Positions 1-42,434 of a DNA stretch of 42,434 nt are shown here, piece by piece. The position numbers and the translations under genes were made by a program. A model generated the notes under the pieces. That model was not told the origin of the DNA and searched no databases. It was given only the letters and a program-made list of their open reading frames with translations. Within the stretch, counting starts at the first letter, position 1. Every line of letters starts with the position of its first letter. Source of the stretch: Acidobacteriota bacterium (GTDB taxonomy: Bacteria; Acidobacteriota; Terriglobia; Terriglobales; Acidobacteriaceae); assembly GCA_021792795.1 (NCBI GenBank), contig JAJYUB010000030.1:1-42434 (forward strand), read 5' to 3'.

Positions 1-118
1 GTAAGCTGCCTGCCCGCGGCCATCCTTCTCCCGATACGACGTGTAGATCGCGCTCAAATCCAGCGCCGCAACCACATCGGCCAGGAACCGCGCCAGGTGG
101 CCCTCGGGAAGCCAATCG
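1..118 (-). mobile_element. IS1182-like transposase fragment (N-terminal part), runs off the left edge
   Basis: On the minus strand the first ~118 bases encode a peptide in a different frame from the gene it abuts. It contains HDWLPEGHLARF and then LDLSAIYTSYREKDGRGQA, which I recognise as the conserved N-terminal block of IS1182-family transposases. The first ~15 residues, the start codon and any terminal inverted repeat are missing: the frame runs directly back into the truncated PP2C gene at about 116-120. The junction is therefore a recombination or deletion scar rather than a clean insertion. The rest of the transposase would lie at lower coordinates, outside the window, so whether it is otherwise intact is unknown. 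Confidence 0.75.
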
Positions 119-371
119 TGAAGCGATACCAGGCGTAACCGCTGTAGTCGGGATAGCCCTGCTTCGTCCAGCTTTCGTCGGAGCGCAAGAGCGGCCATTG
201 CGAGTCGTCGAAGTTCGGATCGGCCCATGCGGGATCGTCGCCCGTATGAAATCGCCATAAACCATCGAGCGAGGTGATATTCTCGCGGCCAGTTTGCAGG
301 TTAAAGGTCTGGGCACGTAGCGAGAATGCGGAAACCAAAAACAGGAGGATGAACAAAGTTTTCTTCTTCAT
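119..371 (-). pseudogene. Truncated fourth copy of the 7TM/PP2C signalling gene
   Basis: Only about the first 84 codons of a gene of the same family as 2377-4335 remain. The signal peptide (starts MKKKTLFILLFLVSAF) and the first part of the sugar-binding-like domain (LDGLWRFHTGDDPAW, FDDSQW) are nearly identical to that gene. Similarity stops after the AWYRF motif, where the sequence changes to transposase; the fused frame stops at 54-56. The start codon overlaps the stop of the upstream gene (ATGA at 368-371), as between the intact copies, so this was the fourth cistron of the same operon. No membrane region or phosphatase domain is left, so the product should be non-functional. Confidence 0.8.
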
Positions 372-2380
372 ACAATGGCCGCTTTCAGGTTTGCCGTGCG
401 AGTGACTGACAACACGCTGATGTCGTCTTCCTGGCCGAAACTTTTGGCGGTTTCCGCGATGGCTTGCGCGGGTTGCTTGCTGATCGCCTGCGTGCGCTCA
501 AAGCCGAAGAGTTCCTTCTTCTCATTCGTAGCCTCGACCACGCCATCCGAGACAAAGGTCAGCCGGTCACCCTGAGCCAGCTCGTAGTGCGTTTCCTCAT
601 AGCTGCCATCCGCGAGAATTCCCAGCGGGAGGCCGGAAGCGACGGCCATCTCTTCGCCGTTGCGATACGGAGCTGGGTTCCCTGCGTTGGCCAGGGTCAT
701 TGTCCCGTCGGCTGTGATGAGCGAGGCGCAACAAGTGGCGAAGCCCTTAATCTGGCCGTGCAGCACTCGGTTCAAGTGGGCCAGGACTTCGGATGGCTGG
801 CGTTCTTTTTGATCGCGCAATGCGCCAACGATGGTACTTACCGTCATCGCGGCCTTCAATCCTTTGCCGCTGACATCGCCGACCACAATCAGCAGAGAGC
901 CGTCCTCGCCGGGCTGCACTTGAAAGAAATCTCCTCCGACTTCGCTGGCGGGAAGGTATACGCTCTCGATGTTCCACCCCGGAACCTGCGGCGGATGTGC
1001 TGGGATCAGCATTCGCTGCACCTCCTGGGCCTGTTGAAGGTCGTGTGTCATCTCTCGCTGGCGCACCTGCGACTGAAGAAAGCGGCGAAACACAAGGCCA
1101 AGAACAACAAGGATGAGTACGAACAGAGAAATATCGCTGATACCCAGATGTATGCCAAACGGGAAGTAGTCTACGGGAATCCCAATCACTTCCAGGTCGT
1201 TGCCAAATAGATTTATGCTCAGCAATATGACGGCAGGCAGCGCGATCCAGCCTTCCGTCCGGTTCCGGCGTATTCCGTCTACTGCGACCGCAACCAGGAG
1301 GAGTGCGAAGACGACGCGCAAAATCGTGCTGAACAGCCAGAGATCGCGTGTCCAGCCAAGGGATATGAGAGTTCCCATGACTGGTTGACGCAGGCAGGAG
1401 AAGGTCAACACTTCGAGCAGAACAAGCATCCATGCCACGCGACCCACCAGCCGGATTGCACGCAGCCGAAACCAATATGCCCAGAAGAATAGCCAGAACA
1501 AAGGGCCGAGGGCAGAGCCAGCCAGATCATTGATCAACACATTGGCTGCGTAGGACAGGTAGTACGTCATACTGGCGAGAAAATTGCTGATGGATACCAC
1601 GGCTTCCATTGCAAAGGCCAGCGCGAGCCAGAAATAAGCCTGCTCGGATCGGTCCATACGATAGATCCAGAATGCCGCAACGCCTGCAATCGAGGCCAGC
1701 AACCCGAGTAGCAGGTAGGAAAGAGCAGTATGCAGGTTGACGTCCTGATTCCGCTGCTGTAATAGCGCCACAGTATCAGGGAGGCCGATTACCGGTGGCG
1801 CGTGCATTCCGCCGGCATCAAAGTTCCATTGGACGCTTTCAGGCTGCATGTAGAAGCGCAGCGCGAGAACAACACTGCCATTGGCATTGGGAGCGGGAAG
1901 ATGAAATTCCATGGGATGTGAATAAAAAGCCGTCACATGCTTCGCGGTAAATTTTCCCATGGATCCCGCCAGTTGCCCGTTGGCATAAACCTGGTAAGCG
2001 TCGTCCACATCCGGCGGCATCTCCAGCCACAGATCCTCGTTGCTGCCTGTCACCTTGAATCTCGCCCGGTACCACGCGTACCCCGTCAGATTTGGAAAGC
2101 CCAAAGCTGTCCAACCGGGAACATATGAATCGGAACTGAAGTAGGGATCGTGGTAGTTTGCGCGCGGCTCGATGCTTACCAGTTTCCAGCCTGAATCGTC
2201 ATACCCAGGCTGGGCGTAGGCTGGATCGTCTCCGGGCTGAAACTTCCATTCGGTCAGCGCCACCATCGACTGGCCTAACGTAATGCGCTGCCTAGCCGGA
2301 GCGGAAACAGGAGTGCTCTGCGAATCAAGCCCACAGCACGCAGAGATGAGCAGCAGAACAAATAGAATTTTCTTCTTCAT
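368..2380 (-). CDS. Membrane PP2C-type (SpoIIE) serine phosphatase with sugar-binding-like sensor domain, copy 3
   Basis: The 670-residue protein has a signal peptide whose end (LLISACC) could also be a lipobox. A beta-sandwich domain like those of 7TM-DISM or glycosidase jelly rolls follows (FQPGDDPAYAQPGYDDSGW, ~45-190), then about seven hydrophobic segments (~215-430), a short coiled linker (QREMTHDLQQAQEVQRML) and a C-terminal PP2C/SpoIIE domain (~455-660). The metal-binding phosphatase motifs are present: GGDFFQV, GDVSGKG, SDGVVEA and GQEDDISV. The family usually dephosphorylates anti-sigma-factor antagonists; the partner is not encoded here. The start overlaps the stop of 2377-4335 by ATGA, implying translational coupling. 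The 3' ~500 bp is almost identical to that of the neighbouring copy, indicating recent duplication or gene conversion. Confidence 0.85.
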   Translation of the reverse strand: MKKKILFVLLLISACCGLDSQSTPVSAPARQRITLGQSMVALTEWKFQPGDDPAYAQPGYDDSGWKLVSIEPRANYHDPYFSSDSYVPGWTALGFPNLTGYAWYRARFKVTGSNEDLWLEMPPDVDDAYQVYANGQLAGSMGKFTAKHVTAFYSHPMEFHLPAPNANGSVVLALRFYMQPESVQWNFDAGGMHAPPVIGLPDTVALLQQRNQDVNLHTALSYLLLGLLASIAGVAAFWIYRMDRSEQAYFWLALAFAMEAVVSISNFLASMTYYLSYAANVLINDLAGSALGPLFWLFFWAYWFRLRAIRLVGRVAWMLVLLEVLTFSCLRQPVMGTLISLGWTRDLWLFSTILRVVFALLLVAVAVDGIRRNRTEGWIALPAVILLSINLFGNDLEVIGIPVDYFPFGIHLGISDISLFVLILVVLGLVFRRFLQSQVRQREMTHDLQQAQEVQRMLIPAHPPQVPGWNIESVYLPASEVGGDFFQVQPGEDGSLLIVVGDVSGKGLKAAMTVSTIVGALRDQKERQPSEVLAHLNRVLHGQIKGFATCCASLITADGTMTLANAGNPAPYRNGEEMAVASGLPLGILADGSYEETHYELAQGDRLTFVSDGVVEATNEKKELFGFERTQAISKQPAQAIAETAKSFGQEDDISVLSVTRTANLKAAIV

Positions 2381-4335
2381 ACGATGGCAGCTTTCAGGTT
2401 TGCCGTGCGAGTGACTGACAACACGCTGATGTCGTCTTCCTGGCCGAAGCTTTTGGCGGTTTCTGCGATGGCTTGCGCGGGTTGCTTGCTGATCGCCTGC
2501 GTGCGCTCAAAGCCGAAGAGTTCGCGCTTCTCGTTGGTCGCTTCGACCACGCCATCCGAGACAAATGTAAGCTGGTCGCCCTGAGCCAGCTCGTAGTGCG
2601 TCTCGGCATAACTTCCATCCGCGAGAATTCCCAGCGGGAGGCCAGAATCTACGGCCAGTTCTTTTCCATTCAGATACGGAGCAAGGTTGCCAGCGTTGGC
2701 GACGGTCATCGCACAATCGGCGGCAATCAACGCAGCGGAACAAGTGGCAAAGCCGCTGATTTGTCCGTGCAGCACGCGATTCAGGTGTGCCAACACCTCC
2801 GCTGGCTGGCGGGAAGTCTCATTCCGCAGCGCGCCGATGATCGTGCTCACCGTCATCGCCGCCTTCAGTCCCTTGCCGCTGACGTCGCCTACAACAATCA
2901 ACAACGAGCCATCGTCCCCCGGCAGAACCTGGAAGAAATCTCCGCCCACTTCGCTGGCCGGGATGTAGATGCTCTCGACGGTGAATCCCGGCGTGCTCGG
3001 TGCAGTCGCCGGAACCAGCAGCGACTGCACGCTGCGTGCGGCCTCAAATTCGTTCGCATAGCGTTCCTCCTCGCGGCGAGTTCGAGCGAAGCGGTTCACC
3101 AGAATGGCCAGCACTGCCAGCAGAAAAAGAGCATCTGCCGCCTGCTGAATCGTAATTGTGAAGGGCCGGTTCGTAATGGTGATGTTGTATCCAAGTTTGT
3201 ATTGCCATCCCAGGTTGAATGTCACAACGGCTGCGTATTGGAAGAGTGCCACAGATTTTTGCAGCAAAACCGGCGCGAGCAGCAGGCGAGCATCGGGCAG
3301 GTTTTGCCGTGCGCGGGCAAATAGCAGAGTCAGTATCCAAGCGTACATCGGGAGCCGAAGCGATGCTTGGAACCCGTTCCTTGCCGGGGCAGACCACAGA
3401 TGCAGGCGTCCCCAAAAGAACGGCCCTACGATCGGCATCAGGATGAAAAGGCAGATGACTGCCGTCCAGTAGAGCGGCGTGCGCTTTCCCTTCAGTAAAT
3501 AGAAATAGAAAAGCATCTCAGCCAGACTGGCGCACACGGCTCGAACGCCATCGTTGAGGTCATTCGACAGGACTACGTTCCAGGCATGCGAGGTCTGGTA
3601 CAGCAGGAGCCATGCGCTACCCGCGCCGGCCAAAAGGATGAAGACGCCGAACCAAAGGTATTCCCGCTCCGAGCGCCGCAGCAGGAACAACGCCAGTGCC
3701 GCGATTCCCGCCAATATCTGGAGCAATGCGAGAATCATGGGACTGGAGTGGTTCCACATATTAGATTGGAGAAGGGCGGTGCTCCAACCCGCGACCATCT
3801 TCGACTGTCCGATTAAACCGCCGCCCGTTGTCGGGCCACCTCCGCGGTACTTTGCCCAGTTTGGCCAGTGCCATACGCGAATCGCGATTTCAATGGTCTG
3901 GCTCGTGCCTGTAGCGCGCGGAAGCGCGTAAACGCTGTAATCGCCGCCGTTGTACGCAACCGCGTGGGGTGGCATCTTGCCGTAAGTGCCGATGAGCACG
4001 CCGTTGGCATAGACCTGATAGCTCGTGCGAATTTGCGGTAGCATGAGCGAAACGCGATCCATCCCCGCGGGAACAATAATCCAGAAGCGATACCACGCCA
4101 AGCCGCCATAGCCGGGATAACCTTGCTCGGTCCATGGGCGGTCCGAGCGCAGCAGCGGCCATTGCGAGTCGTCGAAGTTCGGGCTGGCCCATGCGGGATC
4201 GTCGCCCGTATGAAATCGCCACAGCCCGTCGAGCGATGCGACTTGCTCGCGGCTAGTTTGCAAGTTAAAGGTCTGGGCACGTAGCGAGAATGCGGAAACC
4301 AAAAACAGGAGGATGAACAAAGTTTTCTTCTTCAT
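2377..4335 (-). CDS. Membrane PP2C-type (SpoIIE) serine phosphatase with sugar-binding-like sensor domain, copy 2
   Basis: The 652-residue protein has the same architecture as its neighbours: signal peptide ending near SLRAQ, a galactose-binding-like domain (LDGLWRFHTGDDPAW, YQVYANG; ~30-170), seven predicted membrane segments (~195-415), then a SpoIIE phosphatase domain (~440-640). The acidic metal ligands are intact in GGDFF, GDVSGKG, SDGVVEA and GQEDDISV. By family it is a periplasmic-ligand-responsive phosphatase at the inner membrane. It overlaps the upstream gene by ATGA at 4332-4335 and the downstream gene by ATGA at 2377-2380. The N-terminus is nearly identical to the truncated copy at 119-371, and the C-terminus to copy 3, so the array probably grew by duplicating a two-gene unit (copy 2 plus copy 3). 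Ligand and substrate are unknown. Confidence 0.87.
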   Translation of the reverse strand: MKKKTLFILLFLVSAFSLRAQTFNLQTSREQVASLDGLWRFHTGDDPAWASPNFDDSQWPLLRSDRPWTEQGYPGYGGLAWYRFWIIVPAGMDRVSLMLPQIRTSYQVYANGVLIGTYGKMPPHAVAYNGGDYSVYALPRATGTSQTIEIAIRVWHWPNWAKYRGGGPTTGGGLIGQSKMVAGWSTALLQSNMWNHSSPMILALLQILAGIAALALFLLRRSEREYLWFGVFILLAGAGSAWLLLYQTSHAWNVVLSNDLNDGVRAVCASLAEMLFYFYLLKGKRTPLYWTAVICLFILMPIVGPFFWGRLHLWSAPARNGFQASLRLPMYAWILTLLFARARQNLPDARLLLAPVLLQKSVALFQYAAVVTFNLGWQYKLGYNITITNRPFTITIQQAADALFLLAVLAILVNRFARTRREEERYANEFEAARSVQSLLVPATAPSTPGFTVESIYIPASEVGGDFFQVLPGDDGSLLIVVGDVSGKGLKAAMTVSTIIGALRNETSRQPAEVLAHLNRVLHGQISGFATCSAALIAADCAMTVANAGNLAPYLNGKELAVDSGLPLGILADGSYAETHYELAQGDQLTFVSDGVVEATNEKRELFGFERTQAISKQPAQAIAETAKSFGQEDDISVLSVTRTANLKAAIV

Positions 4336-6374
4336 ACAATGACCGCTTTCAGGTTTGCCGTGCGAGTGACGGACAGGACAGAGATGTCGTCTTCCTGACC
4401 GAACTTCATGGCTTGCTCGGCGACCTGCTGCGCGGAGGGGTTGGCGGTCAGCAACGTTGCCAGTCGTTCGAAGCCGTATAGCTGACCGTCTTTTTCACTG
4501 CGCGCCTCGACCACGCCGTCCGACATCACCATGATGCCGTCGCCGTCGTTCATCTGGAAGCTTTGCGATTCGTATATCTGGTTGGCCAGCATGCCCAGCG
4601 GCAGCGCGCCCGGCATCTCGAACTCTTTCCCATTCACCCATGGCGGCAGATGTCCGGCGTTGGCTACGGTCACCATTCCGTCGGCATCGAATCGCGCGCA
4701 CAGGCAGGTAACGAAGCCGCTCTTCAAATTTCCAGTTAGCTCGCGGTTGAGGCGAGTAAGGATGTCGGCTGGCTCACTGGTTTCTTTCGCAATCGCGCGC
4801 ACCGCGCCCACCGCCATCGAGACCACCATGGCGGCACGCAATCCTTTACCGCTAACATCCCCCAGCACCACGATCATGCCGCCCTCCGGCAGCGGCAACA
4901 CTTGATAGAAATCTCCGCCCACCTGACTGGCGGGCAGATACGTTCCCTCGACACGATAGTAGGGGATTGAAGGGAATTGCTCCGGCACCAGCAGGGCCTG
5001 CACCGCCTGCGCCTGCTGCAACTCGCCTTCAATCCGTTGATGCTCCCGCCACTGCCGCACAAAACGATAGATCAAAATGGCGAGCACGGACGCCGGGGTC
5101 AAGATTGTAAGAACATCGGAGACGGCGACCACAACCAGAGTCGCCAAACGCCCGTTGGCAAGAAATACCCAAAGGGTCAGGACCGATATCACTGCGCCTG
5201 GAGACAGCATCAGCCACGCTTCCCGCCCCAGCTTGCGAACCCCCGCCACGGCCATCCACAATAGGCACGCCAGGCCCGACAACAATGAGATTTCGACCGC
5301 GGTAAACAGAAATGCGTGGGCCCTCACGGAGCCGAGCCACTCCCCGTTGATGGTGAAAGCGATCCACAGAAGAAACATAAGGCCGCCCGCGATCAAGTTT
5401 GCGACCTGCATCCTTGGACGGTCTTCAAGAGAAAGCAGCCATTGCAGCGCCAGCAGACTGAACAGAAACGCACTCGCGCTGAGTGCATTCGCGATAAAAA
5501 ACGGAGTCTCTGTCAGCCATCCTGTGGCTGAAAATCCGTCCAGCACCATCAAAAGGTCTGCAAAAGTTAAGAACAGCAGGGTCAGTCCAGTCCAGAGATA
5601 CTCTAGACGTTTGCGGTTGTAAAAAAACAGCAACAGGGAAATCAACGCTACCAGAAGACACGGCAGCACTTCAGTCAAGGCGGTCACCGCGAGATTCAGT
5701 TGTTCCAGTCGCAGCGCCAGATGTTTGATCCTGGGAGCCGTTGCGCCATCCGCAAGCAGCGGCGCCCCGCGCAATCCGCTATGAGGATTGGCAAAAACAA
5801 GAGGCATGTCCCACGCGCGGACTGCCAAAACATGATCGCCAACTTTGCACAACGAGGATGGGACCGAAAACACTTGTGTGCGCGGAATAAGGTAGGCCCA
5901 CCGCCGCGAAGGACCGCCATAGCCCCCCAGCTTTTGGCCATCCCAGTAAACCGTGTAGGCGCTGTCGACTACCGGAACCAGTAAGCTCAAGGAACTCGGG
6001 ACACGGTCCAGATAGACGTGAATCCGGTACCAGCCATAGTTGGGCGCGCCGCGATAGCCATGTCCGCCCCAGCCCGGATCGAATGCATTTTGCTCGGGGA
6101 GAATAGATTCCGGCCAGCCCTGCGCTTCCAGTGTGTAGTCGTGCCAGTTCGCGTCGTTGAAGCCGGGCTGTGCCCAGGCCAGATCGTCCCCCGTACGAAA
6201 CTTCCACGGCCCCATCAGCGCCAGCGCCGAGTTCCCCAAGGCAATCTGTTGCGCGCCATGGTCCACGGGCGCAACCGGAAAGTTGGAGAACACGTTGGAC
6301 ACGGATGCGCTCTGCGCGGTGGAGCCCAGCGTAAGCACAGGTAGGAGCAAGAGAAAAAAGCAGATTCGTCGCAT
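4332..6374 (-). CDS. Membrane PP2C-type (SpoIIE) serine phosphatase with sugar-binding-like sensor domain, copy 1 (array leader)
   Basis: This is the first and most divergent member of the tandem array, about 680 residues. I chose the ATG at 6374 because it begins a signal peptide (MRRICFFLLLLPVLTLG). The frame stays open to a TTG at 6428, with another ATG at 6419, so a slightly longer form is possible. Domains in order: beta-sandwich sensor-like domain (KFRTGDDLAWAQPGFNDANW), seven membrane helices, linker (RIEGELQQAQAVQALL), PP2C/SpoIIE domain with GGDFYQV, GDVSGKG, SDGVVEA and GQEDDISV. Its last residues (SVLSVTRTANLK...IV) match the other copies although the rest of the phosphatase domain differs, as expected if the 3' end and overlap are being homogenised. 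Transcription presumably starts in the 6375-6680 gap. Confidence 0.85.
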   Translation of the reverse strand: MRRICFFLLLLPVLTLGSTAQSASVSNVFSNFPVAPVDHGAQQIALGNSALALMGPWKFRTGDDLAWAQPGFNDANWHDYTLEAQGWPESILPEQNAFDPGWGGHGYRGAPNYGWYRIHVYLDRVPSSLSLLVPVVDSAYTVYWDGQKLGGYGGPSRRWAYLIPRTQVFSVPSSLCKVGDHVLAVRAWDMPLVFANPHSGLRGAPLLADGATAPRIKHLALRLEQLNLAVTALTEVLPCLLVALISLLLFFYNRKRLEYLWTGLTLLFLTFADLLMVLDGFSATGWLTETPFFIANALSASAFLFSLLALQWLLSLEDRPRMQVANLIAGGLMFLLWIAFTINGEWLGSVRAHAFLFTAVEISLLSGLACLLWMAVAGVRKLGREAWLMLSPGAVISVLTLWVFLANGRLATLVVVAVSDVLTILTPASVLAILIYRFVRQWREHQRIEGELQQAQAVQALLVPEQFPSIPYYRVEGTYLPASQVGGDFYQVLPLPEGGMIVVLGDVSGKGLRAAMVVSMAVGAVRAIAKETSEPADILTRLNRELTGNLKSGFVTCLCARFDADGMVTVANAGHLPPWVNGKEFEMPGALPLGMLANQIYESQSFQMNDGDGIMVMSDGVVEARSEKDGQLYGFERLATLLTANPSAQQVAEQAMKFGQEDDISVLSVTRTANLKAVIV

Positions 6375-6455
6375 AGGCAGGCTCTTCGGGGGCACTTCAC
6401 GAATAGCAGCCGCGCCCATCTTTTGCAACGGAGAAATGTTCAGATCTCGAAGTGA

Positions 6456-6491
6456 GTCCTGCTGAGGTCGCCTCGGCGACCTCAGCAGGAC
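6456..6491. repeat. Perfect 16-bp inverted repeat (stem-loop) with a T-tract on the plus side
   Basis: Bases 6456-6471 are the exact reverse complement of 6476-6491, with a 4-base loop (CTCG). A run of seven T follows at 6497-6503 on the plus strand. It has the form of an intrinsic terminator for plus-strand transcription, but no plus-strand gene lies before it. It sits between two minus-strand genes (antiporter upstream, phosphatase array downstream). On the minus strand no T-run follows the stem. It may be a mobile palindromic (REP-like) element, a terminator of antisense transcription, or a leader structure of the phosphatase operon. Confidence 0.6.
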
Positions 6492-6551
6492 GGGTCTTTT
6501 TTTATCCCACTACACCAATAGGAGAACCGCTATAAGGAAGCTCTGATTAAG

Positions 6552-6617
6552 CCTGGTTTGTATCAGGGCACGGCTTCAAGAGCCTGCCCTGAGCGCAGCC
6601 GAAAGGTGCCGTATATG
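6552..6617 (+). repeat. Dispersed palindromic repeat, copy A (GGTTTGTATCAG family)
   Basis: The block starts GGTTTGTATCAGGGCACGGC and ends near GGTGCCGTA, with outer arms GGCAC and GTGCC that can pair. A second copy, about 85% identical over ~62 bp by eye, lies in opposite orientation at 14292-14355. It is non-coding and intergenic, and looks like a REP/BIME-type element. Confidence 0.65.
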
Positions 6618-6680
6618 GCGCGGAAATTCGGTAGGGCTTTAGCCACTGAATGATTTTCTGTCGACTGAATCAGACCTTCC

Positions 6681-7928
6681 TTAACCCGTGGCGGCAACTG
6701 GCGCGGGCGCGTCCGGCTTTTTCTTCAGCAGCCTCAATGCAGGCGCGGTCATGGCCGTGGTGATCAGAGCGACCAGCACCAGAATGGTGAACAACTGCGT
6801 ATTGATCGCTCCGGCCTGCAGCGCCAGGTTCACCACCACCAGGTCGATCAGGCCGCGGGTATTCATCAGAAAGCCCAGCAACATCGATTCCCGAGGCGGC
6901 AGATTCGATTTGCGCGCGCCGAAATAGGTCCCGCCAACCTTGCCGGCAATGGCAATCGCCAGCAGAACAACGAACCAGAAAAAAACATTCTTGCCGCCCA
7001 GGTCGCGAAACTCTGTATGGATGCCAGTGACGGCGAAAAACACAGGCAACAGCAGGACTGAAACCAGCGGATGGATCGTCCGCTCCAACTGGCGATGCCA
7101 GTGGTGCAGGCGCGGAACGCACATGCCCGCGAGAAACGCGCCGAACAGCGCATGTACACCCAGGCGTTCGGTCACGAAAGCGCAGGCGAGAATAAAAACC
7201 AGAAAAACCGCCAGCAGCACCTGCGAAATGTTCGGCGCGCCTTTCCAGCGGATCAGCCTGGTCAGCGCCGGCCGCACAACTCCCAGCAGAAAAATTCCGA
7301 ACAGTACCAGCAAAAGCATCTTCAACAGCAATATCCACACCGTCGAGTTGGCGGAGTCGATCATCAAGGCCACCGCCAGCAGGATCCAGCCCAGCACATC
7401 GGCAATCGCGGCGCACACCAGCGCCAGCGTGTTCAGCTTGGCATCGCCGGTTCCGTTATCGCGCAGCATCCGCGCCAGAACGGGGAACGCGGTGGTGCTG
7501 AGTCCGACGCCGACAAACAGCAGGAAGGCGGTGAAGTTCGGGTTGGTTCCGTGGAAATTGCGATACATCACCACGCCCAGCCCGCAGCCCAGCGCAAACG
7601 GAATCGCCATGGAGAGCAGGCTGATCTTCATGGCCGTCTGTCGCTGCTGCCACACCGACTCAAAATCCAGGTTCATCCCCTCCAGAAACAGGTAGAGGAC
7701 CATGCCCAGTTCGCTGACCAGCGACAACGTATGCAGGGAGTTGGGAGGAAACAGATTGGCGATCAAGTGCGGCATGGCATAGCCAAACACCGATCGCCCC
7801 AGCAGAATACCGCCCAGCATCTCTCCCACTACCTGCGGCTGGCCCAGTTTACCCAGCAGCACGCCGCACAGGCCGGTGACCAACACAATGACGGCGATCT
7901 GTAATAGGAACAGTGCGAGTGCGCTCAT
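6681..7928 (-). CDS. Kef-type (CPA2) cation/proton antiporter
   Basis: This 415-residue protein is almost entirely hydrophobic, with about 12-13 membrane segments. Conserved CPA2/Na_H_exchanger features include LGQPQVVGEMLGGILLGRS near residues 28-46, ELGMVLYLFLEGMNLD (~73-88), LSTTAFPVLARML, HALFGAFLAGMCVP, and a conserved NTRGLIDLVVVNLAL block (~353-367). By family it exchanges Na+ or K+ for protons across the inner membrane. The C-terminus stops after the last helix with a short KKKPDAPAP tail, so there is no RCK/TrkA-N regulatory domain as in full KefB/KefC. It is separated from the phosphatase array by ~300 bp that hold repeats, and probably forms its own transcription unit. The ion is not predictable from the sequence. 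Confidence 0.88.
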   Translation of the reverse strand: MSALALFLLQIAVIVLVTGLCGVLLGKLGQPQVVGEMLGGILLGRSVFGYAMPHLIANLFPPNSLHTLSLVSELGMVLYLFLEGMNLDFESVWQQRQTAMKISLLSMAIPFALGCGLGVVMYRNFHGTNPNFTAFLLFVGVGLSTTAFPVLARMLRDNGTGDAKLNTLALVCAAIADVLGWILLAVALMIDSANSTVWILLLKMLLLVLFGIFLLGVVRPALTRLIRWKGAPNISQVLLAVFLVFILACAFVTERLGVHALFGAFLAGMCVPRLHHWHRQLERTIHPLVSVLLLPVFFAVTGIHTEFRDLGGKNVFFWFVVLLAIAIAGKVGGTYFGARKSNLPPRESMLLGFLMNTRGLIDLVVVNLALQAGAINTQLFTILVLVALITTAMTAPALRLLKKKPDAPAPVAATG

Positions 7929-8199
7929 GAGTGAATGAAAGGCCTTTTCCAGTTGTATCAGGATTGTAGGACGGAACGTTGTAAAGGGAAGTTGCGACTG
8001 ATTCTATTTTTACTGCGGCGATGCAGGATCGCGGAATGGAAAGCGCAGTCGAGGCACGAGTCCAACAGAAACTGCAGTTTGACTCGCGGCTGAGACGGAT
8101 CCGTGGGCTGGCAAATTGCGGTTCGCGAAGAACCCGCGCAGGTCGTTTGCTTGAGCGCGCAGAGCGCCTGCGGGTACAGCAAAAATCGTCAGTCGTGGC

Positions 8200-8526
8200 T
8201 TAATAGCGGTTGAATTCGCGAATGGTGCCGCTGACTCTATGCGCTGCCCTGCCGGCCGCATTCTGCCCCGCGCCCACAATCTGGTCGACCACTCCCCGCC
8301 CTGCCAGGTCGTCATTCCCCGCGATGCGGCCGATGCCTTCCTTCACTCTCCCCAGCAGGTCGCGCCCGGTTCCCGCGATGCGCTGCCTGCTTCCCCACAT
8401 CTCGGTTCTGTCTGCGGCGGCGTCCAGCTCGTTATACTCAGCGGCATAGCGGCAGGCACGGCGATCCAAAATGATATACGTGGCGACGATGCCCAGTGCA
8501 AGCGGTATCCAGATTTGGCGTTTCAT
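8200..8526 (-). CDS. CsbD-like small stress protein with N-terminal membrane anchor
   Basis: About 108 residues when started at the ATG at 8526; the open frame reaches 8637 but its upstream part looks non-coding. One hydrophobic segment (IWIPLALGIVATYIILD, ~4-20) is followed by a hydrophilic region. The C-terminal half (RIAGTGRDLLGRVKEGIGRI, then AGNDDLAGRGVVDQIVGAGQ) resembles CsbD-family repeats in which G-K/R-x-K-E-x-x-G and DDL motifs are typical. CsbD proteins are general-stress proteins of unclear biochemical function. Lying close to hsp20 and clpB fits a stress role but proves nothing. The assignment is by motif only. Confidence 0.6.
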   Translation of the reverse strand: MKRQIWIPLALGIVATYIILDRRACRYAAEYNELDAAADRTEMWGSRQRIAGTGRDLLGRVKEGIGRIAGNDDLAGRGVVDQIVGAGQNAAGRAAHRVSGTIREFNRY

Positions 8527-8715
8527 TCCGTTTCTCCCGTACCAGGTAAGATGCCGACGGGGCCCTCGGCGGTTACGGCGAGCCGCCGGTTCGAAGCGAC
8601 GAAAAATTATACTTCGCCACTGCCACGGAATCCGCAACCGCAGAAGGCGTGCGCCGGAAACTTGAAAGCTGTGGTCCGACCTCCTGCATCCTACCCTTTA
8701 GGCAAAGGAGTAGGA

Positions 8716-8928
8716 ATGATGACAGCCAATCCAGAAAAAACGGACGAGAATGTCGGCGCGGATTCGACCGCGACCTCCGTAGCAGAGCCCCATCGCAAGA
8801 TTGATCGCTAGGTGTCCGCCGGAACCGAAAATTCCCTGGGAGCGGAGGGCATCCGGGATGGCCGCCCCGCCACCAAAAGCAACGTGGTGGAGGCAATCGA
8901 CGAGATGGGGCTAGGTACGTCCAGATGA
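8716..8928 (+). pseudogene. Small reading frame interrupted by an in-frame amber codon
   Basis: An ATG at 8716 follows a strong AGGAG-type ribosome site and opens 31 codons ending in TAG at 8809-8811. The same frame continues for 38 more codons to TGA at 8926-8928, with protein-like content (EGIRDGRPATKSNVVEAIDE). Either this was a ~70-residue hydrophilic protein now broken by a nonsense mutation, or only the first 31 codons are translated, or a second protein starts at the GTG directly after the amber codon. I do not recognise the family. The stretch from 8929 to the hsp20 start holds no other gene. Confidence 0.35.
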
Positions 8929-8967
8929 GTTCGCGACTAGCCTCTATTATTTCAATGAGTTACAGTA

Positions 8968-9030
8968 GAATTAAATATGATATAAATACGCTCATATAAT
9001 CTTCCTGCTTATGCTATAGTATTTCTAGAA
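8968..9030 (+). promoter_or_regulatory. AT-rich putative promoter region of hsp20
   Basis: This is a sharply AT-rich stretch in an otherwise GC-rich window, holding a TATAAT hexamer at 8995-9000 and a TATAGTAT at 9015-9022, about 80-100 bp before the hsp20 start. No good -35 box, CIRCE element or sigma-32 signature was found, so the regulator of heat induction is unknown. Confidence 0.3.
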
Positions 9031-9100
9031 GCCTGACTGGGCTGCATAATCTCGCCCACCAGCTTCCATCTATTTCATCGATCTGTGTAGGAGGAATTTC

Positions 9101-9610
9101 ATGGCGATCACTCGTTGGACACCGTTTCAAGACATGTACGCGCTTCAGAACCGGCTCAGTTCTCTGTTGCGGGAGATTGACGACCGGGGAGGGGATGAAT
9201 CCCTCGCGTCGAGCGCATTCGTTCCGCCCGTCGACATCTATGAAGATGCCAACCACATTGTGCTCAAGCTCGAGGTCCCCGGCATGAAACTGGAGGACTT
9301 CGACATTCAACTGGAGAACAACGCGCTGACCGTCCGCGGCGAGCGCCGCTTCGAGAAGGAAACCAAGGAAGAGAACTACCATCGCGTGGAGCGTCGCTAT
9401 GGCAGCTTTGCCCGCGTGTTCACACTACCGAATACGCTGGACCAGGAGAGCGTCAAGGCGCATTACGATGCCGGCGTTTTAAAGGTCGAGCTGGGCAAGC
9501 GCGCCGAAGCCAAGCCGAAACAGATTAAAGTTTCGGTCAGCGGAGCGACTGCCGGCGGCGGCCCGAAAACCGTCGAGTCGAAGTCGACGGAATCGAAACC
9601 CGCTGCATAA
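9101..9610 (+). CDS. Hsp20/alpha-crystallin small heat-shock protein
   Basis: The 169-residue protein begins with the common bacterial Hsp20 N-terminus (ITRWTPFQDMYALQNRL). The alpha-crystallin domain spans ~42-140, with PPVDIYEDANHIVLKLEVPG, NNALTVRGERRFEKE and the consensus A-x-x-x-x-G-V-L motif as AHYDAGVL. The C-terminal tail is rich in Ser, Lys and Glu and ends ESKSTESKPAA. It is an ATP-independent holdase in the cytosol that keeps unfolding clients soluble for ClpB/DnaK, which fits clpB lying ~360 bp downstream on the same strand. The start is fixed by an AGGAGG ribosome site 7-8 bases before the ATG. Confidence 0.92.
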   Translation: MAITRWTPFQDMYALQNRLSSLLREIDDRGGDESLASSAFVPPVDIYEDANHIVLKLEVPGMKLEDFDIQLENNALTVRGERRFEKETKEENYHRVERRYGSFARVFTLPNTLDQESVKAHYDAGVLKVELGKRAEAKPKQIKVSVSGATAGGGPKTVESKSTESKPAA

Positions 9611-9795
9611 TAGCTTCGTACCCATCCTGACCGCAAACACGCGATTGGGGGTGCCCATATCCTACCTGAATGAAGTTGAGGGGTCGGGATGACAGATTGG
9701 GGCGGGCGGATCGCAGAAAGCGCGGCCCCTGCCCTGTTTTCTCCATCCACATATAGATAATGGATATAAAGTTTGTGCAGCTATTTGCTGTAGAG

Positions 9796-9842
9796 AGTCA
9801 TTCTGAACGGAGGTCGACGTTGCGACCGAAGTGAAGAATCCA
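9796..9842 (+). repeat. Dispersed repeat, TCATTCTGA...GAAGAATCC type, copy 1
   Basis: The sequence AGTCATTCTGAACGGAGGTC leads into a GAAGTGAAGAATCC end. A second, shorter copy with the same ends is at 14175-14209. Both lie in gaps near clpB and neither is coding. The rest of the 9611-9967 gap shows no gene. Confidence 0.55.
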
Positions 9843-9967
9843 GACAATATGCGCATGGTAAACGCAGCCGCCACTTTCAAAATGACTCATCTCATTTTTT
9901 GAATAGATCAGTAATCCTTATAGATTGGGTTGATTCCGAAAGTTCACACGAAAGCAGAACCACGACT

Positions 9968-12598
<2,631 letters not shown>

Positions 12599-12611
12599 GG
12601 CATTCATTGAT

Positions 12612-13649
12612 TCAATTGCTCACGCCCTTAAGGACGCCGATGGATGTGCCCGAAGAGACGTAAACGAGGTTCGTTGCATTATTCACAGCCACCCCGTAGG
12701 AACTCGGTGAAACGTCAAGAGTGCTCGAAACGGCATTGGATGTGCCGTCAATGGCGGAAATTGTGTTGTCTGAACTATTGACGACGTAAATCACATTCGT
12801 AGTCTGGTCGACAGCGATATCGGACGGGTAATTTCCAACGGCGATTGCGGCCACCAACTTATTTGTCGCTCCATTGAAAACAGAGACCGTGTTGAGGTGG
12901 TCCGCAACATAGACCATATTTTGGGCCGTATCCACATCCAGTGCGACGGGTATTAATGGATTGCCCACGGAGTTGACTCCGATTCCGAGAGTTTGAGTGA
13001 CAGTGTTGCTGGAACCGTCGATTACAAAAAGAGCGTTGGCGTTACTGCTCACAACATAAACCAGGTTGGTTGCCGGATTTACTTTGATGGCGGCGGGGCT
13101 CGCGGCCAGCGCAATCGTGGCCGTCACCGTGTTGGAAGCCCCGTTGACCACGGAGATTGAACTGTCTCCAGAGTTGGCAACGTACACCAGGTTCGTCGTT
13201 GGATTCACGCTGACGCTGACTGGGTCCTGCCCAACCGCAACGGCGGCAACCACGGTATTCGATGAGGCATTGACCGCCGAGACCGTATTGCTTTGACTGT
13301 TGGCGACATAAAACAATCCGGTCGCAGCATTGGAATCGACACTGATGGGGAGACTCCCGACCGCAACCGTGGATGCCAAAGTATTGCTCGAACCATTGAT
13401 GAAGGACACAGAATTGCTTCCCTGATTGACGACGCCGATGAGATTCGATGCGGAATCGACAGCGATTGGTAGAGCAGATCTTCCGGTTGCCTGGATGGTA
13501 GCTGCATAGTTCGGTGCGGCGGTACTGGCGCCTGTTCCTAACCCTTTTTGTCCGCCGCCGCCGACGCCGCAGCCGACGACGGGGCCCAAAGCTAATCCAA
13601 GAAAGAGGACTGGAGCAAACTTGAGGAAGAAAAGATCGGCAGCGTTCAT
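12612..13649 (-). CDS. YVTN-family beta-propeller lipoprotein
   Basis: About 345 residues when started at the ATG at 13649, which has a GGAG ribosome site; the longer open frame to 14066 is antisense to the duplicated clpB end and is not credible. The N-terminus is a signal peptide with a lipobox-like VVGC followed by a Gly-rich stretch. The remainder is about seven ~42-residue repeats with the pattern VNPTTNLVYVAN-SGDSSISVVNGASN-TVTATI, typical of YVTN/NHL-like beta-propellers. Such proteins are surface or periplasmic and usually of unknown function. The gene is convergent with clpB, with 13 bp between the stops, and lies inside the segment bounded by the two clpB-end repeats. Confidence 0.85.
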   Translation of the reverse strand: MNAADLFFLKFAPVLFLGLALGPVVGCGVGGGGQKGLGTGASTAAPNYAATIQATGRSALPIAVDSASNLIGVVNQGSNSVSFINGSSNTLASTVAVGSLPISVDSNAATGLFYVANSQSNTVSAVNASSNTVVAAVAVGQDPVSVSVNPTTNLVYVANSGDSSISVVNGASNTVTATIALAASPAAIKVNPATNLVYVVSSNANALFVIDGSSNTVTQTLGIGVNSVGNPLIPVALDVDTAQNMVYVADHLNTVSVFNGATNKLVAAIAVGNYPSDIAVDQTTNVIYVVNSSDNTISAIDGTSNAVSSTLDVSPSSYGVAVNNATNLVYVSSGTSIGVLKGVSN

Positions 13650-13920
13650 AAAAATCTCCACAATCGGTTGCGGTATCTCAAGAAGTCGGCAATCTACTGG
13701 ATCGCCGTCACGCTTGGCGGGGGATGGACACTTGCGGTCCATGTCGACCGAAATGATGGTGCGGAATTCGCGTTTCTCGACAGATATGCCAATCGTTGGG
13801 TAAAGTGTATCGCACAAGCGGGCGCATTTGGCAGTGCGGTATGACTGTCGGCAATTTTGCTGGATGTGAGTCTCAACTGACATGCGTGTATATCTTTGAT
13901 GTATTAGACTTGTCTGCTCT

Positions 13921-13947
13921 GCTGGGGGATGCGGTGCATCCCCCAGC
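13921..13947. repeat. 12-bp inverted repeat (stem-loop) close to the second clpB-end repeat
   Basis: GCTGGGGGATGC at 13921-13932 is the reverse complement of 13936-13947, with a 3-base loop. It lies 29 bases before repeat R2, upstream of the beta-propeller gene. No T-run follows on either strand, so it is not an obvious terminator. The rest of the 13650-13975 gap shows no gene. Confidence 0.6.
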
Positions 13948-13975
13948 CCCGCTAAAAGCGCATATGGATATGTAC

Positions 13976-14117
13976 ACGCCTGATCCAGGACCCGCTGGCC
14001 ATCAAGATCCTCGACGGCGAAGTGGTCCATGGCGACCACGTCCTGCTCGATGACGACCCTCTGCACAACCGCCTGGAGATCGAAATCCTCGCCCGCACAG
14101 AAGTGAATCTGGGGTGA
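13976..14117 (+). pseudogene. Direct repeat R2: detached second copy of the clpB 3' end
   Basis: This encodes a copy of the last ClpB residues ([20 protein letters not shown] ... ARTEVNLG, then TGA) with about five nucleotide changes from 12457-12598, four of which change residues or lie in variable positions. It has no start codon and no AAA domain, so it is not a working gene. It marks either a tandem duplication followed by loss, or an insertion that displaced the old clpB end and supplied a new one. Confidence 0.9.
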
Positions 14118-14174
14118 AGAAGAATCCCAGGTATCAGAGTGGATTGTTGGTGAATGCAGCGGACGTTAAAAAAG

Positions 14175-14209
14175 AGTCATTCTGAGCGGAGCGGAGTGAA
14201 GAATCCGGA
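14175..14209 (+). repeat. Dispersed repeat, TCATTCTGA...GAAGAATCC type, copy 2
   Basis: This shares AGTCATTCTGA, CGGA and GTGAAGAATCC with the copy at 9796-9842, but the centre is shorter. Non-coding. Confidence 0.55.
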
Positions 14210-14291
14210 GAACATTGCCTTGCGTTGAGTTGCCAGCACCATCTGCCGATAGAAAGTCCCTTATGGGCCAAAGCCCCATGGATTCTTCAAC

Positions 14292-14355
14292 CGTTTACGG
14301 CACCCTTCAACTGCTCTCAGGGTAGACTCTTGAAGCCGTGCCTGATACAAACCGG
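14292..14355 (-). repeat. Dispersed palindromic repeat, copy B (inverted relative to copy A)
   Basis: Read on the minus strand it starts CCGGTTTGTATCAGG-CACGG and ends GGTGCCGTAAACGG, matching 6552-6617 at about 85% by eye. It lies in the 14118-14386 gap downstream of trmJ-like, which contains no gene. Confidence 0.65.
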
Positions 14356-14386
14356 ACTTCATCCGTTACGGATAGGAAACTCGCTT

Positions 14387-15133
14387 CTAGTTTTTCGTTC
14401 GGAGCTTCCAGAGGATTTGGCGGAGGATGCCGAGCCAGGTGGAGGCGTCGTCTGAAGAGAGGCGCATACGCCGGACCATGAGCCGGATGATTTCTTCACG
14501 GGGCCCGTTCGATTTCGCGCCGATGTATTCGCTGGCGCGGAGTGTCTCGATCAGCAACGCGGTGACGCGCTCCGCTTCCTGCGCGGACGCGGGCGGCATT
14601 TCCGGGGATCGGGAAGGGACGGCGGTTTCGCGGGCGATTTCATACAGGCAGACGGCGACGGCATGGCCCAGGTTCATGGAGGGTTGTTCTTCGCTGGTGG
14701 GAATGTGCATCAGCCAGTGGCAATGGCTGAGGTCGTCGTTCGACAAGCCGAACTTCTCCGAGCCGAACAGGATTGCGACGCGCGAACGATCGGCTGCCGG
14801 CGTGTGCAGTTCTTGCAGAATCGACGCTGCTCCGTCCTTCAGAAATTTGACGGGATGTTGGGGCTGTCGATGTCCGATGGCGGTGGCGCCGACAACCAGC
14901 GTGCAATCTGCAACGGCATCGGCGACGGATTGAAATTCTTCCGCATGGGCGAGCACGGCGGAGGCGCCCACGGCGGAGCGGGCCTCGCGAAAGGCAAGCT
15001 GGTAGGGATGCACGACGCGCAGGCGATGAAAGCCGAAGTTGCACATGGCGCGCGCAACCGCCCCGATGTTGAGGGGGTTTCGCGTGGAGATGAGGACAAC
15101 GCAAAGACGGTCTGGATCCAAGAGGCTGGGCAC
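14387..15133 (-). CDS. TrmJ/TrmH-family RNA 2'-O-methyltransferase
   Basis: The 248-residue protein starts at a GTG at 15133. It is a SPOUT methyltransferase: LISTRNPLNIGAVARAMCNF at the N-terminus, VVGATAIG, then the knot motifs ILFGSEKFGLSNDDL (~120-134) and HIPTSEEQPSMNLGHAVAVC (~142-161). The C-terminal helix-rich extension (~185-248) is as in TrmJ, which methylates the 2'-OH of nucleotide 32 in tRNA; target assignment within the SpoU class is uncertain. It lies 11 bp after the ROK gene on the same strand and is probably co-transcribed with it. Confidence 0.85.
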   Translation of the reverse strand: MPSLLDPDRLCVVLISTRNPLNIGAVARAMCNFGFHRLRVVHPYQLAFREARSAVGASAVLAHAEEFQSVADAVADCTLVVGATAIGHRQPQHPVKFLKDGAASILQELHTPAADRSRVAILFGSEKFGLSNDDLSHCHWLMHIPTSEEQPSMNLGHAVAVCLYEIARETAVPSRSPEMPPASAQEAERVTALLIETLRASEYIGAKSNGPREEIIRLMVRRMRLSSDDASTWLGILRQILWKLRTKN

Positions 15134-15144
15134 GAAGCCCTATT

Positions 15145-16134
15145 TTAGAACGCGGAACGGGTCGCCACGGCCACGGCGGGAATCGCGTTGGCGTCGGAAA
15201 TCACATCGGTGAGCGAAGGAACCGCACCCAGCAGTCCCGCGTGGTTGCCTAAGGCAGCCGGCAGAATTCTGACAGGTCCGCTGGGCGTCCAGGAATACTT
15301 GCCGGCATAGTCGCGGATGTAGGGAAGAATGATATCGCCGCTGCGCATGACGCCTCCGCCAATGACAACCATCTCCGGACCGTAGGCATGGATGAGGCCG
15401 ACCGTTCCGCAGGCCCAGACATGCATGCAGCGATCGCGAACGGCTGTGGCGACGGGGTCTCCCTCGCGGGCGAGTGCAAACAGAGCGCGGAAGTCGATGC
15501 GTTCGACGGTGGCGAGGCGGCTGCGTTCAAACCCAGGCCATTCCCTTGCGATCAGCGGCAAGGCCCATCCGGAGGCCTCCGCTTCCATGCAGCCAAAACC
15601 GCCGCAGGTGCATTTTCTGCCGGTAAATAAGGCGGGAATGTGGCCGCCGAGGCAGCCGCCCTGCACCTGTTTGGTGCGGTAGACTTTGCCGCCGGCCATG
15701 GCTGCCCCGCCGATGCCGGTGCCGAGCGTGATCATCACGACATCGTCCGCGCCTTTCGCCGCGCCGGCGTACCATTCGCCCAGCAGGGCCATGCGGGCGT
15801 CGTTTTCTATCGTGAACGGCAGAGAAAATTCTGCGCGGCACCAGGCGGGAAGGTCGATTCCAGGGGAATCCTCGAATTTGCCGTTGGTGGAGAGCACGCG
15901 GCCAGTCGTGCGGTCCACCATGGCCGCGCAGCCCATGGCGACACCGATGCAGTCTTCGACAGGAATTTTGAGCTTCGCAAGCATGTCGTAGACGATGGTT
16001 TTGAACAGCGGCAGGAGTGGGCGGAGTTCTGCGCCGGGATCGACGGAGATTTCCCGCGACTGGAGGATGGCGTCGTCTTCCACCACTGCAAGGGTGACGT
16101 GGGAGCCGCCGAGATCAAGGGAAATGGCTTTCAT
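15145..16134 (-). CDS. ROK-family sugar kinase-like protein
   Basis: The 329-residue protein shows the ROK fold: an N-terminal phosphate motif (SLDLGGSHVTLAVV), catalytic Asp in ENDARMALLGEW (D112), glycine-rich LGTGIGGAAMAGG (~137-149), and the zinc site formed by H165 with C175, C177 and C182 in CTCGGFGCMEAEAS. In typical glucokinases the loop reads G-E-x-G-H; here it is CLGGH, so the sugar-contacting Glu three residues before the His appears replaced by Leu. It may therefore phosphorylate a different sugar or be catalytically altered. It is encoded just upstream of the trmJ-like gene with 11 bp between them. Confidence 0.85.
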   Translation of the reverse strand: MKAISLDLGGSHVTLAVVEDDAILQSREISVDPGAELRPLLPLFKTIVYDMLAKLKIPVEDCIGVAMGCAAMVDRTTGRVLSTNGKFEDSPGIDLPAWCRAEFSLPFTIENDARMALLGEWYAGAAKGADDVVMITLGTGIGGAAMAGGKVYRTKQVQGGCLGGHIPALFTGRKCTCGGFGCMEAEASGWALPLIAREWPGFERSRLATVERIDFRALFALAREGDPVATAVRDRCMHVWACGTVGLIHAYGPEMVVIGGGVMRSGDIILPYIRDYAGKYSWTPSGPVRILPAALGNHAGLLGAVPSLTDVISDANAIPAVAVATRSAF

Positions 16135-16135
16135 A

Positions 16136-16414
16136 GAGTACCTGGAGTGGTGAGTCGAAAGTTCGTTGCAGTCAACCTCAGCGTTGGTTCCGCTGCAGGC
16201 CGAAGAAGATGCAGTCCCTCCGCCTCGGTCGCCGCAGCGACCTCTGGCCGGAATGACAAATGTATGTGGTGCATTTAAGACTCACCATACTGGAGGCGAA
16301 ATTGAGCAAAAACCCGGAATGTTCAGAATACTTGAAATCTAGACGACTGAGGTGGGCGGAAGGTTGCAGTTGGGAACGTTATTCGCGCAGGAGATTTCAA
16401 TTGTCTGGCGCGGC
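16136..16414. other. Intergenic region with a possible palindromic repeat
   Basis: No gene is seen. A stretch at 16223-16259 (GGTCGCCGCAGCGACC with flanks and GGAATGAC) forms an imperfect palindrome and resembles the GTCGC..GCGAC core of the hairpin at 6456-6491. It presumably also contains the promoter of the ROK/trmJ-like pair, which I could not pinpoint. Confidence 0.35.
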
Positions 16415-16449
16415 AAGAAAATGCCGGGAACCCGTGGGGATTCCCGGCA
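16415..16449 (-). terminator. Intrinsic terminator after the TonB-dependent receptor gene
   Basis: On the minus strand, TGCCGGGAA (16441-16449) pairs with TTCCCGGCA (16422-16430) and is followed by TTTTCTT. It lies 16 bp past the receptor stop codon, in the right orientation. Confidence 0.8.
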
Positions 16450-16464
16450 GTGGTGGAGGGTGTT

Positions 16465-19400
16465 TTAGAAATCGTAGCGCAGGGAGAATTGCTGTTTGCG
16501 GCTCTGGACCAGTTCCGAGCTATAGATTCCGAAGCCGGCTCCGCTGGTGACCTGGGTGTTCAGGCCACCCAGGCTGCTGACTGGACTGGTGTCGAAGCGG
16601 GAGGAGTTGGTCACGTTGAAGACCTCCCAGGCGAAACGGAGAGTCTGGTCACGATAGACCTTCCATATCTTCGCCAAGCTCGAATCCTGTTCGAAATAGC
16701 CGTCGCCGCGGAAATTATTACGGTTCCCAGCTTCGCCCGGATATGGATAGCGCAAAGGGAAGCCGGTCCCGATGCCATTATTCAGGGCGTTCGGATTGTC
16801 AAACACCTGCGGCAAGCCGCCGGATACCAAATGCTTGCGTATCTTAATCGGACCGGTCTGTACGGCAAGGCCCGCGAACTGGTAATTCGTTGAATAGCTG
16901 AGAGGAGGAGCGATGCTGAAGGGCAATCCGCTCGAGAAGCGGGTGATGCCGGAGAGCGTCCATCCTCCGATGAGAGCGTTGACCACTCCGTTGGACTCGG
17001 CGCCATAGCGCATGCCGCGGCCAAAGGGAAGCTGATAAATGAAATCGCCGGTCAGCAAGTGACGTGTATCGAAATCGGAGACGCCGCGATTCAGCTTGGG
17101 GTTGAAGGAGTTGATGATTGCGCTGAAGCCAGTCCCACTCAGTTCGTTAACCCGCTCTGTGTCCGAGCCGAGATCGATCGAATTGGAGAGGGTGTAGCTG
17201 AAGTTGAACGCGAGGCCGGAGCTGGTGACTCTGCGTGCGGTCAACTGGAGGGAGTTATAACTGCTTGTCCCGATGGAGGACCAGGCATAGAGCGACGAAA
17301 ATTGCCGCTGGAAGTAGCGTGTTGTGACATTCCCGTTGGCATCCTCAAATGGTCCGCATCCGAGGCCTCCGTTGTTTGGGTCGCAATATGCGTCCAGTAC
17401 GGCGAGCGCAAAGGAGTCATTTCCGACTTGGCCAATGCCGGGTGTATTCCAGAGGTTGGTATAGATGTTCTGGGTTGCGCTCTGGCCGTTGGTCGCCAGA
17501 TAGGGAAACATATTCTCCCAGTATGGAATCGGCTGCACGGTGGTTGCGCCGGCCTGGGTGGCAATGGACAAAAGTTTGCCCGCCTCAAAGTAATCCATGC
17601 CTGATTTTGGATCGACCAGATCGAGCGGCTCGGCTAGGTCCAATTGCTGAAGCAGGTGCCGGCCGAAGGTGCCGACGTAGTCCGCTTCGAAGGAGAATCC
17701 ATGGGGAATTTCCCGTTGAACGGAGAAGTCGTACGCAATTGTGTAGGGCGTCTTGATTTTGCTGTCGACGCCCCACGTAATGGCTAGGCCGCAATTCAAA
17801 TTCGTAGGCGGCGTATATGGATACGTGATAGTGGTTGGCAAACCGCATCCGACCGCGGGAGGGACGTTGGTAAGACTGGTAAAGCGCGGTGCATTGTCCA
17901 CCGAATATTGACCGGCTGGATTGGTGATCGAGGTGGTCAGGCCGAAGGAGCCGAGCTGGGAGAAGGTGTCGACAATGCCTTCACCAAAATGGTCATAGTA
18001 CATGCCGGCGCCCACGCGGATGGAAGTCTTGTTGTCCGGAGCGACGACCAAAGCCAGGCGCGGCGCGAAGTTTGTGTACTGCATGGGCCAGTAGGAGGGC
18101 TTTCCATTGGCCTTGCCGGAAGGCGCGAATGAAAGATCGGGCTGGTCGGTAATGCCCTTGGCTGCCTGAGCAGCGCGAGTTACAAACCACTGGTGGGTGT
18201 CGACGGTTGGCTGGACCTGCTGGCCATGGGTTTCATAGGGTGGCTGCAACAACACTTGGCGGATGCCAAAGGTCAAGGTCGCATTCGGGTAGATTTTCCA
18301 CTGGTCCTCGACGTACCACTCGAACTCCTTGGAGTAGTAGTTAAAAGCGATCGGCGTGCCCGCCGCATATTCGTTTCCAGTTTTTCCGCCCGGTTGAACG
18401 TTGAAGTTATATTGTCCTTGCTCGAATGCGAGCACGCCGGCCATCATGCCCACTTCCTCGCTGTAGGTAGTGGCATCGCCGGAGTCGACTGGGGGCTGGC
18501 CGAATGCGCCGGGATCCAGACTGCCTCCCGTTCCCGCAATCGCTCCTCCGGTGTCCAGCCATTGGATATTGCCGTCGGCGTAACCATAGGAGAAGGCATC
18601 GGAATCTGAATAGTTGGTGATGAGGCGCAGATCCACGCCATAAGTTATGGTGTGGTTTCCATGGGTCCAGCTCATGTTGTCGATAAAGTTCTGCACTGGC
18701 ACGTGGACAATGGTGGTGCAGGTTTCAGCGGTCGGGGTAGAGAGGGTGCGAAAGAACTGAACGTATGCTCCGCAGTCGGTTCCCACCTGGCTATAGCCCT
18801 CGCGGATATAACCGTAGCGAAAATCGTTGACCATGTTGTTGGTAATTTCCCAGGTATCGCCCGCGCCCAGTCCCTTGGTATTGTCGCGAACGACAAATGC
18901 CGGCGGTTGACCAGGGAACTGGACCGGGTCAGCGGTGGTGTCGTCCTGCAGATTGCCGCGGAAGAAAAGCTGGTGATGGGGCACCGGGTCCCAATCCAGA
19001 CGGACGATGCTGGTGTTCAGGTTCTCCGGGTTGGGCGAGGAGAAACTGTAGGAGCCGAGATTCAAGCCATCGCCCAGCGCCGCTCCGTTGGCGATTGGAT
19101 ACAACTTCAACATTGTGAGGATATTGGGGTCGACTCCCGGACCCCAGGGGCAGGTGCCATTGCCTGAGCACAGCGGGTCGGTGGCAGCGATTTCTTGCGG
19201 GGTCTGGATAACGTTGACACCGCCGCTCTGGTAAATGATGTTGCCCGTGTCCAGTGAGGCGGTGGGGGTCTCGCGCTGGATCTGCGCATTTTCGCGAATG
19301 TGGGAGGCTTCGTAATTGCCGAAGAAGAAGAGCTTTTGCTTCTTGATGGGGCCACCCAGATCAGCCCCATAGATGTTGCGGATGTACTTGCCGGGAATAT

Positions 19401-20250
19401 TCGGGAGTCCACTGGACAGCTCGGCGTTCTTGTTGAACCAGTTGTTGGCGGCGGTATCTGTGTTGCGGTTGTACTCATACGCCGCGCCATGGAATTGGTC
19501 GGTGCCGCTTTTGGTGACAAGGTTGACTTGCGCGCCGGCGGCGCGGCCCTGGTCGGAATTCGCCAGGCCGGTGGTGACGCGAAACTCGTCAATGGAATCC
19601 AGCGTCTCGCGCAGGACCCCAGTGAAGGCATAGCCGCTGCGTTGGTTGTTGTCGTCCAGGCCGTCCATGGTGATATTGTCCTGGTCAGAGCGGACGCCGT
19701 TGACGGAGCCGGTGCGGCTGTCGGTAACTGCATCGATTTTGTGACCGAGGTATAAAACACCGGGTTGCAGACTGAGCAGATCGGGAACGTTGCGGTCAAT
19801 CATCGGCAAGGACTCGATGGTGCGATTGCCGATTGCATTGCCAAGGGACGCGTCGGTGGTGTTGAGGGTTTCCGTTTCCGCGGACACGTTGACGGTTTGC
19901 GCGAGGGCCTGCACGGACATTTTGAAGGGGATGGTGGCCGGCTTGCTGACCAGCAACTCGCCCACCTTGCTTTGATCGGCAAAACCTTTGGCACTGATGG
20001 TGGCCGTCCACGTTCCAGGCTCAAGTTGGGAGAACTGGTATTCGCCGCGCGCATTGGTTGTTGTGGTCAAGGTTTGACCGGTCGAAGTGCGGGTAATGGT
20101 CACGGATGCTCCCGGCAGGACGCTGCCGCTGGGATCCGTGACGACGCCGTTGAGCGAGGTTGTTGCCTGTTGCGCCAACGATGCGATTGGAAGAAAGAAA
20201 AACGCCGTCGCCACGACGGCCAAGATGGCCGCGAAGATTTGCTTTTTCAT
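16465..20250 (-). CDS. Oar-like TonB-dependent outer-membrane receptor
   Basis: About 1261 residues from the ATG at 20250, which is preceded by GGGAGGGTAGGG and begins a signal peptide (MKKQIFAAILAVVATAFFFL); the longer frame to 20484 is not needed. The mature N-terminus is a carboxypeptidase-regulatory-like domain (LNGVVTDPSGSVLPGASVTI, ~35-115), then a plug domain (~130-250, with SVNGVRSDQDNITMDGLDDN) and a large beta-barrel ending in Phe (FSLRYDF). Such receptors are abundant in Acidobacteriota and import or bind glycans or other large ligands using TonB energy. It is divergent from the sugar operon at 20874-24986 and has its own terminator, so the two may be co-regulated. The ligand is inferred only from context. 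Confidence 0.92.
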   Translation of the reverse strand: MKKQIFAAILAVVATAFFFLPIASLAQQATTSLNGVVTDPSGSVLPGASVTITRTSTGQTLTTTTNARGEYQFSQLEPGTWTATISAKGFADQSKVGELLVSKPATIPFKMSVQALAQTVNVSAETETLNTTDASLGNAIGNRTIESLPMIDRNVPDLLSLQPGVLYLGHKIDAVTDSRTGSVNGVRSDQDNITMDGLDDNNQRSGYAFTGVLRETLDSIDEFRVTTGLANSDQGRAAGAQVNLVTKSGTDQFHGAAYEYNRNTDTAANNWFNKNAELSSGLPNIPGKYIRNIYGADLGGPIKKQKLFFFGNYEASHIRENAQIQRETPTASLDTGNIIYQSGGVNVIQTPQEIAATDPLCSGNGTCPWGPGVDPNILTMLKLYPIANGAALGDGLNLGSYSFSSPNPENLNTSIVRLDWDPVPHHQLFFRGNLQDDTTADPVQFPGQPPAFVVRDNTKGLGAGDTWEITNNMVNDFRYGYIREGYSQVGTDCGAYVQFFRTLSTPTAETCTTIVHVPVQNFIDNMSWTHGNHTITYGVDLRLITNYSDSDAFSYGYADGNIQWLDTGGAIAGTGGSLDPGAFGQPPVDSGDATTYSEEVGMMAGVLAFEQGQYNFNVQPGGKTGNEYAAGTPIAFNYYSKEFEWYVEDQWKIYPNATLTFGIRQVLLQPPYETHGQQVQPTVDTHQWFVTRAAQAAKGITDQPDLSFAPSGKANGKPSYWPMQYTNFAPRLALVVAPDNKTSIRVGAGMYYDHFGEGIVDTFSQLGSFGLTTSITNPAGQYSVDNAPRFTSLTNVPPAVGCGLPTTITYPYTPPTNLNCGLAITWGVDSKIKTPYTIAYDFSVQREIPHGFSFEADYVGTFGRHLLQQLDLAEPLDLVDPKSGMDYFEAGKLLSIATQAGATTVQPIPYWENMFPYLATNGQSATQNIYTNLWNTPGIGQVGNDSFALAVLDAYCDPNNGGLGCGPFEDANGNVTTRYFQRQFSSLYAWSSIGTSSYNSLQLTARRVTSSGLAFNFSYTLSNSIDLGSDTERVNELSGTGFSAIINSFNPKLNRGVSDFDTRHLLTGDFIYQLPFGRGMRYGAESNGVVNALIGGWTLSGITRFSSGLPFSIAPPLSYSTNYQFAGLAVQTGPIKIRKHLVSGGLPQVFDNPNALNNGIGTGFPLRYPYPGEAGNRNNFRGDGYFEQDSSLAKIWKVYRDQTLRFAWEVFNVTNSSRFDTSPVSSLGGLNTQVTSGAGFGIYSSELVQSRKQQFSLRYDF

Positions 20251-20455
20251 CCCTACCCTCCCAAAGTACTTGCAAAAAAAATCAGCCGTAAAAAAATTCG
20301 TGAGCGTCGCCAGATGCCGGAAATAACCATACGGTCTGGCTTTGAACCTGTTCGACCTATGTAAGGCGCGTGCAGTGTTGAGGCGGAGAATGTTTTGGTC
20401 TGGTTGGCCGGCCGCAAATTTCTGCCAGTCCCCGACTCCGAGGGGAGTTTTGAAA

Positions 20456-20484
20456 AGTATGTAAATAAAACTGCTTAACGTCAA
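20456..20484 (-). promoter_or_regulatory. Candidate sigma-70-type promoter for the TonB-dependent receptor
   Basis: On the minus strand TTGACG (20479-20484) and CATACT (20456-20461) are separated by 17 bp, matching 5/6 and 4/6 of the consensus. It would give a leader of about 200 nt before the ATG at 20250. Confidence 0.35.
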
Positions 20485-20873
20485 GGGAAAAAGCCGGGCG
20501 AAGGATTATCGAAAAAACTTGAGTGAGGGCAGAGCGGGCCGGGGCGGCGGCGTGTCAGGTGAAATTCAAGGGGCAAAATGGAGATCGATCGCTTCGTTTC
20601 GAAGAATTCGCGGCTCGGCATTCCGGCGCTGCTGTTGGCCCATGGTCGTACCGGGTAGGGGAATACGGGCAAAGATACAGCACTGCTACCCGCGCCGATT
20701 TGTTGCGGCAAGCAGGATCGTTTTCGATCTACGATACGGGCCTGCAAGCGTGGAAGGTGCCAGTGGGACTATAAACTTCCGGTAGGGCTCTCTTCGAGGG
20801 ACTCACCGCCTGCAGCGGGATGTTGAAGTGACCGATCATCGGAGGCAGCGTCAATGCACTTACGTGGGGTGGC
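20485..20873. other. Divergent intergenic region between receptor and sugar operon
   Basis: I see no credible gene; open frames on both strands here are short, lack ribosome sites and show no known motifs. It should hold the promoter of the GH39 operon, but no clear -35/-10 pair or operator palindrome was found. Confidence 0.4.
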
Positions 20874-22442
20874 ATGAGAAAAACACAGTTGAAAAGTTCG
20901 CGCGAATTTAATTGCGGCGTGTATGCAGCGTCGTTTAGATATATTTCCGGGCTGGTTCTGGTCTTTCTGGCGACCGTGTCCGTGTGGGGGCAGTCCCCGA
21001 CTCCCTCGGTAACAATTGCAGTTGACTGGAACAAGACTGTCCTGGTGTCGCGCTCCACGCCAACCTTTCAGGTGGTTGTCAATCCCATGCTGAATCGGGG
21101 GGCTTCAATTCATGACGCGGCGTTCCGCGCGATTCACCAGCTTGGAGCGGACGATGTGCGATACGTTCCGTGGCTTCCGTATCCGCGGCTGGCGGTTGCT
21201 GAACTGGAACCGCCCACGTCGACCGGCACATCCTGGAACTTCAGATTGATAGACCCTATGGTCGTGGATTTTATGGCAGCGCAGTCCGGCCACAGCACGG
21301 TCATGAATTTCAGTACCATTCCGGCGTGGCTGTTTAAGACTCCGAAGCCGGTGAGTTATCCGAAGGACCCAAACCAGGTGTTCTGGAACTATACGCAGGG
21401 TACGGAGTTAGTGGACCCTACAGGAAAGAGCCTCGGCGACTACTATGCGCGCCTTGTCAGTTGGTATACACGCGGCGGTTTTACGGACGAGAATGGGAAG
21501 TTTCACGCGTCGTCCCATCATTATAAGTTTCCGGTATGGGAGGTGTTCAACGAAGTCGATTTCGAACATAACTCCACGCCGGAACAATACACAGCGCGAT
21601 ACGACGCGGTAGTGCGTGCCATCCATGCTGTGAGTCCAGATACGAAATTTATGGGACTGGCGCTGGCGGCCCCGTCGGATGCTCCGCAGTGGTTTGAGTA
21701 CTTCTTGAACCATGCGCACCACCGGCCTGGGATTCCGCTCGACTATATTTCATATCACTTCTATGCTTCGCCTTCGCCGGGAGAAACCATCAACGACTGG
21801 CAATATACATTCTTCTACCAGGCGGACCGTTTCCTGACTGCGGTACGATTTATCAATCAAATTCGGGACCGGCTGTCCCCTGAAACGAAGACGGATACGG
21901 ATGAACTCGGCGTCATTCTTCCCAACGATAATAATCAGGTCGCGGATGACAGCGGGTATGTTCGGTCTATTCCGAGCGGGTATTGGAATGCGGCAGGGGC
22001 ACTGTACGCCTATCTCTATGTCAACCTTGCGAAGTTGGGAGTGGATGTCGTCGGAGAGTCGCAGTTGGTAGGATATCCGTCGCAATATCCCAGCGTCAGC
22101 ATGATTGACTGGGTGAATGGACAACCGAATGCTCGCTATTGGGTACTGAAGCTGATCCAGGAAAATTTTCATCCAGGCGACAAGATCGTCGAGACGACGG
22201 GGAATGGTTCCGATGGTGTGACGACGCAGGCCTTCCAGACGCCGACGGGAAGAAAGTTATTGCTGGTGAATCAAAGGAACCGTAGCATCGAAGTTGCACT
22301 TCCTCCGGGTACGGCCCACGCGGAGAGCTCTACCGTGGATGAAACTACCGATGAAGGGCCGCCGCGTATTTCTGAAGTGACAGGGCCGACACTACGGTTA
22401 GCTCCGTTTGCGGTGACCGTAGTTCGCTGGGACGGGAAATAG
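20874..22442 (+). CDS. Secreted GH39-like glycoside hydrolase
   Basis: The 522-residue protein has a signal peptide with its hydrophobic core at ~22-37 ending near SVWGQS. A TIM-barrel of the GH39 (beta-xylosidase/alpha-iduronidase) type follows. The likely acid/base is Glu227 in WEVFNEVDF, and the likely nucleophile is Glu344 in TDTDELGVIL; the spacing of 117 residues equals that I recall for characterised GH39 xylosidases. YISYHFYASPSP and the C-terminal beta-sandwich (LLLVNQRNRSIEVALPPG, LAPFAVTVVRWDGK) complete the family picture. It is the first gene of an operon with a mutarotase and an isomerase, so it probably releases the monosaccharide used by them. The exact linkage is unknown. Confidence 0.8.
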   Translation: MRKTQLKSSREFNCGVYAASFRYISGLVLVFLATVSVWGQSPTPSVTIAVDWNKTVLVSRSTPTFQVVVNPMLNRGASIHDAAFRAIHQLGADDVRYVPWLPYPRLAVAELEPPTSTGTSWNFRLIDPMVVDFMAAQSGHSTVMNFSTIPAWLFKTPKPVSYPKDPNQVFWNYTQGTELVDPTGKSLGDYYARLVSWYTRGGFTDENGKFHASSHHYKFPVWEVFNEVDFEHNSTPEQYTARYDAVVRAIHAVSPDTKFMGLALAAPSDAPQWFEYFLNHAHHRPGIPLDYISYHFYASPSPGETINDWQYTFFYQADRFLTAVRFINQIRDRLSPETKTDTDELGVILPNDNNQVADDSGYVRSIPSGYWNAAGALYAYLYVNLAKLGVDVVGESQLVGYPSQYPSVSMIDWVNGQPNARYWVLKLIQENFHPGDKIVETTGNGSDGVTTQAFQTPTGRKLLLVNQRNRSIEVALPPGTAHAESSTVDETTDEGPPRISEVTGPTLRLAPFAVTVVRWDGK

Positions 22443-22449
22443 GTGGCGG

Positions 22450-22767
22450 ATGCAGCGAATAGCGTTTTGCTTGCGACTTAAGAAAGGTGCTGGCGAGGGT
22501 TACGACAAGGCCCATCGGGAAGTGTGGCCGGAGATGCTTGCCCTGCTGAAGGGCGCAGGTATTTCGGAGTATTCGATTTTCCGCCGGAACCAGTTGCTGG
22601 TTCTTTCGATGCGCGTTGAGGACTTCGATACGACGTGGGACGCAATTGAGCGCGATCCAGTGAATACGCGTTGGCAGGAAATGATGGCGCAGTACTTTGA
22701 GCCGCTGGAACCGATCGCGCCTGGAGAGCGTTTCCCCATGATGCGAGAAGTATTCTATCTGGCATAG
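22450..22767 (+). CDS. L-rhamnose mutarotase (RhaM)-like protein
   Basis: The 105-residue protein, of normal family length, has the signature QRIAFCLRLKKGAGEGYDKAH at the N-terminus, HREVWPEMLALLKGAGISEYS, and a C-terminal MREVFYL. RhaM is a dimeric ferredoxin-like alpha+beta barrel that interconverts the anomers of L-rhamnose; related proteins act on other deoxy sugars. The active-site His in AHREVWPEM is present. It starts 7 bp after the GH39 stop and ends just before the isomerase, so the three form one operon. Confidence 0.87.
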   Translation: MQRIAFCLRLKKGAGEGYDKAHREVWPEMLALLKGAGISEYSIFRRNQLLVLSMRVEDFDTTWDAIERDPVNTRWQEMMAQYFEPLEPIAPGERFPMMREVFYLA

Positions 22768-22779
22768 GACTTGAATCCG

Positions 22780-24207
22780 ATGGAGTCGACGGAGCAGCTA
22801 CGGGCCGGATTGTGCGGGATAGGTCTCGAAGCCTACTGGGGACAGTTCGCGGGCCTGAAGACAAGGCTGGAAGGTCATGTGGAAGAGGCCGCGAACAGAA
22901 TAAAACGGCCGGGGGTTTACTGCGTCAACGTTGGGTTGATTGACACACCTATCGCCGCGTGCAAGGCGGCCCGTAAATTTCGCAGCGCCGATGTCGATCT
23001 ACTTTTGATCTACATTGCAACCTACGCGGTCAGCAGCATCGTTCTGCCGCTGGTGCGGCGCGCCGGCGTGCCCGTAATTGTTCTTAACCTGCAGCCTGAG
23101 GCCGCAATCGACTATGCCAACTTCAATAGATTGAAAGACCGCACGGCGATGACGGGAAGCTGGCTGGAGTATTGCTCCGCATGTCCAGCGCCTGAGATCG
23201 CCAATCTTATGCGGCGGGCCAAGATTCCATTTCATCAGGTTACGGGAACACTGAAGGAAGAACGAGTCTGGAATGAGATTGACGAGTGGCTGTCGGCTGC
23301 AGCCGTAAAGACTGCGTTGGAAGAAAATCGATTGGGCCTGCTTGGCCGCTATTACAACGGGATGTTGGATGTGATGGCGGATGTTACTCAGATAGCCATT
23401 ACATTTGGAAGTCACATAGAAATTCTCGAAGTGGACGAGCTAAGTGGGCTGCGCGCGCAGGTAGGCGATGAGGCCGTGGCAGCGCGCGTGAGGGATTTCC
23501 GCGAGCATTTTGACTTGCAGCCGGATTGCGAAATGAAGGAGCTAGAAAAGGCCGCGCGCACTTCTGTCGCACTGGATGAATTTGTTGCTCGGCATGATCT
23601 AAGTTCACTTGCCTACTACTACGAAGGAGCTGGAAATGACGCCAATCTGGATACGATGAGCTCGGTCATTCTGGGAATGTCGCTGCTGACGGCACGGCAT
23701 ATTCCGGCTGCGGGGGAATATGAAGTGAAAAATGCGATTGCCATGAAGATCATGGATAGTTTTGGGGTCGGCGGATCGTTCACCGAGTTTTACGCCGTCG
23801 ACTATGCGGAGGACTTGGTGCTGATGGGGCATGACGGTCCTGGACATGTCGGCATCGCGGAAGGGAAGACGAAGGTACGCCCGTTGCAGGTGTATCACGG
23901 GAAAGTGGGCAGCGGAGTTTCGGTAGAGATGTCGGTACGGTATGGCCCGGTCACGCTGCTCTCTGTCGTTGAAGATGCGGAGACAGGATTCAAGCTGCTT
24001 GTTGCTGAGGGTGAGAGTGCCCCCGGAGATATTCTTGAGATAGGCAATACGAACAGTCGGTATCGTTTCCCGATAGGGGCGTGCGAGTTTCTGGAGCGAT
24101 GGAATGCGCAAGGGCCAGCGCATCACTGTGCGGTGGGCGTGGGGCATGTTGGTGGGCGACTCAAGAAACTTGCCGACTTACTCGAGATTCATTTCCATCA
24201 GGTGTGA
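22780..24207 (+). CDS. L-fucose/L-arabinose isomerase-family protein
   Basis: About 475 residues from the ATG at 22780 (AGGA about 10 bases upstream); a TTG at 22771 would add three residues but sits too close to the AGGA. Fold hints are GLCGIGLEAYWGQFAGLK at the N-terminus, LLLIYIATYAVSSIVLPL (~72-89), RLGLLGRYYNGMLDVMADVT (~190-209), and the C-terminal metal-site region (FGVGGSFTEFYAVDYAEDLV, MGHDGPGHVGIAEGK) with acidic and His residues like those binding Mn2+ in arabinose and fucose isomerases. It should convert an aldose to a ketose in the cytosol. The pairing with a RhaM-like mutarotase suggests a 6-deoxyhexose or L-arabinose. The exact substrate cannot be read from sequence. Confidence 0.75.
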   Translation: MESTEQLRAGLCGIGLEAYWGQFAGLKTRLEGHVEEAANRIKRPGVYCVNVGLIDTPIAACKAARKFRSADVDLLLIYIATYAVSSIVLPLVRRAGVPVIVLNLQPEAAIDYANFNRLKDRTAMTGSWLEYCSACPAPEIANLMRRAKIPFHQVTGTLKEERVWNEIDEWLSAAAVKTALEENRLGLLGRYYNGMLDVMADVTQIAITFGSHIEILEVDELSGLRAQVGDEAVAARVRDFREHFDLQPDCEMKELEKAARTSVALDEFVARHDLSSLAYYYEGAGNDANLDTMSSVILGMSLLTARHIPAAGEYEVKNAIAMKIMDSFGVGGSFTEFYAVDYAEDLVLMGHDGPGHVGIAEGKTKVRPLQVYHGKVGSGVSVEMSVRYGPVTLLSVVEDAETGFKLLVAEGESAPGDILEIGNTNSRYRFPIGACEFLERWNAQGPAHHCAVGVGHVGGRLKKLADLLEIHFHQV

Positions 24208-24278
24208 CGGAGGCTTCGCTTCTAAGTCGTGCCCATGACAACTTCGGAATGAGAATAAGACCAGGATGGAGTTTTACT

Positions 24279-24986
24279 ATGAAAACTATTATTGTTCTTT
24301 GCTTGCTTTTCGGTGCCGGTATCGCGCCAGCGCGAGCTTTCGATTCGGGGGTCTTTACAAGTGTGCGGGCATCGCATGATGTCGCTTTGGAAACAGATCC
24401 CAAGTCGGCATTCTGGCAAGGGGGTGAGCCGATTGTCATTGTCAACGACAACTGGGGGAAACCTGTTCCCGGCTATCGGACCGAAGTGTTCTCCCGGTGG
24501 ACAAACGGCAGCCTCTACCTTCTCTATGTCTGCCCGTATGAGAAGCTGCATTTGAAGCACAACCCGAGTACGACAACAGAAACGAACCAGTTATGGAACT
24601 GGGACGTTGCTGAGATATTTATTGGTTCGGATTTTCAGAATATTCGTCGTTATAAGGAGTTCGAGATATCGCCGCAGGGTGAGTGGGTCGATCTGGATAT
24701 CAATCTGGACAGCCCTCACCATGAAGACGGCTGGAAATGGAATTCTGGGATTGAAACGAAGGCGCGGATCGATCGTCAGCATAAGATCTGGTACGGCGCC
24801 ATGAAAATTCCGATGGTTGCGATTGATCCGCAAGCGGCGCATGCAGGAACAATGTTTCGCGTGAATCTGTTCCGAATGCAAGGGCCTCCGGGCGATCAAA
24901 AGTCGCTGACCTGGCAGCCGACGATGAAGGCGACGTTTCATGTCCCGGAGCATTTTGGACGATTGGTGCTTGCCGATCATCGCTGA
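24279..24986 (+). CDS. Secreted CBM9-like carbohydrate-binding protein
   Basis: The 235-residue protein starts at the ATG at 24279 with a signal peptide (KTIIVLCLLFGAGIAPARAF). It then has the CBM9/DOMON-like pattern: FWQGGEPIVIVNDN, EVFSRWTNGSLYLLYVCPY, NWDVAEIFIGSDF, FEISPQGEWVDLDINLDS, and an ending of W-x-P-x-x-x-ATFHVPEHFGRLVL. These domains bind sugars or short glycans; alone they may help capture products at the cell surface. It is the last gene of the sugar operon, 71 bp after the isomerase. An IS110 remnant begins within a few bases of its stop, so any genes that once followed are gone. Confidence 0.75.
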   Translation: MKTIIVLCLLFGAGIAPARAFDSGVFTSVRASHDVALETDPKSAFWQGGEPIVIVNDNWGKPVPGYRTEVFSRWTNGSLYLLYVCPYEKLHLKHNPSTTTETNQLWNWDVAEIFIGSDFQNIRRYKEFEISPQGEWVDLDINLDSPHHEDGWKWNSGIETKARIDRQHKIWYGAMKIPMVAIDPQAAHAGTMFRVNLFRMQGPPGDQKSLTWQPTMKATFHVPEHFGRLVLADHR

Positions 24987-24989
24987 AGC

Positions 24990-25291
24990 GTGCGGTCGGT
25001 CCGTCTTCACCCGGTCGCCGGCCTTGGTCGGAACCAGCGTCGGCGCCACGACCGCGCACTCGACTCCCAGCTCGATCAACTGCCAGTAGAGAACGTAGCC
25101 CGTCGGTCCGGCCTTATAGCAGGCACGCAACCGCTCCACCGGGCCCAGCTTCTTAATCAGCTTGAGGATCGACTCTTCCCGGTTGGCGATCGTTCCCAGG
25201 CTGCGAACCTCCCCATCCGGCTCGGCTGTGGCAACAGCAAAGTCCGACGTCAAGTCGCAGGCGAACCAGGTCTCCCGCGCAATCCAGAGAT
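24990..25291 (-). pseudogene. IS110-family transposase remnant (N-terminal third)
   Basis: On the minus strand the frame reads WFACDLTSDFAVATAEPDGE, GEVRSLGTIANREESILKL, KKLGPVERLRACYKAGPTGY, VLYWQLIELGVECAVVAPTL and VPTKAGDRVKTDR, which matches the N-terminal DEDD-type domain of IS110/IS1111 transposases, including the first catalytic Asp (CDL). Similarity ends at KTDR, where an intact enzyme continues RDA. No start codon, C-terminal Ser domain or IS ends are present. It fills the whole gap between the CBM9-like gene and the aminotransferase stop. Confidence 0.8.
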
Positions 25292-25292
25292 C

Positions 25293-26477
25293 TCACGATA
25301 CCTGAACTTTCTGAAACATCTGCTTGATGCCGCGCAATGCCTGACGTGTCCTTTCTTCGTTCTCAATCAAAGAAAAGCGTACATGGCTATCTCCGTGCTC
25401 CCCAAAGCCAATCCCTGGACTGACGGCAACTTTGGCTTCGGTCAGCAGTTGTTTTGAGAACTCGAAAGACCCCATCTTCCTATATGCCTCTGGAATTGGG
25501 GCCCAAACGAACATGGTTGCCTTCGGCATCTCGACCTGCCAGCCGGTCTGGTTCAAGCCCTGCACCAGCACATCGCGCCGTTTGCGATAGTTGTCGCAAA
25601 TTTGTTGCACGCACTCTTGCGGGCCTTCCAGCGCCTGGATGGATGCAACTTGAATCGGAGTAAACGTTCCGTAATCGAAGTAACTTTTGATCCTGCCAAG
25701 CGCCGCAACCAACCTGGGATTGCCGACCATGAAGCCGACTCGCCAGCCCGGCATATTGTAGCTTTTCGAGAGCGTAAAGAACTCGACCGCTATGTCTTTC
25801 GCTCCTGGCACCTGCAGGATGGAAGGCGCGCGGTAGCCATCGAAAACCAAGTCCGCATACGCCAGATCATGCACGACATAGACGCCGTATTCTTTGCACA
25901 AAGCCACGACCTGCTCAAAAAAAGCAAGGTCAACACATTGCGTTGTGGGGTTGGAGGGAAAATTCAGAATCAGCATCTTCGGTCGCGGCGACATGGATGG
26001 CAGAGCTTGCCGCAAATCCGCAAGGAAGGTAGCGGCATTGGTGATCTCTAGATATCGAACGTCCGCTCCCGCGATAATGGGCCCGTAAATGTGGATCGGG
26101 TAGCTCGGATTGGGAACAAGTACGACGTCTCCGCGATCCAGCGTCGCAAGGCACAGATGGGCAATGCCCTCTTTGGACCCGATGGTCACAATGGCTTCCG
26201 AAAGCGGGTCAAGTTCGACATCGTAGCGGCGCTTGTACCAGTTGCAGATCGCCTTGCGCAGCCGCGGAATGCCTTTTGACAGCGAATAACGATGAGTGGC
26301 GGTCTTCTGCGCCGCCTCAATCATCTTGTCCACAATGTGCTTGGGGGTTGCGCCATCCGGGTTTCCCATTCCGAAGTCGATGATGTCTTCGCCGCGTTGC
26401 CGCGCGGCGGCTTTCAAGTCGTTCGTGATGTTGAACACGTAGGCGGGCAGCCGAGTCAGTCGAGAAAATTCTTCCAT
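25293..26477 (-). CDS. PLP-dependent class I/II aminotransferase, AlaC-like
   Basis: The 394-residue fold-type I aminotransferase has an N-terminal [12 protein letters not shown], the [15 protein letters not shown] block (~34-48), [30 protein letters not shown] in pieces (Asn in FPSNPT), the cofactor Asp/Tyr in [14 protein letters not shown], and the PLP lysine in [15 protein letters not shown]. It closely follows the AlaC/LL-diaminopimelate-aminotransferase-like group, which makes alanine from pyruvate and glutamate. It is divergent from gltB, separated by ~490 bp, and both enzymes use or make glutamate. The 3' end lies directly against the IS110 remnant but the reading frame appears complete. 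Confidence 0.88.
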
Positions 26478-26838
26478 AAATTATGGTTCGCTTGTCATAT
26501 TCGTTGTGGGAGGAACGGCGGGTTGGTCGAGTACAGTGGAAACCGTACATCGTCCAGCGTATTCTGAGGCACCAAAGGCCTGCTGACGTTTCAAATCCAC
26601 CGCGGGACCCGAATCGCAAGTAGAGACCGCTTTGGTGGCGTGGCAAACACTCATTCTATTCTCATTATCATGGATTCGGGCGCATTCGCGGCTTGTCCGG
26701 GACCACATGGGTCTTCGCTGGGGCACTCGCGGCGCCTGCCGATAGGCGGGCAAAATTCCAGCGGTTTGCTTTCTGCCTCTACCATTTTTACGGAATTATG
26801 AACAAGGAAACACCTAAACGGAAAACAGTCGCAAATCG
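26478..26838. other. Divergent intergenic region, aminotransferase/gltB
   Basis: No gene recognised. It carries the promoters of the flanking divergent genes; a candidate for gltB is listed separately. Confidence 0.4.
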
Positions 26839-26847
26839 TGGTATAAA
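26839..26847 (+). promoter_or_regulatory. Extended -10 promoter candidate for gltBD
   Basis: TGGTATAAA fits the TGn-TATAAT extended -10 pattern, ~120 bp before the gltB start. No good -35 is visible 17 bp upstream. Confidence 0.4.
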
Positions 26848-26966
26848 ATAAAACTCTTCAGTACCAATTGTCCGAGCGGATTGGCGCCTCTCGCTCGCGA
26901 GACGCTGCCTGACGGTCCGCACCATGCTCAGGTTTCTAAAGTGTGAAAGTTTTAGCAGAGGAATCA

Positions 26967-29900
26967 ATGTCGAATCGTCATACGGTTTCCGGCGTAGCGT
27001 CCGCGCAGGGTCTCTACCACCCTAGCCATGAACATGATGCGTGCGGAATTGGATTTGTCGCCAGCATTCGCGGAGAGAAAAGCCACGAAATCATTCTGAA
27101 AGGGATTGAAGTCCTGATTAATTTGACGCATCGCGGCGCCTGCGGATGCGATGCAGAGACGGGCGACGGCGCTGGCATCCTGATCCAGATTCCTCATCGG
27201 TTCTTTGCCCGCGAATGTGCCCAGTTAGGCTTCAATCTTCCAGGGCCGGGCGCGTACGCAGCCGGCATGGTTTTCCTGCCGGTAGAAAAGCTGAACCGCC
27301 TGCAATGTGAAGGAATTTTCGAGCAAATCATCCAGGACGAAGGCCTGACCGTCCTGGGCTGGCGCGATACTCCTTGCAATGGCAATGCGATCGGCCGCGT
27401 CGCGCGAGCGTCACAACCCTATATCCAGCAAATTTTTGTCGGGAAACCCGACGGAATGAATGAGGACGCTTTCGAGCGGAAGCTTTATGTCGTTCGCAAG
27501 TTGGCCGAACAGAAGATTGCCGCTTCCAACATAGAAGATAAGGAAATCTTTTATGTCCCCTCGCTTTCCTCTCGCACCATTATTTACAAAGGGCTGCTGC
27601 TTGCCCCGCAGATTGCCAGCTTCTATGGTGAGTTGTCCGATCCAGAAGTCGACAGTGCGCTGTGCCTGGTCCACCAGCGCTTTTCGACGAATACTTTTCC
27701 AAGCTGGCGGCTGGCGCATCCATTTCGCTACGTCGCGCACAATGGCGAAATCAATACCTTGCGCGGCAATGTGAATTGGATGCATGCGCGCCAGTCGATT
27801 CTGGATTCCCCGGCTTTTGGAGGGGACATCGAAAAGCTGTTTCCCATTGTGGAGGACGGCAGCAGCGATTCCTCGGCTTTTGACAATGCGGTTGAACTGC
27901 TCTATCAATCTGGCCGTTCCATGCCGCACGTGATGGCCATGTTGATTCCAGAGGCGTGGGCTGGCAATCCGCACATGAAGCCAGAGAAGCGGGCTTTTTA
28001 CGAATATCACGCTTCGTTGATGGAGCCATGGGATGGCCCTGCGGCGATCGCCTTTACGGATGGGCGAGTCATCGGAGCGACCCTCGATCGCAATGGCCTG
28101 CGTCCCGGTCGCTATGTCGTCACCAAGGATGACATCGTCGTTCTCGCTTCAGAGGCAGGCGTCCTGGATATTCCTGCGGCCAACGTGAAGAAAAAAGGGC
28201 GGCTGCAGCCGGGCAAGATGTTCCTGGTGGACACCGTGCAGCAGTGCATCGTTTCCGACAAGGAAATCAAACAGCAGCTTGTTTCACGTCAACCTTATCA
28301 AGAGTGGTTGAAGGAAAAGCAGATCACGCTCGACCAATTGCCCGAGCCTTCGAGGGTCTATGGCGCCAACCCCGATACTTTGTTGCGTCGTCAGCGCGCG
28401 TTTGGCTACTCGGAAGAAGACATGAAAATGATCCTGGAGCCGATGGCGAGCAAGGGAGAGGAACCCATCGGTTCCATGGGGACCGACACGCCGCTGGCTT
28501 GCCTTTCGGACCGTCCGCAGATGCTGTTCAGCTATTTCAAGCAGCTCTTCGCGCAGGTGACCAATCCGCCGATCGATTCCATCCGCGAAGAAATGGTGAT
28601 GTCGTTGACCAGTTTTATCGGCAGCGAGAGAAACATTTTGGCCGAAACGTCACAAAACTGCCACACCTTGAAGTTGCCTCATGCCATCCTGACAAATCGC
28701 GAACTGGAGAAGCTACGGCGCGTCTCAACAGGAGATTTGCTGGCAACAACGCTCCCAACCCTTTTCCGTGCGGAAGATGGCGAGGCAGGGTTGAAGCGCG
28801 CTCTCGACGAGCTATGTCAGCGTGCGTCCCTTGCAGTTCGGTCCGGTTATACGTTGCTGATCCTTTCCGACCGGGGAGTGGATAAGCAGTATGCCCCCAT
28901 CCCCAGCCTGCTTGCTCTGGCGGCGGTCCACTATCTGCTGGTACGTGAGGAAACGCGCACGCAAGTCGCTCTGATTATCGAGTCGGGAGAGCCGCGCGAG
29001 GTGATGCACTTCGCATTGCTCATCGGTTTCGGCGCCAGCGCCATCAATCCTTATTTGGCGTTCGATTCGATTCGAGACCTGGCACACCGCGGCTATCTGG
29101 CGAATGGCATTACCCCGGATACTGCGGTCAAGAATTTCATCAAGGCCGTCAATAAGGGCCTGTTGAAAACTTTCTCCAAGATGGGGATCTCTACGCTACA
29201 GAGCTATCGCGGGGCCCAGGTCTTCGAGGCCATCGGTTTGAATCGGAACCTGGTGGAGACCTATTTTCAGGGAACTGCATCGCGAATTGAAGGGATAGGT
29301 CTCGATGTGTTGGCGCGCGAAGCGCAAATGAAGCATGAGTATGCTTTCGCCCCATTGAACGACTCGGAAACCGATTTAGATGTCGGCGGCGCGTATCACT
29401 TTCGTGTCGGCGGGGAAGAGCACTTGCTTAACCCGCTGACCATCAGCAAACTGCAACATGCCGTGCAGCAGGGCAATCCGAAAACATTCAAGGAATATAC
29501 CGACCTTATCGATGAGCAAAGCCGCAACATGTGTACGTTGCGCAGCCTGATGAAAATCAAAGAGTCGAAGACTCCGGTCCCCATTGACCAGGTCGAGCCT
29601 GCCAGGGAAATTGTCAAGCGATTCACGACCGGGGCAATGTCTTTCGGCTCGATCAGCAAAGAAGCGCACGAAACGCTTGCCATTGCGATGAACCGGATCG
29701 GCGGTATGTCGAACACCGGCGAGGGCGGCGAGGATGCTCGTCGTTTCGCGCCAGATGCCAATGGAGATTTGCGCCGCAGCGCGGTGAAGCAGATCGCGTC
29801 CGGACGCTTTGGAGTCACGACAAATTACTTGATAAACGCGGACGAACTCCAGATCAAGATGGCGCAAGGCGCGAAGCCCGGAGAAGGTGGCCAATTGCCT

Positions 29901-31550
29901 GGCTATAAAGTGGACGAAGTGATCGCTCGGCTTCGTCACTCCATCCCTGGAGTGGGACTGATTTCGCCTCCTCCCCACCACGATATTTATTCCATTGAAG
30001 ATTTGGCGCAGCTGATTTACGACTTGAAAAATGTGAACCCGCGGGCCCGCATCGCGGTGAAACTGGTGTCGGAAGTGGGCGTCGGCACGGTAGCAGCCGG
30101 AGTTTCCAAGGCGCACGCCGATGTTGTCTTGATCAGCGGCGACAGCGGTGGGACCGGCGCAGCGCCGCTCAGTTCCATCAAACATGCTGGAATTCCCTGG
30201 GAACTCGGACTGGCGGAAACCCAGCAGGTCCTATTGCTGAACGACCTGCGCAGCCGCATTCGCGTGCAGACCGATGGCAAACTGCAAACCGGAAGAGACA
30301 TTGTGATCGCGGCGTTGCTGGGCGCGGAGGAATTTGGTTTCGCCACGGCCCCGCTCATCACCATGGGCTGCATTATGATTCGCAAGTGCCACTTGAACAC
30401 CTGCCCGGTTGGCATCGCCACGCAGGACCCCGAGCTTCGGAAGCGGTTCCAGGGGCAACCCGAGCATGTCATCAATTTCTTCTTTTTTCTAGCCGAACAA
30501 GTTCGCGAGTACATGGCGAAACTCGGTTTTCGCAAAGTGGACGAGATGGTTGGTCGCGTCGACATGCTGGAGACGCATTTGGCGGTCGATCATTGGAAGG
30601 CCAAGGGCATCGATCTGTCCTCCATTTTGTACAGCCCGCCATTGCCTGCACGCGTGGCGCGGCACTGTGTGCAGAAACAAGACCATGGCCTGGAGCAGGC
30701 GCTCGACCACCGTTTGATCGAGCTTGCAGCGCCGGCACTCGACCATCGGCAGCCTGTGGAAGTCTCGCTTCCGATCCGGAACATCCATCGGACAGTAGGA
30801 GCCATGCTTGGCGGAGAGGTCGTGCGGCGCTACGGAGCGGAGGGACTGCCGGACGAAACAATCCGCTTCCGCTTCCAGGGATCTGCCGGCCAAAGCTTCG
30901 GAGCCTTTCTTCCCAACGGCGTCACGTTGACCCTGGAAGGGGAGGCGAACGACTATGTGGGCAAGGGGCTTTCCGGCGGCAGAATTGTCATTTTCCCGCC
31001 CCGCAACTCCAGCTTTCAGCCGGAGGAGAGCATCCTGGCAGGCAATGTCATTCTCTACGGCGCGACCAGCGGCGAAGTCTTCCTGAACGGAATCGCCGGA
31101 GAACGCTTTGCTGTCCGCAATTCCGGAGCGACCGCCGTTGTCGAAGGCGTTGGCGACCATGGCTGTGAATATATGACCAACGGACGCGTCGTCGTCCTTG
31201 GTGCATGCGGCCGCAACTTCGCTGCCGGAATGAACGGAGGAATCGCTTACGTTTTCGACGAGCGTGGCGATTTCATGCAGAAACGGTGCAACCAGGCTTC
31301 CGTCGATCTAGAGCCAGTGACCGACGAACAAGAGATCGAAGATCTGCAGTTGCTGGTCACGCGCCATCGCGACCTGACAGGAAGTCCGCGCGCCGGCTGG
31401 ATTCTTGCCAACTGGAACGATAGCCTGCCGAAATTCATCAAAATATTTCCACAGGAATATAAACGCGTACTTCGTGACCGTGGAGAAGCGGCGATTCCAA
31501 CTGGAGAACTACCTCAATTGACGATCGCGGAGCAGGTGCAGCATGGGTAA
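26967..31550 (+). CDS. gltB: Glutamate synthase (NADPH), large subunit
   Basis: About 1527 residues from the ATG at 26967 (GAGGA at the proper distance); a GTG at 26943 would add eight. Domains: class II glutamine amidotransferase whose catalytic Cys lies in [10 protein letters not shown], implying removal of the preceding propeptide; central domain; FMN-binding synthase domain ([53 protein letters not shown]); 3Fe-4S ligands in [12 protein letters not shown] (C-x5-C-x4-C); and the C-terminal GXGXG beta-helix domain. It hydrolyses glutamine and transfers ammonia to 2-oxoglutarate. The stop overlaps the gltD start by 8 bp, ensuring coupled synthesis. Confidence 0.97.
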
Positions 31551-32991
31551 ATCGACAGGATTCATGGAGTTCCCGCGCGAACTGCCGGAGCGGCGTCCGG
31601 TTGTCGAACGCGTCAACGACTGGGTGGAAATCTATCGTTCTTTTCCAGAAGAAAAGCAGCAGCAGCAGGCAGCGCGATGCATGGACTGCGGCGTGCCTTT
31701 CTGCCATACAGGCTGCCCGGTCAACAACATTATTCCCGACTGGAACGACCTGGTATATCGCGGTCGCTGGAAAGAGGCGGTGCGTCGTCTGCACGCAACC
31801 AACAATTTCCCAGAGATCACCGGCAGAATATGTCCTGCGCCATGTGAGGCCGCGTGCGTTCTTGGCATCAATGCCCCTCCGGTGACGATCAAGCAGATTG
31901 AAAAAAATATCATCGACCATGCGTATGAAGAGGGTTGGGTCCATCCCGAGCCGCCTGCGTTTTCTACTGGCAAGCGCGTCGCCGTAGTGGGCTCCGGGCC
32001 GGCAGGTCTGGCGGCCGCCCAACAACTGCGGCGGGCCGGTCATGCGGTCACGGTATTTGAAAAGGCCGACCGCATCGGCGGTTTGATGCGCTATGGGATT
32101 CCAAATTTTAAACTTGAGAAGACCATCCTCGATCGCCGCCTGGAGCAAATGCAATTGGAAGGCGTGACATTTGTGACCGGCGCGCACGTCGGTCAGAATG
32201 TCCCGGTCGAAGATCTCCAGCGCGACTTCGACGCCATTCTGTTGGCCGGTGGGGCGGAGCAGCCTCGGGACCTTACCGTCCCTGGCCGTGAGTTGAAGGG
32301 CATTCATTTCGCGATGGAATTTCTTCCGCAACAGAACCGGCGATGCGAAGGCGATGCGGTTTCGGAAGTGGGAGAGATCCTGGCCACGGACAAGAGAGTG
32401 GTCATCATCGGAGGCGGAGACACAGGCGCCGATTGCCTGGGAACAAGTCATCGCCAGAAGGCACTCTCGGTCGAGCAATTTGAAATCATGCCGGTGCCGC
32501 CTTCCACGCGCTCGCCGCTTACCCCCTGGCCGTTATGGCCGATGCAACTCCGCATCGAGGGCGCTCATGAGGAGGGTGGAAAGCGGAATTGGGGCCTCGC
32601 CACGACAAAGTTCGTCGGCGATGAGCACGGCAACGTAAAGCAGTTGCATGGCGTCCAAGTCGGTCCTCCTCCCAAGTTTGAGCCTCAACCTGGCAGTGAA
32701 TTTGTTCTTGAAGTGGACTTGGTGCTGCTTGCCATGGGTTTCTCTGGCCCTATTCGCAACGGCATGATTGAAAAGCTAGGAGTGGCGCTCGATTCCCGAG
32801 GGAATGTTGCGACCAACGATAACTACATGACCACGGTCGAGGGGGTTTTTGCCGCGGGCGATATGCGGCGGGGACAATCCCTAGTGGTGTGGGCCATTTC
32901 CGAGGGACGGAAGGCGGCTGCGGCTGTCGACAAGTATTTACGCGCTGTTTCAAATGCGCGCGATGCCAGTTTGGTCGGCGTCGCTGGGTAA
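31543..32991 (+). CDS. gltD: Glutamate synthase, small subunit (FAD, Fe-S)
   Basis: The 482-residue protein has two N-terminal cysteine clusters for [4Fe-4S] centres ([13 protein letters not shown] at ~46-58 and CPAPCEAAC at ~97-105), an FAD-binding GxGxxG in [14 protein letters not shown] (~147-160), and an NADPH-binding GxGxxG in [13 protein letters not shown] (~287-299), then [17 protein letters not shown] near the end. It feeds electrons from NADPH to GltB. Length and motifs are normal. Translation starts inside the gltB 3' end. No gene follows on this strand until 35678. Confidence 0.96.
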
Positions 32992-33070
32992 TTTCGTCGG
33001 CGGCGATCGCTGCGCGGAAATGTCTGCGAATGCCGGTCGTCGCAGTCGTTACGCGATTGCGAACTCGTCG

Positions 33071-33382
33071 CTACGCAATCCGCTCGAATTTATAGCCGGC
33101 TTCCTGCAGCGCCGACGAGATGGCCTGGATGTGCGAAGTCCCGCGCGTCTCCAGGGTAATGTCAATCACCGTGTCGCCCAGGTTGACGCCGTAGTGTGAC
33201 CGGTTGTGGAGCGTTTCCACGATGTTGGCCTGCTGGTCCGCCAAAATTCTTGTCAAGTGATGCAACGCGCCAGGGCGGTCGGACAGGTGTACGCGGATGC
33301 GAACTCTGCGGCCAGCGCTACCGCGCCTGCGCTGTCTTGTCGCGAGGATTTCGTGAAGTATGCCGCTGGAAGGCGTCATCAT
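33071..33382 (-). pseudogene. Orphan ACT domain, likely C-terminal remnant of a threonine dehydratase
   Basis: The 103-residue frame consists of a short basic leader and one ACT domain (VRIRVHLSDRPGALHHLTRI, then NIVETLHNRSHYGVNLGDTV, IDITLETRG). The sequence is that of the C-terminal ACT of catabolic-type threonine ammonia-lyases, whose LHEIL linker helix also seems to be present. The PLP catalytic domain (~320 residues) is absent; the adjoining DNA is the DUF1080 gene, 49 bp away. The ATG at 33382 lacks a ribosome site. It is more probably a leftover of a deletion than a free regulatory ACT protein, but a short standalone protein cannot be excluded. Confidence 0.55.
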
Positions 33383-33431
33383 GGATTCGATATGGATTCG
33401 ATCGTTGTTTCACGCCAGCGATTTTGCGGCG

Positions 33432-34421
33432 CTATTCCTTTGCCGGCGTGATGACCAGATTCCGAAAGGAAGTTCCGCCGTGGGGCTCTGCCCCCTGCAG
33501 GTAGATCGGGCCGGGAAGCCCCTCGTGACTATCGAGCGCGTCTCCGGTAATACCAGGAATTTCTTTCTTGTCGATGACCGTTTGCCCGTCTTCAACGACT
33601 GTCACAGTTCTTCCAATCAGCGTGATATCGAACGTATGCCAGGTCCCCGGTTCAAGAGGAATTTCCGGAGACGGCGTCAGGAACCCATACACAGAGCCAG
33701 TTCGACGGTTCGGCGGGTCCTGTTTGGCGTTATCCGCAATCTGCACTTCATAACGGCCGCGCAGATACACGCCGGTATTGCAATCCGGTTTGCAATTGAA
33801 TTCCACGTGCAGCTTGAAGTCGCGAAATTTACGCGTCGTAATTATGTTGCTTCCGTGCGCCGTGCTGATCAGCATCCCGTCTTTCACGGTCCATATATTT
33901 GCGGCGCCTGGATTGTCGAACCACCAGCCAGTGGTATCTTTCCCGTCGAACAATGGGATTGGCTTGTCCCACTGCGCCACCGTGGTGCGCTTCAATAAGG
34001 GGGCTTGATCGCCAGTCCATCGCCAGGTGGTTCCATCCGGCCCGGTCATGGTTCCAGATAACTTTCCACCGACTAGCTTGGCCTGAAACGGCATGTCTTT
34101 TGGCGTATCTTCTTCATCTTTGGGCGACGAGAAAGCGAGCACGGAGTTCTGTATCTTCACGTTCAGAATCGGATGGGCATTCCCCCAGCGCCCAACCATC
34201 CTGCCTTCCAACTCGCCCCCGTTTTCAGTTAACTCCAGCCACGAGGGGTACTGACGATCGGGAGCATACAAGGTCAAGTCCCATCTGCCCAGGAACGGTT
34301 TTACTGAAGTGGAGTTGGCCAGAGCGTGACTCTTTGACACCTTCTCAGCCTGCGACAACGTCATCCCAGGGAACAGAAATGTCGCAGTCAGCGCAATGCA
34401 TCCAATCCTGGCCAGCTTCAT
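33432..34421 (-). CDS. Secreted DUF1080 (3-keto-disaccharide hydrolase-like) protein
   Basis: The 329-residue protein has a signal peptide (KLARIGCIALTATFLFPGM). A first beta-rich domain (~40-150, FLGRWDLTLYAPDRQYPSW) is followed by the DUF1080 concanavalin-like domain (~155-327), recognised by PLFDGKDTTGWW, WTVKDGMLIST, FRDFKLHVEFN, NTGVYLRGRYEVQI, WHTFDITLIGRTVTVVEDG and the ending FRNLVITP. Some members hydrolyse 3-keto-glucosides; others only bind. The usual periplasmic or surface location is supported by the signal peptide. It is not clearly in an operon: the downstream ACT fragment is a remnant, and IS630 debris lies upstream. A GAG-type ribosome site precedes the ATG. Confidence 0.85.
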   Translation of the reverse strand: MKLARIGCIALTATFLFPGMTLSQAEKVSKSHALANSTSVKPFLGRWDLTLYAPDRQYPSWLELTENGGELEGRMVGRWGNAHPILNVKIQNSVLAFSSPKDEEDTPKDMPFQAKLVGGKLSGTMTGPDGTTWRWTGDQAPLLKRTTVAQWDKPIPLFDGKDTTGWWFDNPGAANIWTVKDGMLISTAHGSNIITTRKFRDFKLHVEFNCKPDCNTGVYLRGRYEVQIADNAKQDPPNRRTGSVYGFLTPSPEIPLEPGTWHTFDITLIGRTVTVVEDGQTVIDKKEIPGITGDALDSHEGLPGPIYLQGAEPHGGTSFRNLVITPAKE

Positions 34422-34469
34422 TTTGGAACTCCTCGCTAATGATAATAAGCGTACGTGTCGAGACTAACT

Positions 34470-35299
34470 ATCCAAGGCAAAGCGGTGCGGCCTCGAAGCC
34501 CGTCCGCAAGGGCAGCCAAACGGGGCAGCCAACTTCCAACTGCCGGGCGACCGCATCAGGTGGTGGAACACCCGGTTGGGAAATTCTTTCTCTCGCAATT
34601 CGTCCCAGACATGTTCCTGGGATTCAACTCGGGCGCGTAGGGCGGCAGTGCCAACAAGCGGATATTTTCCCGGACGACCGGGTCCTTGGCCCTGTGCGAA
34701 CTGGCTCCGTCCAAAGACCATCGCGATGAGATCGGTCGGGCGCGCCTGGCTGACCTGGGCGAGGAACTCGCCCATTCTCGCGGTGTTCATCTCGCGGCAC
34801 ACCGCCAATCCAAGCGGTCTTCGAGCGGCCCGCCGCGCCGTAGACGTAGACGAACTGGCGCTCGTAGCCATTGCCGATCGCCGGCCGCAGGGGCGCCGGC
34901 GCCCAGCATTGCCGAGGTCGCACCATGCGTCCGGCCCAGTTTTTCTGCCAGCGCTGCCCGCACCGGGGAGACCACCAATACGCCCGCATCGCGGGCCTGT
35001 TCCGCCCACGGGAAAGAAATGCTTTTTCCTCTTCTACCGTCATCATGGCCCGCCTGCGGCCACCCCACTGGAGAGTCACTCGGGGTAGGTTGGAGTCCTT
35101 TGCGGAAACGCCGTTGCAGTCGCGGCACGCTGGCGCGGCCCACCCAGAGCAGCGCCGCAGTTTGCTCCAGTGTGGCATGCGCCAAGGCAGGTAGAAGGAT
35201 GGATTGGGCGGCACGCAGTTGTTTCACGTCGCAGGTATCGACGACCACCATGCGTGCTTGGGCAACCAGTTCGGGATCGATCCGGCGCGGTCTTGGCAT
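34470..35299 (-). pseudogene. Decayed IS630-family transposase
   Basis: The frame starts at 35299 with a normal N-terminus (MPRPRRIDPELVAQAR; helix-turn-helix region LEQTAALLWVGRASVPRLQR). It then shifts frame repeatedly: GGRRRAMMTVEEEKAFLS lies in another frame, WAEQARDAGVLVVSPVRAAL back in the first, and MNTARMGEFLAQVSQARPTD plus EHVWDELREKEFPNRVFHHL in a third. Part of the middle (after EKLGRT) is deleted. The DDE core is therefore broken. The end of the element lies near 34470; flanking inverted repeats were not identified. Confidence 0.8.
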
Positions 35300-35677
35300 G
35301 CGTAGCGATGAGTCGTTCGTCTCCGCCGAATAAGGGCCTGAATGGAAATCGACTTGGGCGCGGAGAATGTCAGATCGTACAACGAACGCGCCTTGCTCTG
35401 TTTGGCCCTCGAAATGCCCCAATCCGAGTTTCTGCTTCAACTCCTCGCTTTCACGCGATACGACCCTGCTTTCCGGAGAGAGCGCGGCGAAAAAAAGGCT
35501 ACAATATCTGCTTCAACGCTCAAACCTGTAGCTGATTTGCTTCCGGGCCAGTCGGCATGCAATATATTTTGATACAGCTACACAGATGACTTGCCAATGT
35601 AGCATGCGTCTGGATACAACGATAGTACGCTGGTAGCAATCGCCCTTTGCGGGGCGAATGATTCATGGGAGACGATC
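35300..35677. other. Intergenic region between IS630 debris and the small secreted protein
   Basis: No gene recognised. It may include the outer end of the IS630 element. TTGCCA (35591) and GATACA (35613) 16 bp apart are a weak promoter candidate for the next gene. Confidence 0.3.
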
Positions 35678-36034
35678 ATGAAACGTCTGGCACTCATTCT
35701 GGCCCTTGGCGGCATCACGGTATTTAGCGCTGCCCAAACCCCTAAACCCCAAACGCTTGCCGGTTATATCAGCGATTCGAAGTGCGGCTCCATGCACATG
35801 GACAATGGCCTGGGCTGCGTGCGGAAATGCATCGAGGACGGATATTTTCCGGTTTTCGTGGATGCCCAGAAGAAGGTTTGGGCGATTGAAAATCCCTACG
35901 CCGTAAAAGATTACTATGGCTACAACGTGAAGGTAGTTGCCGAAGTAAATCCGTCCGGGAAGAGCATTCATGTGGACAAGATTACAAAGACGGGTGGCGT
36001 ACTGGGTGGCATGAAGGACGGCATGCCTATGTAA
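35678..36034 (+). CDS. Small secreted protein with GYISDSKCG motif
   Basis: The 118-residue protein has a clear signal peptide (MKRLALILALGGITVFSAAQ) and a mature part of ~97 residues. It contains GYISDSKCGSMH, a second Cys in GLGCVRKCIEDGYFPVFVD, VWAIENPYAVKDYYGYNVKV and KSIHVDKITKTGG. Three Cys plus Met/His clustered in the first half could bind metal or form a disulfide. Small secreted proteins with this motif are, to my knowledge, common in Acidobacteriota and uncharacterised. GGGAG is placed well before the ATG. It stands alone between mobile-element debris and an empty region, upstream of the electron-transfer cluster. Confidence 0.75.
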   Translation: MKRLALILALGGITVFSAAQTPKPQTLAGYISDSKCGSMHMDNGLGCVRKCIEDGYFPVFVDAQKKVWAIENPYAVKDYYGYNVKVVAEVNPSGKSIHVDKITKTGGVLGGMKDGMPM

Positions 36035-37172
36035 GTGGAAGCATGTCCCTGCCGCGCCTCAGAATCGCGCGGAAATGAAGACCTCGAAAGACGCGTCTGC
36101 GGATTCTCTCCGTGTCGGCGCGAGCAGATCCCCCCTCTGAGAAGTCCCGGTAGCGTGCGGTTTCGGAGGCTCCTAAAATTAGGCCCGCAAAAATTGGCGG
36201 GCCATCCGGCTGGTTCGGGTGCAGCCCGGCCCAGCTCTCGACCTGCGGTGGGGCCTCGGCTTCCGGCAGCGGACGGAGCGCCGCGCCGATCGCCTGCCAG
36301 ATCCAAGGCCCCGCACTGTTTTATCGGGCCCTACCTGTTTCATGGTGGCACGCGTCGCCATGCGACCGTCTATGCGCGGAATCGGGGAAATCTCGGGCAT
36401 ACGCGACACGCAGCGCAGATGTTTCTAGCACCGTCAAGCCGGGCGATGTTTTGGTTTCTACAATCGCAAAAAATATATTGCGAACTTGCGAAGCCTACAC
36501 AGTGAAGCCTCGATCGTTTGGCCCTTCATATAAAGATGCCGTAGATATGCCTGTGCAACCTACCGGCCATCCGTCAGTGTAAACTACACACCAACATAAT
36601 TCGATGGACGCTGCCAACGTGACAGCCATCACAGCGAGACGTGCGCGCCGTCACATACACTACTGGACTGATCGATAGATTCTGGAATCCTGTTGCTTGC
36701 CTTGATGGATGCAAAGACCGCTAAGAACACTCTGAAGAAGTCCGTCGCAACGGTGGAACGTGCCAGTATGCATGCTCTCCAGTTTGGCGACCGGGATGGT
36801 AGTGGAAGAATCGTACGGATCGCAGACAGATGGAAGGACTGACAATTGGCAGGTCGCCGCGTAGAGATGTTCAAGGACGACTTCCTGCCAAGGGTAATCC
36901 GCCAAGAGATGCAATTTGGGTGTATACGAACAGCCACGCTGCCGCATAATCATCCTGTACACATCGCCTTTGGTTCGCGCTTTATTCATGTACGGCGTAT
37001 GGAGTGCCGTTTTGAATCTCAGCGTCCCGTCTCCCTGCTCAAACAGGAACGGGCTTGGGGACTGCGGAGGATGTTTGACGGTAGATTCAACTGAAGCGCG
37101 GCAACGGGTCCTCTGGACGCGCCTGCGGGCAAACACGAATGCGATGACGGCTTATATCGGAGAAGACGGGAG
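36035..37172. other. 1.1-kb region without a recognisable gene
   Basis: Open frames exist on both strands (for example 36660-37136 minus and 36846-37094 plus), but none shows a known motif and they lack convincing ribosome sites. The part 36179-36430 is GC-rich and resembles a degraded coding sequence on the minus strand. The part 36490-36660 is richer in AT and contains a CRP-like site. The region looks like decayed DNA plus the regulatory region for the gene at 37173. Confidence 0.4.
36618..36633. promoter_or_regulatory. CRP/FNR-family operator-like palindrome, site 1
   Basis: CGTGACAGCCATCACA differs from the TGTGA-N6-TCACA pattern at one base. It lies about 540 bp before the membrane-protein gene at 37173. 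Confidence 0.4.
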
Positions 37173-37790
37173 ATGCTTGCAATGGTAAAGGGGTGGAAGG
37201 TTGGCCATGGTTTTTTGATGGGACAGGGAGTGTTCACGCTAGCTGTCGGAATGGCGCTTTGCTCCCTGGGTTCTTTCATGACAAATCCGAAAGCCGGGTC
37301 GTTAGGTTACATCGTCGCTGTGTCCCTGACAGCCGTGAGCCTGCTGGGGCAAGCTATTATTGCCTATAACGGACTGTTGGCAAATAGGGTATGGCGTCAT
37401 CGCGAGCTATACATTTACTTTTCGACCGGAATGTTTTCCGTTGCTTGCTGGCTGGTTTTCTGGTTGCGCCGCCTGGCCCCTTTGGATGCACTCGTTCTGC
37501 TCGCCGGATTGTACGGCCTCTTGTGGAGCGTCTCGTATATAGGACTTACTTTCCATCTGCGACCCTCTCCACGAAAGGCAATCATGCTGTGTGTTCTTGC
37601 AGCGACAACATCCGTTATAGGAATTCTTCTGTCCACGCAATCTGACCTTAGTAGCATCAGCGCCGTAACGGCAGTTGCTTGCTATCTAACATGGATTGGA
37701 ATTCAGACCCTCTTGACCGCTCCGTACCTGTTTCGCAATTGGGAGAATAGGACAGCAGAAGGTACGCTTTCCGATGGCATGGCGCAATAG
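37173..37790 (+). CDS. Multi-pass membrane protein of unknown function
   Basis: The 205-residue protein has about six hydrophobic segments (e.g. FLMGQGVFTLAVGMALCSLG, IVAVSLTAVSLLGQAIIAYN, FSVACWLVFWL, ALVLLAGLYGLLWSVSYIGL, AIMLCVLAATTSVIGILL). I do not recognise a family, and there are no His pairs typical of cytochrome b or CXXCH motifs. The start is the ATG at 37173 after GGGAG; a second ATG is three codons later. It lies between the two CRP-like sites and upstream of the cytochrome-porin cluster. A role in that cluster is possible but rests only on position. Confidence 0.65.
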   Translation: MLAMVKGWKVGHGFLMGQGVFTLAVGMALCSLGSFMTNPKAGSLGYIVAVSLTAVSLLGQAIIAYNGLLANRVWRHRELYIYFSTGMFSVACWLVFWLRRLAPLDALVLLAGLYGLLWSVSYIGLTFHLRPSPRKAIMLCVLAATTSVIGILLSTQSDLSSISAVTAVACYLTWIGIQTLLTAPYLFRNWENRTAEGTLSDGMAQ

Positions 37791-37963
37791 AGACCGCCTG
37801 GTCGTGTCTGCGGAATCCAAAACTTGCGGAACATGTGGTTGTTTATCCTCTCAATTCTCTCGTTCGCCCGTGCTGTTTCAAGAAAAGCGCGCCGCAAGGG
37901 AAGCCCTCCACTGCAGGGTTCCCATGTCCTGGCCATGCCTACGACATAAGTCGCAAGTATAGG

Positions 37964-37979
37964 TGTGATGGCCATCACA
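37964..37979. promoter_or_regulatory. Perfect CRP-type palindrome TGTGATGGCCATCACA, site 2
   Basis: This is an exact 16-bp palindrome with both half-sites TGTGA and TCACA of the CRP consensus at N6 spacing. It lies ~525 bp upstream of the cytochrome-porin gene, with a decayed transposase between. It was probably closer to that gene before the insertion. Confidence 0.6.
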
Positions 37980-38045
37980 TTCAGGCTTGTAGTGAAAGTG
38001 ATTGATTGAAGGGATACAAGAGCGGTTGGAAAGCGTCTAACGGAC

Positions 38046-38409
38046 ATGGCAATCATGGCAATGGGCAGGCAAGAGCAGCGGGCAAGGCGGAAAGATTTGT
38101 GGGTCGCACGCACAGCACTGGCAGTTGCTTCCGGGGCACCCGTTGTACCCTCGGCTGCGGAAGTTACTCGATGCGGAGAATCCAGTTGCGTTCGTGGAAG
38201 TACGGCGCGCGAAGTTCTGCGCGGCAAGTATGGATGTGCGTTGCTGGCGCATGGCGCCGATTGCCGGTGTTTTCCGGTCGAATGTTTTGAAAGCATCGAG
38301 GCCGAGCGCGGGATCGCCTGTTCGGGTGGCGGAGTTTGCCGCACGCGCAGCCAAGTTACCCCCGGGCGATACGTCGAAGGGAAACATCCATGGTCTCTCT
38401 TTGAAGTAG
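38046..38409 (+). pseudogene. Decayed IS1182/IS5-like transposase, N-terminal remnant
   Basis: In one frame MGRQEQRARRKDLWVARTAL resembles the start of a transposase. The frame then shifts to GHPLYPRLRKLLDAENPVAF, VEVRRAKFCAA, and later back to FESIEAERGIAC. These blocks match, in order, the N-terminal part of transposases that read G-H-P-F-Y-x-x-L-N and G-Y-F-E-G-I-x-x-E-R-G-I-A. At least two frameshifts and no DDE domain remain. It is a different element from the one at the left edge. Confidence 0.65.
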
Positions 38410-38504
38410 GCGCTCATCTGTAACGCAGTCATGTACGAAAGAAATTTAAAGCAAGCGCTCTGGAATTAGACAAGAGAAAACACGACACGGGAGGAACTGT
38501 CAGC

Positions 38505-39974
38505 ATGGATCGGGAAATCAGGTTGTCTCTTGCCACAACGTTCATGGTGGCAGGCATTTTGATAGCGATTCAAGCTTCAGCGCCGCGTGCGGAGGCGATT
38601 CCAGCCTTCGCGCGGAAGTACCACACCGCCTGTTCCACCTGCCACAACAATTGGCCGGAGCTCAATGATTTTGGACTTGCGTTCAAGATGAATGGCTTCA
38701 AGTTTCCAAAGGACGATGAAGATTTTGTGAAAGAGCCGCCTCTGATGCTGGGCGCTCCAGCACAGAAAGAGGCATTTCCCCATTCCATGTGGCCAGGAGA
38801 ACTTCCGATTCTACCAATCGCATTCCGCTATTCAGGCTACTTCAACTACAACAGCCCCCAGCCGCCTGCAGTGATTGCTGCGAATGGCTTTGTTCCGCAA
38901 ACTGACATTTTTGAACCCAATACTTTTACGATCATTGCCGCCAGCAGCCTTGGACCTTCCCTTGAATTCTGGATTGACGACGACCTCGCCACAGGAGGTT
39001 CAGGGGCCGATGGTGGCTTGGGAGATGCCTACATCAAGGCCAACAATTTTATTGGATATTACCTGCATGTTCCCAAAAACGATCTCAATGTCCGGTATGG
39101 GCAATTTGAACTCGATCTTCCGTTTACCCAGGCGCGCACCATCAACCTGACCGACTATGCAATTTACGACGAGACGGCCTATGTCAATCCCACTGGGACT
39201 GGCCCGCTTCCTGGGACGACGGCCAATCCGTTCACCTTTGCATCGCCCCAACGTGGAATTGAGTTTGGCGGGTATCCGCATCAAGGGTATTCGTGGTGGA
39301 CAGTTTCCATTGTGGACGGAGAGAACGCTTTGTACGGGACTGCGCCGCTGTCCGCGCGCAATTCCAAAGACGTCTATGTCAATCTTTGGCAGGGCTGGAA
39401 CTTGGAGCGGAATCCAGCGATCCGCAAGCAAATCCAGGCATCCGGCCCGACCGGCATCCATGACCACACATGGATAAAGTTCAACGCCTTCGGATATTTC
39501 GGAAACAACGCCCTCAATCAAGGGGGGACCCTATATGCAGGGCTGCCGACAATTCACGAGCCCTTCTATCGTGCCGGCGGCGCGTTCGATTATAGGTTCC
39601 GCGGAGACTTTGAACTCTGGGGCCTGATGGAGCATGCCCATGATTCCAACGAGGCATTGAACCCAACCGGCACGGCCTTTGTGTCCGCCACGCCGGTGAC
39701 TTTTTCCGGTGGCTTCCTCGAAGCTGAATACTGGTTCTATCCGTGGCTCATCGGTCTGATGCGCTACGACGGGGTCAACTCTCCAACGGACCGTCTAAAT
39801 GGCATTTCTCGCTACGATACGCGAAACATCTACAGCCCTGGATTGCAAATCTTTGCACGTCCCAATATTAAGTTGGAGTCGCAGTATTCCTTTAGCTACC
39901 AACAGCCCGTCCCTGGGACCAACACGTTTTATCGCGACAACAAGTTCATATCAGGGGTTGATTTTGTATTTTAA
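38505..39974 (+). CDS. Fused monoheme cytochrome c-porin, Cyc2-like outer-membrane electron carrier
   Basis: The 489-residue protein has a signal peptide (~1-30). Directly after it comes a small heme domain, AIPAFARKYHTACSTCHNNW, with the CXXCH at C43-H47, followed by PELNDFGLAFKMNGFKF. This A-x-P-x-F-A-R...C-x-x-C-H...P-x-L-N-x-F-G-x-x-F-K-x-N-G-Y/F pattern is the signature of Cyc2-type fused cytochrome-porins. The rest (~100-489) is rich in alternating aromatic/polar strands and ends in Phe (FISGVDFVF), as expected for a ~16-strand barrel. In iron oxidizers Cyc2 takes electrons from Fe(II) outside the cell. Here it heads a run of copper and heme proteins. GGAGG lies 10 bases before the ATG. 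The direction of electron flow is inferred only. Confidence 0.8.
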   Translation: MDREIRLSLATTFMVAGILIAIQASAPRAEAIPAFARKYHTACSTCHNNWPELNDFGLAFKMNGFKFPKDDEDFVKEPPLMLGAPAQKEAFPHSMWPGELPILPIAFRYSGYFNYNSPQPPAVIAANGFVPQTDIFEPNTFTIIAASSLGPSLEFWIDDDLATGGSGADGGLGDAYIKANNFIGYYLHVPKNDLNVRYGQFELDLPFTQARTINLTDYAIYDETAYVNPTGTGPLPGTTANPFTFASPQRGIEFGGYPHQGYSWWTVSIVDGENALYGTAPLSARNSKDVYVNLWQGWNLERNPAIRKQIQASGPTGIHDHTWIKFNAFGYFGNNALNQGGTLYAGLPTIHEPFYRAGGAFDYRFRGDFELWGLMEHAHDSNEALNPTGTAFVSATPVTFSGGFLEAEYWFYPWLIGLMRYDGVNSPTDRLNGISRYDTRNIYSPGLQIFARPNIKLESQYSFSYQQPVPGTNTFYRDNKFISGVDFVF

Positions 39975-40032
39975 CAACGCGTGATAGATCGGTGCTAAAC
40001 CAACACAAACTGCTACAAGAGGAGATATGGAA

Positions 40033-40644
40033 ATGAGCAATTTAAAGAAGATCGTTTTTCCGTCCGCCGTTTTGCTTGTACTGGGAACAATCGTGACTTC
40101 TGTCTGGGCAGGAGATGTGAAGGGAAAGGTCACTGCGCAGGGTCTGCGCTCTCCGGAGAACATTGCCGTTTACATCGATGCCATACCGGGTAAGACATTT
40201 CCTCCGCCGGCACAGCATGCCGTCATGGACCAGCACCACCTGGCATTTGTCCCCCATGTGCTCGTCATCCTGAAGGGAACGACAGTCGACTTCACGAATG
40301 AGGATCCGGTCGGCCACAACATATATTGGCCGGCCATCAACCGCAATCGCAAGCTGGCGCACAATATGGGTACTTGGCCGCAGGGGATTTCAAAGCCGTT
40401 TACCTTCGATGTGCTTGGCGACGTTCCCTTGCTCTGCAATGTTCATCCGGAGATGTCCGGCTACATAATTGTCGTGCCGACGCCGTATTTTGCGTTGACG
40501 GACAAAGATGGCAACTACACCATCAAGAATGTTCCGCCTGGCAAATACACCTTGACGACGTGGAGCGAAGAAGCCAAGCCTGCGACGCAGGCAGTGACTG
40601 TGGGCGCCGGCATCGCGAACGCCAACTTGACAGTAAAGAGATAG
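40033..40644 (+). CDS. Periplasmic type-1 copper (cupredoxin) protein with regulatory-like C-terminal domain, copy 1
   Basis: About 203 residues from the ATG at 40033; this has GGAG at 8 bases, whereas the ATG at 40027 is only 2 bases from it. Signal peptide ~1-26 (ends SVWAG). The cupredoxin domain carries a full type-1 copper ligand set: His95 in VGHNIYWP, then Cys135, His138 and Met141 in LLCNVHPEM (C-x2-H-x2-M, as in amicyanin). Residues ~150-203 form a beta-sandwich of the carboxypeptidase-regulatory-like type (DKDGNYTIKNVPPGKYTLTT). It should be a one-electron carrier, well placed to accept electrons from the cytochrome-porin 58 bp upstream, like rusticyanin. It is a tandem duplicate of the next gene. 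Confidence 0.85.
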   Translation: MSNLKKIVFPSAVLLVLGTIVTSVWAGDVKGKVTAQGLRSPENIAVYIDAIPGKTFPPPAQHAVMDQHHLAFVPHVLVILKGTTVDFTNEDPVGHNIYWPAINRNRKLAHNMGTWPQGISKPFTFDVLGDVPLLCNVHPEMSGYIIVVPTPYFALTDKDGNYTIKNVPPGKYTLTTWSEEAKPATQAVTVGAGIANANLTVKR

Positions 40645-40701
40645 CGCATTGAGCGGCGGAGACCTGGCAACTTTCACAACCTCCTGAAAGGAGACATAAC
40701 T

Positions 40702-41373
40702 GTGGCCGAACACAAGAAGATCGCTGTGTTGTCTGCCGTTTTGGTCCTGGTAGTATCGCTGGCACGTTTTGCTCAAGCAGGAGATGTGCGAGGAAAAGTC
40801 AAAGCGCAAGGAATGCGTTCCCCGGAAGACATCGTTGTTTACATCGATAGCATTCCGGGGAAGACATTTCCGCCGCCAGTGCTACATGCGGTCATGGACC
40901 AAGTACGGATGGAATTCGTTCCGCATGTGCTTGTTATTTTAAAAGGGACCTCAGTCAACTTTCTCAACGATGACCCGGTCCAGCACAACGTATATTGGCC
41001 CGCCATCGATAACGACCGTAAATTGGCGCACAATATGGGCACATGGCCGCAAGGGATTGTGAAGTCCTTCACCTTCGACGAACTGGGTGTCGTCCCATTG
41101 CTCTGCAAAGTTCACTCCGAAATGTCCGGCTACATTGTCGTTGTGCCGACACCGTATTTTGCGGTGACTGACAAAGAAGGCAACTACACCATCAAAAATG
41201 TCCCGCCAGGCCGGTACACCTTGAAGACGTGGAGCGAAGAAGCCAAGCCTACGACCCAGGCGGTGACTGTGCAAGCCGATATGGGCACCAGGGCCAAGCC
41301 TGGCTGCAACTGCGTCCCATGCGGCTGTGCTATGCGGCAGACAACGAACGTGGACCTGACAGTGAAGCAATAA
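40702..41373 (+). CDS. Periplasmic type-1 copper (cupredoxin) protein with Cys-rich tail, copy 2
   Basis: The 223-residue protein starts at a GTG (AGGAG at 8 bases). It is highly similar to copy 1, with the same signal peptide position, His95, Cys135, His138 and Met141 (LLCKVHSEM), and the same regulatory-like domain. It differs by an insertion of about 20 residues near the C-terminus containing GCNCVPCGCAM (Cys202, 204, 207, 209), a CxCxxCxC motif able to bind Cu(I), Zn or an Fe-S centre. The final residues (NVDLTVKQ) resume the copy 1 pattern. Both copies presumably work in the same chain; the insertion may add metal storage, docking or redox sensing, all unproven. Confidence 0.85.
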   Translation: MAEHKKIAVLSAVLVLVVSLARFAQAGDVRGKVKAQGMRSPEDIVVYIDSIPGKTFPPPVLHAVMDQVRMEFVPHVLVILKGTSVNFLNDDPVQHNVYWPAIDNDRKLAHNMGTWPQGIVKSFTFDELGVVPLLCKVHSEMSGYIVVVPTPYFAVTDKEGNYTIKNVPPGRYTLKTWSEEAKPTTQAVTVQADMGTRAKPGCNCVPCGCAMRQTTNVDLTVKQ

Positions 41374-41520
41374 AAGTTGAGCGATGGAGGTTTCGTGTGG
41401 ATGCTATAGGCAAAATTCTGAACCTGAGCGGATTGAAATTCAATCGCAAATGTAAGCATGCCCGTTCAATCTGCCGAAGCTGCGTACGATACGCTTTACC
41501 CTCGCCGTGGAGCAGGCATG
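41374..41520. other. Spacer between cupredoxin copy 2 and the cytochrome c gene
   Basis: 147 bp with no gene; somewhat AT-rich in the first half. No terminator or clear promoter was seen, so co-transcription is likely. Confidence 0.4.
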
Positions 41521-42434
41521 TCATCTGAAAAACTGCAAAAGGCCCTGTCCTGGGCGTCTTATGTGTTCGCCGTCTGTATGGCCGTTCTGCTGGTCATGAT
41601 CTTCTGGCAGGTGAGAACGGATTGGCGCGCATGGAAACAGTACAAGCGGGGGCCCGTCCGGTCCGTAGATATGCGGCCCGGCATTCTCGCATGGAGGCAG
41701 CCTGTCCTGCCAACACAATATGTGCAAGGTAGCTGCGGAGCATGCCATCGAGATGACCTTCACCAGACGCCCCGTCTGAACCATGGCCGGCAGTTGATCG
41801 TAAAGTTCAATTGCATCGCATGTCATCAACTTCAGGACATAGATCGCCCTGACATGCTGGGACCGGACCTGACCAGCGTGGGAACCAAGGTGAGTCGCGA
41901 ATGGATCTACAAGTGGCTCAAGGAGCCGCGCACACTCACCGACGCGGATGGCAACGTGACTGTTGATGGCGTGGACACCGATCCACGCATGCCGAAATTC
42001 CAACTGAGCGATCGGGAGTTGCGCGCGCTTTCGGCGTATCTGAGCGTGCAGCGGGCAAAGCCAGTTGCGCCGTATCGATTCAGTCCGCGTGTCGTTGCTG
42101 CCGTGGCCAGAAAAGGGGATGTGGCGGACCAGGGCAAGATCCGGTTTGACCAGATGTTTTGTGTCACGTGCCATGCGCTTGCCGTTGATCGGGCCGGAGA
42201 AACCACGCTCATCGGAGGAGACATCGGGCCGGAGCTGACGAAGGTCGGCAGCAAAGTGAAACCGGACTGGCTGGTGGCCTGGTTGCGTGACCCGCAGAGC
42301 TATCTGCAGCACACCAAAATGCCGCAGTTTCAGTGGTCCGACCAGGACTTGTATGAAGTGACGCAGTACATCCTGAAACGGCTTACCGATCCGGACCTAT
42401 TGAAGGATGTGCCGCAGTTGGGGGCGCCCACCGA
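41521..42434 (+). CDS. Membrane-anchored multiheme cytochrome c (at least three hemes), 3' end outside window
   Basis: About 304 codons, open to the right edge with no stop. It starts at ATG 41521 with GGAG upstream. An N-terminal membrane anchor (~12-31, YVFAVCMAVLLVMIFWQ) is not cleaved-looking. Three CXXCH heme sites follow: CGACH (~73-77), CIACH (~99-103) and CVTCH (~215-219). The latter two lie in repeated class-I cytochrome domains, each followed by a Met-containing segment that likely supplies the distal ligand (PRMPKFQLSD and TKMPQFQWSD). It faces the periplasm at the inner membrane and should exchange electrons with the copper proteins and a terminal oxidase or quinone-linked complex beyond the window. 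Confidence 0.85.

Follow-up and report, generated by a model that had tools for sequence, protein, structure and literature searches.

In metagenome studies, the presence of Cyc2 is taken to indicate iron oxidation, although the partners and the electron path are unknown for many homologues. According to Keffer et al. (PMC8406198), function is most uncertain in Cyc2 Cluster 3. The rus operon is described in PMC10654088 with the order cyc2-cyc1-cup-cox...-rus (cyc2-cyc1-cup-coxBACD-rus in Acidithiobacillus). In Kuenenia, the complexes Kustd1480-1485 and Kuste4569-4574 consist of a Rieske protein, a b6-like cytochrome b, a subunit-IV-like protein, an octaheme cytochrome c, and an FAD/4Fe-4S pyridine-nucleotide oxidoreductase, as listed in PMC12954380; according to the same source, a redox reaction that drives Kustd1480-1485 has yet to be proposed.

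We analyzed an acidobacterial DNA stretch of 42,434 nucleotides, here called the window. Like the rus operon, its terminal cluster combines an outer-membrane Cyc2, a copper protein, and a cytochrome c. The rus operon, however, has a c4-type Cyc1, whereas the cytochrome of this cluster is an anchored hexaheme protein. Its cupredoxin carries a fused CarboxypepD_reg domain, a further conserved secreted protein is encoded on the continuation of the cluster, and no cox or other oxidase genes adjoin it. A simple copy of the rus operon is ruled out by gene content and order. In the initial annotation the cluster had been likened to Cyc2-rusticyanin-Cyc1. The conduit logic, the Cyc2-type porin, the cupredoxins, and the acidobacterial origin (from the nearest related loci) are upheld, but the cluster seems to derive by reduction from a larger operon and is more than an analogue of that trio. 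Full-form relatives of that operon share part types with the Kuenenia complexes (by Pfam, against PMC12954380), a likeness at the level of part lists; in contrast to Kuenenia they co-encode a Cyc2-type porin and a cupredoxin, and the window's own cluster has no such complex.

Cluster layout, Cyc2-type porin, and copper proteins

Four plus-strand open reading frames with short gaps were found at the positions annotated initially (Table 1). With a cytochrome start at 41518, they are separated by 52, 57, and 144 nt; a start at the first in-frame ATG, at 41458, shortens the last gap to 84 nt. The cluster is under purifying selection: in comparisons with four relatives, the porin gave dN/dS values of 0.04-0.08, and copper protein 1, both cytochromes, and the last gene gave 0.07-0.25, with synonymous sites close to saturation in the case of the relative L064. 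Because the gene order recurs across tens of genomes and dN/dS is low, the cluster is not a product of chance. A broken remnant is likewise ruled out, by the overall dN/dS range of 0.04-0.25 and by the reduced architecture shared in 11 related loci, two of which end at a contig edge.

Table 1. Coordinates of the cluster genes in the window and on the continuation contig
Feature	Location	Strand	Remarks
cyc2-type fused cytochrome-porin, 489 aa	38505..39974	+	signal-like N-terminus, AIPAFARKY..CSTCH..PEL heme domain, predicted 16-strand barrel
Cupredoxin copy 1, periplasmic, 205 aa, C-terminal CarboxypepD_reg domain	40027..40644	+	type-1 Cu ligands H97, C137, H140, M143
Cupredoxin copy 2 + CarboxypepD_reg, 223 aa	40702..41373	+	ligands H95, C135, H138, M141; Cys-rich tail CNCVPCGC
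Hexaheme cytochrome c start, membrane-anchored	41518..42434	+	3/6 hemes in window; remainder on contig C64, L003:1-1160
Monoheme cytochrome c	L003:1157-1720		on continuation contig C64
426-aa protein, signal-like N-terminus	L003:1717-2997		on continuation contig C64, after monoheme gene

The heme-domain sequence of the porin, AIPAFARKYHTACSTCHNNWPEL, was compared with the consensus in PMC8406198. An AXPXFAR[Q/K][T/Y] motif precedes the single CXXCH (CSTCH at residues 43-47, as noted before), and PXL follows it, beginning 4 residues past CXXCH as that paper states; only three residues lie between motif and CXXCH, compared to the 5 amino acids upstream of CXXCH in the published wording. With 489 aa the protein has the length of at least 365 aa expected of Cyc2. 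An AlphaFold2 model (pLDDT 74.3, pTM 0.72) has a hydrophobic N-terminal helix at residues 2-25, which we counted as a predicted signal peptide, and the structure prediction that had been suggested as a check yielded a putative 16-strand outer-membrane barrel of the OprP/OprO-type fold (strands of at least 7 residues, tallied by eye from the model's strand list). The barrel terminates in Phe (...VDFVF), in agreement with the initial reading. The heme region of the model is of low confidence, residues 27-55 and 66-84 having pLDDT values below 50. Foldseek retrieved DcaP (E 9e-11), OprP (E 4e-9), and OprO (E 5e-8), and VIA-align placed OprP 2o4v at Z 23.6 (rmsd 3.0, 302 aligned residues), with other porins tied. 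The alignment given for the structure covered the window and 61 of the 71 porin rows; the G258 porin, interrupted by an internal stop codon, is absent from alignment A1. No Pfam or NCBIfam family was assigned to the porin at E≤0.1, and a plasmid search retrieved no relatives. Motif and barrel tests together upheld its identity as a Cyc2-type fused cytochrome-porin. Judged from sequence and model, it shares the monoheme motif, PXL, the predicted OprP/OprO-like barrel, and the predicted outer-membrane site with Cyc2 of Acidithiobacillus ferrooxidans, Cyc2PV-1 of Mariprofundus, and Cyt572 of Leptospirillum, while its partner genes and their order are unlike those of the rus operon.

Its best structural neighbors are solute porins (OprP, chitoporin, DcaP), and likeness of fold does not reveal function; this would suit a transport porin with a gating or sensing heme, whose neighboring redox proteins serve periplasmic chemistry and form no electron wire. 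Against this, tens of genomes conserve an arrangement in which the porin gene is accompanied by copper-protein and multiheme cytochrome genes and, in relatives, by a complete Rieske/cytochrome b set, and we consider this explanation highly improbable.

Both copper proteins are fusions of a cupredoxin with a regulatory-like (CarboxypepD_reg) domain, as initially described. Complete type-1 ligands had been reported for the two at His95, Cys135, His138, and Met141; completeness holds for both, but this numbering fits only the second protein. The four ligands (His, Cys, His, Met) are invariant in 78 of 78 aligned sequences, the two window copies included. Matches to the Copper-bind domain, Pfam PF00127, were marginal in the window (20.0 and 21.7 bits, cut-off 21.2) and reached 31.9 bits in the relative L049. 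Weak plastocyanin, amicyanin, and halocyanin matches all stayed under their cut-offs, and no rusticyanin family was among the Pfam/NCBIfam results at E≤0.1 for the window cupredoxins. Besides the window, 2 of 11 related reduced loci (L056 and L064) carry an adjacent pair of copper-protein genes before the multiheme gene, and both share the Cys-rich tail of the second copy.

The multiheme cytochrome and a probably reduced operon

The window stops inside the multiheme cytochrome gene, in which the annotated N-terminal hydrophobic anchor and three CXXCH are present. Contig C64 opens with the window's final 127 bases as an exact overlap, and the join is backed by relatives (e.g., L060 and L064) that show the same order on single contigs. 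The annotated "at least three hemes" thus matches the three motifs in the window, but the completed protein has six CXXCH, in 669 aa from 41458 or 649 aa from 41518. Extension to the right had been proposed as a way to find an oxidase, cytochrome b, or quinone-linked complex; neither the window contig nor C64 carries one.

Related loci were compared for the best 80 of 556 confirmed. In 50 of these 80, an FAD/[4Fe-4S] oxidoreductase gene follows the cyc2-cupredoxin pair, mostly accompanied by genes for a Rieske protein, a split cytochrome b, and an octaheme cytochrome; in 3 of the 50 the FAD gene is the only module gene ahead of the contig end, and 39 have the complete nine-gene order cyc2 - cupredoxin - FAD/[4Fe-4S] NAD(P)-oxidoreductase-like - Rieske - cytochrome b N - cytochrome b C - octaheme c - monoheme c - uncharacterized secreted protein (module gene identities assigned by Pfam in L049). 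Eleven of the best 80 share the window's reduced form, with the multiheme gene and without the module. The remainder of the 80 comprises 10 loci that lack module and multiheme gene yet retain the last gene, one with cyc2-cupredoxin alone, and 8 with cyc2 alone ahead of the contig end. No anammox-type set, defined as Rieske, split cytochrome b, and FAD/FeS protein at one locus, was found in the window cluster or its continuation.

In the cyc2 tree, the window and 10 reduced loci, which make up all 11 reduced rows, fall into one clade with SH-aLRT 100, together with one unclassifiable row. The eleventh reduced locus, L067, is among the 9 of the 80 loci outside the tree, their porin frames being open-ended or outside 440-560 aa. 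From its sequence, the window cluster looks like a reduced, stably kept version of the nine-gene operon, probably arisen by loss rather than gain, although the tree has no inferred root. Searches of open-license PMC full texts found no description of a Cyc2-Rieske/b-NAD(P) operon in the passages retrieved.

In alignments, the six hemes of the completed protein match hemes 3-8 of the octaheme protein found in relatives, and hemes 1 and 2, at the N-terminus of the latter, have no counterpart. These two columns were empty in 10 of 10 reduced proteins and filled in 41 of 41 full ones, and the other six were filled in all 51 proteins compared. The set omits L056 and L057, both truncated by a contig end, as well as L072, whose ORF as read has 4 hemes, and L135, which has 7. 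Aligned columns were used because a regular expression written for the N-terminal diheme stretch proved overly strict, matching 35 of 43 full loci and 0 of 9 reduced ones. Since the complex and these two specific hemes are missing together, the reduced clade predicts the docking site of the multiheme protein.

The module is not always found elsewhere in the genome as an operon of the C98 type: a C98-type FAD protein (E≤1e-60) was present in only 5 of the 11 reduced-form genomes, the window's included. Some cytochrome b gene was present in all 11.

Proposed direction of electron flow and candidate donors

Judged from the genes encoded, this set probably passes electrons through the outer membrane. 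We infer path, direction, and donor, and our best reading is that electrons flow inward from a donor outside the cell, perhaps Fe(II). The Cyc2-type porin would hold a single heme within its outer-membrane barrel, and periplasmic cupredoxins would relay electrons to the inner-membrane-anchored hexaheme cytochrome c and the monoheme cytochrome c. The full form would wire to this conduit a Rieske/cytochrome b complex that resembles the anammox one in composition, with hemes 1 and 2 of the octaheme protein as putative docking or entry hemes. In the window's clade, in which complex and hemes are absent together, exchange with the inner membrane would therefore proceed only via other proteins, most simply a soluble or oxidase-side cytochrome c. 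Electrons would most likely run inward, from an extracellular donor, probably Fe(II), to a heme-copper oxidase, and the quinone/NAD(P)H ("uphill") arm would have been discarded. As the reduced form encodes no quinone-linked module, it seems simpler to read the flow as inward, toward cytochromes on the oxidase side. For the entire proposal, an envelope-spanning conduit reduced from the nine-gene operon that carries electrons inward, from a donor that is probably Fe(II), to a heme-copper oxidase, we see about an even chance.

Electrons might instead travel from quinol-oxidizing complexes via cytochromes, cupredoxins, and the Cyc2-like porin to Fe(III), humics, or some other acceptor outside the cell. 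Acidophilic acidobacteria include Fe(III) reducers, and according to PMC8790237 a Cyc2-rusticyanin-bc1 ferric reductase route has been proposed for Acidithiobacillus. Full operons also encode a quinone-linked Rieske/cytochrome b complex alongside the conduit. The window's genome has three cytochrome b genes, on C93, C98, and C47 only, two of which adjoin Cyc2-motif genes; correspondingly, two further Cyc2-motif genes of the genome adjoin Rieske/cytochrome b genes. The window's form, however, lacks a quinone-linked feeder module, although other complexes in the genome could feed the conduit, and the genome has three COX1-family (heme-copper oxidase) genes above the cut-off. Outward flow therefore appears rather unlikely to us.

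A RuBisCO-family gene was found neither in the window's genome nor in any of 10 reduced relatives; among 38 full-operon genomes, 3 gave a match. This absence, here and in most relatives, argues against the classical autotrophic iron-oxidizer setting, and the same counts rule out that the full operon serves Calvin-cycle autotrophy. It is conceivable, though doubtful, that in Acidobacteriota, and in a small number of genomes from a second phylum, an outer-membrane Cyc2 oxidase is hard-wired via cupredoxin and octaheme protein to an electron-bifurcating Rieske/cytochrome b complex with an NAD(P) oxidoreductase, so that extracellular electrons would drive NAD(P)H formation directly in hosts mostly without RuBisCO, and that the window's clade dropped the NAD(P)H arm and its two docking hemes. 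An operon joining Cyc2, cupredoxin, and anammox-type Rieske/b-NAD(P) parts outlines a route, open to experiment, that would lead electrons from the surface of the cell to quinone and NAD(P)H, and the Cyc2-linked relative suggests a candidate driving reaction for Kustd1480-1485.

Of 396 genomes sampled from the phylum, 105 had Cyc2-type matches, as did 79 of 296 from another phylum, with up to five per genome; neighborhoods were examined for the 78 higher-scoring matches of the phylum survey, own paralogues not counted. Because the family is so widespread, the substrate is not readable from family membership, and this frequency would suit a system, whether a conduit or a periplasmic redox pathway, that handles some other substrate (such as manganese, copper, phenolics/humics, or reactive species) and has no role in iron respiration. 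The last gene's product, which has no confident family or fold, would fit such a system as well. Foldseek returned no PDB match for it at E≤0.001, and the best VIA-align Z was 5.6, which is no proof of a new fold (46 of 53 rows were used in the structure alignment); all Pfam matches were weak, with S4 the most frequent (13 of 46 members, lowest E 0.0009) and other families limited to one or two members each. We nevertheless consider another substrate unlikely, as no alternative substrate-handling enzyme was recognized in the cluster and three diverse Cyc2 representatives have biochemical evidence of Fe(II) oxidation, as reported by Keffer et al. (PMC8406198).

The cluster across the contig join

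All four open reading frames proposed by the initial annotation, a Cyc2-type porin, two copper proteins and a multiheme cytochrome c, were found as described in the source genome (4.04 Mb, 133 contigs, 98.2% complete). The window corresponds to C122:1-42434, and its final 127 bases exactly repeat the opening 127 of contig C64, which was taken as its continuation. The cytochrome, previously credited with at least three hemes, is indeed multiheme; completed on C64, it extends to L003:1160 (L003 being the region on C64) and has six CXXCH motifs in total. The join is sound because the relatives L060 and L064 carry the identical gene order, each on one contig. The suggested rightward search for respiratory partners yielded a monoheme cytochrome c directly after the multiheme gene, followed by the last gene of the operon; the genes beyond it (LarA-like, myo-inositol-oxygenase-like and MFS transporter genes, by eye from translations) have no apparent link to respiration.

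Coordinates of features in the source genome and in related loci
Feature	Location	Remark
Cys-rich C-terminal tail of second copper protein	window 41300-41335	CNCVPCGC near end
Monoheme cytochrome c	L003:1157-1720	4-base overlap with preceding gene
426-aa protein, signal-like N-terminus	L003:1717-2997	4-base overlap with preceding gene; last gene of operon
C98 locus	L037:2354-9679 (- strand)	Cyc2 paralogue followed by two small cytochromes c, then FAD/FeS oxidoreductase, Rieske, fused cytochrome b and hexaheme cytochrome
C93 locus	L036:6019-10565 (- strand)	Cyc2-motif gene, then Rieske and cytochrome b-tetraheme c fusion
Upstream of full cyc2 operon	L049:140-8298	four multiheme ORFs (4-5 CXXCH each) and NrfD-family gene
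After octaheme and monoheme genes	L099:18999-21449	second cupredoxin, Rieske, cytochrome b set in usual place of last gene
Mini locus on short contig	L134:1789-5299	cyc2-cupredoxin-last gene; porin frame broken

Cyc2 proteins are characterized by Keffer et al. (PMC8406198) by AXPXFAR[Q/K][T/Y] before and PXL after CXXCH, a minimum length of 365 aa and a 16-strand OprO/OprP-like porin. The window porin reads AIPAFARKY HTA CSTCH NNW PEL, and its AIPAFARKY, CSTCH and PEL elements bear out the annotated Cyc2-type heme segment against that description. No Pfam or NCBIfam model matched the porin at E ≤ 0.1, in keeping with how weakly Cyc2 barrels are conserved, and PDB sequence searches gave nothing significant (none at E ≤ 1 in one, one fatty-acid enzyme at E 0.23 in another). 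The AlphaFold2 model built from 62 aligned sequences (mean pLDDT 74.3, pTM 0.72; heme segment of low confidence) has 16 strands of at least 7 residues, counted from the strand list. Foldseek placed DcaP (9e-11) and other porins in its top rows (OprP 4e-9, OprO 5e-8), and the best VIA-align score was Z 23.6 to OprP (rmsd 3.0 over 302 aligned residues), a value shared by chitoporin, OprO and many porins. The predicted fold is thus that of the outer-membrane barrel claimed for this protein.

All 78 aligned sequences, both window proteins among them, share the type-1 copper ligands H, C, H and M. The Copper-bind Pfam scores of the two window proteins lie one on each side of the cut-off. Cys-rich tails like that of the second window protein are also present in the second copies from L056 and L064. 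A hydrophobic anchor opens the hexaheme cytochrome, which has matches to c domains of the monoheme type.

Operon forms and the two absent hemes

Relatives were obtained by searching genome contigs with the porin alignment; the best 80 of 556 confirmed loci were analysed, their gene content being read from tblastn neighbourhoods. All 80 are titled Acidobacteriota or subgroups, L134 (Ignavibacteria) excepted; this locus could reflect transfer or mis-binning. An FAD oxidoreductase gene, alone or with more of its module, was found in 50 of these best 80 loci. In 39 of the 50, nine genes are present and stand in this order: cyc2, cupredoxin, FAD, Rieske, cytochrome b N, cytochrome b C, multiheme, monoheme and last gene (full form). 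The reduced form of the window, in which the multiheme gene immediately follows the copper protein(s), accounts for 11/80 (two contig-cut). A mini form that keeps the last gene and has neither module nor multiheme gene accounts for 10/80, with three exceptions in detail: in L074 the last gene lies past a 4-kb gap, L116 has no cupredoxin match, and L134 retains a monoheme match. One locus consists of cyc2 and cupredoxin alone, and eight are cut by the contig end at cyc2.

The module genes of the full-form locus L049 match Pyr_redox_2/Fer4_20/Fer4, Rieske, Cytochrome_B and Cytochrom_B_C. PMC12954380 gives the same part list for the Kuenenia Rieske/b complexes, which include a hexa- or octaheme cytochrome and an NAD(P) oxidoreductase. 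The multiheme and NrfD genes upstream in L049 suggest an alternative-complex-like neighbour.

Complete multiheme proteins have six hemes in each of 10 window-type cases (window included) and eight in 41 full-type cases. Aligned heme columns 1 and 2 are empty in 10/10 reduced and filled in 41/41 full proteins, the other six columns being filled in all 51; L135 (full-type, seven hemes), L056, L057 and L072 lay outside this comparison. In a quick porin tree of 72 rows, with the root not inferred, all 11 reduced rows (the window plus ten of the 11 loci, L067 being absent) form one clade with SH-aLRT 100, together with one row unclassifiable from an early contig end. Accounting for the 8 mini-form rows takes 7 changes. 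That the complex and two particular hemes are absent together is the strongest clue to the contact point between complex and wire, and the position of the reduced clade near full-type rows suggests that module and hemes were lost.

The reduced cluster is not a relic: in comparisons with L058, L059, L060 and L064, simple Nei-Gojobori counts gave the porin a dN/dS of 0.04-0.08, and copper protein 1, both cytochromes and the last gene values of 0.07-0.25, with a partly saturated dS of 0.6-1.6.

The last gene product (~426 aa, signal-like N-terminus) closes full, reduced and mini operons (53 related genes of suitable length) and is retained in mini loci where module and multiheme gene are missing. 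Neither a confident family nor a PDB fold was found for it.

Direction of electron flow

The anatomy of the cluster supports an electron conduit across outer membrane and periplasm. Its direction and donor are inferred: electrons would pass from an extracellular donor into the cell. Inward flow is favoured because the reduced form is a wire without a quinone-linked partner of its own and because the genome has three over-cut-off COX1-family genes, none of them on the window's contig or C64. Outward flow, the less likely direction, is supported by the fact that some acidophilic acidobacteria reduce Fe(III) and by the reversibility proposed for Cyc2 chains in PMC8790237.

No RuBisCO was found in the source genome or in the 10 relatives with the reduced form, and 35 of 38 full-form genomes likewise gave none; in most of these the full module would therefore serve NAD(P)H or quinone needs outside the Calvin cycle. 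Among the matches listed, many of the nearest loci appear from isolate labels to come from acid mine drainage sediment; palsa, bog, fen or soil depths are named in some titles. Each of the parts, Cyc2, cupredoxins and Rieske/b complexes, is already known. Undescribed, as far as our searches of open-access full texts tell, are their joint operon in acidobacteria, the paired lack of complex and hemes, and a conserved last gene to which no confident family or fold could be assigned.

Further Cyc2-type loci

Two further Cyc2-motif genes lie at C98 and C93 of the source genome, and two of its three cytochrome b (PF00033) genes belong to these loci. The diheme segment is present at the N-terminus of the C98 hexaheme cytochrome; upstream of this locus lies a gene that by eye encodes an NtrC-type regulator. 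Three of four C98-type regions have cyc2 ahead of the FAD-Rieske-b genes; in L240, cyc2 is on the opposite strand and adjoins a second Rieske/b pair. The C93 arrangement recurs in 8/9 regions from relatives with the reduced form (L231-L238; L239 is without the Cyc2 motif), with tetraheme c in the cytochrome b fusion wherever the gene is complete. The C93-type Cyc2 looks dedicated to a bc-type complex.

Cyc2-type matches at E ≤ 1e-5 occurred in 105 of 396 sampled genomes of the phylum. Rieske and cytochrome b HMM matches were found together in 29 of 80 neighbourhoods, several of the others being contig-cut; these 80 are the two own paralogues and 78 of the better matches, not a random sample. 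By falling porin-score band the fractions were 10/12, 15/31 and 4/37, and by chance cytochrome b is expected in ~1% of random 16-kb stretches (three genes in 4.04 Mb). The phylum of the Ignavibacteria-labelled genome had Cyc2-type matches in 79/296 sampled genomes. Genomes there, e.g. G500, G627 and G670, have as many as five such matches, and most of the inspected loci show no Rieske/b genes nearby. Among 20 loci inspected there, 16 were without and 4 with Rieske and cytochrome b matches; one of these four, L266, has the full set including the FAD protein and an octaheme cytochrome.
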